Shown piece by piece: positions 1 through 64,000 of a DNA stretch of 64,000 nucleotides. The position numbers and the translations under genes were made by a program. Under the pieces are notes generated by a model. That model made no database searches. It worked only from the letters and a program-made list of their open reading frames with translations, and was not told the DNA's origin. Each line of letters begins with the position of its first letter. The stretch's first letter is position 1. Where the stretch lies: the NCBI GenBank assembly GCA_036941025.1, contig JAYMNP010000001.1, positions 2,564,501 to 2,628,500 of the forward strand, in the 5' to 3' direction. This DNA is from Lachnospiraceae bacterium JLR.KK002. GTDB lineage: Bacteria > Bacillota > Clostridia > Lachnospirales > Lachnospiraceae.

Positions 1-470
1 AATAATTCCCGGTATTTGTACGGGGTATTCAAATCAAAAATAAAAATCCCTCCTGGGTCGAGATAATTATTGACCAGATGAAATACCTTCAGAAGTTCTT
101 CTTCCTCCAGAATATAATTCAGAGAATCACAGACGCTTACCACGGCTTTCACCGTTCCATACAGCTCAAATTCCCGCATATCCTGCAAAAGATACAGAAT
201 ATCCGGCTCCTTTCCCATTCCGTCTCCGGAGCCTGCGGCCTCCCCTGCAATTCGGAGCATTTCCTCCGAATTGTCCACGCCTATCATATCATAACCTGCC
301 TCAGACAGAAGCCTGGTCATATTCCCGGTACCGCAGCCAAGTTCCAGCACCAGTCCTTCTTCCACCCCGTACTCTTTCAGCAGACCGGTCAGATACCTGC
401 TCCATGCTTCATAGGGCACATCGTCCATAAACATATCGTATACCTGGGCAAATCCTGTATATGCTTCCAT
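1..470 (-). CDS. Class I SAM-dependent methyltransferase (partial)
   Basis: The gene runs off the left window edge, so only the first 156 residues are visible. The start at 470 (MEAYTGFAQVYD) lies a few bases after a GGAGG ribosome site. Motif I is clear (VLELGCGTGNMTRLL, about residues 42-56), followed by the acidic strand GVDNSEEML that normally holds the ribose of S-adenosylmethionine. The later segment SVCDSLNYI fits the Methyltransf_25-like group. Family membership rests on these motifs. The methyl acceptor cannot be told from the sequence, and no neighbour points to a pathway. Confidence 0.85.
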   Translation of the reverse strand, partial: MEAYTGFAQVYDMFMDDVPYEAWSRYLTGLLKEYGVEEGLVLELGCGTGNMTRLLSEAGYDMIGVDNSEEMLRIAGEAAGSGDGMGKEPDILYLLQDMREFELYGTVKAVVSVCDSLNYILEEEELLKVFHLVNNYLDPGGIFIFDLNTPYKYREL

Positions 471-599
471 TCCAGCCTCCCATCCGGCGCCAGGGAAATC
501 AGCCCTGACATTCTGAATGCTTTTTCTTGATTATTTATTTCAGAAAATGTATACTGTTTTTATTATAGTAAAAACAATCACGTTTTGCAAGGAGCCTTT

Positions 600-1667
600 A
601 TGAGTGAAAATAATTACATCTCCGGACACATCCGCCGGGTATATGCCAGGCGTCTGGTCTCTCCGGTTCTCTACCTGATTCTTCTCATCATTCTGTGGCT
701 GGCCTTTCCCATGTACAATATCCTGTTTCCCCGGACACTGGCCGCTGCGGACGATTTAAATATATATACGGACCACCATTCCTCTTATGTGGAAACAACG
801 CTGTCCGACCTGTATTTCACCGGATATACCGGAAGTTTTCTGGGCCGTACTTCCAGTTATTATTATTACTGCATGAGGAATGGCCGGTGCACCATCGTCC
901 TGCTGTCCCCGTCCACCTGTGAGGAAGGGCTTCCCTTTATAGAGTCCGTTCACATCCGCGGCAGAGTGATGGAAGGAACTCCGGATTTCCATACATTGCT
1001 GGAGCACCTGGCCAAAGACTTAAACTGGACAGAAAAAGGGATAAAGGAAAAAGTAAATTCCTGTTTTATCAGTGAACCTGCTTTTGGTCTTATTCCAGGT
1101 GCGGTTCTGGTACTGGTCTGCTTTTCCACAGGAGCCTATACCCTCTTTCGCATTCTCCTGGATCTTCTCTATATCCGGTTCCCGGTGTTTGCCCCTGCCT
1201 GCCGGCAGCTGGGCCGTTTCGGCAAACCGGGGGAACTCCTTGCCCAGGCGGAAACAGAGCTTGCCACGCTGCCCCAGCTTGCCACCGAAGACATGTTTAT
1301 TACGGAACATTATTTTATTGTACTGGCCAATTACGGCGCCGCTGTTATTCCCATACAGGAAATGCTGTGGATTTACAAGCATTCTACCCTCCATAAGATT
1401 CTGTGGCATCACTTCAGCATTTCCTATACGCTGCATGTTACCGCCAGAAAGCATTTGTATTTCCAGTGCCCCAAAAATATGAAATCCGATATAGACGGTA
1501 TCATGGACTACCTGGCGGAGGCAAATCACGATATTCTGGTGGGATTCAGTGAGGAAAACCGGCTCAAAGTCCACGGAGCCAGCCCGTATCCTCATCAGAT
1601 AGAAAAAATTTTTTCTTTTATGAAAAAAATAAGAAAATCAAAACCGCAGAATCCTGAAAATTCTTAA
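600..1667 (+). CDS. Uncharacterised two-span membrane protein
   Basis: A 355-residue protein I do not recognise. The ATG at 600 is preferred to the upstream TTG at 585 because AAGGAG at 589-594 is spaced correctly for it. A hydrophobic segment near residues 20-45 (PVLYLILLIILWLAFPMYNILF) and a second near 163-190 (PGAVLVLVCFSTGAYTLF) suggest two membrane spans. They flank an extracytoplasmic domain of about 115 residues, and a cytoplasmic C-terminal domain follows. The gene stands alone, divergent from the methyltransferase and convergent with the DUF1002 gene. No catalytic motif was seen, so no function is proposed. Confidence 0.7.
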   Translation: MSENNYISGHIRRVYARRLVSPVLYLILLIILWLAFPMYNILFPRTLAAADDLNIYTDHHSSYVETTLSDLYFTGYTGSFLGRTSSYYYYCMRNGRCTIVLLSPSTCEEGLPFIESVHIRGRVMEGTPDFHTLLEHLAKDLNWTEKGIKEKVNSCFISEPAFGLIPGAVLVLVCFSTGAYTLFRILLDLLYIRFPVFAPACRQLGRFGKPGELLAQAETELATLPQLATEDMFITEHYFIVLANYGAAVIPIQEMLWIYKHSTLHKILWHHFSISYTLHVTARKHLYFQCPKNMKSDIDGIMDYLAEANHDILVGFSEENRLKVHGASPYPHQIEKIFSFMKKIRKSKPQNPENS

Positions 1668-1740
1668 CTTCTGCTGTCAGGAAAATAAAAAGATAATTAT
1701 GCGCATTTTCTGCGCGTAAACAGATTGTGCAGTAATAACT

Positions 1741-1775
1741 TTCCGCTCCGAGAAAACACATTTCACGGAGCGGAA
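1741..1775. terminator. Inverted repeat between convergent genes
   Basis: TTCCGCTCCG and CGGAGCGGAA form a perfect 10-bp stem around a short A-rich loop. It lies between the stop of the + gene (1667) and the stop of the - gene (1822). The T-tracts on both sides are weak, so a bidirectional terminator is likely but not certain. A second hairpin, TTCCTGAAAAT/ATTTTCAGGAA, sits at about 1803-1827 over the end of the minus-strand gene. Confidence 0.55.
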
Positions 1776-1821
1776 ACACACATAATAATTCATATTCTGA
1801 AAATTCCTGAAAATCAGATTT

Positions 1822-2841
1822 TCAGGAAAACAGACCTTTGAAAAAATCCAGAACAGAACGGAAGAAATCTGCCACTTTATCAAAAATGCTTCCCGCATCC
1901 ATATGAGAGAGCTTCTCATACAGTGCTTCCGCCTGGCTCTTAATGGAGTCCAAATCCAAATCAAGCTGGCCGATTTTTTTCAACAGTTCTGTCAGTTCGG
2001 CTACTTCTTCCTCTGTCAGACTGATATCAAACTGACTGCAGGCCTTTGCAATGGTTTCCTTTATCTCCTGTTCGGATTTCAGGCCCTTTTCAATGACTTC
2101 CTGCTTCAGATATGCAACAAGTTCTTCCGCTTTTTCAGAATCCCCCACGGTCTCTGCCAGATCTCCGGTGAGCACCAGTTCGTTCAATGCGGTATCCATG
2201 CTTTCTTCGGAAACCTTCACTCCGGTCATGTCGGAATATGCTTTCATGGCTCCTACCAGCGCCGCTGTCCCTGATATGGGAACAGGCCCTGCCACTATAA
2301 TATCCGCATCGGTAATTCCGGCGGTAATCAGGGCATTTTTATACATACCGATGGTACAGTAGGAAATATTTTTGGTGGTAATATTAATCCCGTTTCCTTC
2401 TTCTCTCTTTACCACCAGTACCGAAGACAGCGCCCGCGTCCCAATCTTGCCGGCCGCCACATATTCTCCCAGATATTCATGTTCTTCTTCGTTGGTAATG
2501 TAAATCACATCATACTCGGAAAGCTCCGCCTCGTTTACCCCCAGAAGTTCCAGAACCGTCCTCTGCTGCTCCGGCGTCAGATTTGCCCCCAGCGCAAGAT
2601 AAGGTTTATCTTCTTTGGTAATGGGCTCCGTAACTTCGCCCGGCTGATTCAGAACATCCGATTCCCTGTCAGAAACATCTTCCTCTTTTCTTCCTTCTTC
2701 CAGTACCTCCTCGCCGGAATTTTCCGGCCCCGGACTCACCTCTTTTTCATCGGTCTGAGACGCCCGCACCTGTGCCGGTATTGCGAATACTGTCACAAGC
2801 GCCAGTAACAGACTCAACAGTTGTTTTCTGTGCTTTTTCAT
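1822..2841 (-). CDS. DUF1002 family secreted protein
   Basis: A 339-residue protein with a signal peptide (MKKHRKQLLSLLLALVTVFA...VRAS), so it is probably exported. A Glu/Ser/Pro-rich linker follows (about residues 30-80), then a DUF1002 domain. Typical elements of that domain are ALGANLTPEQQRTVLELLGV, the RALSSVLVVKREEGNGI segment and VAGPVPISGTAALVGAMKAY. The start is supported by GGAGGGTAACA directly upstream. DUF1002 has no established biochemical role. The downstream end has a short hydrophobic/helical tail (FRSVLDFFKGLFS). It may be cotranscribed with the hydrolase gene ending 95 bases upstream. Confidence 0.85.
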   Translation of the reverse strand: MKKHRKQLLSLLLALVTVFAIPAQVRASQTDEKEVSPGPENSGEEVLEEGRKEEDVSDRESDVLNQPGEVTEPITKEDKPYLALGANLTPEQQRTVLELLGVNEAELSEYDVIYITNEEEHEYLGEYVAAGKIGTRALSSVLVVKREEGNGINITTKNISYCTIGMYKNALITAGITDADIIVAGPVPISGTAALVGAMKAYSDMTGVKVSEESMDTALNELVLTGDLAETVGDSEKAEELVAYLKQEVIEKGLKSEQEIKETIAKACSQFDISLTEEEVAELTELLKKIGQLDLDLDSIKSQAEALYEKLSHMDAGSIFDKVADFFRSVLDFFKGLFS

Positions 2842-2936
2842 TGTTACCCTCCATTCTGCCTCTTCTTCTTAGCCTCCGTACCTCTAAAAAGCACCTGCCG
2901 CATGCTACCTTTATGCTTCCAAAAGGCCCATGATAT

Positions 2937-3869
2937 TTACTGCATTCTCGCCTGTATCCATTCATAAATGTCGGCGTATACCTGTTCCCGGTCCACCTCA
3001 TTTAAAATTTCGTGGCGGTCTGTGGGATAGAGTCTGCAGGTTATATCCGTAATGCCTGCCTTTTTATATCTCTCATACACTGCTCTTACACCTGCACCGT
3101 AATTTCCCACCGGGTCGTCCTCTCCGGCTACCAGTAAAAGGGGCAGGCTGCGGGGAATGGCATTGATATTGGCCGGCCGGCTGATATAATGTATGGTGTC
3201 AAACAGGTTGTAAAATCCGTTTAATGTAAAATGAAAGGTACAGCGGGGTTCTCTGTTATAGGCTTCCACAATTTCCCGGTCTTTGGTCAGCCAGGCATTG
3301 GGCCGATTTTCTCTCTGAAATCTCTGGTTATAAGTGGCAAAAGCCATTTTGTCCACCAGTTTGCTACGGTAATGCCAGCCCCGGAACAGAGCCAGAACCC
3401 GGCAGATTTCTTTCCCGGCCACAGCCGCAACAACGGGCTGGTTTCCTGTTCCCATAATCACCGCTCCCTGCAGGCCGCAACCGTATTTCGCCAGATATTT
3501 CCGCAACAGGAAAGAACCCATACTGTGGCCCAGCATGAAATAAGGCGTACCGGGATGTTCTTTCTGAATCATTCTGCGCAGACGGTCCAGATCTTTTACC
3601 ACAATGTCGCTGCCGCCCTTATCTGCAAAATATCCCCACAGTTCCTGGGATTTTACGGACTTCCCATGGCCCAGATGGTCATTTCCCACCACCATAAAGC
3701 CCTGTTCTGTCATGAATTCTGCAAATTTTTCATATCTTTCCACATATTCTATCATGCCATGGCTGATTTGCAGGATTCCTTTCACTTCACCATTTTCAGG
3801 CTCCCACTTTACCCCGTGAATCCTGGTCGCCTTATCTGCTGACTGAAACTGAAATGTTCTTTTTTTCAT
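2937..3869 (-). CDS. Alpha/beta hydrolase, lysophospholipase/monoacylglycerol lipase type
   Basis: A 310-residue cytoplasmic hydrolase of the serine lipase (Hydrolase_4/PldB) group. The nucleophile elbow GHSMGS is near residue 118, and LQISHGMIEYVERYE near residue 32 provides the HG oxyanion strand. The acid is probably the Asp in LLVAGEDDPVGNYG, and the catalytic His lies in YPTDRHEILNE near the C-terminus. The start follows GGAGGTAAGAG. The protein is expected to hydrolyse ester bonds of lysolipids or monoacylglycerols, but the substrate is not shown by the sequence. It lies between the chemoreceptor-like gene and the DUF1002 gene, all on the minus strand. Confidence 0.88.
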   Translation of the reverse strand: MKKRTFQFQSADKATRIHGVKWEPENGEVKGILQISHGMIEYVERYEKFAEFMTEQGFMVVGNDHLGHGKSVKSQELWGYFADKGGSDIVVKDLDRLRRMIQKEHPGTPYFMLGHSMGSFLLRKYLAKYGCGLQGAVIMGTGNQPVVAAVAGKEICRVLALFRGWHYRSKLVDKMAFATYNQRFQRENRPNAWLTKDREIVEAYNREPRCTFHFTLNGFYNLFDTIHYISRPANINAIPRSLPLLLVAGEDDPVGNYGAGVRAVYERYKKAGITDITCRLYPTDRHEILNEVDREQVYADIYEWIQARMQ

Positions 3870-3890
3870 CTCTTACCTCCTGACAGTCCG

Positions 3891-4874
3891 TCACTGTCTG
3901 ATTTCCTCTCCCACAGCCCGGAGCCATTCTTCCACCTCTCTGGCCTTCCCCCGGAGATTTTCCAGTGTCTCCTGCTGTCTGGTAAAGGTCTGCCCCGCCT
4001 GTTTTACCACTTCCTGGGCGGTATCATACTGTTTGCTCACCAGTTCGCTGTCGCTGATGGACTGCTCCAGCGTTCCGGTAACTGTGCGTATTTCCGAAAC
4101 CAGGTTACGTGTCTCCGATTCTTCCAGCCTGGAAGCGTAAACACCGAATCCCTCGGCTGCTTTTTCCAGCCGTGCATTATGTTCTTTCCAGATTTGGGTC
4201 AGGTAAACTACCTGCACTTCCGCTTCTTCCAGCCGTTCTTCCATCCGCTTCATTTTCTCAGCCATAAAAGAAGCCGCCTGATGATATTTTCCGGAAAGAT
4301 CCCGTACTTTTTCCGCCGCTTCCACAAATTTCACGCCGTCTTCTCCCAGTCTTCCTGCTTCAATGGCCGCATTCAGGGAAAGAATGCCCATCTGCTTCTC
4401 CATTTCTTCCATTTCACCAATACGCTGATCCATCTCGCCCATTTCCTGGCGCATCCCTGTTGCCGCCAGCTCCAGAACTTCTTCCGGGGAGGTGAGTTTT
4501 CTTCCCTGGCTTATCATTTCCAGCAGTTCCTGTTCCCGTCTGCAGATTCCTTCCAGAGACCTCTGGTACATACCGTCTGTTTTTTCCGCTCTGTCCGCCA
4601 GAACCTGAATCTGCTTCTGCAGACCCCGGTTCTTTTCATTCTGCTTTCTGGCCTCCTGGGCTGCTTCTTTTACTGTTTCCAGCACTTTTTCCATCTGGCT
4701 GTCCAGTTCATTCTGTTTTTCTTCCATGGCAGCAATTCCTGTCCGGGTTTCTTTCTGCACCACTTGCATTTTATCTGTCACCTCTGATAATTTCTTCAAA
4801 TATTTATCTGCTTCTTCCTGTCTGGCAAGCACTTCCTGCTCCAGCTCCTCCTGTTTTTTTCCTATTCCAAACAT
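3891..4874 (-). CDS. Soluble methyl-accepting chemotaxis-like coiled-coil protein
   Basis: About 327 residues, almost entirely heptad-like coiled coil. A receptor-tip motif (GILSLNAAIEAGRLGEDGVKF, about residues 168-188) is close to the MCP hairpin tip that contacts CheA and CheW. There is no transmembrane segment and no obvious sensor domain, so it is a cytoplasmic receptor-like protein. The ATG at 4874 (MFGIGKKQEE) is preferred to a TTG seven codons upstream because AAAGGGG precedes it. The leader carries three tandem 41-bp hairpin repeats and an extended -10 promoter. Other chemoreceptors in the window (35550, 62477) suggest a chemotactic host. Confidence 0.75.
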   Translation of the reverse strand: MFGIGKKQEELEQEVLARQEEADKYLKKLSEVTDKMQVVQKETRTGIAAMEEKQNELDSQMEKVLETVKEAAQEARKQNEKNRGLQKQIQVLADRAEKTDGMYQRSLEGICRREQELLEMISQGRKLTSPEEVLELAATGMRQEMGEMDQRIGEMEEMEKQMGILSLNAAIEAGRLGEDGVKFVEAAEKVRDLSGKYHQAASFMAEKMKRMEERLEEAEVQVVYLTQIWKEHNARLEKAAEGFGVYASRLEESETRNLVSEIRTVTGTLEQSISDSELVSKQYDTAQEVVKQAGQTFTRQQETLENLRGKAREVEEWLRAVGEEIRQ

Positions 4875-4930
4875 CCGGCTTCCCCTTTCTTCCAAAAGTA
4901 TCCTCTGTTTTGTTTTTCATTCTGTCAGGG

Positions 4931-5080
4931 CCCTTCCTCGCAGGCATTCCGGGCTCCTCCCGCTTTGCAGGCCCCTCCTCGCAGGCATTCTGGGCTCCTC
5001 CCGCTTTGCGGGCCCCTCCTCGCAGGCATTCTGGAGTCCTCCTATAGCCATCAGGGCTCCTCCCGCTTTGCGGGCCTCTC
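4931..5080. repeat. 41-bp tandem repeat with CCCGC-TTT-GCGGG hairpins
   Basis: GCAGGCATTC recurs at 4940, 4981 and 5022, giving a 41-bp period. Each unit ends in a small hairpin such as CCCGCTTTGCGGG (5062-5074 in the most upstream, partial unit). Read on the minus strand, each full unit carries GGGAGGAGCCC followed within a few bases by an ATG. The leader of the minus-strand receptor-like gene therefore contains several ribosome-site-plus-start look-alikes in different frames. The same hairpin-plus-GAGGAG unit occurs once in the pncB leader at 25782-25816. Confidence 0.85.
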
Positions 5081-5092
5081 CTCATGGCAAAT

Positions 5093-5101
5093 ATTATATC
5101 A
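5093..5101 (-). promoter_or_regulatory. Extended -10 promoter of the receptor-like gene
   Basis: Read on the minus strand this is TGATATAAT, a TGnTATAAT extended -10 element. It lies nine bases before the GAGGAG of the first leader repeat. No good -35 is visible 17 bases further upstream, which is usual for extended -10 promoters. Confidence 0.6.
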
Positions 5102-5115
5102 CTTTTATGGTGAAT

Positions 5116-6879
5116 CTAACAGTAGTTCTTTACAATTATCTGCAGGGTTTCCTGTCCATTGTATACGTTTATGTCCGGATAGTACAGAAAAGACACCCGA
5201 ATTCCGCCGTCCTGGCCGTCCATGGTCTGCTCCAGTGCCTGACGTCCGTATTTTTCTCTGAGGAAATCCAGGAAGGGTTCTGTCTGTCCGAAACAGACTG
5301 CATTCATTCTGGTTCCGCCCTGGCTTTCCACCTGCATCCGGCACACGTTACGGTTCTTCCCGAACACGCCCAGAGACAGGATATGTATATTTTTATCTGC
5401 AAATACCGGTTTTTCATTGGCTTTCCCGAAAGGTTCCAGCAGATTCAGTTCTTCAGTCAGTTCTCTGGTAATATAGTCCAGAGGCATGGGGACGTCTATG
5501 ACAATTTTCCCCCGCAGTTCTTCCTCTGTCAAAACAGTGGTTTCATTCAGCTTCCGGCGGAACAGTTCCACATGTTCCTCCGGCATGGACAGGCCTGCCG
5601 CCATGGGATGGCCTCCGAACCGGGTAAAGAGTTCTTTGCACCTGGTCATTTCCTCATACATGGAATAACTCTCGATGGAGCGTCCGGAGCCTTTGACTCC
5701 TTCCTCGCTTCTGGTCAGTACAAACACCGGACGGTGATACCGTTCCCGAATCCGCCCCGCAATGATACCCGCCAGACTTTCATGGCAGTCCGGCAGATAA
5801 ATCACCAGTACTTTATCCTGTTTCAGGGAGGTCTGCTCCACCAGCCTGACAGCCTGTTCCACGCCCTGCTCTGTCAGTTCTTTGCGGCTGGCATTCAAAT
5901 CATATAAATCCCTGGCATATTCTGTCGCCGTATGAGGGTTGTCTGCCAGAAGCAGCTCCAGCGCCCGTCTGGCAGTGTCCAGCCTTCCGCTGGCATTCAT
6001 ACAGGGCCCCAGCACGAATCCTATGTGATATGCTTTGATTTTTCCCATTTCTATCTGATTACATGCAGCCAGCGCCCGCATACCATAATTATTAGTATGA
6101 TTCAGCATGTTCAGGCCTTCTTTTACCAGGATTCTGTTTTCCCCGGTCAGCTCCATCACATCTCCTACGGTGGCAAAGGCCGCATTTTCCAGAAAAGCCA
6201 TTGCTTCTTCCTGGGGATATCCCGATTTTCTGTAAAGTACCTGTACCAGCTTGAAAGCCACAGCCGCGCCGCACAAATTTTTAAAGGGGTAGGGACAGTC
6301 CGGCTGTTTGGGATTTACCACTGCGTCTGCCGGCGGAACCTGATATATCTTTTTCCCATCTGATGATTCCTCATAGGGAACCTCGTGATGATCCGTAAGA
6401 ATGACAGTCATTCCCAGTTCTTTTGCCAGGGACACCTCTGCTGCGGCCGCAATACCGTTGTCACATGTCAGAATCGTGTCCACCCCCTCCGCCATTGCCT
6501 GGCGTACCAGACGCTCATTCAGACCGTATCCGTCTGCAATCCTGTCGGGAATGGCATAATCCACCTCTGCATGACAGCGGCGCAGCGCGGAATACAAAAT
6601 ATATACCGACTGCACTCCGTCAATATCATAATCCCCTAATATGCGGATTTTTTTCTTTTTCTGCAACTTTTCCTGCAAAATGGCTGCTGCCCGCTCCATA
6701 TCTTTCATTTCCTCCGGAGCATGAAGATGTTCCAGTGTTCCATGAAGATATTCATCTATGGCCTGCTCTCCCAGAACTTCACGGTTTCTGATAATTCTTG
6801 CCGTCACCTGGTCAATGCCGAACCGCTCTGCAATTTTCTTAAAATCCGCCCGTTTGGCAGACACCACCCATTTTTCCAT
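5116..6879 (-). CDS. recJ: Single-stranded-DNA exonuclease RecJ
   Basis: A 587-residue DHH-family 5'-3' exonuclease that degrades single-stranded DNA in recombination and repair. The metal-binding motifs appear in order: LGDYDIDG (residues 81-88), TCDNGI (138-143) and ILTDHH (160-165). The RecJ-typical segment GPCMNASGRLDTARRALELL and the DHHA1 region (GSGRSIESYSMYEE and FGGHPMAAGLS) follow. A RecJ OB domain makes up the C-terminus. Length is normal for Firmicutes RecJ. The gene is divergent from nrnA, another DHH phosphoesterase, and the two share a 185-bp intergenic region with repeated palindromes. Confidence 0.95.
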   Translation of the reverse strand: MEKWVVSAKRADFKKIAERFGIDQVTARIIRNREVLGEQAIDEYLHGTLEHLHAPEEMKDMERAAAILQEKLQKKKKIRILGDYDIDGVQSVYILYSALRRCHAEVDYAIPDRIADGYGLNERLVRQAMAEGVDTILTCDNGIAAAAEVSLAKELGMTVILTDHHEVPYEESSDGKKIYQVPPADAVVNPKQPDCPYPFKNLCGAAVAFKLVQVLYRKSGYPQEEAMAFLENAAFATVGDVMELTGENRILVKEGLNMLNHTNNYGMRALAACNQIEMGKIKAYHIGFVLGPCMNASGRLDTARRALELLLADNPHTATEYARDLYDLNASRKELTEQGVEQAVRLVEQTSLKQDKVLVIYLPDCHESLAGIIAGRIRERYHRPVFVLTRSEEGVKGSGRSIESYSMYEEMTRCKELFTRFGGHPMAAGLSMPEEHVELFRRKLNETTVLTEEELRGKIVIDVPMPLDYITRELTEELNLLEPFGKANEKPVFADKNIHILSLGVFGKNRNVCRMQVESQGGTRMNAVCFGQTEPFLDFLREKYGRQALEQTMDGQDGGIRVSFLYYPDINVYNGQETLQIIVKNYC

Positions 6880-6942
6880 TCAGATATCATCCTTTCACTT
6901 TTGAATCATAACAAAATGTAATGACTTTTTCAAGAAAATATA

Positions 6943-7040
6943 GTATAATATCGGCTGATATTATACGCGCCCCCGTGCGCATCTGTAACCATGCCTGGGA
7001 TTGCTTTGCAATCCTGGTATAATATCGGCTGATATTATAC
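6943..7040. repeat. Two identical 24-bp palindromes in the recJ-nrnA divergent region
   Basis: GTATAATATC-GGCT-GATATTATAC occurs at 6943-6966 and again at 7017-7040, 74 bp apart, with no mismatch. Each palindrome contains TATAAT on both strands. Between them lies a further hairpin, GGATTGC-TTT-GCAATCC (6998-7014). The second copy begins with TGGTATAAT, an extended -10 placed correctly for nrnA. The arms may be operators, paired promoters or the ends of a small mobile unit; the sequence does not decide between these. Confidence 0.8.
7015..7023 (+). promoter_or_regulatory. Extended -10 promoter of nrnA
   Basis: TGGTATAAT lies 42 bases before the nrnA ATG, inside the second 24-bp palindrome. 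A factor binding the palindrome would therefore cover the -10. The ribosome site AAAGGGAG follows at 7051-7058. Confidence 0.55.
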
Positions 7041-7064
7041 CATATTTCAGAAAGGGAGTTTTCC

Positions 7065-8048
7065 ATGAATCCGTTAGAATTAGCAGATATTTTGAGAAAT
7101 CACACTGTATTTATACAGACTCATAATTTTCCGGACCCGGACGCCATTTCCAGTGCTTTCGGCCTGCAGCAGTTTCTGGCTTATCACAAGATACCCGCAA
7201 CCTTATGTTACGACGGGAAAATCGACCGTCTCAGCGCAAAAAAAATGTTAGATACTTTTGGGATTACCATGTTTTCCAAAGACGTGCTTTCTGATATGGA
7301 GGAAGATGACCTGATTGTCCTGGTGGATTCCCAGAAAATGAACAGTAACGTAACAGACCTGATTGGGGACGAAGTGGCGTGCATTGACCACCATCCCATT
7401 TTCTTCCAATATGATTATCTGTATCAGGATATTCAGAAAGTGGGCGCCTGCGCCTCCATCATTGCTTCTTATTATAAAAATACAGACACTCCCATTTCAC
7501 CGGAATGTGCTGCTGCCCTGGCTTACGGTATTAAGATGGATACTGCTGATTTCACCCGCGGAACCTCCGCACTGGACACGGAAATGCTGTCTTTTCTGTT
7601 TCCCCATGCCAGATGGGAACTGGTAACCAGTATGTATTCCAACACCATGGAATTTGATGATTTGCGGGCATATGGAGCAGCCATCCAGAATATACAGATT
7701 TTCGGAGGTACAGGCTTTGCCTATATTCCCTTCAATTGCGCCCAGGCTCTGATTGCCATTATTTCTGATTTTATCCTGTCTCTGGATGTGGTGGACATTG
7801 CAATTATCTACGCCATGCAGACAGACGGCATTCGTTTTTCCGTGCGCTGTGAGCAGAACCGGATTCATGCGGGGAACCTGATTTCCCAGGTTCTGCGGCC
7901 CTTTGGAAGCGGCGGCGGACATCCCTCCATGGCAGGCGGAATGATTCCTGCAGCCAGCACACATTTACTGGGAGAAGATATACACACTTCCATTCAGGAT
8001 GCTTTTCTGCATACCATCGAGAAAATGGAACAGGAGCTGCCGCATTAA
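7065..8048 (+). CDS. nrnA: Bifunctional oligoribonuclease / pAp phosphatase NrnA-like
   Basis: A 327-residue DHH-DHHA1 phosphoesterase. In Firmicutes, NrnA finishes RNA decay by degrading nanoRNAs and also removes 3'-phosphoadenosine 5'-phosphate. The visible metal motifs are HNFPDPDAISS (residues 20-30), VLVDSQ (about 87-92) and CIDHHPIFF (about 105-113). The substrate loop FGSGGGHPSMAGG is near residue 285. The start is set by AAAGGGAG 6 bases upstream. It sits back to back with recJ. The assignment to NrnA rather than another DHH phosphodiesterase rests on length and domain order. Confidence 0.85.
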   Translation: MNPLELADILRNHTVFIQTHNFPDPDAISSAFGLQQFLAYHKIPATLCYDGKIDRLSAKKMLDTFGITMFSKDVLSDMEEDDLIVLVDSQKMNSNVTDLIGDEVACIDHHPIFFQYDYLYQDIQKVGACASIIASYYKNTDTPISPECAAALAYGIKMDTADFTRGTSALDTEMLSFLFPHARWELVTSMYSNTMEFDDLRAYGAAIQNIQIFGGTGFAYIPFNCAQALIAIISDFILSLDVVDIAIIYAMQTDGIRFSVRCEQNRIHAGNLISQVLRPFGSGGGHPSMAGGMIPAASTHLLGEDIHTSIQDAFLHTIEKMEQELPH

Positions 8049-8076
8049 CGATTAAACAGGAGAATATGAATTGATA

Positions 8077-8085
8077 TGTTATAAT
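8077..8085 (+). promoter_or_regulatory. Extended -10 promoter of the 8.1-kb non-coding transcript
   Basis: TGTTATAAT lies 29 bases after the nrnA stop. The same element, with the same flanking AATATG/GATATG context, drives the toxin locus at 23949. No protein-coding gene follows it before the terminator at 8307-8356. Confidence 0.55.
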
Positions 8086-8356
8086 GCTTATGTTGTCCAG
8101 ACAGGCATGACAAAAGCAACAAATATCCTGGTGGACGCTTTACCACTACAAGAAAGAATCCTGCTTTGCAGGATTCTCCGCCTGCGGCGGGTCGCTTTGC
8201 GACAGATTTCATACCCGCCGCAGTGCGATAAGAGCTTTTTTATTCTATAGGAAAGATACTTTCACACGTTAGCGTGACAAGGTCTTTCCTAATAGAATAA
8301 AAAGAAAAGAAGAATCCCTCGACTGTACGCCACTACAGTCGGGGGATTCGTTCTTT
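8086..8356 (+). ncRNA. Candidate structured RNA / relic of a type I toxin locus
   Basis: The stretch starts like the 24.0-kb toxin locus and keeps the 3' tail of the toxin gene: GACAAAAGCAAC at about 8109, then CCTGGTGGACGCTTTACCACTA. It lacks the ribosome site and the hydrophobic part of the ORF. Between that tail and the shared terminator lies a 155-nt stretch of three further hairpins. These are GAATCCTGC/GCAGGATTC (8156-8176), CTGCGGCGGGT/ACCCGCCGCAG (8182-8223) and a roughly 22-bp arm pair at 8235-8256 and 8283-8304. The final hairpin is the terminator. Whether this RNA is made or has a function is unknown. Confidence 0.5.
8307..8356. terminator. Terminator shared with the toxin locus
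   Basis: AAGAAGAATCCC and GGGATTCGTTCTT with inner pairs CGACTGTA/TACAGTCG form a long stem. Its counterpart at 24133-24182 has the same outer arms but a changed loop-proximal part, which supports conservation of the structure. Confidence 0.75.
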
Positions 8357-8394
8357 GCCTGCATGGAATTCTCCACATTTCTTTGCCTGTTGGC

Positions 8395-8423
8395 ATTATA
8401 GCATATGCAAATTTAAATTACAA
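8395..8423 (-). promoter_or_regulatory. Antisense promoter of the relic toxin locus
   Basis: Read on the minus strand this is TTGTAA, a 17-base spacer, then TATAAT. The -10 context GCATATGCTATAATGCCA is identical to that of the antisense promoter at 24221-24249. It points into the terminator and the non-coding transcript. Confidence 0.7.
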
Positions 8424-8452
8424 GATACATTTCTTTTTCACTAAACAAAAAT

Positions 8453-8770
8453 TTACCCGTAAAATGAACTTTTAAATTCCATGCCGGGAATGATTGCCTG
8501 TAAAATACGGTGCAAAATTATCGTTGGGTTCCCCTATGGGAAGAATGCCAGATCTTTTGGAGTAATTCTTTCTTTTTCTGCCAGAGGCGAATCTTTCCGC
8601 AGCAAAACGCCCCATGTCTCTTTCAGGGGCATTCGCAGGAAATGGTATCTGTCAATCTCCACCGGTTCCAGCAAAAGCCCCATATCCAGAGCGCCGCTTT
8701 CCAGCCGTTCTTTCACATCATCTGCAATAGCCGTATAAATACGAAGACTGATATAAGTATTGTAATACAC
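8453..8770 (-). pseudogene. LysR-family regulator fragment
   Basis: The minus-strand reading frame from 8770 encodes part of a LysR substrate-binding domain (IADDVKERLESGALDMGLLL, then WGVLLRKDSPLAEKERITPKDL). An in-frame TAG interrupts it at 8534-8536, after which LysR-like sequence continues (GNPTIILHRILQAIIPGMEF). The N-terminal helix-turn-helix and the rest of the effector domain are missing. It is clearly a relic, and no target gene is left beside it. Confidence 0.75.
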
Positions 8771-8801
8771 GAAGTTCCATTATCATTTGCCAGACCGGGG
8801 C

Positions 8802-10199
8802 CTACAGTTCACAGTTTTTCACTGTTCTGGGGAAGGGTACCACATCCCGGATGTTTGTCATGCCTGTCAGATACATGACGCAGCGCTCAAATCCAAGGCC
8901 GAAGCCTGCATGTCTTGCCGTACCGTATTTCCGCAAGTCCAGATAGAAATCGTAATCTTCCTGGTTCAGACCCAGTTCTTCCATACGCTGGCAGAGCCTG
9001 TCATAGTCGTCCTCTCTCTGGCTGCCGCCGATAATCTCTCCGATTCCAGGCACCAGGCAGTCCACTGCCGCAACGGTCTTTCCGTCGGGATTCAGTTTCA
9101 TATAAAATGCCTTAATCTCTTTGGGATAATCTGTCACAAATACCGGACGCTGAAATACCTCTTCCGTCAGATACCGCTCATGCTCCGTCTGCAAGTCTGC
9201 GCCCCAGGATACTTTGTATTCAAAATTCTCATTATTTTTCTCCAGAATTTCCACAGCTTCTGTGTAAGTTACATGGGCAAAATCAGAATTTACCACATGA
9301 TTCAGGCGCTCCAGCAGCCCCTTGTCCACAAAACTGTTAAAGAACTGCATTTCTTCCGGCGCATGTTCCAGCACATAACTGATAATATATTTCAGCATAC
9401 TTTCCGCCAGAACCATATCATCCTCCAGATCTGCAAAAGCAATTTCCGGCTCAATCATCCAGAATTCCGCCGCATGTCTGGTGGTGTTTGAATTTTCCGC
9501 CCGGAATGTGGGGCCGAAGGTATAAATATTTTTAAATGCCATGGCATAGGTTTCCCCGTTTAACTGGCCGCTTACCGTAAGATTGGTGGACTTGCCGAAA
9601 AAGTCCTGGGTAAAATCCGGAGCTCCGTTCTCATCTTTCGGAATATCATTCAAATCCAGCGTGGTCACCTGGAACATCTCTCCTGCTCCTTCACAGTCGC
9701 TTCCGGTAATCAGCGGCGTATGCACATACACGAAATCCCTTTCCTGGAAAAATTTATGGATGGCATAGGCTATCAGCGAACGCACCCGGAATACGGCCTC
9801 AAAGGTATTGGTTCGGGGGCGCAGATGAGAAATGGTTCTCAGATATTCAAAACTGTGGCGTTTTTTCTGCAGGGGATAATCCGGCGTGGACTGGCCTTCC
9901 ACCTGCACTTCCTCCGCCTGAATTTCAAATGGCTGTTTGGCCTGGGGTGTGGCGACCAGCTTCCCTTTTACAATAATGGCCGCCCCCACATTCAATTTCT
10001 CCACCTCTGCAAAATTAGGAAGTCCGTCGTGATATACAACCTGCAGAGGTTCAAAAAAAGTTCCGTCATTTACTACAATAAAGCCAAAATTTTTGGAACT
10101 GCGGATACTTCTCACCCATCCGCCGATGGTTACCTCCTGTTCCAGAAATGCTTCTTTCCTCCGGTAGAGATCTCTGATGTTTGTCATGTTCAGTTTCAT
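8802..10199 (-). CDS. asnS: Asparaginyl-tRNA synthetase
   Basis: A 465-residue class II aminoacyl-tRNA synthetase that charges tRNA-Asn with asparagine. The N-terminal OB fold ([25 protein letters not shown], residues 23-47) binds the anticodon. Motif 2 is visible as [21 protein letters not shown] and motif 3 as [15 protein letters not shown] near the C-terminus. The ending [17 protein letters not shown] is typical of AsnS rather than AspS. The start [13 protein letters not shown] follows GGAGAAGAGCT. No T-box leader was recognised; the upstream gap to the trigger-factor gene is only about 70 bases. Confidence 0.96.
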
Positions 10200-10270
10200 A
10201 GCTCTTCTCCTTTTTTACCTATTCCTCAGAAGTGTCTTACTTCTGTTGATTCTTCCTCCTGGAATTCCTC

Positions 10271-10395
10271 CTATGACGCAGGTGTTTCTCCCTCCTGAGT
10301 TTCCCCGTCTGACGCAGGTGTTTCTCCCTCCTGAGTTTCCCCGTCTGACGCAGGTGTTTCTCCCTCCTGAGTTTCCCCGTCTGACGCAGGTGTTT
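10271..10395. repeat. 36-bp coding tandem repeat at the end of the foldase gene
   Basis: The unit, read on the + strand as CCGTCTGACGCAGGTGTTTC followed by TCCCTCCTGAGTTTCC, recurs every 36 bp. The copies are essentially identical over three full units plus a partial one, encoding EGETPASDGETQ in frame. Such perfect repeats point to recent slippage expansion and probably vary in number between strains. Confidence 0.9.
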
Positions 10396-11560
10396 CTCCC
10401 TCCTGGGACTGTTCACTGTAGGTAATATTCGCCTGCTCTATTACCATATTTAATACCTGCTCATTTTCATAAATACTTTTGATATATTCTTCACCATACT
10501 GCTCTACCAGTGCTTCCTCACTGGCATATCCGTACTCTTCCACAACGCTCTTTTTATATGCTTCATATTCTTTTTCTTCTGTTTCCACATGTTCCTTTCC
10601 GGCAATAGCCTCCAGTATCAGATCTCCTTCCAGGCTCTCAGCCATAAGCTGTTTCACCTGTTCATTGAAGGCCTCTTCCGTGGTACCTGTCGCCTGCAGA
10701 TAATCCTCCAGCTTCATACCGTAACTGGTTGACATATTGTTTTCAAACCGCTCCATATATTCTTCGATTTTCTGCTCCAGAAGTCCCTCCGGGAATCCGT
10801 TCACTTTACAGACTTCCCTCAGTTTCTGAAGAACTGCCGCCTGAGTTTCCACCTTTTTTCGGGATTCATTGTCCTGCTCCATCTGCTCTCTGACGCCCTT
10901 TTCAAATTCTTCCACATTGTTATACCCCTGGGAGGACATATTTTCTGCCACAAAAGCATCATCCATCTGATCATAGATCATATCTGTTTTGCTGACAATC
11001 TTATTCACCGTTACATGGAATACAACCTCCTGCCCTGCCAGCTCCTCATTCTGGTAATCCTCCGGAAACGTCAGGTTAAGGTCTGTTTTTTCTCCCACTT
11101 TTTTCCCAATCAGCCCCTCTTCAAATCCATCAATAAAACTGTTGGAACCGATTTCCAGTACGGCGCCTTCTGCGGTTCCGCCGTTAAAGGCCTCTCCGTC
11201 TTTGATCCCTTCATAGTCAATGTTGACAAAATCTCCGTCTTCCACCGTATCCTTATCCAGATCTTCGTACACCGGATAAGAGGTCAGGATGGATTCAATG
11301 CGGCTTTTTACATCCTCATCCTTCACCTCATAAGTGCCAAGGCTTACTTCCAGTCCTTTGTACTCTCCCAGTTCCACATAATCATCCACATTGTATTCTA
11401 TGGACGCTTTCTCTTTTTCTGAATCGTCCTTTTCCTCTGTCTTTTCTGTTTTTTCCGTGCTTTCTTTTTTCCCGCCTGTGTTCTTATTTCCTGTCCCACA
11501 GCCGCCCAGCAATGTCACCGCACATACCGTGCACAGTAATAACATCAGTTTTTTCTTCAT
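10271..11560 (-). CDS. Trigger-factor-like FKBP peptidyl-prolyl isomerase lipoprotein
   Basis: A 429-residue exported chaperone-like protein. The ATG at 11560 follows AGAAGG and begins a lipoprotein signal (MKKKLMLLLCTVCAVTLLGGCG), so the mature protein is probably anchored by Cys22. An FKBP domain (GDFVNIDYEGIKDGEAFNGG through FPEDYQNEELAGQEVVFHV) is followed by a trigger-factor C-terminal helical domain. The ribosome-binding N-terminal domain of cytosolic trigger factor is replaced by the signal and an acidic linker. Three and a half copies of a 12-residue repeat (EGETPASDGETQ) end the protein. It is likely an extracytoplasmic foldase comparable in role to PrsA. Confidence 0.88.
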   Translation of the reverse strand: MKKKLMLLLCTVCAVTLLGGCGTGNKNTGGKKESTEKTEKTEEKDDSEKEKASIEYNVDDYVELGEYKGLEVSLGTYEVKDEDVKSRIESILTSYPVYEDLDKDTVEDGDFVNIDYEGIKDGEAFNGGTAEGAVLEIGSNSFIDGFEEGLIGKKVGEKTDLNLTFPEDYQNEELAGQEVVFHVTVNKIVSKTDMIYDQMDDAFVAENMSSQGYNNVEEFEKGVREQMEQDNESRKKVETQAAVLQKLREVCKVNGFPEGLLEQKIEEYMERFENNMSTSYGMKLEDYLQATGTTEEAFNEQVKQLMAESLEGDLILEAIAGKEHVETEEKEYEAYKKSVVEEYGYASEEALVEQYGEEYIKSIYENEQVLNMVIEQANITYSEQSQEGETPASDGETQEGETPASDGETQEGETPASDGETQEGETPAS

Positions 11561-11700
11561 AAAATATAACCCTTCTTTCTGAATATAAAATTCTGAAACC
11601 AGTGTGTTTTTCCGCTTTTTACCCTGCCTGAGCAGGCTGTCAGAAGCGGTTTTATTCAATAATTATAAAGAATAGCACATTTTCCTGAAAATGAAAAGGT

Positions 11701-11757
11701 TTCCATATGACAAAACACAAATAAATCACATTCTTTTGTTCCCATCCTTTAAAATGT
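11701..11757 (+). repeat. Left 57-bp direct repeat bounding the accessory island
   Basis: This segment (TTCCATATGACAAAACAC... to ...TTTAAAATGT) matches 25710-25766 at 55 of 57 positions in the same orientation. The two copies enclose about 14 kb of horizontally acquired-looking sequence between the trigger-factor gene and pncB. Downstream, 11764-11791 also resembles 24268-24294 (ATTTTATCCT-ATCTGG-ATCA). Confidence 0.85.
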
Positions 11758-11782
11758 ATGATAAAATTTTATCCTGATCTGG

Positions 11783-11804
11783 TATCATTCAACGTTGAAT
11801 GATA
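11783..11804. promoter_or_regulatory. 22-bp perfect palindrome upstream of the MFS exporter
   Basis: TATCATTCAAC/GTTGAATGATA is a perfect dyad 15 bases before the leader ORF. It is a good candidate operator for a dimeric regulator of the exporter. A transcriptional hairpin is less likely because no T-tract follows. Confidence 0.6.
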
Positions 11805-11819
11805 TTTGTAAGGAAAGGA

Positions 11820-11858
11820 ATGCTGATTATGCTGCAGGGTAATCAGGAATGTGTGTGA
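11820..11858 (+). CDS. 12-codon leader ORF of the MFS exporter
   Basis: ATG at 11820 follows AAGGAAAGGA at ideal spacing and encodes MLIMLQGNQECV before TGA at 11856-11858. The exporter ATG begins only three bases later, and the exporter's own ribosome site (AGGAATG) lies inside this ORF. The arrangement suggests translational coupling or leader-peptide attenuation as described for macrolide resistance genes. It is inferred from layout only. Confidence 0.5.
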   Translation: MLIMLQGNQECV

Positions 11859-11861
11859 AGA

Positions 11862-13094
11862 ATGAATCATAAGTACGGAAGGTTAAGTAATAATTTTAAA
11901 CGGATTTTTCTTACGGACAATTTATCTTTTATTATGAATAAAGTGTTACTGTTTGCGATGCCTCTATGGATTATGGAGGTTACAGGCTCAGCAGTTATGT
12001 TATCCTTATACAATTCATCTATCGTCTTGACCAGTGTGCTCGTATCACCAGTGTCCGGAATTTTTTCAGACAGAATGAATAAGATAAAAATTATTAAATC
12101 AGGAAATATTCTGAAATTGCTTTCGGTTTTCCTCATTTTTTTACTGTTTCAGGAACCGGAAACGAATGTATATCTGATTATTGGTGTTTTTTTACTTCGT
12201 TATCTTTGTATTTCAGTGATTAATCCAAGTACCAGCTCACTGATTGTTCATATTGTTGATAAAAAGGAAATAGAGAATGCAGTTTATATTCAACAGCTGA
12301 CCACGCAGGTTTTGCAGATTTTGTCACCTGCAATTGCCGGAATGCTTGTGTCCATGTTAAGTTATCGAAACATTTATCTGACAGACATTGTGGTGATAAT
12401 TATTGTTCTGTGCCTGCTGTCAGGATTCAGTTATGAATCTGACAGTCAAAATGTTCAGAAAAAAGAAGAAAAAAATTCTTTCATTAAAAAGGAATTGTTA
12501 AAAAAACATTCCGCAGGAAAGGCCATTCCTGTTTTTCTGTTATGCGCCTCTGTTATCAATGTGCTTGGTTCTGCTATGGTACTTTCCATGCAGGTGTATA
12601 TGGTGAATGATAAAATCAATAAAGCACTGGCAGGAATTTTATTTGCAGCTTCTCCAGCAGGCGGAATTATTGGAAGCCTTTTGGCGAAAAAGATTGGTTT
12701 GCAGAAATTTCACGTATATCATTCTATGTTTTTTGTATCACTTATGGGGATTTTTAATGTTGTCATGGGAATATTTGCGCATTTCCATCAGGTTTACTAT
12801 TTTATCGCAGCTTATTTTATTTCCGGAATCTTTTTCGGATTAAGCAATGTACAGTTTGGGATATTTTATAAAAAATATATTCCAAAAGAAATACAGGGCC
12901 GATTCTTTGGATTTTTAAATTCAATTTTGTTGATTGCCACCCCGGCTGGAAATTTAATCAATGGTTTTTTCATTGAAGTAATGAATGTGTCTGCCTCTAT
13001 CCTGCTGTTGGGAGGCTTAACCTGTATATCAGGTTTGCTGTTTGCGGGAATTACGAAAAAGATGTTTCACGGAACAGAAGAAATGTTTTTGTAA
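11862..13094 (+). CDS. MFS drug-efflux-type transporter
   Basis: A 410-residue transporter with about 12 hydrophobic segments, of the major facilitator group that includes macrolide exporters. It starts MNHKYGRLSNNFKRIFLTDN. The first cytoplasmic loop carries VSGIFSDRMNKIKIIKSGN, a version of the MFS loop-2/3 motif G-x-x-x-D-R. The mirror motif occurs at the second half (GSLLAKKIGLQKFHVYHS). The gene is AT-richer than the core genes around it and lies just inside the left island repeat, so transfer is likely. The substrate is unknown. A leader ORF and a palindrome upstream suggest inducible expression. Confidence 0.85.
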   Translation: MNHKYGRLSNNFKRIFLTDNLSFIMNKVLLFAMPLWIMEVTGSAVMLSLYNSSIVLTSVLVSPVSGIFSDRMNKIKIIKSGNILKLLSVFLIFLLFQEPETNVYLIIGVFLLRYLCISVINPSTSSLIVHIVDKKEIENAVYIQQLTTQVLQILSPAIAGMLVSMLSYRNIYLTDIVVIIIVLCLLSGFSYESDSQNVQKKEEKNSFIKKELLKKHSAGKAIPVFLLCASVINVLGSAMVLSMQVYMVNDKINKALAGILFAASPAGGIIGSLLAKKIGLQKFHVYHSMFFVSLMGIFNVVMGIFAHFHQVYYFIAAYFISGIFFGLSNVQFGIFYKKYIPKEIQGRFFGFLNSILLIATPAGNLINGFFIEVMNVSASILLLGGLTCISGLLFAGITKKMFHGTEEMFL

Positions 13095-13178
13095 TGGATA
13101 AATATGGATTAGACAGTTGTTTTTGAAATTAAAAAATGAATAGCAGCTTTGAGAATTGCAGCATTTGATATGATACCT

Positions 13179-13430
13179 CTAAAGGGTATGCTTGTCCACT
13201 GTAAGCAATGCCTGATACAGCTTCTCGTTCTCAATCTCGTCCAGTAAGTCCGCAACGGTGTTCGGCTCTGCCTGCTGTTCAGTGTCTGCCACTCCCTCAA
13301 GGTATTCGCCGAAGTCGCTCGCCCATCGATAAACCTCGGCTTCTTTCCAGATGCGCCATTTTCTGTCCTCACGCCCGTGGTTATATGCCATTCCCCGATA
13401 TGCTATGTATAAGTCAAATCTGCGTTGCAT
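13179..13430 (-). CDS. Uncharacterised mobile-element-associated small protein (83 aa)
   Basis: MQRRFDLYIAYRGMAYNHGREDRKW... is a soluble, acidic C-terminal-heavy protein with no family I can name. Its start has no clear ribosome site and overlaps the 3' end of the histidine-kinase gene (13403). It may be the 3' remnant of a longer transposon gene joined to the kinase by recombination. GC content is higher than in the adjacent two-component genes, supporting a junction between two DNA sources at about 13.43 kb. Confidence 0.4.
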   Translation of the reverse strand: MQRRFDLYIAYRGMAYNHGREDRKWRIWKEAEVYRWASDFGEYLEGVADTEQQAEPNTVADLLDEIENEKLYQALLTVDKHTL

Positions 13431-14821
13431 GAGCAGACGGATAACTGCCCGAAAAAATCCTGATATGGAATTTTTATTATAACCTCTGCACCGCCTGTTT
13501 TATCGGAATTTTTAAGAGTAAGTTCCCCGTTGTGCTGCTTTACAATGCTGTTTGTGATATAAAGCCCCATGCCAAAGTGCATATTAGAGCTTCGGCTGTT
13601 GTCGCCCATAAAAAACTGCTCCCTTGCATGGTGCAAATCCTCATTTGTAAAACCAGTTCCCTCATCTGTTATAATAACTTGCAGAAAGTTTTCTTTCCTC
13701 TGCGTTTCCACATATATTGTTCCTCTTTGCGGGGAGTATTCTAAGGCATTATTGACAACATTCATAATTGCCCGTTCCAACAACAATTTATCCGCTTCAA
13801 AACATCCCATATCTGTTTCCATGCTTAAGCGAATTTCCTTTGTAACACATAACGCACTTGCCTGTGCTTCAATTTGTTCCATATAATCCGCTATATCAAT
13901 TTTCTCTACTTGAAGCTGATAGCCTGTGACTGTACGGGATATATCAATCAAAGTCTTTATATATACTTGTATCTGTTCCGAACTTTCCGTAATATACCCT
14001 GCATATAATCGTTGCTCATCGTCAAGTTCCGTTTCATTCATTAAATCTATATTCCCCTGGATAACAGTTAAAGGTGTTTTTACATCATGAGCAAGTGCGG
14101 CTATTTGTTCCCTTTGTGATTGCTCTGCTTTCCATTGTTGTTCTAAAGATAATTTTAAGCTGTCCTTCATTTCTGAAATAGAGTTCAATACCGCATTGTA
14201 TTCACTGATTTCAGAGCTTTCTACCTCAAAGTCAAGATTTTGCTTCTGTATTTGTTCTGTTGCCATAATCAACGGAGATAACTGAATTTTCAGTTTTCGG
14301 GAATATCGTATTGTCAGACAAACGCAAACCGCTATGCAATTTACCCCTATCAACAGCAATAATAATATTTCGGGAGCAGGCAAATGTTTCTGCATCCAGT
14401 CATTTTTATATTGCGAACCCACATAATATTTCAGTACGCAATATTCTGTTTCCCTCGGTATGAATTGGTATTGTGTCCTGCTTGTAGGGTCACTGTTTTC
14501 TCCAGTTTTTGCAAATTCCAACGCCTTTTCCTGCTCCGTTGTATCCATGTTTGTATAGAGAACATTATAATCTTCATCAAGTATCAGATATTCACAATAG
14601 GAAGGGATTGCAACCTTTGTAATATCTGGTGCAGCCGCAATTATCGGCGATATTTCCTGTACGGAATGTTCCGCATTATTAGCATAAGTCACATACCCTG
14701 CACTTGAAGCAAATGCAAGGAGCAAAAAAGGAACTGCCGCCGATAAGAGCAATCCTAATATGAGAATAATTAAGAATTTCCAGAAAATCATTTGCAATGA
14801 AGTCCGTTTTATCCTTCCCAT
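13403..14821 (-). CDS. lanK: Lantibiotic-responsive sensor histidine kinase (NisK/SpaK-like)
   Basis: A 472-residue membrane kinase. Two transmembrane segments (about residues 13-40 and 150-170) bracket a sensor domain of roughly 110 residues. The H-box ALAHDVKTPLTVIQGNIDLM is near residue 245, the N-box NVVNNALEYS near 363, and the G-boxes DEGTGF and FGMGLYI follow. The start overlaps the end of the response regulator gene by 13 bases, so the two are cotranslated. The final ~18 residues (DFFGQLSVCSCNADLTYT) look unlike a kinase end and may come from a recombination junction. It probably senses a lantibiotic and activates the FEG operon. Confidence 0.88.
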   Translation of the reverse strand: MGRIKRTSLQMIFWKFLIILILGLLLSAAVPFLLLAFASSAGYVTYANNAEHSVQEISPIIAAAPDITKVAIPSYCEYLILDEDYNVLYTNMDTTEQEKALEFAKTGENSDPTSRTQYQFIPRETEYCVLKYYVGSQYKNDWMQKHLPAPEILLLLLIGVNCIAVCVCLTIRYSRKLKIQLSPLIMATEQIQKQNLDFEVESSEISEYNAVLNSISEMKDSLKLSLEQQWKAEQSQREQIAALAHDVKTPLTVIQGNIDLMNETELDDEQRLYAGYITESSEQIQVYIKTLIDISRTVTGYQLQVEKIDIADYMEQIEAQASALCVTKEIRLSMETDMGCFEADKLLLERAIMNVVNNALEYSPQRGTIYVETQRKENFLQVIITDEGTGFTNEDLHHAREQFFMGDNSRSSNMHFGMGLYITNSIVKQHNGELTLKNSDKTGGAEVIIKIPYQDFFGQLSVCSCNADLTYT

Positions 14822-15474
14822 CTATATCCTACCCCCCAGACTGTGTTAATCGGAGTAACACCATATCCTGCCAACTTACTGCGAATATTCTTTATATGTG
14901 TTGCAATCGTTGAATTGTCGCTGTTACCATCAAATCCAAAAACAGCTTCATAAATCTGCTCTCTTGTAAATACCTGCCCTCTATTTCTGGCTAAATACTC
15001 ACAAATTTCATACTCGCTTTTGGTTAGGTCAACTTTCTTGCCTTTCATAAAAAGTTCCTTTGAAGATAAATCAAACTTGATTTCCTGTTCAAATCCTAAT
15101 GTATTATGGTGCTCCCGTCTTTCCCGACGCAGGTGGGCAGTAACACGGGCTCGTAATTCACCTATTCGGAAAGGCTTAGTAATATAATCATCAGCACCTA
15201 TTCCTAATCCGTAGATAATGTCTGTTTCCATTACTTTTGCTGTGAGAAATAGAATAGGGCAGTCTACAATTCCTCGGATTTTTTTGCAAAACATAAATCC
15301 GTCAACATCTGGCATCATAATATCTAACAAAATCAAATCATAATTTTTTAAAGTATTTATTGTAACATCTGCCGCGCTTTCGCATACAGTAACGATATGT
15401 CCATCCTTTTCCAAGCTATTCTTAACTAAGTCAAGAATGGCTTTCTCATCATCAATTACTAACAATCGTGCCAA
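14809..15474 (-). CDS. lanR: OmpR-family response regulator (NisR/SpaR-like)
   Basis: A 221-residue regulator. The receiver domain shows the DD pair (VIDDEKA), the phospho-acceptor in DYDLILLDIMMPDVDGFMF (Asp about residue 51), LTAK and the K in ITKPF. A winged-helix DNA-binding domain ends in NTVWGVGYRWEG. It lies 18 bases after the immunity lipoprotein gene and overlaps the kinase gene. It is expected to activate the upstream lantibiotic-immunity genes; no operator could be identified with confidence. Confidence 0.92.
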   Translation of the reverse strand: MARLLVIDDEKAILDLVKNSLEKDGHIVTVCESAADVTINTLKNYDLILLDIMMPDVDGFMFCKKIRGIVDCPILFLTAKVMETDIIYGLGIGADDYITKPFRIGELRARVTAHLRRERREHHNTLGFEQEIKFDLSSKELFMKGKKVDLTKSEYEICEYLARNRGQVFTREQIYEAVFGFDGNSDNSTIATHIKNIRSKLAGYGVTPINTVWGVGYRWEG

Positions 15475-15492
15475 CTCAAAGCACCTCCTTTA

Positions 15493-15855
15493 TCAATCTG
15501 CTAATTCCGCAATATAGTACTTCTCATTGATGTTTACCGCAATATCTGTTGTTTCATCAATATTATAAACATATCCATATCGCAATTTATTTCCCTCAAC
15601 CGTTGTAATGTTTTGAGAAACCTGCCCGATTTCTTCCTCTAACTCTGAATATGAGATTGTCTTTTCAGTAATGATATATGTCTTATTGTCAAAACTTATC
15701 TCGTTATAATCAGCAACATTCAGTTCGTATTTGGGCAGAGTGTCATTCAACATATTATTCTTATCCGCCGTGTCTGATATTCTGTTATTGCAACCCATAA
15801 AAAAGATGGTTAAAGTTATCAGACATACGCATAGCAATCGGAATTTTTTAATCAT
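15493..15855 (-). CDS. NisI/SpaI-family lantibiotic immunity lipoprotein
   Basis: A 120-residue lipoprotein. The ATG at 15855 follows GGAGGGAAAG and starts MIKKFRLLCVCLITLTIFFMGC, a signal peptide with a lipobox ending at Cys22. The mature domain (SFDNKTYIITEKTISYSELEEEIGQV...) has the short beta-rich layout of SpaI/NisI immunity proteins, which bind the lantibiotic outside the membrane. The start overlaps the end of the permease gene by 8 bases. Assignment to this family comes from layout and context as well as sequence, so it is slightly less certain than the transporter genes. Confidence 0.72.
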   Translation of the reverse strand: MIKKFRLLCVCLITLTIFFMGCNNRISDTADKNNMLNDTLPKYELNVADYNEISFDNKTYIITEKTISYSELEEEIGQVSQNITTVEGNKLRYGYVYNIDETTDIAVNINEKYYIAELAD

Positions 15856-16591
15856 TTTCTTTCCCTCCATCCCATAGTCTAATCCACATAATGCTAACAG
15901 CGAATAGCACAAGTATGGCTACGATATTTATTATAATTCCAACATAGAAGGTACTGCAACTCTGCAAATAAGCATCCTTGTTCGTAGTCGCAAGAAGCCA
16001 GAAATCCATAAACCGAACGCTCCATGCCCACGGAATATACTGCCAGCATACATCTCCTAAACCTGTGAGCATAATCGCAGATAGTAAGCTGCCCGCAATT
16101 CCAAGCCCCATAGAAGCACTTTTACCAAATATAAAAGCACACAAAAAATGTATTTGGTATATAGGTGTAGAAGATAAAAGCAGAAGCCCTATAACCTGCA
16201 CATATCCGCTTATAGAAGTAAACGGAAACATAAGGGCAAAACTGCCGACTGCAAGTGTATAAAATAGCAAAGAATTTATCAGCAGAAAACATAGTTCCCC
16301 TATATAAATGTGCGTTCTTGAAGAAACAGTACTAAGTATAAATTGATAATGACCTGCCTGACTTTCCCGCTGGGCAATAATTCCCACAATAATTCCAACT
16401 AGAAAAGGATATATTATGCCCAGCATTTCAAAGAAAGCACTTATTTTAAGTGTTCTGTTCCAACTCGAAATATGAAAATAGCCTGCAAATGCCAAAGCAA
16501 GTATAAGAGGCACGATTATATAAATAACATTCAACATAGAACGCTTTGCTTTTAGATAATCTGCTCTGACACATCTTAATACTGTTCCCAT
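15848..16591 (-). CDS. lanG: Lantibiotic immunity ABC transporter permease, MutG type
   Basis: A 247-residue membrane protein with six hydrophobic segments and no ATPase motif. It starts MGTVLRCVRADYLKAKRSMLN, the N-terminal pattern of ABC-2-like LanG/MutG permeases. Together with the preceding permease and the ATPase it would form the FEG exporter that expels a lantibiotic from the membrane. Its ATG overlaps the stop of the lanE-like gene by one base (TAATG), so the two are coupled. Confidence 0.87.
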   Translation of the reverse strand: MGTVLRCVRADYLKAKRSMLNVIYIIVPLILALAFAGYFHISSWNRTLKISAFFEMLGIIYPFLVGIIVGIIAQRESQAGHYQFILSTVSSRTHIYIGELCFLLINSLLFYTLAVGSFALMFPFTSISGYVQVIGLLLLSSTPIYQIHFLCAFIFGKSASMGLGIAGSLLSAIMLTGLGDVCWQYIPWAWSVRFMDFWLLATTNKDAYLQSCSTFYVGIIINIVAILVLFAVSIMWIRLWDGGKEND

Positions 16592-17343
16592 TATCTTACC
16601 TCCTGCCGTGAAAATCCTTTTGCACCAAGCCTTATTAAAGCTGAAAATAGTATTACAGAAAGCAGCAATGCTAAAATAACCATAACCAATGATACTGGCA
16701 AATTTCCTGCTTCTTCAGAAACAGGCACTCCATTTGGCAAAATACCGATTGTTGGAACCATTAAGCGTGGCATCCAACTATACGGACAAAAAATCCAGTA
16801 TTTTGTGTTTGCAAATATTACGCCCAAGGCTGAGCCTATTCCTGCGTTTATTACAACCGTCGCAAATGCACCAATCTTTTTCGACAGCCACAAACATATT
16901 GGAATTTCCCACATAGAAGCTACGATAATACAAAAAATACCTGCCGCAGCTTGAAATAGCGATATACTAATTGGGATTTCATAAATAAAGTAAACCGCTA
17001 TACCGCCAAGCATATTCAACCCTAAAAAAATGAAATTCGCTATAATATCCAAAATCAATATGACGATTGCTTTTGCAATCCACGCATTTTTAAGTTTTAT
17101 AGGCAGCGGGATAAGACTTCTGTATTTCAGCTTTCCGCCATCCCGTTGTTCACACATCGTGCAAAGCAAAGTGAGAAATCCAGGGAAAAGCAAAACATAC
17201 CACCAGTTAAATGCGTTTTGCTGATACCACATTGGCGCAAACACATTCATAAGCAGGGTAATAACAGGGGCGAGAATAACGAGTTTTATTGCAAAAGTCC
17301 GTTTGTGCTTTATCCATTCGGAAGATACATATTCTTTCATCAC
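16591..17343 (-). CDS. lanE: Lantibiotic immunity ABC transporter permease, MutE/EpiE type
   Basis: A 250-residue permease with six predicted spans. It begins MMKEYVSSEWIKHKRTFAIK, and the early segment FLTLLCTMCEQRDGGKLKYR is typical of LanE subunits. It overlaps the ATPase gene by 4 bases (ATGA). It pairs with the MutG-type subunit at 15848-16591. No lantibiotic precursor, LanB/C/M enzyme or peptidase is encoded nearby, so this is a stand-alone immunity transporter. Confidence 0.87.
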   Translation of the reverse strand: MMKEYVSSEWIKHKRTFAIKLVILAPVITLLMNVFAPMWYQQNAFNWWYVLLFPGFLTLLCTMCEQRDGGKLKYRSLIPLPIKLKNAWIAKAIVILILDIIANFIFLGLNMLGGIAVYFIYEIPISISLFQAAAGIFCIIVASMWEIPICLWLSKKIGAFATVVINAGIGSALGVIFANTKYWIFCPYSWMPRLMVPTIGILPNGVPVSEEAGNLPVSLVMVILALLLSVILFSALIRLGAKGFSRQEVR

Positions 17344-18041
17344 ATTACCTCCCTGCTTTCTTCAACGACCTTAAGAAACAATTCCTCAAGGTTTTCGCTA
17401 TGCTGCATTTTACCTTCATATCCAAGCCTGCCGTTTGCAATGATACCTATGTCATCTGCAATAAGCTGCACTTCTGAAAGAATGTGGCTTGACAATATAA
17501 CCGTTATTCCTCTTTGTGGAAATAGACGGATTAAGTTTCGTAGCTCTCCGATTCCAATCGGGTCTAATCCATTTGTCGGCTCATCGAGAATTAGTAAAGA
17601 CGGATTGTTTAGCAATGCAACCGCAATGCCTAACCGCTGTTTCATTCCCATTGAAAATTGTCCTGCCTTTTTCTTTCCTGTGTTTTGTAAATCCACAAGC
17701 TCCAACACTTCATTGATACGCTGCTCTGGCAACCCCAACAAAATAGTCCTTACTTTTAAATTTTCATACGCCGTCAAGTTTTCATATAACGGGGGATTTT
17801 CTATCAAAGCTCCGATATGCATTAAATCCTGTCTGCTCCATGAGTGATTGGCAAATTCAATCGTACCCTTGGTAGGATGAAGCATACCTGTTACCATCTT
17901 TAAGATTGTAGATTTTCCTGCTCCATTCGGACCTAATAATCCGTATACGCTATTTTCCCGTACATGAATTGACACATCTGTTACAGCGGAATGTTTTCCA
18001 AAGCTCTTGCAAAGATTTGTTGTTTTCAATATGAAATCCAT
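17340..18041 (-). CDS. lanF: Lantibiotic protection ABC transporter ATP-binding subunit
   Basis: A 233-residue ATPase. Walker A is GPNGAGKST (about residues 38-46), the signature is FSMGMKQRLGIA and Walker B is LLILDEPTNGLD. The Q-loop position reads GALIENPPLYENLT, with Glu in place of Gln. This E-loop is a known hallmark of LanF proteins and separates them from ordinary ABC-2 drug pumps. It is the first gene of the F-E-G-I-R-K set. The start overlaps the trailing part of the upstream helix-turn-helix reading frame. Confidence 0.92.
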   Translation of the reverse strand: MDFILKTTNLCKSFGKHSAVTDVSIHVRENSVYGLLGPNGAGKSTILKMVTGMLHPTKGTIEFANHSWSRQDLMHIGALIENPPLYENLTAYENLKVRTILLGLPEQRINEVLELVDLQNTGKKKAGQFSMGMKQRLGIAVALLNNPSLLILDEPTNGLDPIGIGELRNLIRLFPQRGITVILSSHILSEVQLIADDIGIIANGRLGYEGKMQHSENLEELFLKVVEESREVM

Positions 18042-18324
18042 AATGTTTCATTTCCTTTCTTGATTTTGATACATAAAGGGTACTGCACATTTTTGAAGAT
18101 TTCATAAAGATAAGGAGCCTTTTTAAAATCCTGATTAACGCCCGCCATATCAGTATAGGGTAAACAAGAAAAGCTAATTTTGCTTTAATGTTTATTGGCA
18201 TGAGCCATACCCGATTGATGTTCAATACGCCCTCAATCCGATTTTCCTTACAGAGCCTTTGTACCCGCCTTGCCGATATTCCCCAAAGCTCCGCTGCTTC
18301 CTGTGCCGTCACATACTCAAACAT
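17950..18324 (-). CDS. Excisionase-like helix-turn-helix protein with an altered 3' end
   Basis: The first ~45 residues (MFEYVTAQEAAELWGISARRVQRLC...GVLNINRVWLMP) match the small winged-helix proteins found in Firmicutes mobile elements. After WLMP the usual short tail is replaced by about 80 unrelated residues that run into the lanF start region. That tail looks like read-through of former non-coding sequence. The start at 18324 follows GAGGAC. The truncation suggests the immunity operon was joined to a mobile element here, downstream of tnpV. Confidence 0.55.
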   Translation of the reverse strand: MFEYVTAQEAAELWGISARRVQRLCKENRIEGVLNINRVWLMPINIKAKLAFLVYPILIWRALIRILKRLLIFMKSSKMCSTLYVSKSRKEMKHYGFHIENNKSLQELWKTFRCNRCVNSCTGK

Positions 18325-18449
18325 TTCTGTCCTCCTCAAATTGTACTGTATCTACCATAGCCGTTTAAACGAACTGTATCAATTCATAAAACATGAATTT
18401 TTATCTTCCGACAAGAAAAGCGACAGAGCCTTACTCCGCCGCCAATTTA

Positions 18450-18824
18450 TTATGCGTAAATTATTTCTTTCTCAACAATCTCCCTCGCACAAGCCCTTAC
18501 GTTATTAAGGCGTTGTACCCATTCTAAGGCATTTTCTTCCTTTAGGCGTTCCGTTATGCCCTGTGCCTGTTTCATGCCCTCTATGAGCTGTTCAAAGCGT
18601 TCCTGCGCCTGCCTGTCAATGTCGGCAAGGTAAGCGTTGAGTTTGCCGCTTGTGAGAAGATTGGTGTATGTAACCCTGCGGTACTGCTTCAGATAATCCA
18701 GATGCCACTGTCCCCATGTGCCTATCGGCTGTTCTTCTTCGGCGGGTACATTTAAGCACAGTATTAAGTAATCTCCTTGCCGCTCGTATCTGCCGCCCAG
18801 TTCCTCAAAAATCGTCTTTGCCAT
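18450..18824 (-). CDS. tnpV: Transposon-encoded protein TnpV
   Basis: A 124-residue protein of the TnpV family carried by Clostridia transposons. Recognisable stretches are LGGRYERQGDYLILCL, GTWGQWHLDYLKQYRRVTYTN and the C-terminal NNVRACAREIVEKEIIYA. The start follows GGAGGTAACAGACA. The molecular role of TnpV is not established. It marks the immunity operon downstream as mobile-element cargo. An IS3-family fragment abuts its upstream side at about 18.87 kb. Confidence 0.82.
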   Translation of the reverse strand: MAKTIFEELGGRYERQGDYLILCLNVPAEEEQPIGTWGQWHLDYLKQYRRVTYTNLLTSGKLNAYLADIDRQAQERFEQLIEGMKQAQGITERLKEENALEWVQRLNNVRACAREIVEKEIIYA

Positions 18825-18874
18825 TGTCTGTTACCTCCACATTCTTTTTATTTTGAATGTCCGCAAAATCCGTC

Positions 18875-19340
18875 CTACATCTCAGTATCATAGCGGTCAT
18901 ATAACAGTTCTGATTTCATTCTGGCCCACATGCTTTCACAGCGGGCATTATCATGGCATCTTCCACCCGCGCTGTTCATGCTTTGTCGGATGCCATATTG
19001 ATTGATTGCGTCCCGATAAAGCCGGCTGGTGTACTGGCTTCCCCTGTCACTGTGGATAATTGCTCCGCGGATGCCTGGATACGCTTCCGCCGCGTTTTTC
19101 AATGTCCGCACACATAACGGAGCTTTCATGTTTGTATCCATTGCCAGGCCAACCACGCTGGAATCGAAGCAGTCGAAAACAGCGGAAACATACAGCTTTC
19201 CATCGCTGGCTTTGATCTCTGTTATGTCTGTTACGCACTTGGACAGCGGTTCCTCTGACTTGAAATCACGTTTTAACAGATCTTCTGATTTCCGGGCTTC
19301 CCGGTCTGCTTTCGTGATTCCGTTTGGTTTACGCCTGGGA
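18875..19340 (-). pseudogene. IS3-family transposase orfB fragment (copy A)
   Basis: The frame covers the middle of an IS3 orfB: ITKADREARKSEDLLKRDFK, CVTDITEIKASDGKLYVSA (first catalytic Asp), HSDRGSQYTSRLYRDA (second Asp) and NARCESMWARMKSELLYDRY (Glu). It stops at RYDTEM, about 35 residues short of the full ending. The 5' third is missing, cut at the left end of the complete copy B next door. It is close to copy B in sequence but not identical. Confidence 0.85.
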
Positions 19341-19388
19341 TGATTTTGTCAAGATTAGTTGACACATTTTCCTCAAGGATTTTGTATC

Positions 19389-20297
19389 CTATGCTGCTTC
19401 TTTCAGGGAATCATAGTATCGCTGCCGTTTTATCATGGGAGGAAGGCCTCCATTAGAGGAACAGATCCTCCGGTTATTCCAATAGCTGATGAAATATCTC
19501 CAGATCAGGGTTTTCAGTTCATCCGTGCTCATCTTCTCTGTATCGTAACGGTCATAGAGTAGTTCAGATTTCATTCTGGCCCACATGCTCTCGCAGCGGG
19601 CGTTATCATGGCATCTGCCGCCTGCACTGTTCATGCTCTGCCGTATGCCATACTTCCGGATTACATCCCGGTAAAGCTGGCTCGTGTACTGGCTTCCCCT
19701 GTCACTGTGGATAATTGCCCCATGGATGTCCGGATATGTCTTCGCCGCGTTTTCCAGTGTCCGCGCACATAATGGAGCTTTCATATTAGTATCCATCGCC
19801 AGTCCAACCACGCTGGAATCGAAGCAGTCAAAAACAGCCGAAACATACAGCTTTCCATCGCTGGCTTTGATCTCTGTTATGTCTGTTACACACTTGACCA
19901 GCGGCTTCTCTGACTTAAAATCACGTTTTAACAGATCTTCTGATTTCCGGGCTTGCCGATCCGCTTTCGTGATTCCGTTTGGTTTGCGCCTGGGATGGTG
20001 GCTGATGCCGATATCCTCCATGACACGGTAAACAGTACGTTCGCTGGGAATATCCACATTTTCAGGCTGTTTTAACATTAATGCCTGATACATACGGATC
20101 CGGCCGTAGGTGTCATTACAATCATCTTCCTCAAGGATTTCCATCATGGCGTCTGCCAGGGGCTGATACTTCCATGGGCGGTCTTTATTTGCAAGGTACT
20201 GGTAGAATCCCTGCCTGCTGACATGAAGGGTTCTACAGTAAAAGAAGATATCCCCTTTTAATTTGCCGTCTTTGGTTTTAAGAGCAATGAACTTCAT
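19389..20297 (-). CDS. IS3-family transposase OrfB
   Basis: A 302-residue DDE transposase catalytic subunit with an HTH_21-like N-terminus (KLKGDIFFYCRTLHVSRQGFYQYL). The catalytic Asp are in CVTDITEIK and HSDRGSQYTS and the Glu is in NARCESMWARMKSE. The ending FISYWNNRRICSSNGGLPP is the normal IS3 ending. The ATG overlaps the stop of orfA by 4 bases, and a run of A residues just upstream could allow the -1 frameshift used by the family to make the fused OrfAB. Confidence 0.93.
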   Translation of the reverse strand: MKFIALKTKDGKLKGDIFFYCRTLHVSRQGFYQYLANKDRPWKYQPLADAMMEILEEDDCNDTYGRIRMYQALMLKQPENVDIPSERTVYRVMEDIGISHHPRRKPNGITKADRQARKSEDLLKRDFKSEKPLVKCVTDITEIKASDGKLYVSAVFDCFDSSVVGLAMDTNMKAPLCARTLENAAKTYPDIHGAIIHSDRGSQYTSQLYRDVIRKYGIRQSMNSAGGRCHDNARCESMWARMKSELLYDRYDTEKMSTDELKTLIWRYFISYWNNRRICSSNGGLPPMIKRQRYYDSLKEAA

Positions 20298-20632
20298 TCT
20301 TTCGTTTTTGCTGACCTCAGACGGCTCGCGGCGAAAAAAGCGCTGGCTTCCTCCAGAAAGTCATTTTCCTTCTTCAAACGGCGGATTTCTTTTTCCTGTT
20401 CCTTAACCAGCTGGCGGAGCTGAAGAAGTTCCTGGTTAAGGGTCATGGCGCTTTGCGGAGTTTGTGAACCTGCCCCAAGGTCGAGGCTGCCAGGGCGGTT
20501 GGCCCGTACCCAGCCATACATGGTATTCTTTGGAACCCCCAGTTCTTTAGCGGCCTTTGCTTGTCCGATTTCCTTTGCCAGTTTCACTGCCTGTACTTTG
20601 TATTCATGGTCGTATTGCCTGTTTTCTGCCAT
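20294..20632 (-). CDS. IS3-family transposase OrfA
   Basis: A 112-residue DNA-binding subunit with a helix-turn-helix (YKVQAVKLAKEIGQAKAAKE... VPKNTMYGWV) and a C-terminal leucine-zipper-like coiled coil (LLQLRQLVKEQEKEIRRLKKEN). AAGGAGTGAAC lies upstream of the ATG. It binds the inverted repeats and pairs with OrfB. Confidence 0.92.
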   Translation of the reverse strand: MAENRQYDHEYKVQAVKLAKEIGQAKAAKELGVPKNTMYGWVRANRPGSLDLGAGSQTPQSAMTLNQELLQLRQLVKEQEKEIRRLKKENDFLEEASAFFAASRLRSAKTKE

Positions 20633-20696
20633 TTTTGTTCACTCCTTATCCTCTTGATTATATCTCAAATCCTTGAGAATGGGCTGTCAACTTTTT

Positions 20697-21257
20697 TTAT
20701 ACCACATCATTGTCAAGGGTTCGTTTACATAATACCGCTTTCATATTTGTATCCATCGCCAGCCCGAGGACTGCAGCATCATAGCAGTCAAATATGGCAG
20801 ATACATAAAGTTTTCCGTCTTTTGCCTTGATTTCGGTTATGTCCGTGACGCATTTTTTCAGTGGCTCTGCAGATTTGAAATCCCGTTTCAGCAGGTCATC
20901 CGATTTGCGTGCTTCACGGTCAGCTTTGGTAATTCCGTTCGGTTTGCGTTTCGGGCGGTGGCTGAGTCCGGTTTCCTTCATGATGCGGTAAACGGTTCTT
21001 TCGCCGGGAATGCGGACTCCTTCCGGCTGTTTCAGAAGAAGCGCCTGATACATACGGATTCTTCCGCAGGCATCGTTGCATTCATCCTCTGATACGATTG
21101 TCCGCATGGCATCAGCTAAAGCCTGATATTTCCACGGGCGGTCTTTGTTTGCCAGATATTTATAAAACCCCTGCCGTGTTACTTTTAACATCCGGCAGTA
21201 AAAAGAAATCTTCCCCTTGATAACGCCGTCCTCGGTTTTTATAGCAATGAACATCAT
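20697..21257 (-). pseudogene. IS3-family OrfB, 3'-truncated (copy C)
   Basis: 186 residues of an IS3 OrfB: MMFIAIKTEDGVIKGKISFYC, then RRKPNGITKADREARK-type and CVTDITEIKAKDGKLYVSA, then the frame ends in DNDVV. Only the first catalytic Asp is present; the second Asp and the Glu are gone, so it cannot be active alone. Confidence 0.88.
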
Positions 21258-21595
21258 TCTCTGCCTTTTACAGACTTCCGACGGCTGGCGGCGAAAAAAG
21301 CGCTTGCTTCCTCAAGAAATTCATTTTCCTCTTTCAGACGGCGGATTTCTTTTTCCTGATCCCTGACCTGTCTGCGTAGAACTGTCAGTTCCTCTGCGAG
21401 ACTCATGGCTGTCTGGGGCGTATGGGAACCAGGGCCGGCATCCAGCCGTCCTTCCCTGGCTGCTTTTGTCCATGCGTACATGGTATTTTCGGGAATTCCT
21501 AATTCAGCAGCCGCTTTTGCACCGCCGATTTCTTTTGCCAGTTTCACGGCCTGGATTTTGAAATCCATGTCGTATTTCCTTTGTTTTTTTGCCAT
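21254..21595 (-). CDS. IS3-family OrfA (copy C)
   Basis: An intact 113-residue OrfA (MAKKQRKYDMDFKIQAVKLA...) with helix-turn-helix and coiled coil. It is preceded by GGAGG and overlaps its truncated orfB by 4 bases. It may still be translated, but the element it serves is incomplete. Confidence 0.88.
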   Translation of the reverse strand: MAKKQRKYDMDFKIQAVKLAKEIGGAKAAAELGIPENTMYAWTKAAREGRLDAGPGSHTPQTAMSLAEELTVLRRQVRDQEKEIRRLKEENEFLEEASAFFAASRRKSVKGRE

Positions 21596-21662
21596 TGTAG
21601 TTGCCTCCTTATTTCTCTTTGATTATACATCAAATCCTTGAGTATAAGATGTCAACTAAAAT

Positions 21663-22333
21663 GATACAACATCATTTATGATTTGCCGCCACAGCGGACG
21701 GGAAAAAGAGGACGTCCTGCAACGCATGGCGACAGGCTCTCCATCCAGGATGATTTTACTCTGTCTGATGAAAAAATTGGAGGCTATTACATGGCTGTGC
21801 GCCGTGTCCTTACAAACATTTTTGGCAAAAGGACAGTCTTGGCATATGTTACATCAGCGGACAAGGAAAATGGTGGCAGGCGTTTATATTTCAGCACAGT
21901 TTTTCCAGAACAGCTGCAAATATTCTGTGCCTGGCAGGAAAAATCCCCACTGAATCAGACAGGAAGCAGCCGTATGCAGTTTATACCTCTGATGCTTTAT
22001 GCTTTTCGGTGGAACATCGAAGTTAGTTATTACGAACAGAAAACCTTCTGGTCATTATGCAGCTACATGGTGCGGAGCCGCAAAGGAATAGAAATGCTTG
22101 TCAATCTAATCAACATAGCGTATTGTGCAATGAAACTTTTGCCGTATCAGGACAAGACGTTTTCCAAATACCAGACAGAAAGCGTCCAGGAATTTCGTTT
22201 CGTACTGAGCGAACAAATTCGCCAGCAGGTATTTTATTCCATTTTCGTGAAAAAAGCCGAAACACACATAAAATCAAAAGCTATCATTAAGGTTTTAAAA
22301 CAACTGATTCAGCATCAGGGATATTATTTATAA
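21663..22333 (+). pseudogene. IS4-family transposase fragment
   Basis: About 220 C-terminal residues of a DDE transposase. The segment YAFRWNIEVSYYEQK fits the Y-(2)-R-(3)-E-(6)-K signature of the IS4 family exactly. The N-terminal half with both catalytic Asp is absent, and the left break is at the end of IS3 copy C. A further degraded relative of the same element is at 56.35-56.56 kb (LCSYMVRSRKGIEMLVNL in both). Confidence 0.82.
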
Positions 22334-22995
22334 AGTTGTAAAGTGGTGTAAGCATAACAGAAATGCCCGTTAATGTACATCTGCTGAATGGCTGGATTGG
22401 CGGCAGCATGGGAAGGCATGGAGCCGTAGGCGGCTTTATAAGGGTCAAAGGAATCGTCCATCCCTTTTGCTTTTTTGAAGGCTTTCAGCTGTTTGATGAT
22501 ACGGTTGGCATATTTGGGATTGTTTTCTGTAACCCATGCCTCAATGCCGGAGGTGTCAAAGAGAAGCATGGAAGCTTTCTGTGTATCAATACAATGGCAG
22601 ATCGGTTCGGTCAAGTCAACAAGATGATCGAACATGGATTGTAAGTCCGATAAAAAATCCTGTTTGAACCGGGTGAATTTAGAGGCATCCGGGACAACAT
22701 CAAACCCACAGAAGTCTCGCAGTTCCTGGGAGTATTTCAGGAATATGATCAGCAGGGATGTTGTTGGGATTGAGAAGATAAGCTGTAATAACAGAGCCCT
22801 GAGCATTGGATAAAGCAGATGCTTACGGGGCCTGCCAGTGGCAGCATGGAAATGAGAAATAAAGGACACTGGGACAATTTCATCTAAGTTGATGGTATTT
22901 TCGAGAAGTGCAAGGAACTGATATTTATCATTATCAAATTTATTTTGGCAATCGGTAAAAATATCTGCCAAAGAGAGCTGTTTATGTGTTATCAT
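22324..22995 (-). pseudogene. IS1182/IS5-like transposase, 3'-truncated
   Basis: MITHKQLSLADIFTDCQNKF... is the N-terminal 213 or so residues of a DDE transposase. It is nearly identical to the one starting at 63529. ASMLLFDTSGIEAWVTE holds the first catalytic Asp. The frame breaks off after QQMYINGHFCYAYTT where it meets the IS4 fragment. The upstream terminal region of the element is intact up to about 23136 (GCGAAACACCAGAACCCAC on the minus strand). IS1182 versus another IS5-like group is not certain. Confidence 0.8.
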
Positions 22996-23168
22996 ATAGA
23001 TACGACTCCTTTACTGGTGGATATGGATAATTGTTACTGGAGATTTCAATTATACCACAGACCAGTGAGGAGTTGTTTTATTTTGTAACAAAGAGAATCC
23101 CGTATTTATGTGGGTTCTGGTGTTTCGCAAATGCCTATTTACAAAGTATGAAGAAAGGAATATCTGAT

Positions 23169-23759
23169 ATGGAAAAAAGCAAAACCCGGAAACTGTTGTA
23201 TGAGGGGCTAAATCATGACGAAATCGAACTGTTGGAGTGGTACCATGCAAATCCATTGTCCGTGTATATTGAAATCGCTTTAATAATAATGGCTGACATT
23301 GAGATAATTACGGAAGAACAGCGCAGGGAGTATAAGGCACGGGTGGCGGAGAATGCGGGCAAATTGAGGGAGCTTCTGCTGAAAAAGGAAGATGGCGCCA
23401 TAACGAATAAGGACAGACTGAAAGACTTTCTGTTTGACATTATGAATAAGTATGATGGGATGTTTGCAGACATATCACTGGACGATGAAACAGACACAAT
23501 TTTCGTAAATACCGTAGACGGTGGGCGCTTCACTGTTACCGTCAGCCCTGTGACTGCGGACAAAGCCCTCCTGAAACTGTGGGCAAAGAAGAATCCGAAA
23601 CTGATGTCCCTTGCACTCGGCGTGCTGAATATGAGGAGTTTAGGCGCATTTACGGAAGAAGAAGCAAATGGGTATCTGTCGTCTATCCTTGAAAGGGCTG
23701 ATAACTCCGGTATTGAGAGTTTAAAATTTTTATCCGGAATGAATAAGACAAATCCATGA
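23169..23759 (+). CDS. Unknown 196-residue protein, copy 1
   Basis: MEKSKTRKLLYEGLNHDEIELLEWYHANPLS... is soluble, helical and mixed-charge, with no signal peptide, membrane segment or motif I recognise. The ATG at 23169 follows GAAAGGA. It differs from the copy at 25083 at only four nucleotides over 591, and all four change the residue (A/V, D/N, K/E, K/E). The 3' flank is also shared for about 65 bases. The 5' flank is not; here it is the end of the IS1182-like element. A hairpin at 23855-23886 follows the gene. No function is proposed. Confidence 0.75.
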   Translation: MEKSKTRKLLYEGLNHDEIELLEWYHANPLSVYIEIALIIMADIEIITEEQRREYKARVAENAGKLRELLLKKEDGAITNKDRLKDFLFDIMNKYDGMFADISLDDETDTIFVNTVDGGRFTVTVSPVTADKALLKLWAKKNPKLMSLALGVLNMRSLGAFTEEEANGYLSSILERADNSGIESLKFLSGMNKTNP

Positions 23760-23854
23760 ATTAATATAGGAAAAATATCGGCATGGTCGCTGGCATTTCA
23801 TGCGCCAAAACATAAATAAAGCTGAATTGAAAAAGTAAATTCCAGTGCAGGAGT

Positions 23855-23886
23855 AAATTCCACCACATAAGCGGGCGGTGGAATTT
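23855..23886 (+). terminator. Hairpin after the 196-residue gene, copy 1
   Basis: AAATTCCACC/GGTGGAATTT form a 10-bp stem followed by AAAATTTCATTTT. It is a plausible terminator with a weak T-tract. Confidence 0.5.
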
Positions 23887-23948
23887 AAAATTTCATTTTA
23901 GGTTTATAACTTTTCTGAGAATTAATGATAGAAGCGTGTCGAATAATA

Positions 23949-23957
23949 TGTTATAAT
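23949..23957 (+). promoter_or_regulatory. Promoter of the small hydrophobic toxin
   Basis: TGTTATAAT, an extended -10, precedes the toxin ribosome site by about 30 bases. The leader between them can fold through GTTGC/GCAAC. The relic locus at 8077 keeps the same element. Confidence 0.6.
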
Positions 23958-24003
23958 TTTTTTGTTGCCCACCGATACCCGCAACAGGGAGGAGGTGTCA
24001 GCG

Positions 24004-24102
24004 TTGGAATTTTTTATATCTTTTTTAGTTGCCGTTCTGGGCGGTGTAACTTGCCACTACATCATCAAATGGTTAGACGGTGACGACAAAGGCAACGACT
24101 AG
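24004..24102 (+). CDS. Small hydrophobic type I toxin-like peptide (32 aa)
   Basis: TTG at 24004 is preceded by GGAGGAGGTG at 23988-23997. The peptide starts MEFFISFLVAVLGGV, continues TCHYIIKWL and ends in the charged tail DGDDKGND. One membrane helix with a polar tail, a stable downstream hairpin and an opposing promoter are the hallmarks of type I toxin-antitoxin loci (TxpA, Fst and BsrG types). A decayed copy with the same promoter, tail and antisense promoter exists at 8.1 kb. Toxicity is inferred, not shown; the family is not one I can name. Confidence 0.65.
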   Translation: MEFFISFLVAVLGGVTCHYIIKWLDGDDKGND

Positions 24103-24132
24103 CCTGGTGGGTGCTTTGCCACTATAAAAGTA

Positions 24133-24182
24133 AAGAAGAATCCCTCAACTGTGTTACCGCACGGTTGGGGGATTCGCTTCTT
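24133..24182. terminator. Shared terminator hairpin of the toxin locus
   Basis: AAGAAGAATCCCTCAAC pairs with GTTGGGGGATTCGCTTCTT around a GC-containing loop. The stem lies between the toxin stop and the opposing promoter. It could end the toxin mRNA and, read in reverse with CTTTACTTTTATAG following, the antisense RNA as well. Confidence 0.75.
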
Positions 24183-24220
24183 CGTCAACGTTGGACTTTT
24201 TATATCTTTTGCCTAATGGC

Positions 24221-24249
24221 ATTATAGCATATGCAGAAATGTTTTTCAA
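24221..24249 (-). promoter_or_regulatory. Antisense RNA promoter of the toxin locus
   Basis: Read on the minus strand this is TTGAAA, exactly 17 bases, then TATAAT. A transcript from it would start near 24214 and run antisense to the toxin mRNA 3' end, giving an RNA of roughly 80-110 nt. The -10 neighbourhood is identical to that at 8395-8423. Confidence 0.72.
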
Positions 24250-24438
24250 TATGCTTTTATTTCGAATATTTTATCCTTATCTGGCATCACTCAGTATAAA
24301 TTTATGAAAAAGATAGCAAAACCTGTGTCAGAGAATCCAGTCAACCCCTTTACCGGATAACAGTTGCGAAGCAATCAGGGGTTTACCGGATGGTATTCAT
24401 ATGCCTGGAATCTCCAGAATGGAAAAAGGAGGTTCCAA

Positions 24439-24471
24439 ATGCATTTTATTGGAATATCCCCTGATTACTAA
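24439..24471 (+). CDS. 10-codon ORF behind a perfect ribosome site
   Basis: AAAGGAGG at 24425-24432 is followed 6 bases later by ATG and the codons for MHFIGISPDY. The site is too good to ignore, but the ORF is tiny. It may be the surviving start of a gene lost by deletion or a leader for nothing that remains. The rest of 24250-24490 shows no other gene. Confidence 0.25.
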   Translation: MHFIGISPDY

Positions 24472-24492
24472 TTCATTAACTTTAAAACCTCT

Positions 24493-24669
24493 TTAATTAT
24501 CCTCTTTTTTCTCAGTATTCGCTATCGCATATTCAATACATTGGATAACAACTTTATTAAATGACATTTGATTTTCATCAGCCAGTGTTTGAACTTTATC
24601 TATTAAATCTTTAGGCAAACGCAATGATTTGTTCTCATATTCTGTGTATTCTCTTTTTAGTATAAACAT
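24493..24669 (-). CDS. Ribbon-helix-helix DNA-binding protein (58 aa)
   Basis: MFILKREYTEYENKSLRLPKDLIDKV... has the strand KSLRLPKDL followed by two helices (IDKVQTLADENQMSFNKVVIQCIEYAI), which is the Arc/MetJ fold. The ATG at 24669 follows AGAGGTGAT. It is likely a small repressor or antitoxin-like protein. A degraded tandem duplicate lies immediately upstream (24828-24983). No toxin gene of the usual kind is coupled to it. Confidence 0.75.
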   Translation of the reverse strand: MFILKREYTEYENKSLRLPKDLIDKVQTLADENQMSFNKVVIQCIEYAIANTEKKEDN

Positions 24670-24827
24670 TTTTATCACCTCTTATTTTTTATTGTAATAT
24701 AAAGTACAGTGTGATGATATGTTATAAAAATACTATATTTTATAATAATATTTTCATTATTTATAATAATCTTATGGGTAAAATATATTAATTCATAAAT
24801 ATAGATTAATGACTATTTTTTCCATAT

Positions 24828-24983
24828 TTTTTTAAGCATATTCAATACATTTGATAACAACTTTACTAAATGACATTTGGTTTTCATCTGCTAATACCTG
24901 AACTTTATTTATTAAATCTTTAAGCAAACGCAACGATTCGTTTTCATATTCTATGTATTCTTTTTTTCAATTTAAACATTTTT
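24828..24983 (-). pseudogene. Degraded duplicate of the ribbon-helix-helix gene
   Basis: The sequence parallels 24493-24669 base by base over most of its length (for example ATTCAATACATTTGATAACA against ATTCAATACATTGGATAACA). The reading frame is broken by stops and small indels. The promoter-side flank (TTTTATTGTAATATA) is duplicated as well, so the event copied the gene with its control region. Confidence 0.75.
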
Positions 24984-25082
24984 AATTCCTTTTATTGTAA
25001 TATATACTATGCTGTGATAAAATATTATATATATAATATGTTTTATAATATTCTATATATTACAACGAAGGGAAATAGTAAT

Positions 25083-25673
25083 ATGGAAAAAAGCAAAACC
25101 CGGAAACTGTTGTATGAGGGGCTAAATCATGACGAAATCGAACTGTTGGAGTGGTACCATGTAAATCCATTGTCCGTGTATATTGAAATCGCTTTAATAA
25201 TAATGGCTGACATTGAGATAATTACGGAAGAACAGCGCAGGGAGTATAAGGCACGGGTGGCGGAGAATGCGGGCAAATTGAGGGAGCTTCTGCTGAAAAA
25301 GGAAGATGGCGCCATAACGAATAAGGACAGACTGAAAGACTTTCTGTTTGACATTATGAATAAGTATGATGGGATGTTTGCAGACATATCACTGAACGAT
25401 GAAACAGACACAATTTTCGTAAATACCGTAGACGGTGGGCGCTTCACTGTTACCGTCAGCCCTGTGACTGCGGACAAAGCCCTCCTGGAACTGTGGGCAA
25501 AGAAGAATCCGAAACTGATGTCCCTTGCACTCGGCGTGCTGAATATGAGGAGTTTAGGCGCATTTACGGAAGAAGAAGCAAATGGGTATCTGTCGTCTAT
25601 CCTTGAAAGGGCTGATAACTCCGGTATTGAGAGTTTAAAATTTTTATCCGGAATGAATGAGACAAATCCATGA
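25083..25673 (+). CDS. Unknown 196-residue protein, copy 2
   Basis: Near-identical twin of the gene at 23169 (four substitutions, all amino-acid changing). The ATG at 25083 follows GAAGGGA. Its 5' flank is very AT-rich and derives from the ribbon-helix-helix duplication; TATAAT-like boxes are abundant there. The shared 3' flank leads into the right island repeat at 25710. Two nearly identical copies within 2 kb imply a recent duplication or a conversion event. Confidence 0.75.
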   Translation: MEKSKTRKLLYEGLNHDEIELLEWYHVNPLSVYIEIALIIMADIEIITEEQRREYKARVAENAGKLRELLLKKEDGAITNKDRLKDFLFDIMNKYDGMFADISLNDETDTIFVNTVDGGRFTVTVSPVTADKALLELWAKKNPKLMSLALGVLNMRSLGAFTEEEANGYLSSILERADNSGIESLKFLSGMNETNP

Positions 25674-25709
25674 AGTAATATAGGAAAAATATCGACATAG
25701 ACGCTGGCA

Positions 25710-25766
25710 TTCCATACGACAAAACATAAATAAATCACATTCTTTTGTTCCCATCCTTTAAAATGT
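25710..25766 (+). repeat. Right 57-bp direct repeat bounding the accessory island
   Basis: It matches 11701-11757 at 55 of 57 bases, same orientation. Its end runs into TGTTATAAT (25766-25774), so this copy supplies part of the pncB promoter region, including a possible TTGTTC -35. Confidence 0.85.
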
Positions 25767-25927
25767 GTTATAATATGCCTTGAGGAGGGACCCGCCTCTG
25801 GCGGGAGGAGCCCTGAAGGCGAAACTCTGTGTTCCGCTCAGCAACTATCTTACATTATGCGTAAAGAGCAGAGGAAAATGCTAAAATCCATTTGCTATGT
25901 TCAACGTCAGCGGAAAAGGAGCATATT
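25766..25927 (+). promoter_or_regulatory. pncB promoter and structured leader
   Basis: TGTTATAAT (25766-25774) is followed by GAGGAGGGA, the hairpin CCCGCCTCTGGCGGG (25791-25805) and GAGGAGCCCTGA. This is the same order of elements as in the leader at 4931-5101. Further down, TTCCGCT (25832-25838) can pair with AGCGGAA just before the AAGGAG ribosome site. The leader could therefore affect translation of pncB. No known riboswitch class was recognised. Confidence 0.55.
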
Positions 25928-27382
25928 ATGAAACATTTAACATTATTAACAGATCTCTATGAACTGACCATGATGCAGGGCTATTTTAAATCCGGCAGCA
26001 ATGAAACCGTTGTATTCGATGCTTTTTACCGGACAAACCCCTGCAACGGAGGGTATGCCATCTGCGCCGGACTGGAGCAGATTATAGAATATATCAGGAA
26101 CCTGCATTTTTCAGCGGAGGATATTAATTATCTGCGGGGACTGGGAATTTTTGATGAAGATTTTCTGGAATATCTGTCCGGATTTCGGTTTTCCGGTGAC
26201 ATTTACGCCATCCCCGAAGGCACTGTTATTTTTCCGAGGGAACCTTTGCTCAAAGTAATCGCACCTATTATGGAAGCCCAGCTCATTGAGACAGCTATTT
26301 TAAATATTCTGAACCATCAGAGCCTGATTGCCACAAAAGCTGCGCGGGTCTGCTATGCCGCCAATGGAGACGGTGTTATGGAATTCGGCCTGCGCCGGGC
26401 TCAGGGACCGGACGCCGGTGTTTACGGGGCAAGAGCTGCTGTCATAGGCGGATGCTGCGGAACCTCCAATGTACTCTGCGGCCAGATGTTCGACGTTCCG
26501 GTCAAAGGCACCCATGCCCATAGCTGGATTATGAGCTTTCCGGACGAATACACGGCATTTAAAAAATATGCGGAACTTTATCCTTCTGCCTGTATCCTTC
26601 TGGTGGACACCTACGACACCCTGACTTCCGGCGTTCCAAACGCCATCCGGGTATTTACAGAACTGCGGGAAGCAGGCATTCCCCTCACCTTCTATGGTAT
26701 CCGTATGGACAGCGGAGATTTGGCCTATCTGTCCAAAATTGTCCGTAACATGCTGGACGAAGCAGGATTTCCCGACGCTGTGATTTCCGCCTCCAACGAT
26801 CTGGACGAATATCTCATTGAAACACTGAAGGCCCAGGGAGCCAGAATCACTTCCTGGGGCGTGGGTACCAACCTGATTACCTCCAAAGACTGCCCTGCTT
26901 TCGGCGGCGTATACAAGCTGGCTGCCATTCAGGATGAACAGGGGAATTTTCTGCCGAAAATCAAGCTCTCCGAAAATACCGAAAAAGTCACTAATCCGGG
27001 CAACAAAACCGTATACCGGATTTATGAAAAAGATTCCGGCAAAATCAAAGCAGATCTCATCTGCCTTGCAGGAGAGACTTTCGACACCACAAAAGACCTG
27101 CGGCTGTTTGATTCCCTGGAAACCTGGAAAAGAACCACCTTAAAAGCAGGTACTTACACCATGCGGGAACTGCTGGTGCCTGTTTTTGAAAAGGGAACCT
27201 GTATTTACGAATCCCCCAAAGTGATGGAGATTCAAAGTTACTGTAATAAGGAAAAAGAAACTCTCTGGAACGAGACGAAACGTTTTGCAAATCCTCATGA
27301 AGTGTACGTGGATTTGTCAGATGAATTATTTGATATGAAACGGAAGATTCTGAATGAATTTTCCACTGAAAAACAGAAGTAA
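25928..27382 (+). CDS. pncB: Nicotinate phosphoribosyltransferase
   Basis: A 484-residue enzyme of NAD salvage that joins nicotinate and PRPP to give nicotinate mononucleotide. The start MKHLTLLTDLYELTMMQGYF is the family signature, and AAGGAG lies 7 bases upstream. FGLRRAQGPDAGVYGARAA and GTHAHSWIMSF with the catalytic His region, and the phosphate site DSGDLAYLS near residue 260, are all present. The C-terminal domain is the long form usual in Firmicutes. It lies just outside the island repeat and is a core gene. Confidence 0.95.
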   Translation: MKHLTLLTDLYELTMMQGYFKSGSNETVVFDAFYRTNPCNGGYAICAGLEQIIEYIRNLHFSAEDINYLRGLGIFDEDFLEYLSGFRFSGDIYAIPEGTVIFPREPLLKVIAPIMEAQLIETAILNILNHQSLIATKAARVCYAANGDGVMEFGLRRAQGPDAGVYGARAAVIGGCCGTSNVLCGQMFDVPVKGTHAHSWIMSFPDEYTAFKKYAELYPSACILLVDTYDTLTSGVPNAIRVFTELREAGIPLTFYGIRMDSGDLAYLSKIVRNMLDEAGFPDAVISASNDLDEYLIETLKAQGARITSWGVGTNLITSKDCPAFGGVYKLAAIQDEQGNFLPKIKLSENTEKVTNPGNKTVYRIYEKDSGKIKADLICLAGETFDTTKDLRLFDSLETWKRTTLKAGTYTMRELLVPVFEKGTCIYESPKVMEIQSYCNKEKETLWNETKRFANPHEVYVDLSDELFDMKRKILNEFSTEKQK

Positions 27383-27510
27383 TCATATAATTCCTTTTCA
27401 TGTACAATTTCTACACTTTCTATGAAATATTTCAAATTATACATGAAATTTGTACAATTATTGAGTTTCGCAATTACCTGGAAAACAGTTATGCAGAAAG
27501 GAGTATTCTT

Positions 27511-28062
27511 ATGTCAATGCCAGTACCAAAACCTGAAATTTACACCATTCAGCATATTTATGACCTGCCGGAGGGCCAGAGGGCAGAACTGATTGACGGA
27601 CAGATTTACAATATGGCCCCGCCCGCCCGCATTCACCAGGAGCTTGTTTCCGGATTTCATTATAAAATCCGTGATTTTATTGATTCAACAAAAGGCTCCT
27701 GCCGGATTTATCCTGCCCCTTTTGCTGTGTTTCTGAACCAGGACGAACGGAATTATGTGGAACCGGACATCTCCGTAATCTGCGACACAGACAAACTGAA
27801 TGACAAAGGCTGCAGCGGTGCTCCGGACTGGATTATTGAGATTGCCTCTCCTGGAACGAAACATATGGATTACGGCATTAAACTTTTTAAATACCGTACT
27901 TCCGGCGTCCGGGAATACTGGATTGTAAACCCCATGACCCGGATAGTCAATGTTTACGATTTGGAGCATGACGTAAAAACGGACCAGTACACCTTCCAGG
28001 ATGAGATTCCATCCTGTCTCTTCGGTGAACTGATTATCCGGCCGGAAGAACTTCTTCCATAG
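27511..28062 (+). CDS. Uma2-family (DUF820) protein
   Basis: A 183-residue protein with the restriction-endonuclease-like fold of the Uma2 family: YDLPEGQRAELIDGQIYNMAPP, VEPDISVICD (acidic site) and PDWIIEIASPGTKHMD with the E-x-K-type core. AGGAG precedes the ATG at 27511. Family members are common in cyanobacteria and Clostridia. A nuclease role is presumed from fold but not established for this branch. It follows pncB by 128 bases and ends in a strong hairpin. Confidence 0.82.
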   Translation: MSMPVPKPEIYTIQHIYDLPEGQRAELIDGQIYNMAPPARIHQELVSGFHYKIRDFIDSTKGSCRIYPAPFAVFLNQDERNYVEPDISVICDTDKLNDKGCSGAPDWIIEIASPGTKHMDYGIKLFKYRTSGVREYWIVNPMTRIVNVYDLEHDVKTDQYTFQDEIPSCLFGELIIRPEELLP

Positions 28063-28080
28063 AAATCCATGAAATATTCA

Positions 28081-28130
28081 GAGACATATGACAGGTTTCA
28101 TATCTGTACATATGTCTCTCTGATTTTTTA
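28081..28130 (+). terminator. Terminator after the Uma2 gene
   Basis: GAGACATATG/CATATGTCTC form a 10-bp stem, followed by TCTGATTTTTTA. Confidence 0.7.
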
Positions 28131-28260
28131 CAGAAAATCCCTGCTCTGATTATCTGTTTTTTTCGTAATTCCTGTAATTCTGATACCCCCGCCAGATACA
28201 CAGAATCAATACCGCGGCTGCAATCACCGGAATATATCTCAGCCAGTTAGAGGGACTGAA

Positions 28261-28880
28261 CCACTACCGGCTAAAGCCGGTAGGTTCAACATGCTGCTAA
28301 AGCAGCCTAAAGTTGTGCATGCTGCAAGTTATCGGTATCCCATTACTTTTATCCTATCTCAAAGTTATCAGAATTGCTCCTCTCTTGCAGATCTTGATTC
28401 TTGATATACTCCTTGATGATTTCATCTGTTACATTTCCACTGCTTGCTACAAAATAGCCTCTTGCCCACAAGTGTTGACCCCAGAATTGCTTATTTAATT
28501 CTTTATATTCCATCTGCAATTTTCGCGACGTATTCCCTTTTATATACTGTACCAACTTACTCGCTGACAAATGCGGCGGAACGGATACCAACAGATGGAT
28601 ATGGTCATTTCCAACATGTCCTGCCAGTATTTCTACTTCATTGCTCTGGCAGATGATTCTGATGAGTTCTCTTGTTCTTATCGCTATTTTTCCTGTTATC
28701 ACTGGTTTTCGATATTTTGTTATCCAGACTAAATGGTACTTGATATCGTATGTGCAATGTGCTGACTTTCTGTAATTTTCCATTTCTTTCACCTCAAGTT
28801 TAGTATCTCTGTTTTCACCTTTTCTAAACTTGAAGCTATGGGGTTTACCTAAAGGTTTCGCCTAAAGGCGAGGGTTTTAA
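28261..28880 (-). mobile_element. IS200/IS605-family element
   Basis: About 620 bp containing only tnpA, without tnpB. Both ends carry the small imperfect hairpins typical of the family: CTACCGGCTAAAGCCGGTAG near 28263 and TCGCC-TTTA-GGCGA near 28860. No inverted terminal repeats or target duplication are expected or seen. Removal between 28260 and 28881 restores the permease frame exactly, which fixes the boundaries to within two ambiguous A bases. Confidence 0.88.
28349..28783 (-). CDS. tnpA: IS200/IS605 transposase TnpA
   Basis: A 144-residue Y1 HUH transposase. The HUH pair is in GNDHIHLLVSVPP and the catalytic Tyr is in EIIKEYIKNQ. The start MENYRKSAHCTYDIKYHLVW follows GAGGTGAAAGAA. 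It acts on single-stranded DNA by peel-and-paste transposition. It appears intact, so the element may be mobile. Confidence 0.95.
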   Translation of the reverse strand: MENYRKSAHCTYDIKYHLVWITKYRKPVITGKIAIRTRELIRIICQSNEVEILAGHVGNDHIHLLVSVPPHLSASKLVQYIKGNTSRKLQMEYKELNKQFWGQHLWARGYFVASSGNVTDEIIKEYIKNQDLQERSNSDNFEIG

Positions 28881-29946
28881 CCCCATTATACAGACAATAA
28901 ACAGAATTCCCGGATTTGACAGGTACACGGGCATGGAAAAACAGCAAATCCGGATTACATCCATCAGAATCCAGCCCCGGAAATATTCTGCGGTACCCAG
29001 GGCTGCCAGCAACTGAAACATAACCTCATTCATTCCAAAAGGCAGCAGGTACAGAAACAAACCTGCCATTACCGAAGTTACCGGACGCCTGCATTTTGAA
29101 GAAAGATACAGCGTGATGGAAATCTGCAAAAGAACGGAAGCCAGCCCGGTCAGAACCTGGAGGAACAGAAAAAATCCCATGCTTCCGATTCCGTGTTCTC
29201 CGTACATGGTGTATGTACCGCTGACGCCTGCATACAGTCCTTCCATTCCGTAAATACCTGCTGTCAATGCGAACATCAGAACCAGAAGCAGCAGATAAGA
29301 CAGAATACCCAGGGCCATGGCAGCCTCAATTTTTCTGCGGACGTCGCCGGATTTTCCCTGTTTTGTAGTCAGTAAAATCTCTGTGGTATTCCTGCTGTAT
29401 TCTTCTGAAAATACCGGAGCCACCATAAAAAGCAGCCACACATTCAGAACCGCCGCCGCCAGATGGCAGACCTCCTGCAGCTTTTCCCAGCCTTTGGTAT
29501 AGCCGAACCGGAAATCCCCTTCCAGATACTGTTTCCCGTAATTTTCCCACACATCTCCTCCGGAAAACTGATTCGGCCGCTTTTCCGTCTGCAGAAAATC
29601 TGTCATTTTATCTGTCACAAACTGGCTGCAGAAATTCCCTTCTCTTACTCTGACAAATTCTCCGTTTTCTCCTCCCACATAACCGGAAAATCCAAACCGC
29701 TCCACTATATCTTCTGCTTTTTCCATTGTAAAGATACCCTCATATTCTCTGACAAGACTGCGCTCTTTCGCCACTGCTTCCAGACCATAATATACGTTTC
29801 CGTCAATCTCCGTCCTGGTTCCCGCCGCTTCCTGACAGAGAATCAGAATAGACATGCCTGCCATCACCAGAAATCCCAGATTCATCACCGGCCTTGACAC
29901 TATTTTGTAAAACTCCATGTTAAAAAGCCTCATATGGGTTCCTTCT

Positions 29947-30921
29947 TTATCCAATCTGACCGGTTCCGGCAGTTGCCGCAGTCCCGCCTGTTCCATACAG
30001 ATATACATCCTCCAGATTGGGCGGAATCTGCACCGCCTCCTCAGCGGGCCGGGTATCTGACACAATCCGAAGGATTACTGTTCCGTCTTCCGAATTTTTC
30101 AGATTGCTGACTGTAAAATTCCGGTTCAGAATTTCCGCCTGTTCCGGTGATTCCACGCACCTCCACACTTTGCCTTCCACTGACTGAAGAATTTCCTTCA
30201 GATTTCCCGATTCCGTAATTTTTCCTGTTTTCATCAGCAGGATTTCGTCTGCAATATACTCGATATCCGCTACGATATGGGAGGATAAAATAACCATTCT
30301 GTCCCGGCCCAGAGCGCTGATCAGGTTACGGAACCGGATACGTTCTCTGGGGTCCAGTCCGGAGGTAGGCTCATCCAGAATCAGGATTTCCGGATTGTTC
30401 AGCAACGACTGGGCAATCCCCAGCCGGCGTATCATGCCTCCGGAAAGGGATTTTATTTTTTCTTTTTCCAGGCTTTTCAGACCTGCAATCTCCAGAAGAT
30501 TTTCGATTCTGTCTCCTGCCAGCCTGAGCGGCACCGCTTTTAACTCTGCCAGATATTCCAGATAACGCCGCACTGTAAAATTAGGATAATAACCGAAATC
30601 CTGAGGGAGATATCCCAGTTTCATACGGTACTCTCCGCCCATCCTGCCAATCTCCCTCTGATTGCAGAGAATTTCCCCGGAAGTGGGTTTTAAAACTCCT
30701 GCCATCATCCGAAGCAGCGTGGTCTTTCCGGCCCCGTTGGCACCCAGCAGTCCGTAAATCCCTTTTTGAAAAGTATATTCCAGATGATCCACCGCAATCT
30801 TCTGTTTCCCATGTCCACCTGCCTTTCGTCCGCAGGCAGCCATGGAACCTGCAGAACCGGCGGCCTCACATGACGAAGACTTATACATCCTGCTCACTTT
30901 GTCCAGTTTCAGTTCCAGCAT
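29947..30921 (-). CDS. ABC transporter ATP-binding protein
   Basis: 324 residues from the ATG at 30921 (after GGAGAGCTGAT). Walker A is GANGAGKTT (about residues 66-74), the signature is LSGGMIRRLGIAQ and Walker B is ILILDEPTSGLD. Before Walker A there is an unusual Ser/Ala/Gly-rich insert (SSSCEAAGSAGSMAACGRKA) that most relatives lack. It overlaps the membrane protein gene by 13 bases and is followed 13 bases on by the permease, so it is the ATPase of that exporter. The permease is now disrupted. Confidence 0.9.
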   Translation of the reverse strand: MLELKLDKVSRMYKSSSCEAAGSAGSMAACGRKAGGHGKQKIAVDHLEYTFQKGIYGLLGANGAGKTTLLRMMAGVLKPTSGEILCNQREIGRMGGEYRMKLGYLPQDFGYYPNFTVRRYLEYLAELKAVPLRLAGDRIENLLEIAGLKSLEKEKIKSLSGGMIRRLGIAQSLLNNPEILILDEPTSGLDPRERIRFRNLISALGRDRMVILSSHIVADIEYIADEILLMKTGKITESGNLKEILQSVEGKVWRCVESPEQAEILNRNFTVSNLKNSEDGTVILRIVSDTRPAEEAVQIPPNLEDVYLYGTGGTAATAGTGQIG

Positions 30922-31661
30922 ATCAGCTCTCCTTCCTCCAGTTTGTGATAAAGCTGCCTGATTTCCCAGGCAAGACTTAATCCGAATGCGGCCAGCAGCA
31001 GCAGCCATATGCCAAAGTATGCCATGGTATACCATTCAGGAGCAGACAGGGGAAGCAGCGAAGCCATACCGCACCCCACTGCCATGCCAGCCTGCAGATA
31101 CTCTCTTTTTCCGCCCCGCAGCATGGTAAATACCAGAAGCTGCATAAAACTGGAAATCACAAAAGGCACCAGCAGATACACCATCACCTGGAACATACCG
31201 CAGGAGGCAGTTCCCGCAATTCCCGGAATCATAATGCTGAAAAACAGAATATCCAGACAGCCGAATAATATCATTTTCATGCACCATACCTGTTTCACAT
31301 TCAGATAACAGCTCTGCTCCAGTTCCAGCATACCAATGGTGCTGCTGCGGTTTAATTCCAGTATCAGAAAAACGCTCATACAGGAAGCTGCCGCGGAAGC
31401 CGCCCCCAGATAAGCCAGCATATTTTCCCCCTTCCACTGAAAATATGCAAACAATACCATAATCAGAAACAGACACAATAACTGGCCTCCCAGACAGAAC
31501 CTGGAAATATATTTTACCTGTCCGCAGAAGATTTCCCATCCGGAGGGACAGTACAGCTCCTGTTTTTCCTCCACTGCCTGGGCTATCTGCCGAAGAATTC
31601 TCTCTTTCTGCCGCCGGTCTGGCTGAATATGTTCCAATACAAATTTCTCTGTGCTTTTCAC
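30909..31661 (-). CDS. Six-span membrane protein in an ECF sigma/ABC operon
   Basis: A 250-residue protein with a cytoplasmic N-terminus of about 55 residues (STEKFVLEHIQPDRRQKERIL) and six hydrophobic helices. The GTG at 31661 is preferred because AAAGGAG lies 6 bases upstream. It sits between the ECF sigma gene and the ABC genes, with short gaps or overlaps on each side. Its position is that of an anti-sigma factor. The sequence has no recognisable anti-sigma motif, so this is only a suggestion. Confidence 0.65.
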   Translation of the reverse strand: MKSTEKFVLEHIQPDRRQKERILRQIAQAVEEKQELYCPSGWEIFCGQVKYISRFCLGGQLLCLFLIMVLFAYFQWKGENMLAYLGAASAAASCMSVFLILELNRSSTIGMLELEQSCYLNVKQVWCMKMILFGCLDILFFSIMIPGIAGTASCGMFQVMVYLLVPFVISSFMQLLVFTMLRGGKREYLQAGMAVGCGMASLLPLSAPEWYTMAYFGIWLLLLAAFGLSLAWEIRQLYHKLEEGELICWN

Positions 31662-31697
31662 TTTCTGCTCCTTTCCGTACCATACCGAATTTCGCAA

Positions 31698-32246
31698 TTA
31701 CCCGCATGTTTCCCTGTCCAGACTTTTTTTCAGTTTCTCTGTCCCCTGACGGATTCTGGATTTTACCGTCCCAATCCCCGCCTCTGTCATTCGGGCAATC
31801 TCCCGGTATTTAAATCCGTATCCGTAATAGAGAATCATCGCCTCCCGCTGCATATCAGGAAGCTGTCTGGTAAGCTGTTCCACCGTAATCAGAAATTCTT
31901 CCTGATACGTACGGATACTCATGGTATTTTCTTCTGTCCCCGGACAGTCTGCCGCTTCCTGCCAGTCCGCCTCCTGTTCCTGTCTGCGCCGGCAGCTCCT
32001 GAAATAATCCACGCACACATTTCTGGCAATGGTAAGCAGATATCCTTTCAGGTTCTGATGGCGGTAATGCTCCACAGAACGGATAAAGTGCAGAAATGTC
32101 TCCTGCGTCAGATCCCCGGCCTCCTGATAATTCCCAATCTGATAACAGCAGAAACGAAAAATATCGTCATAATATTTCTCTGCAATATTATTCAGGTATT
32201 CTTTTTTCCCTCTGCGGATTTCCCGAATCATTTCTCTGTCGTTCAC
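31698..32246 (-). CDS. ECF-type RNA polymerase sigma factor
   Basis: About 182 residues. Region 2 is visible as YYDDIFRFCCYQIGNYQEAGDLTQETFLHF and region 4 as LPDMQREAMILYYGYGFKYREIARM...GIGTVKSRIRQG. I place the start at GTG 32246 (VNDREMIREIRRG) behind GGAAGGAG; an ATG at 32330 would add 28 residues but has no ribosome site. The ribosome site lies inside the perfect palindrome GGAGCGCTCC, which might hide it. The sigma factor probably controls its own operon with the ABC exporter. Confidence 0.88.
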   Translation of the reverse strand: MNDREMIREIRRGKKEYLNNIAEKYYDDIFRFCCYQIGNYQEAGDLTQETFLHFIRSVEHYRHQNLKGYLLTIARNVCVDYFRSCRRRQEQEADWQEAADCPGTEENTMSIRTYQEEFLITVEQLTRQLPDMQREAMILYYGYGFKYREIARMTEAGIGTVKSRIRQGTEKLKKSLDRETCG

Positions 32247-32514
32247 TTCCGGAGCGCTCCTTCCGTACAGGTTCTGCATCGTTACATTAATATAACGTAT
32301 TTTCTTCGGAAAAGGTTTTATATCAATCATCTTTTTATTGATTAAATCTGATTATTGGGAAGTAATATGAATTGTAAATATATGAGATGTGATTTATACT
32401 GATTTCGTAAGAACCATTGTTTCTAAAGATAAGCGGCAGACTGCTGTTCAGGTGAACGCAGGGAGCAACTGAAACGAAGTGCAGAAGCCCCTGCGCATCC
32501 CATTCAAAATTTAA

Positions 32515-33564
32515 TCATATATCCTGCGCCATTTTCGGCACCGCCGCCCTGGCCCGTTTTCCGGACAGGAACTGGCACCACATGGCCACCAGCGCACTGA
32601 TCATCAGCACCAGATAGAAATTCAGCCCTCTTGTGACACACATGGAAGCTGTAAGATACGCCCCTGGGAATATCATGGAAAATGCAGTTTTATACATCAT
32701 TTCCGTAATTCCCTGGGCTCCCGGCAGGGGCAGCATATCCACCGCAATATAAATGGCCGCCTGCAGGCTCATCACGGTAAATGCACCGGTTCCTTCCAGT
32801 CCCATCCCACGGTAAATCAGCCAGGTGAGCAGAAATACGCTGCACCGCTGTACTACGGTAAATGCCACAACCGCCGCAATTTTGCTTTTATTTTTCAGGA
32901 AAAACAGCACCGCCTCATGGTACTGGTCTGCCATCTCAATAAGTTTTTCCGTCCGTTCCCTGGAAGATTTCAGCACATGGAATTTTTTCAGGATTTTTTC
33001 TCCTCCAACCACAATCCCTTTAAAACATCCGGGACTTATCATAATAAACAGAAGGAAAACCACCAATGCTGTGTTCAGAAACAGACCCAGATAATACAGA
33101 TAAAGATACTGTTTCAGATAATGTGCCAGAGGTTCATGGTAAAAAAGCAGAATTCCCACGCCCATCACCACCAGCACAAATTTATAAATCACCGCTACGG
33201 TCATCAGCACCACAGTGCTGTCTGAAACCTTATGGCCCTCTTTCTGCATATAATAGAGCTGCATGGGCTGTCCGCCGGTAGCAGAGGGAGTAATCCCGGA
33301 AAAGAAAAATCCCACAAAAGAATATTTCACACAGGTGGCCGCGCTGGTCCGGTAATTCAGGGACCTGAGAAGATAGCAAATCATAAATCCTTCCGCCGAC
33401 ACGAAAAATATGGCTGTTGCGGCAGCGGCACACAGATACAGCGGATCCAGGGTTTTCATGGCCCGGAATACAGCGGTCATATCATTTCCTTTGAAAATAG
33501 CGCTGACGGTCAGGGCCGCCAGCAGTAACAGCACTCCCGCACTGATTAAATTTTTACGATTCAT
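32515..33564 (-). CDS. Lysylphosphatidylglycerol synthase-type membrane protein (flippase-like)
   Basis: A protein of about 349 residues with eight or so spans, matching the LPG_synthase_TM/UPF0104 family. The hallmark GFFFSGITPSATGGQPMQLYYM is near residue 90 and MLPLPGAQGITEMMYKTAF near residue 270. It lacks the soluble acyltransferase domain of MprF, so it is more likely a lipid or glycolipid flippase. The start at 33564 follows the stop of the papain-like gene by only a few bases. The glycosyltransferase two genes upstream suggests a role with a glycolipid. Confidence 0.85.
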   Translation of the reverse strand: MNRKNLISAGVLLLLAALTVSAIFKGNDMTAVFRAMKTLDPLYLCAAAATAIFFVSAEGFMICYLLRSLNYRTSAATCVKYSFVGFFFSGITPSATGGQPMQLYYMQKEGHKVSDSTVVLMTVAVIYKFVLVVMGVGILLFYHEPLAHYLKQYLYLYYLGLFLNTALVVFLLFIMISPGCFKGIVVGGEKILKKFHVLKSSRERTEKLIEMADQYHEAVLFFLKNKSKIAAVVAFTVVQRCSVFLLTWLIYRGMGLEGTGAFTVMSLQAAIYIAVDMLPLPGAQGITEMMYKTAFSMIFPGAYLTASMCVTRGLNFYLVLMISALVAMWCQFLSGKRARAAVPKMAQDI

Positions 33565-33568
33565 AATA

Positions 33569-34177
33569 TTACACTGCTCCATTCATCACATAAGATAATT
33601 TCTGCATCGCCTGACGGAAAATACCCGTCCTTGTTCCGGAATACCGGAGGCAGGATCGATTCAGTTCATGCAGGGTTCCTTCAAAAACCACATCCGTCTG
33701 TTCCAGCTCATAAAAATCCCTTGGGGTCACCAGGGAAAAGTGCTTTTCAAAAAGCCCGATTCCGTTTTCCTCCAGAATACTTGCCACAAAAGAGGAACAG
33801 GTATAGTGGTTTCTCTGATAAAAGGGTATATTACATAATAACATGGGAAGGCCGATGATACAATAATGATATTGAAATCTTTTTTCATAGCATTCCTTTA
33901 GCTGCCTGGAAATATTCTCTTTCTGCTCTCTGGTGCACTCCATGCTGACAACCCTGTATTTTGCTGTGGGAAATACCCGCTCTATTTTTCCGGCGTCCTC
34001 TTTTTCAAATCCTGCCAGCAGAGGAACCGCCGGGTTCCGCCTTCCCACACTGTAAGCCTCGTTTAATTCCTCGTCCATGGAAAGCACCACATGTATGTAA
34101 TCAATTCCGATCACCTTTCGGATGATAAATGCGAATAACCCCGGTGTATCTACCAGTGCCAGATATAATTTTTCCAT
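33569..34177 (-). CDS. Permuted papain-like (NlpC/P60 superfamily) protein
   Basis: A 202-residue protein. The order His (DYIHVVLSMDEELNEAYSVG, about residue 29) before Cys (HYTCSSFVASILEENGI, about residue 127) is that of permuted papain-fold peptidases/amidases such as the YiiX/LRAT-like group. There is no signal peptide, so it acts in the cytoplasm or at the membrane face. GAGG precedes the ATG. It lies between the GT2 and the flippase-like gene in one operon. The substrate is unknown. Confidence 0.7.
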   Translation of the reverse strand: MEKLYLALVDTPGLFAFIIRKVIGIDYIHVVLSMDEELNEAYSVGRRNPAVPLLAGFEKEDAGKIERVFPTAKYRVVSMECTREQKENISRQLKECYEKRFQYHYCIIGLPMLLCNIPFYQRNHYTCSSFVASILEENGIGLFEKHFSLVTPRDFYELEQTDVVFEGTLHELNRSCLRYSGTRTGIFRQAMQKLSYVMNGAV

Positions 34178-34272
34178 AACTTTCAGCCTCTTTTCTTCCT
34201 GTAATTTTCCTCTGTCATCTTCCTGTATCTCCCGCTCTTACCCCTTCGTTTCAGCCTGCCTGTTTCTTTCAC

Positions 34273-35295
34273 TCAGTTAAACTGGTAAAATTTCTGTGCA
34301 GCTTTGTATCCTGCCAGCGTAAGCCTTGCCCCTGTTTTTCCCGGAATATAAGTAAACCCGCTGATGGTTCTGTGCCTTAAGGCACGGTATAATTTTATAT
34401 TATGATTCTTTACATAATTCCAGAGCATTTCCCGCTTTTCCCAGGCCTCCGGCGTTCCAATGAGCAGAAGGTGTATGGAAGAAATGGCCATCATAATGGA
34501 AATATTCCGGGTAAGATAATCCGCAAGTCCGGGATACTCTTCCCTCACTTTCTCCAGATCCGTACAGCCGGAAACCAGCTTCGTCACCCGAATCTGCTGG
34601 TCAATCCGCTTCATCAGCACTTTTTCATTAACCGACTGGTCTTCCCTTCCCAGGAAATAATGGTACATATCCAGATTCAGATAACACAGAGACTGCACAT
34701 AAGGCAGAGGCTGGTTCGCAAATATATTATCCACATAAAAGGTGTGTTTCGGCAGCTTCACCCCGGATTTTCTCAGCACTTCTGTTCGGAAAAACAGGGA
34801 GTGCATCACCAGATACTGGGAAGGACGGAATTTACGGATATCGTTCCATCCGCATATTGTATTCTCTTTTAATACGTTTTTATAACCCATCCGTCTGGTT
34901 TTTCCTTCATAAAAATGGTCATAAATATAATTGCATATAATCAAATCCACAGTGGTACCGCTTTTCTTCCACTGGTCTGTTTTTCTGAGAAGCTTCTGCA
35001 GTTCCTCCTCATCCAGCCAGTCGTCAGAATCCACCACTTTAAAATAAGTCCCGGTGGCAAGGGCAAGCCCTGCGTTGACTCCCGCCCCGTGGCCGCCGTT
35101 TTCCTGGTGTACCACTTTCACAATTTCCGGATAATTTCTGGCGTAATTGTCTGCAATCTCGCCTGTCCCGTCTGTGGAACCATCATCCACAATGATAATC
35201 TCGGCCCGTTCGTCCGCACTCAGCAGACTGTCTATACAGCGCTCCATATATTCCTCTGAATTGTAGCATGGTACGGTAAAAGTAATATCTTTCAT
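34273..35295 (-). CDS. Family 2 glycosyltransferase
   Basis: A 340-residue GT-A enzyme: TVPCYNSEEYMERCIDSLL, EIIIVDDGSTDGTGEIAD and the DXD-type FKVVDSDDWLDEEEL at about residue 91. No membrane helices are evident. It is a clear paralogue of the gene at 41457-42473 (shared LPKHTFYVDNIF and REDQSVNEKV). It probably adds a sugar to a surface glycan or glycolipid. It heads the operon with the papain-like and flippase-like genes. Confidence 0.92.
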   Translation of the reverse strand: MKDITFTVPCYNSEEYMERCIDSLLSADERAEIIIVDDGSTDGTGEIADNYARNYPEIVKVVHQENGGHGAGVNAGLALATGTYFKVVDSDDWLDEEELQKLLRKTDQWKKSGTTVDLIICNYIYDHFYEGKTRRMGYKNVLKENTICGWNDIRKFRPSQYLVMHSLFFRTEVLRKSGVKLPKHTFYVDNIFANQPLPYVQSLCYLNLDMYHYFLGREDQSVNEKVLMKRIDQQIRVTKLVSGCTDLEKVREEYPGLADYLTRNISIMMAISSIHLLLIGTPEAWEKREMLWNYVKNHNIKLYRALRHRTISGFTYIPGKTGARLTLAGYKAAQKFYQFN

Positions 35296-35452
35296 AATGT
35301 TTCCTCTCCTGTTTCTCTCCTGTTCCTATACTATTTAACGAAAACATTCCTGGATTTTCTTCATAAAAATTCTTAATATTTCTTTAATATGAATTTCTGT
35401 TTCTATCTTACCCGGTTTCTCTTAATTCTGCATTGTGTTTATCTTACAGTTA

Positions 35453-35482
35453 TCTTACAATTCTGTAAGACATAGCTATAAT
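35453..35482 (+). promoter_or_regulatory. Promoter with overlapping inverted repeat, chemoreceptor gene
   Basis: TTACAA (35455) and TATAAT (35477-35482) are 16 bases apart. TCTTACA-ATTC-TGTAAGA (35453-35470) is a perfect inverted repeat across the -35 and could be an operator. No sigma-D type motif was seen. Confidence 0.5.
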
Positions 35483-35549
35483 TCTCCTTGCTCATACCGG
35501 TTATATGTTGTAAAATATTGTCAGAAATATACGCAGGAGGTATCATTAT

Positions 35550-37424
35550 ATGAAAAAAATGTTCACCAGACGCCTGTTTATTTACATGCTGGCAGCGCTC
35601 CTTATCACAATCAGCGCCATTTTCATATTGCAGACTGTTATTACGCAGAAAACCAATACTTCTTCCAGCCAGGAAAAACTCCGGATGGTAAAGGAGAAAA
35701 TCAGCAGCAACGAAGCGAATATTGAAAATCTTACTCAGAACCTTGGCGAAAATAATCTGGCGAAAACAAGAGCTTTTGCAGATATGCTTGTGATGGACCC
35801 TTCCATTTACGGAAATGCCGAAAAGCTGAACGAGATTAAAGACAGACTGATGGTAAATGAATTACATATTATTGATGAGGAGGGAATCATTACCAGCAGT
35901 ACCATAGACAGCTATATCGGATTTGATATGAAAAGCGGCGAACAGTCCAATGCCTTTATGGTAATTGTGGATGATCCCTCCATTGAAATTGCTCAGGAAC
36001 CTCAGGTCAATGTGGCAGAGGGAACCGTCAGACAGTATATCGGCGTGGCCAGAAAAGATGACAAAGGCCTGGTACAGGTGGGCGTACGCCCGGAAGTTCT
36101 GGAAAATGTACTGGCGGGAACAGAGATAAGCGAAGTTTTGAAAAACATGGACTTCGGAGAGACCGGTTATGTCTGTGCCATTGACAGAGAAACCGGAACC
36201 ATAGCCGCACATCAGAATGCGGAGCTCATCGGAGCCCCTGCCGCAGACGCCGGATTCCCTTCCGCTTTTACCGGAAAGGGTAAGGCTGTCATTGACGGAA
36301 CAAAGGGCTACTATGTAGCAGAGGAATACGAAGACTGGTACATCGGAACTTTTATGCCCGCCGGAGAATATTACCGGGCGCGCACAAGCCAGACCCTGGT
36401 AGTCTCTCTCAGTATGCTGCTTATTTTCGGCATATTGCTGCTGGTAATCAATCAGACCGTAGACAGCAAAATTGTTCAGGGCATTGACCGTATCAGCAGT
36501 TCCCTGAAAGAAATCGCAGAAGGAAATTTTGAAATTGTGGTAGACGAACAGGGAAATACCGAATTCGTTCAGCTCTCGGACAGTATCAATAAAATGGTGG
36601 CGGGTATTTGCCGGAATCTGCAGGAAAATGAACGATTGCTGGATCAGCAGAAAGAAGATGTGGCAAGTAACCAGAATCTCATCCAAAATGTAAAAAATGC
36701 CTGTCTGGATTTGAATCAGGTATCCGGAGAAACACTGGAACATGCAGACAACATCTATCATGGAACAGGAGAACAGGAAAAAGCTGTGGAAGATTTAAAA
36801 CAGATTATGGAACAGCTTTCCCTGGAATTAAGCGACAGCGTCAATGCTTCTGCCAGCATTATGACCGCCACAGAGGAAACGGCTGAAAAAATCCTGCAGA
36901 CCCAGTCCCAGATTGCCCGGTTAAAAGATTCCATGCAGAAAACCAGCGAAATGTCCATGGCAATTGAGAAAATCATCGACGAAATCAATTCCATTGCGCA
37001 CCAGACCAATATGCTTTCCCTGAACGCCTCCATTGAAGCTGCCAGGGCAGGAGAACTGGGTAAGGGCTTCGCTGTGGTTGCAACACAGGTGGGAGAACTT
37101 GCCGCCAGAAGCGCACAGGCAGCCAGGGAAACAAATGAACTGATTACCAATTCCATTAATGCGGTGGAAGACGGAAAAGAAATTACGGACCAGACGGTAG
37201 CCTCTTTTGATATGGTGGTAGAAGATATTCAGAAGACAAACCGCGATATCGAACAGATTACCAACATGGTAAGGCAGAACGTGGACAGCGTTGCCCATGC
37301 GGTACAGGAAATTGAACGGATTTCCGGTGTTGTGGAAGGAAACGTGCAGATTTCCCATGATACCAAACAGGTATCTTCCCATATGGCGGATATCACCGGC
37401 AAGCTGCTGGAAATGATAGAGTAG
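35550..37424 (+). CDS. Methyl-accepting chemotaxis protein with dCache-type sensor
   Basis: A 624-residue transmembrane chemoreceptor. TM1 is at about residues 8-30, an extracytoplasmic sensor of about 250 residues follows (with [22 protein letters not shown] as in Cache domains), TM2 is near 284-304, then HAMP and a long coiled signalling domain. The tip [20 protein letters not shown] is canonical for CheA/CheW contact. AGGAGG lies upstream of the ATG. The ligand is unknown; Cache sensors often bind amino acids or organic acids. Confidence 0.93.
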
Positions 37425-37487
37425 CAAATGGGCTTCCCGCATGGTGCCGGAATATGGAACTATCCTGTTCCTTCATATATTCCGGCA

Positions 37488-38156
37488 TCATGCAGACCCC
37501 TGCCCCCTGGCTCTCATATATTCTGACATCATGCAGGCCCCTGCCCCCTGGCTTTCCCGTATCTGGTGCAGGTTCTCCATATGAATCCCTCCGATGGCAT
37601 ACACCGGAATCCGGACGCTGTCACAGACCTGGTTCAAAAATGAAATCCCCCTGGGCAAAAGGCCGGCTTTACAGTCCGTAGCAAAGACATGCCCCAGAGT
37701 AAGATAAACGGCTCCAAGATTTTCCGCCTCCCTGGCTTCTTCTGCCGAATGAACGGACACGCCGATTTCCCGTATTTCTGCAAGATTCTCCGTACCGTAA
37801 TATTTCCGCAGCAGAGGCAGGGGAAGATGAATACGGGAACATCCGGTTTTTCTGGCTGCCGCAGGGTACGTATGGGGAATCAGAACCGCCCTGTCCTGAT
37901 TATCTCCGAATTTTTTCCAAAGGCCTGTAAAAAATCTCACATAAGTATCTTCGTCCAGATGTTTTTCCCGGATAATCCAGACATCCGGCCCGGAACAACC
38001 GTTTCGTTCAACCCTTACTCCTGTTGCTGTTCTGTTTCCCGGAGCCGCGAAAGATGCCAGATATTCCGCATATTCTTCCAGGCTTTTCGTCCCATGAAAC
38101 TTCCGGTACAATTCATAATTCGAAACTCCAACCAGCTTAAACGTACACATAATCAT
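37488..38156 (-). CDS. thiE: Thiamine phosphate synthase ThiE/TenI-like
   Basis: A 222-residue TIM-barrel protein. GVSVHSAEEAREAENLGAVYLTLGHVF carries the family's HS-x-E-A and YLTLGHVF motifs, and VRIPVYAIGGI supplies the phosphate-binding Gly pair. It is the last gene of thiSFGHE and overlaps thiH by 20 bases. It would join the thiazole and pyrimidine phosphates. The N-terminal region is divergent from typical ThiE, so a TenI-type or ThiE2-like role is possible. A 41-bp tandem duplication (CATGCAG at 37489 and 37530) ends the gene and forms its C-terminus. Confidence 0.8.
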   Translation of the reverse strand: MIMCTFKLVGVSNYELYRKFHGTKSLEEYAEYLASFAAPGNRTATGVRVERNGCSGPDVWIIREKHLDEDTYVRFFTGLWKKFGDNQDRAVLIPHTYPAAARKTGCSRIHLPLPLLRKYYGTENLAEIREIGVSVHSAEEAREAENLGAVYLTLGHVFATDCKAGLLPRGISFLNQVCDSVRIPVYAIGGIHMENLHQIRESQGAGACMMSEYMRARGQGSA

Positions 38157-39348
38157 TCATCACGGGCTGCAGGCCCATGTCCTTCATGGCAGTAACTACT
38201 TCCGGCACATTCCGGTTATCCGCAATTTCAAACTGGCTGTCTCCCTGCTCTGTCACTTCATCGGAATGGCTGCCAATTCCGGTACTGACTCCTGCTGAAA
38301 TCTTAGTGGCTGTTTTCCCCGCCACGTGATTCCGAAATTCCGCCCGTTCTCTGGTGGAAATGGTCATTCCGGCAAAGGGCAGAAACAAACGATAAGCACA
38401 CATAATCTGCAAAAGCTGTCTCTCACTGACCTCCGTTCCGGTATTCCATGGAGCTGCAAACCTGTGTTCCTCTGTTCCCGACAGAGAAGTAACAGGCCGA
38501 AGCCGGGGGCAGGAAAAAGAAATCTCCGCATAAGGATATTTTCGCTGAATATAATAAGCATGGAGACCTGTGGCAAAGGCGTCTTTCCGGAAATCCGAAA
38601 GGCCCAGCAGTGCACCGAAAGCCACGCCGCGCATTCCTCCCAGCAATGCCCGTTCCTGGGCATGAAAGCGGTAAGGGAACACCCGCTTATGACCGGCCGG
38701 GTGCAGTGTCTCATATTTATCTGAATCGTAAGTCTCCTGAAAAACCGTCACATAATCCGCCCCGCATTCCTGCAGATACCGGTAATCTTCTGAATTCATG
38801 GGATATACCTCAAGCCCCACCATTTTAAAGTATTTTCCTGCAATTTTACATGCTTCTCCAATATAATGTACATCGGATTTGGCCCGGCTCTCCCCCGTCA
38901 GAATCAGAATTTCTTCCAGTCCCGTTCCGGCAATAGCTGCCATTTCCTTTTCGATTTCTTCCTGATTCAGCCGCATTCTGTGGATCTGGTTCCGGCAGTT
39001 AAATCCACAGTACACACAATGATTTTCACAGTAATTGGAAATGTAAAGGGGCGTAAACAGATAAACGGAGCTGCCAAAATGCTTTTCGGTCTCTTCTGCT
39101 GCCTTCTCTGCCATCTCCTCCAGAAATTCCTCTGCTGCCGGAGACAAAAAAGCTGCAAAATCTTCCGGGGTTCTGCGCTCTGCAGCCAGCGCATGTTTTA
39201 CCTCCTGGCCGGTATACCGTTCCGGCTGATAACCGGCTCTGGCTTCCATTACCTTTTCCAGAATATCTGAATCAATCTGCTCCATGCCCTCCATATATTC
39301 CATATGGCTGATTTTTTCCTGCTGATTTTCTGTCATAATTTTCTCCAT
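38137..39348 (-). CDS. thiH: 2-iminoacetate synthase ThiH
   Basis: A 403-residue radical-SAM enzyme that cleaves tyrosine to dehydroglycine for the thiazole ring. The cluster motif CENHCVYCGFNC is near residues 109-120, followed by EEILILTGESRAKSDVHYI. The C-terminal half includes SCPRLRPV and SAGVSTGIGSHS. The start MEKIMTENQQEK follows GGAGGTTCGGA, and this start region is triplicated upstream as a 43-bp repeat. It belongs to the anaerobic version of the pathway (ThiH instead of ThiO), fitting a Clostridia host. Confidence 0.95.
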   Translation of the reverse strand: MEKIMTENQQEKISHMEYMEGMEQIDSDILEKVMEARAGYQPERYTGQEVKHALAAERRTPEDFAAFLSPAAEEFLEEMAEKAAEETEKHFGSSVYLFTPLYISNYCENHCVYCGFNCRNQIHRMRLNQEEIEKEMAAIAGTGLEEILILTGESRAKSDVHYIGEACKIAGKYFKMVGLEVYPMNSEDYRYLQECGADYVTVFQETYDSDKYETLHPAGHKRVFPYRFHAQERALLGGMRGVAFGALLGLSDFRKDAFATGLHAYYIQRKYPYAEISFSCPRLRPVTSLSGTEEHRFAAPWNTGTEVSERQLLQIMCAYRLFLPFAGMTISTRERAEFRNHVAGKTATKISAGVSTGIGSHSDEVTEQGDSQFEIADNRNVPEVVTAMKDMGLQPVMNDYVYV

Positions 39349-39440
39349 TCCGAACCTCCTCTGTCAGCTTTCCTGTCATAATTTTCTCCATTCCGAACCT
39401 CCTCTGTCAGCTTTCCTGTCATAACTTCCTCCATTCTGAA
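39331..39440. repeat. 43-bp tandem repeat over the thiH start
   Basis: TGTCATAA begins at 39331, 39374 and 39417, giving two full 43-bp units and a partial, diverged third. Each full unit contains the ribosome site and the ATGGAGAAAATTATGACA start of thiH on the minus strand. Two start signals therefore lie in tandem, in different frames. Only the downstream one opens thiH. Confidence 0.85.
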
Positions 39441-39465
39441 CTTTTACTTTTCAGGGCTTTCCTGC

Positions 39466-40236
39466 TCAGTCCCGCAGAAAACCTGTCAGCGGGGAGGAAG
39501 ACTCTCCTCCTGACTGGCGCACCCTGCCCAGTCCCGACAGATAAGCATCCCGCCCGGCTTCGATTGCCTTTCGGAAAGCTGCGGCCATCCGGGGAATATT
39601 TCCTGCAGTGGCAATGGCTGTATTGGCCATCACTGCCGCCGCTCCCATTTCCATTACCTCGCAGGCCTGAGAAGGCCTTCCAATCCCTGCGTCCACAATC
39701 ACAGGAAGGTCGATTTCATCAATCAGAATCTGAATAAATGCTCTGGTTTCCAGTCCTTTATTGGAACCTATGGGAGATGCAAGAGGCATTACTGCCGCCG
39801 CTCCGGCCTGCTGCAAATCCCTGGCTGTGTTCAAATCAGGATACATATAGGGGAGTACCACAAATCCTTCTTTTGTGAGCTGTTCCGTTGCTTTTACCGT
39901 CTCCGTATTATCCGGCAGCAGATATCTGGTATCTCGTATAATCTCTACTTTTACAAAATTTCCGCAGCCCAGTTCTCTGGAAAGATGTGCAATCCGCACT
40001 GCTTCCTCAGCAGTCCTGGCCCCGGAGGTGTTGGGCAGCAACGTAACCCCTTCCGGTATATAATCCAGAATATTCCCTTCTCCGGAAGAGTTGGCCCGGC
40101 GCACCGCCAGCGTAATAATCTCCGCTCCCGCCTGTTCCACTGCCGCCTGAATCAGTTCCACATTGTATTTTCCTGAGCCGAGTATAAATCTTGACTGAAA
40201 TTCCTGTCCGCCTAATATCAGTTTATCGTCTTTCAT
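39466..40236 (-). CDS. thiG: Thiazole synthase ThiG
   Basis: A 256-residue TIM-barrel enzyme that builds the thiazole phosphate from deoxyxylulose phosphate, dehydroglycine and ThiS thiocarboxylate. [10 protein letters not shown] opens the protein, [10 protein letters not shown] holds the Schiff-base Lys, and [13 protein letters not shown] and [11 protein letters not shown] are phosphate-binding loops. GGAGGAAAGA precedes the ATG at 40236. It lies between thiF and thiH. Confidence 0.96.
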
Positions 40237-40312
40237 TCTTTCCTCCATTCTTTCTTTCATTCTGTGCGCAGCGCCTTTTATACTGCCGAACCATGAAATG
40301 ATTCCTGTACTT

Positions 40313-41011
40313 TTATACTTCTTCCTCTCCCAGCAGCAGACGCAGAACCATGTTGGCCTGATGGGCCGCACAGACTGCCACTCTGGAAGACATGAGACAG
40401 ACATGTTCTGACAGCTCTGTCTCTCCGTCTCCGCATATGTAAAGCCGCCTCATTTTTCTTCTGGTGACAATGGAATTGGCCGAACCATATCCCGCCATGC
40501 CGGAACTTGCCACAATGACGGTTTCCGGGCATCGCTCCAGAACAGTATTGACCAGCATGGCCTTCTGTTCCGGTTTGTCAAAAGCCTCGCAGAGTATGGG
40601 ATATTCCTGAAACAGAATCCCGGCTTTTTCCTCCGTGACATATTCCTGTTTTACCCTTATCTTCAGATATGGATTGATTTTTTGCAGTATTCCGGCCAGG
40701 GCTTCCGTTTTGGGCATTCCCAGGTGGGAAAGGTCATAGACCTGCCGATTCAGATTGGTCAGTTCCACCCGGTCAAAATCCACCAGAAGCAGTTCCCCCA
40801 CCCCGGCTCTGGCCAGCAGAACCGCAATCTGAGAGCCAAGACCTCCAAGGCCTGCCACCGCCGCTTTGCCGCCGGAAATCTGCTCGTACATCCGGGGAGA
40901 ATACCGCTCCAGCAGCGCCTGCCTGAGCTGTTCTCCGGTGACAGTTTTTCCTGTCCCGCCTTCTGTTCCGCGTCTCTTATCTCTGCTTTTATTCACAGTA
41001 TATTCTTCCAT
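40313..41011 (-). CDS. thiF: ThiS adenylyltransferase ThiF
   Basis: A 232-residue E1-like enzyme that adenylates the C-terminus of ThiS. The nucleotide motif [21 protein letters not shown] is at about residues 52-72, followed by [17 protein letters not shown]. The ATG overlaps the thiS stop (TGATGG). The zinc CxxC pair of long E1 proteins is not evident, as in the short clostridial ThiF proteins. It belongs to the thi operon. Confidence 0.92.
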
Positions 41012-41205
41012 CAGCCTCCTCCTACAAAATTTACAATTTCCAGCCTGTCCTCTTCCTCCAGAACAGTATGACCGTAAGACGATTTCGGGACAATTTCCCC
41101 GTTTCGCTCCACTGCAATCCGTTCTGTCTGAAATCCTTCCCCCATCAGAAATTCGGAAAGGGAAATCCTGCCGGGGAGTTTTCTGTTTTCTCCATTTACT
41201 GTCAT
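41011..41205 (-). CDS. thiS: Sulfur carrier protein ThiS
   Basis: A 64-residue ubiquitin-like protein ending in FVGGG, the Gly-Gly tail that becomes a thiocarboxylate. MTVNGENRKLPGRISLSEFL and IAVERNGEIVPKS fit the ThiS beta-grasp pattern. It is the first gene of the operon, with AGGAGG upstream. About 210 nt of leader with hairpins lie before it, but no TPP riboswitch was recognised. Confidence 0.93.
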   Translation of the reverse strand: MTVNGENRKLPGRISLSEFLMGEGFQTERIAVERNGEIVPKSSYGHTVLEEEDRLEIVNFVGGG

Positions 41206-41227
41206 AAGATTGCCTCCTGTAATAAAT

Positions 41228-41323
41228 CAAAGCGGACCTGGACGCTTTGCCGCGCCATTTGCGGTGCGTCAGAGCATACGCAGTATGCTGAACGTATCGC
41301 GTTTAAGCACAGTTGCAAAGCAA
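41228..41323 (-). promoter_or_regulatory. Hairpin-rich leader of the thi operon
   Basis: Three small perfect hairpins stand in the leader: TTGC-AAA-GCAA (41313-41323), GCATAC-GCA-GTATGC (41274-41288) and CAAAGCG/CGCTTTG (41228-41249). None matches the TPP aptamer core. Together with the terminator upstream they may form an attenuator; this is inference. Confidence 0.4.
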
Positions 41324-41341
41324 TATTTTCCTCCTGTAACG

Positions 41342-41398
41342 AAAAAGACCACCACGAAAGAATTACACCCGCGGTGGTGTACCCCTTCGTGTGGTCTT
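41342..41398 (-). terminator. Strong terminator between GT2 and the thi operon
   Basis: On the minus strand AAAGACCACACGAA pairs with TTCGTGGTGGTCTTT, with an inner GGGGTACACC/GGGTGTA pairing, followed by TTTTTCG. It would end GT2 transcription. It would also stop any transcript from the promoter at 41418-41446 after about 70 nt. Confidence 0.82.
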
Positions 41399-41417
41399 TG
41401 TCTCACACTCTTTTTGC

Positions 41418-41446
41418 ATTATAAAACAGGTTTTTCTGTCTGTCAA
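41418..41446 (-). promoter_or_regulatory. Consensus sigma-A promoter before the terminator
   Basis: Read on the minus strand this is TTGACA, exactly 17 bases, then TATAAT, a perfect consensus. It starts just after the GT2 stop and aims at the terminator 20-odd bases on, then at thiS. The layout is that of an attenuated operon or of a short stable RNA. Confidence 0.8.
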
Positions 41447-41456
41447 GATTCCGGCT

Positions 41457-42473
41457 CTAATTAAATCCCACAACCTTCTGGGAAATTTTGTAAGCAGCAA
41501 CGGAAATCTTTCTTCCGCCTCTGCCCGGCAGGTTCATGGCCTGCCCCATAATACCGTTCCGCAAATGCCAGAACAGGCGGATATCATAATTTTTCAGGTA
41601 TTTCCAGAGCTCACGCTTTTTCTCCAGATTTTCTTCCGTGCCGGAACGGATTAACATAATGGTGGATACTACGGTAATAATTTCCAGATAGTTAAACATA
41701 TATTTCCGCTGCCTGCGGTTTGGCAGCTTCCACAAATCCACTGCTTCCACCATGATTTTATTTACCTTAATCTGCTGGTCAATGCGCCGTATCATTACTT
41801 TCTCATTAACAGACTGATCCTCTCTGCCAATGTAATAGCGGTAAAAATCCACATTCAGATAATACATGTTCTTCACATGGGGCAGAGGCACATACACAAA
41901 AATATTGTCCACATAAAAGGTATGTTTCGGCAGCTCCAGTCCGCATTCCCGCAGGAGCTGAGTGCGGTAAATTACGGAATGCATGAGAATGTACTGGCCT
42001 TTGCGGAAATGTTTTGCCTCATTCCAGCCAAAAATCCGGTTCTCCGGCAAAGTTCCGGTGTATTTCATCACCTTTTTATGCTTTGCCCCTTCTTTTTCAT
42101 ATACAAAATTGCTAATCAGCATATCGAGCACTGTCTTTCCGCCGGACAGTTCCCGCAGAACATCCAGAATCTTCCGATAGGCTTCTTCATCCACCCAGTC
42201 GTCACTGTCCACTACCTTAAAATACAGGCCGGACGCATTGCGGATTCCTGCATTTACCGCCTCTCCGTGTCCGCCGTTTTCCTGATGGACAGCTTTCACA
42301 ATAGTAGGGTACTGGCTGGCATACCGGTCTGCAATCTCTCCGGTTCTGTCTTTGGAACCGTCGTCCACGATGATAATTTCCACATCCTCGCCGCCAGGCA
42401 GCAGGGATTCTATACAATGCTCCATATAATCCTGGGAATTATAGCTGGGAATTGCGATTGATAATAACTTCAT
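41457..42473 (-). CDS. Family 2 glycosyltransferase
   Basis: A 338-residue paralogue of the gene at 34273-35295: IAIPSYNSQDYMEHCIESLL, EIIIVDDGSKDRTGEIAD and FKVVDSDDWVDEEAY for nucleotide-sugar and metal binding, and LPKHTFYVDNIF in the second half. AAAGGAGAAAACAG precedes the ATG. It stands alone, ended by the terminator at 41342-41398. The sugar and acceptor are not shown by the sequence. Confidence 0.92.
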   Translation of the reverse strand: MKLLSIAIPSYNSQDYMEHCIESLLPGGEDVEIIIVDDGSKDRTGEIADRYASQYPTIVKAVHQENGGHGEAVNAGIRNASGLYFKVVDSDDWVDEEAYRKILDVLRELSGGKTVLDMLISNFVYEKEGAKHKKVMKYTGTLPENRIFGWNEAKHFRKGQYILMHSVIYRTQLLRECGLELPKHTFYVDNIFVYVPLPHVKNMYYLNVDFYRYYIGREDQSVNEKVMIRRIDQQIKVNKIMVEAVDLWKLPNRRQRKYMFNYLEIITVVSTIMLIRSGTEENLEKKRELWKYLKNYDIRLFWHLRNGIMGQAMNLPGRGGRKISVAAYKISQKVVGFN

Positions 42474-42593
42474 CTGTTTTCTCCTTTGATTCTGTACTGT
42501 AACATATATCTACTTATTATACACAATTTGTCCGGAGAAGCCAGTTTTTTTTCCTTAAAAATTTCTTATTTTTCCCTGGCGGCCCTGTATTGT

Positions 42594-42830
42594 TTAATCA
42601 TCGGTCTTCGTTATACCTTTCCCCTGGGCAATATCAGCATATCCCCTGTCCAGCACAGCCAGATATTCTGCATTTATCTTAACTTTTATCATTTCGTTAT
42701 ATTCTTTTTCAGATATGATTACAACATTTTCATTTTTGGGCCTTGATACAACAAGGGTTTCCCCTCCTGTTACTTTATTACACCATTCCTTAAAATTTTC
42801 ACGCACATCCATGCTCTTTACAGCCAGCAT
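42594..42830 (-). CDS. Phd/YefM-type antitoxin without a toxin gene
   Basis: A 78-residue antitoxin-like protein. MLAVKSMDVRENFKEWCNKV...GGETLVVSRPKNENVVIISEKEYNEM is the DNA-binding Phd fold, and the tail IAQGKGITKTDD would normally wrap a toxin. AGGTGACAGT lies before the ATG. The following 120 bases have no RelE, Doc or YoeB gene; a glycosyltransferase comes next. It is an orphan, perhaps a regulator or the rest of a lost pair. Confidence 0.85.
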   Translation of the reverse strand: MLAVKSMDVRENFKEWCNKVTGGETLVVSRPKNENVVIISEKEYNEMIKVKINAEYLAVLDRGYADIAQGKGITKTDD

Positions 42831-42849
42831 ACTGTCACCTCACAAATTC

Positions 42850-42865
42850 GTACGATTTTTCGTAC
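42850..42865. promoter_or_regulatory. Inverted repeat, likely operator of the Phd gene
   Basis: GTACGA-TTTT-TCGTAC lies 20 bases upstream of the antitoxin ATG. On the minus strand a TTGACA stands upstream at about 42890-42895. The position fits autorepression by the Phd protein. Confidence 0.5.
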
Positions 42866-42894
42866 TTTTATTGTGTATTATTGTGATACGTCTG

Positions 42895-43296
42895 TCAACT
42901 TATTTCAGTTTCCCTCCTGAAAATCACCAGCTTGCCGGCCCCGTAATTCAGAACCACCACAAGTACATTTACCAGCACTTTCATCACCATGTCATTCCGG
43001 TTCAGCAGTTCCACGCTGACATACATGATAATGACCTCCAGAATTCCCGTCAGCAGCCTTAAGGAGAAGAATGAAAGCATCTCCTGCCAGAATGCCCGGC
43101 CCCGGCTTCCGCTCTCAAATACCCATATCTTATTTGTCACAAAGGCAAACAACACGGACAGCAGCCAGGCGGCTCCGGTGTTGAAAGCAGTATGGATGTT
43201 CAGGAGGCGGGCACAGACATAGTAGACAATCATATTTACCGCTGTTGTGGCCCCGCCGAACATCAGATACAATATCATTTCCTTATATTTTTTCAT
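42895..43296 (-). CDS. gtrA: GtrA-family membrane protein
   Basis: A 133-residue protein with four spans: LYLMFGGATTAVNMIVYYVC, a WLLSVLFAFVTNKIWVF hairpin with the family's NK-x-WVF motif, and two C-terminal helices. GtrA proteins are thought to flip undecaprenyl-phosphate-linked sugars with a GtrB enzyme. The ATG overlaps the last codon and stop of the broken DUF5722 gene (ATATGA). It appears to be the only intact gene of the degraded glycan block. Confidence 0.87.
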   Translation of the reverse strand: MKKYKEMILYLMFGGATTAVNMIVYYVCARLLNIHTAFNTGAAWLLSVLFAFVTNKIWVFESGSRGRAFWQEMLSFFSLRLLTGILEVIIMYVSVELLNRNDMVMKVLVNVLVVVLNYGAGKLVIFRRETEIS

Positions 43297-44524
43297 ATTT
43301 TCCGATACATGGTGCGAAGTCTTTTTTCTTTGTACCCCGGCACCAGTTTTTTCCAGGAGGAGCTTCCAATCACACTGAGATACCGGTTGGTATACCGGGT
43401 GGATTTGGACGTATCCATATATTTGAACATCCCAAAGATTTGTAATTCCATAGCCATTCCAGACCCTTGTATAAGTCAGTGGGAAAGAATAGGCATGGTA
43501 TGCAAGATTCCACTTCAGCCCTTTCTGTATGGCATTCAGATGTTCTGCAAAGGAAGTAACCACCTGTTTCGCACTGAAACGCCTCGACGACGAAGTATTC
43601 CAGTAATTGTCCGTACAGATAAAAATATGGGCATTGGCATACTGGCTCCGGGCTGCATAATACAATGCCCGAAATGCATAAGCGTAAGTCTCGAAATAAG
43701 TGTCTGTGGACATACTTCCCGCCTGTCCGAACACCATGCCCAGATAGCAGAACATGGCCTCCATCTTTTCTCTGGCTCCTGTAGAATAAATGTTCCAGCT
43801 ATAGTACAGTTTGCCAGGAACTCTTGCGCCTTTATTAATCAAATCCGTATGGCCTTCCGTCCAGTCCAGCAGCATCTGTACTGTTGGTAAACTGACAGAC
43901 CGCCAGCGGCCGGGGTTCATCATAGGCAAAAGTCTGGGGATTCATGGTTCCCGTTCCGCCGTTGGCGTCAAACTGTATGTTCCAGGTAATGGGTGCCCAG
44001 GCAGCTTTTATCGTCAGATTACTCTGTACCGGCTGAGTAACGTCAAAGACTTCACCTGTTTCTGTCCTCCATCCCTGAAATACATAGCCTGTTTTTACAG
44101 GTTCCGTCACCTGTGCCATATCCGGTGCATTTCCCTCCTGCACGGACTGGATTATCTGAACAGCTCCGTCGCCGCTCTGGCCGCCGTTAAAGTCAAAGAT
44201 CACCGTATATACCGCCTTTGTTTCTTCCACTGTGGGTTCCGGCTTCTGTACTGGCGGCGTGGTTTCTTCTCCGGAACCCGGCGGCGTAATTTCCTCTCCT
44301 GATGGAGGCACTGTACTTTCTCCCGGATTCTCCGCCGGCTGGCCGCCTTCTTCCCCCGGATTTGGCGTTTCGCTGTTTTTGTCCTGCGTATCCGGAATCT
44401 CTGTACTGGCTTCCGGTACAGATGACGTTGTATATTCCATGGCATACAATGTCTCTGCTCCCGTATTCCAGATCATCACTGCTGCAAGAAGCAGCGCCAT
44501 CATTCGTTTTCCCATCATTATCAC
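43293..44524 (-). pseudogene. Secreted InlB-repeat / DUF5722-type protein, broken
   Basis: The N-terminal frame (44524-43835) has a signal peptide, a long Pro/Glu/Thr-rich linker and two InlB B-type repeats (TVIFDFNGGQSGDGAVQ and WNIQFDANGGTGTM). The frame then shifts. From about 43890 a second frame encodes KLYYSWNIYSTGAREKMEAM, HIFICTDNYWN and NLAYHAYSFPLTYTRVWNGY, as in DUF5722. At about 43440 a third frame carries its ending MFKYMDTSKSTRYTNRYLSV, with the interior missing. So there are at least two lesions. Family naming for the catalytic part is from memory of conserved stretches. Confidence 0.7.
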
Positions 44525-45848
44525 CTGCTTTTTTCTGTCTGTTTCTGATTTTTTTCTTTTGCTTCCGAAAGTTTCACCACCACAAACCCGTCCTGAACGG
44601 AAATATATCCCGATTCAGGATAACAGTTCATTTTTTCTGCCGCTTTCACAGCCTCCTCCTTTTTATTCAGCGTACCTCTTACCTCCAGCCCCATGGTTTT
44701 CATAAATCCAATGATACGTCCGGTAGCACCGATGGGATTTTCCTCTGTATAATCCCATCCCAGAAAAGAAGCTTCACCTTTCTGTCCTCATCCATTTTCC
44801 AGATTCCACAGGCAAACATACAGGCAAAGGCCGATATTAACTGCAGTGCAAACTGAGAACGAGGTACAGGAATATTTCCTATATAAATGGTCAGCAAAAC
44901 AGGGGTTATCAGTAATCCTGCCATGGCCAGAAATAATATGCCTTTCATGCCTTTTTTCATCTCTTTTTTCTGACAGAACATGATAAAAACTGCTGCAACA
45001 CACAGACATGCCAGGGGATAGGCAGAACGAAACCACGTTCCTCTGAAGAAAAGTATATGATGTACATGAGCGCATATCCTGTAGATAATTTCGGAGATTC
45101 CCACCTTCCCCCAGGCAACCTGTTCCCGAAGATAGACTCCCTGCCCGAAAAACAGGCGGGTAATGGCCATATTTACAAGATAAATGACCAGAAATCCTCC
45201 TGTTAATTTCAGAATCATCCTGCTATAATCCTGCCACTGCTTTTGCTGATAATGCTCTGCAAAATCCAGTATAAGAAACATAACGCAGAGACCAATATAA
45301 AACATCACATTGCCCTGATAAGAGCAGAATCCCCAGACTCCAAACACCAGATACGCCAACAGATAAATGTTCTTCTTCTGATAAAAAACGAACTGATTAA
45401 AACAAAATACAGAAATAAGGGTATAAACCAGTCCCAGTACCACTTCCATCCTCTGAAGAGCAAAATAAAACTGCATCATCCACACCGGGCAGGTACTGAA
45501 CAATGCCAAAAACAGCCCATATGGATATCTGTCATTTTTCCCGGCTGCCAGCCAGCAGTAAAAAGCAGTAAAAATGCCCAGTGCCATAAAGGCTGCCAGA
45601 AAAATAATTCCGGCAAAATACGGATTATATACTCTGAGGTTTAATAAGGTTTTAGTCAGAACCAGGCCATGTCTTCCAATCCATGTCCACGATTTCAGCA
45701 TTTCAGGACCATTGCTTATCATAATCTCCGTATCAATTCCCATATTCATGGAAAATATCATATGTACATAACATACAAATACCACTATGACATTCAGTAT
45801 GATCGCCTTTTTATGTACATTTATAAATGTTTTCATATTCTGTAACAT
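44521..45848 (-). pseudogene. GtrII-type glucosyltransferase, frameshifted
   Basis: The main frame (45848 to 44700) encodes about 365 residues with many membrane helices, starting MLQNMKTFINVHKKAIILNV, as in Glucos_trans_II proteins. It loses frame near 44775. The next frame continues WDYTEENPIGATGRIIGFMK then TMGLEVRGTLNKKEEAV to a stop at 44521. That ending is the normal C-terminus, so the 60-residue reading frame from 44703 is not a gene of its own. The total is shorter than family members, so an internal deletion is likely. Confidence 0.75.
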
Positions 45849-45873
45849 AGTTCAATAACTCCTTATATCATTT

Positions 45874-46122
45874 TTATCCTACTTTTTTAATCTGTTCATC
45901 ACTGCACTCGCTGGCAATGTAATGGGGCCTCTTTTTTGCCTCCGCATAGGTCTTGCCAATATACTGACCAATCACCCCCAGACAGAACATCTGGATTCCG
46001 CCGATGAAAATAATGACGCACATGTTGGAGGCCCATCCCTGTACATCATCGCCAAACACCAGCTTTTTCACAATAATAAACACAATGGCCAGAAAAGAAA
46101 GCCCGGTGCACAGCACTCCCAT
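45874..46122 (-). pseudogene. C-terminal fragment of a GtrB-type glycosyltransferase
   Basis: Only the last ~80 residues remain: two membrane helices (LSFLAIVFIIVKKLVFG and MCVIIFIGGIQMFCLGVIGQYIGKTYAEAKKRP), the well-known ending of GtrB/DPM1-like enzymes. The catalytic GT-A domain is absent. It is joined directly to the DUF2142 fragment upstream through a shared stretch in different frames at 46046-46122. Confidence 0.85.
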
Positions 46123-46714
46123 CCAGGAGGCTCACAGCCCCGAAAAAGACTGGCAACACCGGGATAAAATATCGTCCCTGAACGCCCTGAACCACCAGCG
46201 CACCTACTTCATTCGCCTGTCCGTCGCCTATGTATATCCCCATCACCACCCCGATACATATTGCAGCAAACGCTGCAAAACAGATGATTTTGTCTCTCGC
46301 TCTTATGGAACTGCAAATAACATTACAGTCTGCCGCTCCAATATAAATGGCAGCCATGGGTACCAGATAAATCAAAGGTCCCAGAGAGTAATTTACTGCT
46401 CCCAATGTATTTAACCACAGCATATAGTCATTAAATTTATCCATAAAAGTAGTAAGCAGCACTTTTATAATAAGTCCAGGATGAGCCGTCAGATATCCAA
46501 TCTGGGTTACCCCTCCTTCCACTGCCGGCCCTCCGCTTATGGCAGAAATCATGTTGAACACACCCGCAACGCCAAACACCAGCAAAGGAAGCAGCCCTGC
46601 CATAAAACTTTTCCAGTATTCTTTCCTGGTTCCAAATTTTTTCGCGGGAATCAGAAATACCAGCAGTCCCAGGCACACATACACATATTTTATGTAAACC
46701 TCCGGAGTTCTCAT
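46046..46714 (-). pseudogene. DUF2142-type membrane protein fragment
   Basis: The frame from MRTPEVYIKYVYVCL encodes five or six helices and the late-domain stretch VVQGVQGRYFIPVLPVFFGA. It then crosses into the GtrB remnant out of frame (LLDGSAVHRAFF). The N-terminal half of a DUF2142 protein is missing, as is the true C-terminus. The upstream boundary may reach 46783. Confidence 0.65.
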
Positions 46715-46865
46715 CTTTTCTTTTTTCCATGTACATCCTCCTCTTTTCCTTTTGCATAGATACGCCTTTACGTTATAAAACATTATTTTGCAACGATATT
46801 TTGAATATTATTAACGATATAAGCAATAATGAGAATCCGTTATGTCTACACTATGAGGTGAATTT

Positions 46866-47170
46866 ATGATAGATGTTTTAGAGCGGATTGTATTTTACAG
46901 AAAGCAAAAAGGCTGGTCCGAATACCAGCTTGCGGAAGAATCCGGCCTGACCCAGTCCACAATTTCATCCTGGTACCGGAAAAATATGATTCCCTCTGTG
47001 CCTTCCCTGGAAAAGGTATGCAATGCTTTCGGCATCACCCTCTCCCAGTTTTTTCCACGGAGGATGATAATTTTTCTCTGACTTCCCTGCAGAAAGAACT
47101 TCTGCGGGAAGCCGGACATTTAACGGAACAGCAGCAGTCGGCTCTGATTGCCTTTTTCCGTACGCTGTAA
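46866..47170 (+). pseudogene. XRE-family regulator with a one-base frameshift
   Basis: MIDVLERIVFYRKQKGWSEYQLAEESGLTQSTISSWYR... is a Cro/C1 helix-turn-helix. After TLSQFF the frame runs into RRMIIFL and a stop at 47081. The alternative frame, reached by adding one T in the T6 run at 47049-47054, continues STEDDNFSLTSLQKELLREA and ends ALIAFFRTL with TAA at 47168-47170. That ending is typical of the family. The shift may be a mutation, a sequencing error or slippage on T6. Confidence 0.8.
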
Positions 47171-47222
47171 TCATACGTCCCTGTCTGTAAAAATCTGCTG
47201 CCGGACAGCTTTTCACCAGTCA

Positions 47223-47471
47223 TTACTGCCGGATGCATTCTGCAAACAGCTGAAAGGCGCAGAGAAATCCCCGCTCAAATCCGCTTTCTTCCACCACTGA
47301 TGCGGCCTGGAAAGCCTTATCCCGGTACCGCTCATATTCCTGACGCTTCAAAGTGACTTCTTCCTCTTTCAGCAGATTCAGGATTTCTTCTTTCACAGAC
47401 TGACTGATTCTGTCCGCCGCAGTGAGTTCCTGCACTGTAGCTGCATACAGACTTCTTATCATTTTGTTCAT
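47223..47471 (-). CDS. Small helical protein, possibly DUF6809
   Basis: An 82-residue protein (MNKMIRSLYAATVQELTAAD... to ...FLCAFQLFAECIRQ), wholly helical and soluble. Small proteins of this kind are common in Lachnospiraceae; I recall them under DUF6809 but cannot confirm. It converges with the XRE regulator. Nothing indicates a function. Confidence 0.6.
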   Translation of the reverse strand: MNKMIRSLYAATVQELTAADRISQSVKEEILNLLKEEEVTLKRQEYERYRDKAFQAASVVEESGFERGFLCAFQLFAECIRQ

Positions 47472-47820
47472 AATTCTCTCCCCGGAATCCTTCCGATTCC
47501 GGTTTCCTCCTTCTGTAAATATGGTTTTTTCTTTTACCTGTTTATCCTACCGGGCAGCCGAACATTTTTCCACTGCCGGATTTACCAGGTAAAAGTATCT
47601 GCATCCATTCAAATCAGTCTCTTAAATTGTTCATATATTCTTTACATATTTCTCATATTATGAACACAGCAAAGTCACATTTTACGGATATACTGTCATC
47701 ATGAAAGAAAACAGTATTTACAGTTAATACCGAATATCTTTTTCATAAGCCTTGCCGGTAAGGCAGGGTCCTCCCGTTTACACAGTGTATCCTCACTTTT
47801 TTATATAAATCTTTTTCATA
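47472..47820. other. Intergenic region without a recognised gene
   Basis: About 350 bases, AT-rich. The outer arms GTTCATA/TATGAAC near 47635-47672 are inverted. No coding frame or known RNA was seen. Confidence 0.5.
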
Positions 47821-47855
47821 TGAAAGCCGGTGCGAAACGCACCGGCTCCTCTTTT
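47821..47855. terminator. Hairpin at the end of the AAA-ATPase remnant
   Basis: AGCCGGTGCG-AAA-CGCACCGGCT is a perfect 10-bp stem followed on the + strand by CCTCTTTT. It lies 13 bases beyond the stop of the minus-strand gene. Confidence 0.65.
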
Positions 47856-47867
47856 GCCTGATATTTA

Positions 47868-49011
47868 TCACATCTCTTTCTTACTGTTTTCATGTTCCCG
47901 CAGAAAACGTTTCAGCAAAAATGTAAGAAAATATGGAAATGTATAGAATTTACTGTTAAAACCGATATTTTTGTTTCCCAGTTTGATTCCATAAGAAATA
48001 TCGCCATATTTACTTTTTACAATCAGATTATTTAACGACACCGTAGCGCCATCGTTAGCTTTCACCTCCAGCGGAATCAGACTCTCCCTGTCTCTGACGA
48101 AAAAATCCATTTCCAGCGTCCCTTTCTGATTTTTAAAAAAATAAAGCTGATAGCCCTGCTTTACCAGCATATCTCCTATAAGGTTTTCATACAATGCGCC
48201 TTTGTAAGTATTAAAATTTTTATTGTTTCGGATATCCTCCTGGGCTTCCTCATCCAAAGATGCAATCAGAAGCCCCGTATCCCTGAAATAAATTTTATAA
48301 TTATCAGGATCATAATTACCTTTTAAGGGAAGCTCCGGCTGTTCCATGCAGTAACAGATATTAATCATTCCCGCGTTGTCCAGCCACTCAATAACTCCCG
48401 CATATTCCCGGTTTCTGGCCCCGTGAGCAACTTTGGATATCTGAAATTTTTTATTATCTTTTCCCAGGAAAACCGGTATTTTCCGATACACATTTAATAT
48501 TTTTCCTTTGTCGAGACCTCCGGCATATTTGGTGATATCTTCCTCATAGTCCAGTAAAATCTGCCGCTGCATATTCAGGATTCCGCTGTAATGATTATTT
48601 TTTACGAATCTGTTTACTATGGCAGGCATACCTCCAACCACCATATATTCTTTAAAAATCTCTGCATATACTTTCCATTCCAGTTCTGAAAAAGGAGATA
48701 TCAGAAGCATATGCCGATACATATCTTCTATCTGTTCTTCCCGGTACCCTTTTGCCCACAGAAATTCCTCAAAATCCATAGAATGCATATGATAATCTTC
48801 CTTAAATCCAACACTGTTGGACTCTATTTCATGATAATTTATCCCCATCAGAGAACCGGAGCAGATTACGTCAAATCTTCCGTCCAGTTTAAAGGCTTTC
48901 AGACTCTGTCTTTCCAATCTGTCTGGCTCCTTTTACAATCAGCGGCAAACGTTCCGGATTATTTTTCCACTGCAGCAATACTTTATCTGTCTTTCTTTTC
49001 AGCAATTCCAT
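47868..49011 (-). pseudogene. AAA ATPase with DUF4143 domain, internal deletion
   Basis: The N-terminus (MELLKRKTDKVLLQWKNNPE... from 49011) has Walker A in VKGARQIGKTE, then stops out of frame after four more codons. A second frame resumes at once with LKAFKLDGRFDVICSGSLMG, which lies after Walker B in relatives, and continues through the DUF4143 nuclease-like domain (TLEMDFFVRDRESLIPLEVKA). Roughly 80-100 residues with Walker B are gone, so ATPase activity is lost. Confidence 0.82.
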
Positions 49012-49049
49012 ATTATAATCCTCTCTTATTTGCTTTGTCAGAACCAGAG

Positions 49050-49160
49050 TATCACATTTTTCCCGGTGTTTCAACCTCTGTATATCACATTTTTCCTGCT
49101 GTTTTCCTTCTATATATCACATTTTTCCGCTGTTTTCCCCCTGCTTTTCACATTTTTCCC
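49050..49160. repeat. Four direct repeats upstream of the AAA ATPase
   Basis: TATCACATTTTTCC begins at 49050, 49083 and 49115, and TTTCACATTTTTCC at 49146, giving spacings of 33, 32 and 31 bp, about three helix turns. The last unit overlaps the 3' end of mutY. The even spacing on one DNA face suggests binding sites, perhaps for the ATPase protein or a regulator. Confidence 0.75.
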
Positions 49161-50257
49161 AAATCCCGTTCATTTTCAAAACGCTCGTTTCCCAGCCGGA
49201 TATCCATGTATCTGGTATAAGCGGAAAATGCCGCCGGAACAGGGTACTGTTCTTCCGTTTCCCCTGTCTCTACGAACAGCATACCGCTGGTGTTTTCCGC
49301 CAGCTCATCCACCCGAATCATATATCCGGTCATATGCCATTCCACATGGGAAAAGATATGTTTTGCCGGCTCCAGTTTCCGGATATGGATGGGCTGCAGC
49401 TTCTGCTCTTTCACCCACTGCAGGGCTTCTTCCTCCGTCAGATGGCCCTTTGTGTTTGGGAATTCATACATTCCGGCCAGAAGGCCTCTGGCCGGCCGTT
49501 TATGCAGTACGATTTTTTCTCCGTCCCGGATAATGAAGACTGTTTTATCCTCAATCCGCCTGGGCTTCGGTCGGCTTTTTACCGGAAGGTTCTGCCAGAG
49601 ACTGTCTTTCCTGGCTTCACAGAAGGCACCCCAGGGGCATTTTTCACAGAGAGGCGCACCGTTCGGCAGACAGACGGTAGCTCCCAGTTCCATCAGAGCC
49701 TGATTGAAATCACTGGCGTGATGCTCCGGTATAATACGCTGTAAAGACTGTTCCACCCTGGTCCGTACAAACTGTTTCATAATATCGGAATCGTCTGCCG
49801 ATACTCTGGCAATGACCCGAAGCACATTTCCGTCCACTGCGGGGACGGGAATTTTACAGGCAATGGAAGCAATGGCCCCGGCCGTATAATGGCCGATTCC
49901 TTTTAATTTCAGAAGTTCTTCATAGTCTGCCGGAAGCTCCCCGTCGTATTCCTCCATAAGGGTTCTGGCCGCAATCTGCATATTCCGCACCCGGTTATAA
50001 TACCCCAGCCCTTCCCACAGTTTCAGCAGGCGGTCTTCCTCGCACTCCGCCAGCGCCTGCACATCCGGCAGGGCTTTTATAAAACGCTCAAAATACGGTT
50101 TCACCGCTTCCACTCTCGTCTGCTGCAGCATGATTTCCGATACCCACACACGGTAAGGGGTGGGCGTCTCCCTCCAGGGCAGTATCCGGGCATTTTCCCG
50201 AAACCACTCCAGCAGCGGCTCCACAATCTGTTCCAACGGAAAATTTTCCAGCATCAT
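49148..50257 (-). CDS. mutY: A/G-specific adenine glycosylase MutY
   Basis: A 369-residue repair enzyme removing adenine opposite 8-oxoguanine. RILPWRETPTPYRVWVSEIMLQQTRV carries the catalytic Glu, LKGIGHYTAGAIASIA the helix-hairpin-helix and PAVDGNVLRV the catalytic Asp. A cysteine cluster (CLPNGAPLCEKCPWGAFC) binds the 4Fe-4S centre. A C-terminal NUDIX-like domain (VLHKRPARGLLAGMYEFPNT) reads the oxidised base. AAGGAG precedes the ATG at 50257. Confidence 0.95.
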   Translation of the reverse strand: MMLENFPLEQIVEPLLEWFRENARILPWRETPTPYRVWVSEIMLQQTRVEAVKPYFERFIKALPDVQALAECEEDRLLKLWEGLGYYNRVRNMQIAARTLMEEYDGELPADYEELLKLKGIGHYTAGAIASIACKIPVPAVDGNVLRVIARVSADDSDIMKQFVRTRVEQSLQRIIPEHHASDFNQALMELGATVCLPNGAPLCEKCPWGAFCEARKDSLWQNLPVKSRPKPRRIEDKTVFIIRDGEKIVLHKRPARGLLAGMYEFPNTKGHLTEEEALQWVKEQKLQPIHIRKLEPAKHIFSHVEWHMTGYMIRVDELAENTSGMLFVETGETEEQYPVPAAFSAYTRYMDIRLGNERFENERDLGKM

Positions 50258-50386
50258 TCTCTCAGGCTCCTTCTGTATCTTCGATATATTCAATAAGTAT
50301 TCCAAGTATATCAATATTCCCAGGCCCTGTAAAGAATTAAATCCCCTGTCCCCCTCAATCATAAGAGTGAGCCCGCCGGAGGGATT

Positions 50387-51505
50387 TTACTCCGTCACCC
50401 GCTCCAGCCTCTCTCCCATCCGGCTTAAAATTTCATTGGTGATGGTGCCCGTCCAGTGTGCAAGGTCTTCCGCCCGGATTTCCAGATTGCCGGAGGTTCC
50501 AATCAGTACGGCTTCGTCCCCTGCTTTTACCTGGGGAACCTCGCTCAAATCCACCGTCATCTGGTCCATGCAGATTCGTCCTATCACAGGAGCCGGTCTG
50601 CCATTGCAGAGTACATAACCGCAGTTGGACAGGGTTCTGGGCACACCGTCGGCATATCCGATGGACAGCACACCGATTTTCCGGTTTCCTCCCGTACGGT
50701 AAGTCAGTCCGTATCCGGCCCGCTCTCCCTGATACAGCATTTTTACGCTTTCCACTCTGGTCTTTAAAGAAAGTACCGGTTTCAGCTCCACAGAAGCATT
50801 TACCCTGTCATGTTTTCCGCTGAGAATGCCATAGAGGGCAATACCGGCTCTGGCATAGTCAAAACACAGCTCCGAATAATTCAGAATGCCGTAGCTTCCC
50901 TGCAGATGGCATTTGAAATCATGGATTCCCCTGCGGTGCAGTTCTTCCACCACATATTCAAAATGCCGCACCTGTTCCAGCGTATAGGCCCGTTCTGCCT
51001 GCGTCTGTCCGTCTGACACGCACAGATGGGAGAAAAGCCCGGTGACCTTCAGATTAGGCGTCCGGAAAATTTTTACAATTTCCTCCAGATTCTCCCATCG
51101 TTCCCCCAGACGGTGCATACCTGTGTCGATTCCCACATGAACCGTGAATCTTCGACCGTCACGCTGCAGCTCCTGTGCATAATTTCCGTCCACCACAGTC
51201 TGGGTCAGATCATATGTAATCAAATCGCCGAACTGTCCGGGATGGGTGTAAGCCAGTACCAGTATTTCTCCGTTTATCCCTCCCTGACGAAGTTCAATTC
51301 CTTCCGACACGGAGGCCACACAGAAGCTGTTTACTCCCTGCTGCTGCAAGGCCCTGGAAACGGGCAGGGCGCCATGTCCGTAGGCATTGGCCTTCACCGC
51401 CGGCATCAGGGCGCAGTCTGACGGAAGCAGACGCCGGAACTGTTCCGTATTGTGTTTCAGATTTTCCATATTCAGTTCAATCCAGGCCCGTCCTTTCTGA
51501 TACAT
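50387..51505 (-). CDS. alr: Alanine/serine racemase
   Basis: A 372-residue PLP enzyme with a TIM-barrel fold. ALMPAVKANAYGHGALPVS holds the PLP Lys (about residue 38), and GYGLTYRTGG with the catalytic Tyr follows in the second domain. GRICMDQMTVDLSEVPQ is a family signature. AGGAGG lies before the ATG at 51505. It follows a VanT-like membrane acyltransferase by 29 bases in the vanG-type cluster. It may therefore supply D-Ser (the racemase half of a split VanT) rather than only D-Ala. Confidence 0.88.
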   Translation of the reverse strand: MYQKGRAWIELNMENLKHNTEQFRRLLPSDCALMPAVKANAYGHGALPVSRALQQQGVNSFCVASVSEGIELRQGGINGEILVLAYTHPGQFGDLITYDLTQTVVDGNYAQELQRDGRRFTVHVGIDTGMHRLGERWENLEEIVKIFRTPNLKVTGLFSHLCVSDGQTQAERAYTLEQVRHFEYVVEELHRRGIHDFKCHLQGSYGILNYSELCFDYARAGIALYGILSGKHDRVNASVELKPVLSLKTRVESVKMLYQGERAGYGLTYRTGGNRKIGVLSIGYADGVPRTLSNCGYVLCNGRPAPVIGRICMDQMTVDLSEVPQVKAGDEAVLIGTSGNLEIRAEDLAHWTGTITNEILSRMGERLERVTE

Positions 51506-51534
51506 AATTGCCTCCTTTTCGCGTCGTACATGAA

Positions 51535-52596
51535 CTACCGAAAATAACCGGGAGCCGCATCTGCCCGATTGCGGAATGCCTGCATCCCCAGGGCAATTCC
51601 GACGGACAGAACCAGTGAAAGTGCACACACTGTCAGATAGTGAATCAAAGACTGCTCCACAAAAATATCTGTGAGTTTCAGCACTCCCGCCAGTCCGCGC
51701 ACCAGAATAATGCATATGGGATGAATGATGTATACACACATGGACACATCCCGCACCATGGGGATTGTAAAAGTCCCCTCCGCCGAGAGCAGCAGTTCAA
51801 ACAGGAAGAACATTACCACAGGCAGCAGAAGATACATACTGTTATGCTTCTGCCATTCCAGACTGAAAGACAGCAGGCCTTCTCCCATCATACCTGCCAT
51901 GGAAATCAGAAATCCTGTCAACGCTGTCTGTCCGGACATTCTGATTTTTCCATTGGCGATAATCACTCCCATCCACAAAAACATGGGTGCAAAGAAAATT
52001 CCGTTTCTGGTATAGGAACTGACCGTGAAAATTCCTTCATAAAAAATTTTGACAGGGAGCGCCTGACTGAGCAGCCCATAATAGCTGTCCCCTCCGGTTC
52101 CAATGATATACAGCACAAGTACAGTCAGGGAGATAACCGGAGGATTGCACACAGACAGCAGCCCCGCCAGCAGTATACAGCCCGTCAGCACTGCCGGAAG
52201 ATACCAGAGGTGGTAAAACGTCCCGTCGAAAAAGAGCTCCTTCAGCCATTCCCCCGGACTGTTATTCCACTGTTTTGCATAAATCATCACCGGCAGGTAC
52301 AGCAATATGGCTGCTCCGTACAGGAGAGCTGTTTTTTTCAGAAATTTCCATAATTTCCCTGCCGCCTTCTCTGCCTGATAAGAGGAACGCCCCATACTTT
52401 TCTGATAAGGTGCCAGCACAAAAAATCCCGTCACCATCAGAAAAAAAGGAACTGCAATTCTCCCAACACAGTAAGTTACAAGAAAATCCGCCGTACTGTG
52501 AAAGGATTCCAGAGGCCCTGTATGAATGGCAACAATCAAAAGGGCGGCAACCAGCCGGAAATTATCAATAGCCGCATAATTTTTTCTCTGTTTCAT
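51535..52596 (-). CDS. Acyltransferase-3-type membrane protein, VanT membrane-domain-like
   Basis: A 353-residue protein with about ten spans. AAIDNFRLVAALLIVAIHTG near the N-terminus, with the conserved His, and VPFFLMVTGFF are typical of Acyl_transf_3 and of the N-terminal half of VanT serine racemases. GGGAGGATTT precedes the ATG at 52596. In VanT the membrane part is thought to take up L-Ser. Here it is a separate gene next to the racemase, as in the split vanTm/vanTr pair described for vanL. Confidence 0.78.
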   Translation of the reverse strand: MKQRKNYAAIDNFRLVAALLIVAIHTGPLESFHSTADFLVTYCVGRIAVPFFLMVTGFFVLAPYQKSMGRSSYQAEKAAGKLWKFLKKTALLYGAAILLYLPVMIYAKQWNNSPGEWLKELFFDGTFYHLWYLPAVLTGCILLAGLLSVCNPPVISLTVLVLYIIGTGGDSYYGLLSQALPVKIFYEGIFTVSSYTRNGIFFAPMFLWMGVIIANGKIRMSGQTALTGFLISMAGMMGEGLLSFSLEWQKHNSMYLLLPVVMFFLFELLLSAEGTFTIPMVRDVSMCVYIIHPICIILVRGLAGVLKLTDIFVEQSLIHYLTVCALSLVLSVGIALGMQAFRNRADAAPGYFR

Positions 52597-52666
52597 AAAT
52601 CCTCCCATTTTTCCGTCATCCTGTGAACCATGCTGTTTTTTCCAACATCATTTCCCCACCTGCTTT

Positions 52667-53719
52667 CTACAGTTCCAGCAATCTGCCCAGAAGTTCCTCA
52701 AAGGAAATGCCCGCGGCTTTCATCATATTGGGATAACGGCTGTGGGAGGTAAATCCCGGAATGGTGTTGATTTCGTTAAAATAAATTTCCCCCTCCGGCG
52801 TCAGGAACATATCCACTCTTGCAAAATAACTGCAGCCCAGGCCCCGGTAGAGTATTTTTGCAGTTTCTTTCACTTCTTTTGCCTGTTCCTGAGAAATCCG
52901 GGCAGGTACATGGATTTTGGAGGATTTCAGGGTATATTTTTCCGTATAGTCAAAAAATCCTTCCGACAATTCGATTTCATCCACTTCACCCACAAGCAGC
53001 TCCTCCGTTCCCAGCACTGCACATCCCACTTCAAATCCCCGTATCATTTCTTCGAGAATAATCCGGGAATCATATGCAAAAGCATGTTCCGCCGCTGCCT
53101 GCAGTTCCTGAGGCTTACCCACTTTTGTAATGCCGAAGGAAGAGCCTGCCCGCAGAGGCTTTACAAACAACGGATATCCCAGCTTCCGGCCCAGTTCTTC
53201 CAACTGTCCTGCTTCCTGTAATTCTGCTCTGAAAACAGTGTATGACCGGGGCACCTTTACACCCAGAGCGCCGGCCAGCCGGTGGGCAGTATCTTTATCC
53301 ATACAGACTGCGGAACTCATGGTATCGCAGCCAATAACCGGAATATCTGCCAGTTCCAGCACTCCCTGCACCGTTCCGTCTTCTCCGTTTTTGCCGTGAA
53401 GAACGGGCAGCGCCCCGTCCAGCGCAATGGTTTCTGTCCCCTGGTTCAGAAACAGTATAAGACCATGCAGATTTCTGTCCGGAGAAACCACTGCCGGAAT
53501 ACACTGTTTTTCATCATACCAGTTATCGCCGGGAATATGGGTAATATCTCCCCGGTACAGATACCATTTGCCCTCTCTGGTGATTCCGACGGGAATGAAA
53601 TCGTATTTTTCCCTGTCCGTATGTGTAAGCACCGCATATGCTGACTGGAGGGAAACTTCATATTCGCTGGAACATCCTCCGAACAATACGGCTATTTTTT
53701 TCCTGTTTTTGTCTTTCAT
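52667..53719 (-). CDS. vanG: D-alanine--D-serine ligase, VanG type
   Basis: A 350-residue ATP-grasp ligase. VLFGGCSSEYEVSLQSAYAV, VLHGKNGEDGTVQGVLELA, PLFVKPLRAGSSFGITKV and FNEINTIPGFTSHSRYPNMM are the usual Ddl/Van motifs. The omega-loop reads EKYTLKSSKI, the version found in D-Ser-using VanG enzymes. It would make D-Ala-D-Ser precursors with lowered vancomycin affinity. GGAGAAGAGCTT precedes the ATG at 53719. The two-component genes vanRS lie upstream; no vanXY is present. Confidence 0.87.
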   Translation of the reverse strand: MKDKNRKKIAVLFGGCSSEYEVSLQSAYAVLTHTDREKYDFIPVGITREGKWYLYRGDITHIPGDNWYDEKQCIPAVVSPDRNLHGLILFLNQGTETIALDGALPVLHGKNGEDGTVQGVLELADIPVIGCDTMSSAVCMDKDTAHRLAGALGVKVPRSYTVFRAELQEAGQLEELGRKLGYPLFVKPLRAGSSFGITKVGKPQELQAAAEHAFAYDSRIILEEMIRGFEVGCAVLGTEELLVGEVDEIELSEGFFDYTEKYTLKSSKIHVPARISQEQAKEVKETAKILYRGLGCSYFARVDMFLTPEGEIYFNEINTIPGFTSHSRYPNMMKAAGISFEELLGRLLEL

Positions 53720-53993
53720 AAGCTCTTCTCCTTTTATCTTTCTGATTATCACAGGCAACTGCCTGTTCTGATTACTGTCTATCTTACCCGCCCAACATGA
53801 CAGGCCGGTGACTTTTCCATGACAAAACCGTCATCCGGCAATTCCTGTTATTTCTATTTTACCGGATATCATATGGACTTGTTTTAAGATTCTGCTGTTT
53901 CTTTCCTGGGAAAATCCTAAGAATTCTTTAAATTTTATATCTTTTTCCGCCGTTTTCTGATAAACGGTTTCTATTCCGGATACCACATGGCAC

Positions 53994-54180
53994 AAAATAT
54001 AAAGTAAAGGGGAAAACTGCCATAGATGATTTCAAAAAGATTCAGCGATATATGGCATTGGCAAAAAAAGAAAGTGCCACAGAAACATATACCGAATTAA
54101 AAAGAGAATATCTGGTATTAAAAGCCATATTAAACGTATCCGGCGTAAATCTTACGGATATTGATGAAATCAAAGAATAA
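53994..54180 (+). pseudogene. Start-less relic of a small helical protein
   Basis: A + strand frame reads TAIDDFKKIQRYMALAKKES then ATETYTELKREYLVLKAILN and ends VNLTDIDEIKE at 54180. It parallels the 63-residue protein at 57244-57435 over the same span (LDDFREVQERMLLAEQEHAE and NLDKIKE). The proper start is missing; an internal ATG at 54052 would give 42 residues. The other parts of 53720-54229 hold only AT-rich sequence with a small palindrome, AAGAATTCTT, at about 53930. Confidence 0.6.
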
Positions 54181-54229
54181 AGCGACCATATGAGGGCAAA
54201 TGGGAGGACACTGAGCCAAAAGACAGCAC

Positions 54230-55411
54230 TCAGTCCCCCGGCAGTTCCACCTGGAATGTAATCTGCCCTTTTTCACTCTCGGCAAAAATCCGCCCGCCAT
54301 GGATGGTCACAATTTCCTTTGCGATGGCAAGCCCCAGACCGGCGCCTCCCGTATCGGAGTTTCTGGCTTCATCCATCCGGTAAAATTTATCGAAAATAGC
54401 TGTCAGTTTTTCTTTTGGAATGGTTTTCCCCTGATTTCGGAAGCGAATTATAATTTCCCCTGCAGATTCTTCTGACGGAGGAATTTCCTGCACCAGAATG
54501 TCTATCTGTGTATGGGGATAACTGTAGGCAACGGCATTTTTCAGGATATTGTTGAATACCCGCGCCAGCTTCACCGGATCCCCGCTGACCGTCACATTTT
54601 CATCACTGTGAAGCACCGCTTTATTGCCTTTTTCTTCCAGCACCGGATAGAATTCTTCTATCATCTGCAGCAACATATAATAGAGGTCAATCTTTTCTTT
54701 TTCCAGCACAATTTCCTGAATATTATATCTGGTAATTTCAAAAAATTCATTGATTAACTGTTCCAGCCGGTTTGACTTCTCCAGTGTAATATGCACATAT
54801 TTGGCCTTCTGTTCCTCCGGCATATCCGGCGCTTCTTCCAGAAGGCTCAGATAACCAATCACCGAGGTCAGAGGCGTGCGGATATCGTGGGCCAGATACA
54901 TCACAAGATTATTTTTTCTCTCCTCCGCCAGCTTTGCTTCCAGTTCCCTCTTTTCCAGAGTCTGACGCAGTACATTCAGCTTCCGCTCCATAGGCGCCAT
55001 TTCCGGCGACATGGTGATTTCCCGGTTATCTCCCTGAATCAGACGGTCAATTCCTTCGTCTATCTCGTTAAAATACCGCACAAACCAGGAAAGGGAAAAG
55101 TGAAACAGCAGTAAAAAGCACACTGCCACTGCTCCGAAAATAATCAGGCTGGAATTTTCTCTGAGTCCATACTGGTAAATATTCAGCGCATCTTCGTAGT
55201 CCAGACGAAAGGCGTCCTGCAGGAATTTTACAATCCAGTCCCCCACCCGGCGGAACCAAAACCGGCTGTAAAAGGTAAAGATAATCAAAAAAGTCAGTAT
55301 CACCATGGCAAAGGTCTGCATGAAAATCTTAAATCTCAGTCTGGAATAGACGGAATTTTTCTTTTTCCTGCTTTTTCTGTTTTTCCAGAATCCAAAAATC
55401 CGAAATCCCAT
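54230..55411 (-). CDS. vanS: VanS-type sensor histidine kinase
   Basis: About 393 residues from the ATG at 55411 (MGFRIFGFWKNRKS); a TTG at 55465 overlapping vanR would add 18 residues. Two spans (residues ~33-55 and ~92-115) bracket a short external loop. The H-box MYLAHDIRTPLTSVIGYLSL then LEEAPDMPEEQKAKYVHITL is very close to VanS of the enterococcal clusters. N-box FNNILKNAVAYS and G-box GGAGLGLAIAKEI are intact. It would sense glycopeptide stress and phosphorylate VanR. Confidence 0.9.
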   Translation of the reverse strand: MGFRIFGFWKNRKSRKKKNSVYSRLRFKIFMQTFAMVILTFLIIFTFYSRFWFRRVGDWIVKFLQDAFRLDYEDALNIYQYGLRENSSLIIFGAVAVCFLLLFHFSLSWFVRYFNEIDEGIDRLIQGDNREITMSPEMAPMERKLNVLRQTLEKRELEAKLAEERKNNLVMYLAHDIRTPLTSVIGYLSLLEEAPDMPEEQKAKYVHITLEKSNRLEQLINEFFEITRYNIQEIVLEKEKIDLYYMLLQMIEEFYPVLEEKGNKAVLHSDENVTVSGDPVKLARVFNNILKNAVAYSYPHTQIDILVQEIPPSEESAGEIIIRFRNQGKTIPKEKLTAIFDKFYRMDEARNSDTGGAGLGLAIAKEIVTIHGGRIFAESEKGQITFQVELPGD

Positions 55412-55454
55412 GGTCTTCTGCCTCTGCTCTGAATCATGGAAATCCTTTCTTTCT

Positions 55455-56159
55455 TCAGTTTTCAATTTTATAACCCACTCCCCATACTGTTTTTATGTAT
55501 TTTGGATGTTCCACGGAATCTTTCATTTTTTCCCGCAGATGGCGGATATGTACCGTGATGGTATTGTTGCTTTTGCTGTAATATTCATCCTTCCACACTC
55601 CATGGAACAAATCTTCTGAGCTGACCACTTCCCCCTTGCGTTCACAGAGAATTTTCAGAATGGAAAATTCTGTGGGCGTCAGCACCAGGGGTTTTTCATC
55701 CAGGCGGCATTCATGGGTTTTCACATTTATAATCAGCCCGCCGTGCACCAGCAGGGAATTATCCTGTCCATCCGGAGTCTGAGGCTGGTTATAACGTTTA
55801 TAGCGGCGAAGCTGCGCTTTCACGCGGGCCACCAGCTCCAGAGGCCGGAAGGGTTTCGTCATATAATCGTCCGCTCCCAGCATCAGTCCCCGGATTTTAT
55901 CAATTTCCTCATCCTTTGCGGTCAGCATAATAATGGGATATGTACATGTTTCCCGGATTTTCTTACAAATCTCAAATCCACTGGTGCCCGGCAGCATAAT
56001 ATCCAGAATGGCAAGGTCAAACCGGGTTCCCTTCACCTGCTCCAATGCGTCTTCAGCAGTATAACAGGTAATCACCTCGAAATTTTCGCTTTCCAGATAA
56101 AAGGTAACCAAATCGGCAATTTCCTTTTCATCATCTACCACTAAAATTCTGTCCTTCAT
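55455..56159 (-). CDS. vanR: VanR-type response regulator
   Basis: A 234-residue OmpR-family regulator. Receiver motifs are ILVVDDEKEIADL, the phospho-Asp in LAILDIMLPGTSGFEICKKI (about residue 52) and ADDYMTKPFRPLELVARVKA. The DNA-binding domain includes LTPTEFSILKILCERKGEVV and ends KYIKTVWGVGYKIEN, nearly the enterococcal VanR ending. It is the first gene of the minus-strand cluster and overlaps the vanS region. It likely activates vanG and the genes after it. Confidence 0.93.
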   Translation of the reverse strand: MKDRILVVDDEKEIADLVTFYLESENFEVITCYTAEDALEQVKGTRFDLAILDIMLPGTSGFEICKKIRETCTYPIIMLTAKDEEIDKIRGLMLGADDYMTKPFRPLELVARVKAQLRRYKRYNQPQTPDGQDNSLLVHGGLIINVKTHECRLDEKPLVLTPTEFSILKILCERKGEVVSSEDLFHGVWKDEYYSKSNNTITVHIRHLREKMKDSVEHPKYIKTVWGVGYKIEN

Positions 56160-56339
56160 ATATTTTCATCTCCTGATTGGGGCGTTTATCTCATTGCACT
56201 TAACCATGCCGTGATATTCCGGTACGGACATGGCGAAAAGTCATTTATCTGTTCCATTATAGCAGAGACTTTCTGAAAATTCCTGTTTTATTTTTATTTA
56301 AACTATTAAGATTTCCTTAAATCGGTTAAAAACAACGGA

Positions 56340-56610
56340 AGAACAGAGATTGGCAAAAAATACCTCCTGTCGTATCCTTTCGCTGAGTGCAGACCTGAAA
56401 TCCTGTACGCTTTCTTTATGATACTTTGAATGCCTCATCCTGGTATGGCAGCAGTTTCATTGTACAGTAAAGCTATGTTGAGCAGATTAACCAGCATTTC
56501 AATCCCTTTCCGGCTACGTACCATATAGCTGCATAGCAGGGTTTGTTTCCATTGCCAGGCCGAGTGCAGATACATACAGTTTTCCATCGGATGCCTAAGT
56601 GATAAATTGC
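56340..56610 (-). mobile_element. Composite IS debris (IS4-like and IS3-like pieces)
   Basis: On the minus strand LCSYMVRSRKGIEMLVNLLN (about 56540-56480) then, after a frameshift, MKLLPYQDEAFKVS match the IS4-family fragment at 21.7-22.3 kb. Right beside it, about 56545-56600 encodes SDGKLYVSA joined to LGLAMET, a scrap of an IS3 OrfB with the middle deleted. Nothing here can be active. The stretch 56160-56340 is AT-rich vanR upstream DNA without a visible gene. Confidence 0.72.
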
Positions 56611-56647
56611 CAGCGAACACCTGATACAAACATCTTTTTGAAATCCA

Positions 56648-56675
56648 TTTACTTTCTCTGGTTTTTGGATATAAT
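56648..56675 (+). promoter_or_regulatory. Promoter of the AbrB/PIN pair
   Basis: TTTACT and TATAAT (56670-56675) are separated by 16 bases. The -35 is weak. The transcript would have a ~85-nt leader to the antitoxin ATG. Confidence 0.4.
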
Positions 56676-56766
56676 AGAGATAGAAGCCTAAAATATTCTT
56701 TAGATTTCAAGAATTCTGTATATCCGACTGTGCCAAACGGTACAGCTATAAGAAAGGATGGTTTAC

Positions 56767-57027
56767 ATGAACTTAGCAAAAATCTCTGCCAATGGGCAGA
56801 TTACCATGCCTGCCGAGATACGCCGCCTGCCTGGTCTGAAATCTGGCGACAAGATACTTTTCTTCCAGAAGCCAGGCGGCAAGGTCGTCATCTATAACGC
56901 TTCTGCACAGGCAATTTATAAAGCCCAGAAAGCATTTGAGGGCGTTGCCGAACAGATGGGCGTATATAATGAGGATGATGTACAGGTATTGGTTGATGAA
57001 GTACGTTACGGAAAGGGAAAAGATTGA
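56767..57027 (+). CDS. AbrB/MazE-like antitoxin
   Basis: An 86-residue protein. MNLAKISANGQITMPAEIRRLPGLKSGDKILFF is the swapped-hairpin AbrB DNA-binding fold. The C-terminal part (KAQKAFEGVAEQMGVYNEDD) would bind the toxin. AAAGGA precedes the ATG at 56767. Its stop overlaps the start of a PIN-domain gene (TTGA), the usual antitoxin-first order. The partner is truncated, so it may now act alone. Confidence 0.85.
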   Translation: MNLAKISANGQITMPAEIRRLPGLKSGDKILFFQKPGGKVVIYNASAQAIYKAQKAFEGVAEQMGVYNEDDVQVLVDEVRYGKGKD

Positions 57028-57203
57028 AGTTACTTGCAGATACCAACATTCTGATTTCCGCAGTGCTGTTCCCACGGTCAAAACCCGCAAAAGCATTAGT
57101 ATATACCGCTGAGAACCACGAGATGGTCCTGTGTGACCAGAATCTGACGGAGCTTCGGGAAGTCCTTAACAGGGAAGCAGGTATCCGGACGCCGAAGAAG
57201 TAA
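57024..57203 (+). pseudogene. PIN-domain toxin, C-terminally truncated
   Basis: TTG at 57024 overlaps the antitoxin stop. LKLLADTNILISAVLFPRSK has the first catalytic Asp of PIN ribonucleases, and LCDQNLTELREVLNRE the conserved Glu region. The frame then ends GIRTPKK at 57203. A full PIN toxin is about 130-140 residues; the later Asp residues are missing, so it should be inactive. Confidence 0.8.
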
Positions 57204-57243
57204 AAAACGGAACTGCACAAAAACAGTCCCGTTTCTCCATATG

Positions 57244-57435
57244 CTATTCTTTGATTTTATCCAGATTGGCAGGATGTATGCCCAGTAACAGGAGCAGCTC
57301 TTTCAGGGAAACATACTTTTTCTTCAGTTTTGCATAGGTTTCCTCTGCATGTTCCTGTTCCGCCAGCAGCATACGTTCCTGTACTTCTCTGAAATCATCC
57401 AGAATCGGCTGCAAAGTCCCGGCGCTGCCGAGCAT
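57244..57435 (-). CDS. Small helical protein downstream of purD
   Basis: A 63-residue protein (MLGSAGTLQPILDDFREVQE...) that is strongly helical and charged and ends GIHPANLDKIKE. AGGTGAT precedes the ATG at 57435. It follows purD by 25 bases on the same strand, so it may be cotranscribed, though it has no evident link to purine synthesis. A start-less relative lies at 53994-54180 beside the van genes. I do not recognise the family. Confidence 0.6.
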   Translation of the reverse strand: MLGSAGTLQPILDDFREVQERMLLAEQEHAEETYAKLKKKYVSLKELLLLLGIHPANLDKIKE

Positions 57436-57460
57436 ATCATCACCTGCTTTCTGTCCTGTT

Positions 57461-58732
57461 TTATGCCTCGTCAATGGCCTTTCCAATATCATGGCGCATA
57501 TATTTATTGTCAAATTCCACCCATTCCGTGGCCTTACAGGCATTGGCTCGGGCTTCTTTCAAATCAGCTCCCTTGGCGGTGACGCCCAGTACCCGGCCGC
57601 CATTGGTGACAATCTTCCCGTCCTTTTCGGCTGTTCCCGCATGGAAACAGTAATATCCGTCTTCTGAGTCAAATTTCTCCAGCCCCCGGATTTCAAATCC
57701 TTTCTCGTAGGAAACGGGATATCCGTCGGAAGCCAGCACCACGCAGACCGCCGCATTGTCTTCAAACTGCAAATCAATCTCGGAAAGTCTGCCTTCCACG
57801 CAGGCTTCCATCACCTCTATCATGTCGTTTTTCATTCTGGGCAGTACCACCTGAGCTTCCGGGTCGCCGAATCGGGCGTTATACTCCAGCACCTTCGGTC
57901 CTTCTTCCGTCAGCATCAGGCCGAAGAAAATAATTCCGGTAAAAGGACGTCCCTCTGCAGCCATGGCGTCCACCGTGGCCTGGTAGATATATTTATGGCA
58001 GAACTCGTCCACTTCCTTCGTATAGAAGGGACTGGGAGAAAAGGTTCCCATACCTCCGGTGTTCAGGCCCTGGTCTCCGTCTTTCGCCCGTTTATGGTCC
58101 TGAGCCGAAGACATAATCCGGATGGTTTTCCCGTCCACGAAGGACAGCACGGACACTTCCCGGCCCGTCATAAATTCTTCCACCACCATATGGTTCCCGG
58201 CGTCTCCGAACTTCTTATCCTCCATAATTTCCTTTACCCCTGCTTTCGCTTCCTCCAGCGTATTGCAGATGAGCACCCCTTTGCCCAGAGCGAGCCCGTC
58301 GGCTTTCAGCACAATGGGCATTCTGGCCGTTTCCAGATATGCAAGGGCCTTTGCAGGATCATCAAAGGTCTCATAACCTGCAGTGGGAATGTTGTATTTT
58401 TTCATCAAATCCTTGGAAAAGGCCTTGCTGCCTTCCAGGATAGCGGCATTTTTCCGGGGGCCGAATACTTTCAGACCTCTGGCCTCAAATACGTCCACCA
58501 CACCGCCCACCAGCGGGTCGTCCATGCCGATAATGGTAAAATCGATTTTTTCATCTTCTGCAAAATCAGCCAGCTTTTCAAATTCCATGGCTCCGATGGG
58601 CACGCACTCCGCAATCTGCCCAATCCCCGCATTTCCCGGCGCACAGTATATTTTATCCACTCTGGGGCTTCTGGCCGCGCTTGCTGCAATGGCATGTTCC
58701 CGGCCGCCGCTTCCTACAATCAGTACTCTCAT
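57461..58732 (-). CDS. purD: Phosphoribosylamine--glycine ligase
   Basis: A 423-residue ATP-grasp enzyme of the second step in purine synthesis. It starts [20 protein letters not shown] after GGAGGAAGTT. PIVLKADGLALGKGVLICNT, FMTGREVSVLSFVDG and EYNARFGDPEAQVVLPRM are the typical ATP and metal sites. The ATG overlaps the purN stop. Last of the four pur genes. Confidence 0.97.
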   Translation of the reverse strand: MRVLIVGSGGREHAIAASAARSPRVDKIYCAPGNAGIGQIAECVPIGAMEFEKLADFAEDEKIDFTIIGMDDPLVGGVVDVFEARGLKVFGPRKNAAILEGSKAFSKDLMKKYNIPTAGYETFDDPAKALAYLETARMPIVLKADGLALGKGVLICNTLEEAKAGVKEIMEDKKFGDAGNHMVVEEFMTGREVSVLSFVDGKTIRIMSSAQDHKRAKDGDQGLNTGGMGTFSPSPFYTKEVDEFCHKYIYQATVDAMAAEGRPFTGIIFFGLMLTEEGPKVLEYNARFGDPEAQVVLPRMKNDMIEVMEACVEGRLSEIDLQFEDNAAVCVVLASDGYPVSYEKGFEIRGLEKFDSEDGYYCFHAGTAEKDGKIVTNGGRVLGVTAKGADLKEARANACKATEWVEFDNKYMRHDIGKAIDEA

Positions 58733-59376
58733 AACTTCCTCCTTTTTGGCTGCTCCAGAATCACAGCTTTCCCATTTTCCACATGAACCTTTCCCCTGGC
58801 AATCAAATCTATGGCCTGGGGCAGAATCTTCCACTCGGCCTGCTCCATCACCCGCCGCTGCAGGGTCTCCGGCGTGTCCTCCGGTTCCACAGCCACCGGC
58901 TGCTGCAGGATAATGGGCCCGGTATCCGTCCCCTCATCCACAAAATGCACCGTTGCTCCCGTCACTTTCACGCCGCGGGCCAGGGCCCCTTCGTGGACTT
59001 TCAGTCCGTAATACCCCGTTCCGCAGAAAGAGGGAATCAGGGAGGGATGAATATTGATAATCCGGTTCCGGTATTTTTGTATCATGGATTCCGGCAGCAC
59101 CACCAGAAATCCCGCCAGCACCACCAGATCCACCTGATAGCTGTCCAGCTTCTCCAGAAAGGCCCGGTTAAAACTTTCCCGGTCCGGAAACTCTTTCGGA
59201 GAAATGCATACCCCTTCGATTCCGTGGTTTTTCGCCCGCTCCAGGGCATAAGCGCCGGGATTGTTGCTAATCACCGCCGCAACACAGGTATCTGTTATAG
59301 TCCCCTCATCAATCCCGTCCAGTATGGCCTGCAGATTGGTGCCGCCGCCGGACACGCAGACTGCTATCTTCAGCAT
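58729..59376 (-). CDS. purN: Phosphoribosylglycinamide formyltransferase
   Basis: A 215-residue folate-dependent transformylase (third step of purine synthesis). [20 protein letters not shown] opens with the phosphate-binding loop. [25 protein letters not shown] includes the catalytic Asn/His pair, and [17 protein letters not shown] the Asp. It overlaps purM by 7 bases and purD by 4, showing tight translational coupling. Confidence 0.96.
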
Positions 59377-60395
59377 AAGGTTACCCCTTTCTCTCCATCT
59401 TCCACTTTTCCGATAATATAAGATGTCTCTCCCGCTGCCTCAATGGCTTTTCGTGTCTTCTCCACATCTGCTTCATCCACAGCCAGCATCATGCCAATGC
59501 CCATATTATAGGTATTGTACATCACTTTTTCTTCCACGTTGCCTTCCCGTGCCATCATTTTAAAAATGGCCGGAACTTCATAGCTGTTTTTCTCAATGAC
59601 CGCATGTTTGCCTTCCGGCAGCATTCTGGGTACATTTTCATAGAATCCGCCTCCGGTAATATGGCTGCAGGCTTTCACCCGGACGCCTGCCTCTTTCGCG
59701 GAGCGCAGAGCCTTTACATATATTTTCGTGGGGGCCAGCAGGGCCTCTCCCAGTGTTTTTCCCAGTTCTTCATGGTATGTATCCAGCGTTTCCCTGTCCA
59801 TTTTAAAGATTTTACGCACCAGGGAAAATCCGTTGGAATGAACGCCGGAGCTGGCCATGCCGATGAGCACGTCCCCGGCTTTCAGGTCTTTTCCGGTGAT
59901 GATGTCTTTTTCATCCACAACGCCCACTGCAAACCCTGCCAGATCATATTCATCTTCCGGATAAAAACCGGGCATTTCCGCCGTTTCCCCTCCGATTAAC
60001 GCCGCGTCGCTCTGTATACAGCCTTCTGCCACACCGCTTACAATGGTAGCTATCTTTTCCGGACAATTTTTTCCGCAGGCAATATAATCCAGGAAAAACA
60101 ATGGCTCTCCTCCTGCACAGGCAATATCATTGACACACATTGCCACACAGTCAATGCCGATGGTATCATGTCTGTCCAGCAAAAATGCCAGTTTCAGCTT
60201 GGTTCCCACACCGTCCGTACCGGACACCAGCGTGGGCTTTTCCATATCTTTGAACTTTTCCATGGAAAATGCACCGGAAAATCCGCCCAGACCTGTGAGG
60301 ACTTCCGGACGCATGGTCTGCTGCACATGCTTTTTCATCAGCTCCACAGATTTATAACCTGCTTCAATGTCTACGCCTGAATTCTTGTAATCCAT
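59370..60395 (-). CDS. purM: Phosphoribosylformylglycinamidine cyclo-ligase
   Basis: A 341-residue AIR synthetase (fifth step). [37 protein letters not shown] and [20 protein letters not shown] are the ATP-binding signature, and [15 protein letters not shown] is in the second half. It follows purE by 14 bases. Confidence 0.97.
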
Positions 60396-60409
60396 TCTCT
60401 TTCCTCCGT

Positions 60410-60913
60410 TTATTTATAATTTTTGTATCCTGCTTCCTGCAAACGTGCGTCTTTTGCTTCCACCTGCTCCTTCAGTTTCCGGGAATAATCCTTTAATCTT
60501 CCCAGCAGCCCTTCATCTGAGGTTGCCAGAATTTTTGCCGCCAGAAGGCCCGCATTGGCCCCTCCGTTAATTGCCACGGTGGCAACGGGAATTCCGGAAG
60601 GCATCTGAACGATAGAATACAAAGAATCCCGTCCTCCCAGAGAAGTGGTATGCATGGGAATGCCAATCACCGGCATGGGAAAAATTGCAGCGCACATACC
60701 GGGAAGATGTGCTGCCATCCCTGCTCCCGCAATAATTACCTTAAATCCTTTTTCCTCTGCAGTCTTTGCATAGTCAAAAAACACATCCGGCTCCCTGTGG
60801 GCCGAGATAATTTTCATTTCATATTCCACACCCAGTTCTTCCAGAATATCCGCCGCCTTTGCCATTACCGGCATGTCTGAGTCGCTGCCCATAACAATTC
60901 CAACTTTTGCCAT
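60410..60913 (-). CDS. purE: N5-carboxyaminoimidazole ribonucleotide mutase
   Basis: A 167-residue class I PurE (sixth step, CO2 transfer). [17 protein letters not shown] and SAHREPD carry the substrate and catalytic His sites, and [14 protein letters not shown] and [15 protein letters not shown] follow. AAAGGAG precedes the ATG. First gene of purEMND; no purK is visible here. No purine riboswitch was seen in the 28-base gap upstream. Confidence 0.96.
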
Positions 60914-60941
60914 AACTTTTCTCCTTTATATAGTAAGCTGT

Positions 60942-62477
60942 TTACGAATCCTGATATTTTGCAAAACCCTGTACAATTTCCTGTACGCTGTTTAACCGTT
61001 TCTTTGCCTCCTGGGCCTCCGCTTCATTCTGCTGGCTGCGTTCTTCCGCTTCCAGTGCGCTTGCGGATACCTGCTGACTGGTGGCAGACAACTGGCTGAT
61101 ACTCTCGATAATGGTATCGTTGGACTGCACCAGATTTTCAATTTTGGAATCTATATCGGAAATCCGCCGGGTCAGAGTTTCCACATTGTCCCGGATTGCC
61201 GTAAATCCCCCTGCCGCATGTTCAATCATTTCATTCTGCTGGCTCATGGCCTCAATGGAAACACCCACAATACTTACCGCATCCTGAGCGTTTGTATTCA
61301 GTTCCTGTATAATGCCTGCAATCTGCTCCGTGGATTTTCTGGTCTGTTCCGATAATTCCCGAATCTGGTCTGCCACCACTGCAAATCCTTTTCCTGCCTC
61401 TCCCGCTCTGGCGCTTTCAATAGATGCATTCAAAGCCAGCAGGTTCGTCTGACTGGAAACTTCAAAAATAACTTCCGTAATCTGCTGCACTTCCCTGGCC
61501 TTATCCTGAAGCTGAGACATGGACTGAGCCACACGGGTATTGGTCTTTCCAATAGTTTCCGCACTGGCACGCATACGGTTAATCAGCTCCATGCTTTCCT
61601 CCACCATACGGGCGGAAGTTTCCGCCGCCTCTACCATGATTCTGGCATTTTCCGCTGTTTCTCCGATGGCGTCTTTGATCCTGGAAGTCATTGTGGTCTG
61701 TTCCTGCACGCTCTCCGCGGTCAGCTGGGTGCTGATGGAAATTTCCTGAATGGAGCTATGTACCACCTGAGAAGAATCCCTGAGATTTTCCACCAGCCCG
61801 TCCGTCTGCTCCACTTCTGACTTTACCGCCTCTGAAATTCTGAGAATATCTTCCATCATGGTATTCTGCACTGCCTGCTGATCTTTTACGGACCAGATGG
61901 TGTCATGGTCAAAATTTTTAGCAGTCCTTGCTGTTACATTATAGGAAAAGGTTATGACAATCCCGGTACAGACGCTCACCAATGTCAGGTCATCCCCCAG
62001 AAGCTGCCCTGTTGCCGCCAGCACAATACCCCGCAGTATCATAATTCCCATAATTCCCGCAAATGCCCGTTTTTCAAATTTCCTGTCGTAATAAAGAATC
62101 AGTGAAATCATTATGGGGATAACATAACTGAAAATCATAAGGCTTTTTCCTGTCACCATCAGGTAACCCCAGCCAATCAGAAAACAGCCCAGAATTACAT
62201 ACCTTAAAGGCTCCGAAGATTTTTCTTTCAGATACATGCCCCAGCAGACAGCCCCTCCAGCCAGCAAAATCACTGCAGGTATAATTGCAGGTTTCCCGCT
62301 GGAAATCTCCTTCGAGCCAAACTGAATAAACAGGGCCAGCACAACAGGTATCTCCATCAGTGTCATCAGCAGAAGTACCGTATGATTTGCTTTGGCGTCA
62401 CGGGCGGGTTTTTCACTGTACGTCCGCACCTTCACAGCAACTGCACCTGCAGTTTCATTACATTTTTTCTCCTCCAT
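60942..62477 (-). CDS. Methyl-accepting chemotaxis protein with multi-span N-terminus
   Basis: A 511-residue receptor. Instead of a periplasmic sensor it has about six membrane helices in residues 30-180 ([20 protein letters not shown] onward). No HAMP domain is obvious; a long coiled signalling domain follows with the tip [21 protein letters not shown]. Such receptors may sense membrane or energy state. It lies between purE and the aminopeptidase remnant. Confidence 0.9.
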
Positions 62478-62481
62478 CTTT

Positions 62482-63395
62482 TCATCCTTTCGTACACTTT
62501 TCCAGAGGTTTATTCAGCAGTTCTGTCCCCGGAACCACAAATTTTCCGTTCCGGATTACATCCACAGAGGTTCCGTCTTTTTTCTGCACCGTTATCCGGT
62601 CCAGCTCATCATAGGGAATGGTAATATCCGTATGGCAGCTGAAATATGCTTTCTGCGGATCTTCTTTCCGCAGTATGGACACTTCGTTATCCCTGGCCAC
62701 AATCTCTTTGCCATCAGGATTGAACACCGGCGTATCCTCCGCCCAGCTGTAACAGGTGTCTCCCACTGCAAAATGAGGCCCTGTCTTTTCCGCAATCAGA
62801 ATGGGCAGCCTGTCCTGAATCTGATAGTCAATACCCATCCGGTAAGCAGTGGTATTGGTTCCGATGGCAAATTCTCCCAACGGAAGGGTATCATGGTGTT
62901 TCAGCAGGTTTTCCTTTAAAAATGCAAGATTCTCCTGCTCTGTCTTAAAATTATTGCAGTGATAGCTGCAAATCATACCATCCTTAAATTCCAGATCCAA
63001 ATCCAGATATTTCAGGCCGCTCAGATATACCTGAGTCACATGGAGACGCCCGTTGGTGCCTTTCAGCACCGGAGAGGTAAATACTTCCCCTACCGGAATA
63101 TTCACATCCGCCACACAGTTTTCAAAGGCAGTCTCCCGGCTTCTGTCCTTCAGGGGATAAAGAGCAACGGTCAGATCCGTATGATTTTCTCCTTTTCCCG
63201 TAATCCGCACAGATTCGCCCTCGTCCAGCACATCTATGATTTTCTGCTGCATTTCCTGATATAATTTATAATCCAGCGTATTTACTTCCACGGTTTTTGC
63301 AAAGATTTCCGGATAATCCGGGCCGATTTCCGGTATGGGATAGGCGATAATGGTAAAGCTGCGCTCCTCTCCCTTAATATAACTGTTAGGCGTTT
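62482..63395 (-). pseudogene. M29-type aminopeptidase, 5' end removed by an IS
   Basis: About 300 C-terminal residues of an AmpS-like metallo-aminopeptidase: YIKGEERSFTIIAYPIPEIG, GKGENHTDLTV, GEFAIGTNTTAYR and EKTGPHFAVGDTCYSWAED, the stretches that hold metal ligands. The frame continues upstream only into the IS1182-like end (GSGVSQTP) and then a chance ATG at 63414. More than half of the normal protein is absent. A stop lies 4 bases before the chemoreceptor start. Confidence 0.85.
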
Positions 63396-64000
63396 GCGAA
63401 ACGCCAGAACCCACATAAATACGGGATTCTCTTTGTTACAAAATAAAACAACTCCTCACTGGTTTGTGGTAAAATTGAGATGCCGAGTAACAATCAACCA
63501 TATCCACCAGTAAAGGAGTTGTACCTACATGATAACATACAAACAGCTCTCTTTGGCAGATATTTTTACCGATTGCCAAAATAAATTTGATAATGATAAA
63601 TATCAGTTCCTTGCACTTCTCGAAAATACCATCAACTTAGATGAAATTGTCCCAGTGTCCTTTATTTCTCATTTCCATGCTGCCACTGGCAGGCCCCGTA
63701 AGCATCTGCTTTATCCGATGCTCAGGGCTCTGTTATTACAGCTCATCTTCTCAATCCCAACAACATCCCTGCTGATCGTATTCCTGAAATACTCCCAGGA
63801 ACTGCGGGACTTCTGCGGCTTTGATGTTGTCCCGGATGCCTCTAAATTCACCCGGTTCAAACAGGATTTTTTATCGGACTTACAATCCATGTTCGATCAT
63901 CTTGTTGACTTGACCGAACCGATCTGCCATTGTATTGATACACAGAAAGCTTCCATGCTTCTCTTTGACACCTCCGGCATTGAGGCATGGGTTACAGAAA
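63389..64000 (+). mobile_element. IS1182-like element, cut by the window edge
   Basis: The left end (GGCGTTT-GCG-AAACGCC, then AGAACCCACATAAATACGGG) matches the intact end of the 22.3-23.1 kb copy. In that copy the corresponding bases are GGCATTTGCGAAACACC. The shared sequence starts at about TAGGC. It inserted in the aminopeptidase gene. Confidence 0.8.
63529..64000 (+). CDS. IS1182/IS5-like transposase (partial)
   Basis: 157 residues are visible (MITYKQLSLADIFTDCQNKF... to ...TSGIEAWVTE). AAGGAG lies 11 bases before the ATG. FDTSGIEAW holds the first catalytic Asp. It is nearly identical to the truncated copy at 22324-22995; differences include THKQ/TYKQ and LLII/LLIV. It has no visible lesion up to the edge. 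Confidence 0.88.
   Translation, partial: MITYKQLSLADIFTDCQNKFDNDKYQFLALLENTINLDEIVPVSFISHFHAATGRPRKHLLYPMLRALLLQLIFSIPTTSLLIVFLKYSQELRDFCGFDVVPDASKFTRFKQDFLSDLQSMFDHLVDLTEPICHCIDTQKASMLLFDTSGIEAWVTE

What the first reader, a model, noticed from the sequence alone, without database searches (positions are those of the whole stretch)
23949..24249. Unnamed type I toxin-antitoxin-like locus with a 32-residue membrane peptide
A TTG-started ORF with an excellent ribosome site encodes one membrane helix plus a charged tail (MEFFISFLVAVLGGV...DGDDKGND). An extended -10 stands upstream, a long hairpin downstream, and a TTGAAA-17-TATAAT promoter points back at it from the other side. This is the architecture of type I toxin-antitoxin pairs, and the ORF is short enough to escape ordinary annotation. 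A second locus at 8.1 kb keeps the promoter, toxin tail, terminator and antisense promoter, so the unit is a recurring module.
Basis: partly seen in the sequence, partly recalled or inferred. Interest (0 to 1): 0.75.

Follow-up and report, generated by a model that had tools for sequence, protein, structure and literature searches.

The report
Clostridial Fst/par-like RNA-silenced membrane toxin module
This gut bacterium carries a tiny gene for a membrane peptide that looks like a self-toxin, and beside it what looks like a gene for a small RNA that mirrors the start of the toxin gene so as to silence it; many relatives in gut bacteria, plasmids and a few filamentous phages keep the same matched design, which marks it as a little-recognised branch of a known kind of toxin-antitoxin system.

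Summary
The predicted antisense RNA can thus pair with the toxin start as well as with the shared terminator, as in the Enterococcus par/Fst system. In 91 of 101 unique relatives the toxin start recurs in the locus's own antisense gene (mean score 39.5, against 20.8 with other loci's), and mismatches favour those that keep a G-U pair. The peptide has the Fst signature (one helix, Trp, charged tail) but no Pfam or NCBIfam Fst cut-off is passed; the Rfam similarity to pneumococcal F66 RNA is also below threshold. Matches occur in 24 of 29 genomes of the genus and 82 of 392 of the order, on three inovirus records and on small plasmids. The 8.1-kb locus is a toxin-less remnant whose antisense repeat fits a toxin of sibling genomes. 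Such solitary antitoxin elements are common (24 of 85; 3 at contig ends), which is open to decay or to anti-addiction. Transcription and toxicity are untested. I call it a clostridial variant of a known kind.

The parts
23952..23957 (+). -10 of the toxin promoter (TGTTATAAT, extended -10); predicted RNA I start near 23964
   Evidence: sequence; best hexamer in a 65-nt upstream range is 6/6 in 62 and 5/6 in 32 of 101 relatives (no chance control run)
23964..24188 (+). predicted toxin mRNA (RNA I), about 225 nt
   Evidence: inferred from promoter and hairpin; Rfam SpF66 model matches 23964-24185 over its full length, below cut-off
23970..23997 (+). 5' stem-loop CACC/GGUG that would cover the Shine-Dalgarno region
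   Evidence: fold of the window; three of these four pairs are in the consensus of 30 relatives
24004..24102 (+). toxin ORF, TTG start, 32 aa: one hydrophobic helix, KWLD, charged tail
23997..24029 (+). DR1: direct repeat covering the toxin start region
24138..24175 (.). shared terminator hairpin between the convergent transcripts
   Evidence: stem covaries in 30 relatives
24184..24210 (+). DR2: copy of the toxin start; its complement is the 5' part of the antisense RNA
24128..24214 (-). predicted antitoxin RNA (RNA II), about 87 nt, from about 24214 down to about 24128
   Evidence: inferred from promoter and hairpin
24221..24249 (-). antisense promoter TTGAAA-17-TATAAT, with TG before the -10
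   Evidence: perfect antisense -10 in 77 of 91 relatives against 5 of 91 for the reversed hexamer
8075..8423 (+). toxin-less remnant: promoter stub, toxin tail, ~155-bp dispersed repeat (about 8147-8304), terminator 8312-8349, DR2 about 8358-8384, antisense promoter 8395-8423 (-)

Best explanation
It is a type I toxin-antitoxin module that works like par/Fst. The plus-strand mRNA (RNA I, about 225 nt) encodes a 32-residue single-helix membrane peptide that would harm the cell if made in excess. A convergent minus-strand RNA (RNA II, about 87 nt) carries at its 5' end the complement of the toxin's start region and at its 3' end the complementary terminator loop. Contact at the loops and then pairing over DR1 would cover the start codon and block translation, while a 5' stem-loop holds the Shine-Dalgarno region shut meanwhile. 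If the element is lost, or RNA II falls, leftover RNA I would be translated. On plasmids and phages this would stabilise the element; chromosomal copies are probably residents or remnants of such elements. Shown: sequence, conservation, cognate repeat pairing. Inferred: transcription, pairing order, toxicity, role.
For: Own-locus repeat of the toxin start in 91 of 101 unique units; 87 of 101 beat all 200 shuffles. Among the 91, the mean score is 39.5 for the own antisense gene against 20.8 with other loci's, realigned; the own one is best or tied-best in 71 of 91 (related loci share repeats). Mismatches that keep a G-U pair outnumber the mirror-image kind 141 to 18, and are 8.6% and 8.9% against 1.6% and 2.2% per base after allowing for composition. 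Perfect antisense -10 in 77 of 91 against 5 of 91 for the reversed hexamer; a stem of 10 bp or more in 89 of 91, with compensatory changes. Predicted duplex energy is best for the cognate pair at each of the three complete loci of this genome. The own-locus repeat is also in inovirus records and in 9 fetched plasmid loci. Helix-Trp-charged tail in all 104 unique peptides, partly by construction of the search. Sub-threshold full-length Rfam SpF66 match. 10 of the 20 weak PF13955 places listed (17 of 41 genomes, genus and order) coincide with matches of this family.
Against: No expression or toxicity data. Pfam Fst_toxin and NCBIfam Fst cut-offs are not met. 10 of 101 units lack a clear repeat, including two with identical peptides and no antitoxin parts (L004, L156). 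The hairpin has T-rich tails on both sides in only 42 of 91. RNAalifold found no common fold for the RNA II alignment. Some non-cognate pairs reach -33.1 kcal/mol, so specificity by this measure is not absolute. The window's membrane motif is AxxxG, not P/D/S/TxxxG. SpF66 matched only 4 of 7 further loci at E 0.05.
Confidence: 0.88

Rival explanations
1. A small membrane protein with a housekeeping or regulatory role, kept in check by an antisense RNA, not a toxin.
For: Toxicity is not shown; chromosomal Fst homologues have no established role (PMC7472228).
Against: Patchy distribution with varied copy number (0-8 matches per genome in 29 genomes), presence on phage and plasmid records, frequent loss of the peptide with the antisense element kept: the pattern of an addiction module.
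Confidence: 0.07
2. A regulatory RNA locus only: the ORF is incidental and the conserved thing is an RNA pair or a repeat element.
For: 24 of 85 antisense-promoter elements have no toxin match beside them.
Against: Peptides of about 32 codons (5th-95th percentile 28-35) with a start codon and ribosome site are kept although the start-region DNA differs between loci; W, L and D invariant in 56 members (partly by construction of the search).
Confidence: 0.03
3. The module is here decayed and silent: a leftover of a mobile element amid insertion sequences.
For: Transposase-rich, duplicated surroundings; many relatives are partial.
Against: All parts at 24 kb are intact, and its toxin start pairs best with its own antitoxin (-38.4 kcal/mol against -29.1 or weaker for the other four tested).
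Confidence: 0.15

Closest known systems
par of plasmid pAD1 (Fst / RNA I / RNA II), Enterococcus faecalis
   Same: Convergent promoters, shared terminator, direct repeats at the 5' ends of both RNAs covering the toxin start, 5' stem over the Shine-Dalgarno sequence, RNA I about 230 nt, ~33-aa peptide with helix and charged tail (PMC7472228, sections read).
   Different: RNA II predicted about 87 nt against about 40; a nearly continuous ~27-30-nt repeat, often with a mismatch or indel in the middle; AxxxG/TxxxG/SxxxG instead of PxxxG; below the PF13955 and NF033608 cut-offs.
Streptococcus pneumoniae F66 sRNA (Rfam RF02442), apparently an Fst-family locus
   Same: Full-length model match 1-239 to 23964-24185, E 1.6e-5 in a 321-base search, 29.8 bits; also L002, L005, L007, L008, i.e. 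4 of 7 further loci; its consensus, read by eye, carries a KWLDG frame.
   Different: Below the gathering score of 42 bits; different peptide N-terminal part.
Clostridioides difficile type I TA pairs (NCBIfam NF047374)
   Same: Clostridial type I systems with small membrane toxins (PMC6563280, passages); 20 of 56 members hit the model weakly, best E 2.5e-4.
   Different: Hits seen are far below the cut-off of 60 bits; recalled, not tested: their antitoxins are not known to use a separate repeat of the toxin start.
Ldr/Rdl of E. coli
   Same: Peptide signature (helix, Trp, charged tail); 5 of 56 members hit PF13940 weakly.
   Different: Ldr regulation is hok/sok-like (PMC7472228), without the par repeats.

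Membership tests
par/Fst type I TA (Weaver) | convergent promoters | tested here: met
   window; relatives:
par/Fst type I TA (Weaver) | shared bidirectional terminator | tested here: met
   stem >=10 bp in 89 of 91, covarying; but T-rich tails on both sides in only 42 of 91
par/Fst type I TA (Weaver) | direct repeats so that RNA II covers the toxin start | tested here: met
   91 of 101 units; shuffle, realigned other-locus and G-U tests
par/Fst type I TA (Weaver) | peptide with TM helix, Trp, charged C-terminus | tested here: met
   helix judged by eye; the search pattern contains the Trp, so partly by construction
par/Fst type I TA (Weaver) | P/D/S/TxxxG motif in the helix (said of the majority of toxins) | tested here: inconclusive
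   window is AxxxG; of 104 unique peptides 40 fit, 48 are AxxxG, 16 neither
par/Fst type I TA (Weaver) | 5' structure hiding the Shine-Dalgarno sequence | tested here: met
   (predictions only)
Pfam PF13955 / NCBIfam NF033608 (Fst toxin models) | score over curated cut-off | tested here: not met
   PF13955 reached its cut-off in 0 of 398 phylum genomes, so it is a narrow model
Rfam RF02442 SpF66 | score over gathering threshold (42 bits) | tested here: not met
   29.8 bits; best relative 31 bits
NCBIfam NF047374 (C. difficile type I toxin) | score over cut-off (60 bits) | tested here: not met
   best E 2.5e-4 (21.4 bits); 20 of 56 members weak
type I TA in general | toxicity relieved by an antisense RNA | not testable with these tools
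   needs experiment

The most novel reading that the evidence does not exclude
Solitary antitoxin genes of this family act as RNA-based anti-addiction or vaccination loci. The chromosome keeps antisense genes, with promoter, repeat and terminator, that fit toxins absent beside them but present in sibling genomes or on viral contigs, so that elements carrying such toxins cannot addict or kill the cell on entry or loss. Recombination between DR1 and DR2 gives a second, inert end state, a solo-repeat scar. The genome studied has two solitary antitoxins whose best partners found lie in other genomes or viral contigs, though one of them may also cross-pair weakly with the resident 24-kb toxin.
Probability: 0.2. 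Interest if true: 0.7.

Novelty: new variant of a known kind. Interest (0 to 1): 0.5.

Why it matters
A review of clostridial type I systems (PMC6563280, passages) reports that a large earlier search found Fst-like sequences in only two clostridial species. The data here show a far more abundant par-like family in Lachnospiraceae and relatives: 434 loci from one narrow pattern (80 kept) and 24 of 29 genomes of one genus, also on Inoviridae records and small plasmids. The Pfam, NCBIfam and Rfam models tried do not reach it at cut-off. Because most loci carry a readable cognate code (DR1/DR2), the family offers a natural test of type I antitoxin specificity, of cross-protection between elements, and of whether solitary antitoxins are decay products or anti-addiction guards.

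Tried and rejected
Considered and rejected: plain intergenic transposon debris (ORF, repeat and both promoters are kept together in relatives); an Rfam-catalogued RNA (no match at gathering thresholds in the window); an Arc/CopG type II pair as the real unit (the ribbon-helix-helix-like ORF at 24493-24678 is a separate gene; in the listed matches those to the toxin unit end before it); the hairpin as a one-way terminator for the toxin only (the tail is more often U-rich on the antisense side, 62 of 91 against 35 of 91).

Led nowhere: Rfam hits other than SpF66 (snoRNA models, taken as chance); PDB sequence search with 56 members, no match; RNAalifold of RNA II, no common fold, perhaps because the 5' half differs by locus; exact-pattern search for the cognate toxin of the 8.1-kb antitoxin (0 of 29 genomes): the pattern was badly chosen, since alignment found a partner; a search for the DHH phosphoesterase, AsnRS and RecJ-like neighbours of the 8.1-kb site in 13 fetched stretches (no hit), so it is not shown that the sibling toxin sits at the same site. 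In the stretches held, the IMG/VR loci show no Zot or replication protein like those of the inoviruses found, so the inovirus link rests on three records, two of them near-identical. In one search one of four Fst_toxin loci was read in the wrong frame or strand and says nothing. My first partner-permutation control (90.4% identity against 53.2%) did not realign the permuted partners and so flatters the result; the realigned control is. Literature: the listings showed no paper that describes this family in Lachnospiraceae or on inoviruses; PMC2863291 and the 2010 Fozo paper are not held. No structure prediction was run.

Full report
What is there. At 23952-24249 lie an extended -10, an AGGAGGTG site, a 32-codon ORF starting with TTG (24004-24102), a long hairpin (24138-24175) and a strong minus-strand promoter. 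The plus-strand stretch 23959-24193 and the minus-strand stretch 24222-24097 fold better than shuffles (z -3.13 and -3.05).

The missing element. Reading the sequence shows that the toxin start region GTCAGCGTTGGAATTTTTTATATCTTTT (from 23997) recurs as GTCAACGTTGGACTTTTTATATCTTTT at 24184-24210, just downstream of the antisense promoter. The predicted antisense RNA thus begins with the complement of the toxin's start codon region. This is the design of par of plasmid pAD1 (PMC7472228: abstract and sections 1-2 read, other passages seen): convergent promoters, shared terminator, direct repeats DRa/DRb, and a 5' stem over the Shine-Dalgarno sequence.

Relatives. The genome has three more copies of the peptide. 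DNA similarity hit three Inoviridae records, two of them near-identical in Zot and replication protein, and one small mobilizable plasmid; tblastn with a sister peptide added three unannotated phage records. An alignment of seven members found 32 IMG/VR loci, 434 loci in genome contigs of which the best 80 were kept, matches in 24 of 29 genomes of the genus and in 82 of 392 of the order. A 56-member alignment (49 of 54 diverse units plus 7 plasmid peptides) matched 15 of 398 genomes drawn across the phylum. tblastn at a lenient E of 10 matched 410 plasmid records, 354 of them Enterococcus. Most of these were not checked; the eight I fetched in addition to the first plasmid all show an own-locus repeat, with scores 30-44; the two at 30, which are nearly the same locus, are weak against the shuffle tail of 32.4 at the 99.9th percentile.

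Cognate test. Of the 189 loci held then, 182 gave a profile match, 193 matches in all (the 7 without were weak Fst_toxin hits). The script kept 181 units with a usable start and stop, 104 of them unique and 101 with at least 200 nt downstream. A local repeat of the toxin start (score 30 or more) was present downstream in 91 of 101. 87 of 101 beat all 200 dinucleotide shuffles of their own downstream DNA, and 7 of 101 were reached by 5 or more shuffles. Over the 91 positives, chosen by having a repeat, the mean score is 39.5 for the own antisense gene and 20.8 (sd 4.6) for other loci's, realigned; 4.6% of the other pairs reach 30, and the own one is best or tied-best in 71 of 91, related loci sharing similar repeats. 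Repeat identity is 90.4%, against 53.2% with partners permuted but not realigned, a control that flatters. Mismatches are lopsided: 141 would keep a G-U pair between mRNA and antisense RNA, 18 are the mirror-image kind, and 81 are transversions. Per base the rates are 8.6% and 8.9% against 1.6% and 2.2%. This direction-specific tolerance, which the alignment scoring cannot produce, is what pairing between these two RNAs predicts. A perfect antisense -10 lies near the repeat in 77 of 91 and a 5-of-6 one in 13, against 5 of 91 perfect for the reversed hexamer. The best promoter spacer is 17 in 80 of 91, and a stem of 10 bp or more precedes in 89 of 91. The terminator stem, with compensatory changes, and three of the four CACC/GGUG pairs appear in the consensus of 30 relatives (of 47 picked by script). 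RNA II (32 of 47) gave no common fold.

Specificity in one genome. Predicted duplex energies are best for the cognate pair at the three complete loci (-38.4, -36.9 and -30.9 kcal/mol). Non-cognate pairs reach -29.1 within this genome and -33.1 in the whole table. A fourth toxin (G000:C1:357165) has no antitoxin parts and no good partner (-18.5 at best).

The 8.1-kb locus. It keeps a promoter stub, the toxin tail, the terminator, a repeat and the antisense promoter, but the toxin body is deleted, and a roughly 155-bp dispersed repeat lies inside. Its repeat does not fit the four toxins of its own genome by alignment (scores 14.5-19; 14-18 with a tighter slice), though the duplex with the 24-kb toxin still reaches -29.1. 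It fits a toxin of sibling genomes (score 47; -42.9 kcal/mol), whose own repeat is nearly identical.

Solitary antitoxins. A motif of the antisense promoter region occurs 85 times in the 29 genomes, in 21 of them, with no hit for the reversed pattern. 61 have a toxin match 71-122 nt upstream; 24, in 15 genomes, do not. Three of the 24 lie within 70 nt of a contig end, so their state is unknown, and two more within 260 nt. Of the 24, 23 were scored (the unscored one is the same-species copy of the 8.1-kb locus, identical over 277 bases). 18 of 23 fit the start of some known toxin at 34 or more, against 0.7% of single-base shuffles; the shuffles were scored against 104 unique starts and the real ones against 181 with duplicates, a small advantage. 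Of these 18, two are at contig ends and four look like DR1-DR2 fusions without terminator (L302, L305, L306 clearly, L301 probably), an expected product of recombination between the repeats. One further element (L300) has a decayed toxin remnant upstream. The remaining 15 keep a hairpin, repeat and promoter; 12 of the 15 reach 34, and L262, L303 and L304 do not. The second solitary antitoxin of this genome (L261) scores 38 with toxins on two IMG/VR contigs and in other genomes, but also 31 with the resident 24-kb toxin and 29 with L002, so it could cross-pair at home. Conversely 18 of 79 toxin matches had no element within 350 nt; some are at contig ends, others have a diverged promoter or no antitoxin. 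Toxin-first loss alone could produce this picture, because losing the antitoxin first would be harmful; whether the survivors protect the cell is open.

Names and membership. No Fst model cut-off is reached in the scans made. Weak matches among 56 members: Fst_toxin 2, Ldr_toxin 5, NCBIfam Fst 9 (best 5.4e-4), C. difficile type I toxin 20 (best 2.5e-4); unrelated small-protein models match as weakly (DUF2158 in 17 of 56, best 0.011), so these hits mean little alone. 10 of the 20 weak PF13955 places listed coincide with matches of this family. PF13955 is narrow: it passed its cut-off in none of 398 phylum genomes. In one of those genomes an Fst_toxin-like ORF with its own repeat lies about 500 bases from a peptide of the present family. 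The Rfam family SpF66 matches 23964-24185 over its full length but below its gathering score. F66 lies between SP2168 and SP2169 in TIGR4 (PMC3395615, passages), and the D39 annotation lists Fst-family type I pairs (PMC6212727, passages); that these are the same locus is my inference. So it works like par/Fst, and I describe it as a clostridial variant rather than filing it under the curated family.

Prior knowledge. The Fst review says that members exist in commensal Clostridia and on mobile elements. [quoted passage not shown] asparagiforme only (passages). The inovirus paper on Enterocloster does not contain the words antitoxin or addiction in its main text. Anti-addiction by chromosomal systems is an established idea (PMC12548467, passages).

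Limits. All statements on transcripts, toxicity and role are inferences. The relatives were found with patterns or profiles anchored on KWLD, so conservation of that motif is partly by construction. 

Noticed in passing
window 8147-8304: Dispersed repeat of about 155 bp (MITE-like) inside the 8.1-kb remnant; many copies, the long ones mostly 80-98% identical, in several same-genus genomes, and one further long copy in this genome.
   Followed up: partly
window 23031-23759 and 25014-25673: Two nearly identical ORFs of unknown function flank the module; between them an Arc/ribbon-helix-helix-like small protein (24493-24678, minus) and, by eye, a second partial copy near 24840.
   Followed up: no
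window 18875-22995: Cluster of transposase-like ORFs: by eye repeated copies of one two-ORF insertion sequence (IS3-like, a recalled label), plus one with a DUF772 domain.
   Followed up: no
L004 1498-1596 (G000:C1:357165) and L156: Toxin ORF of the same family without terminator, repeat or antisense promoter, shared by this genome and its same-species neighbour.
   Followed up: partly
L302, L305, L306 (L301 probably): Scars where the toxin start repeat is fused straight to the antisense promoter, as expected from recombination between DR1 and DR2.
   Followed up: partly
L005 4587-4727 and L006 2109-2459: Inovirus records annotate an ORF on the opposite strand over the toxin unit (hypothetical protein; DNA binding protein), perhaps mis-annotations.
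   Followed up: no
L202 (G687:C10): A peptide of this family and an Fst_toxin-like ORF with its own start repeat lie about 500 bases apart.
   Followed up: partly
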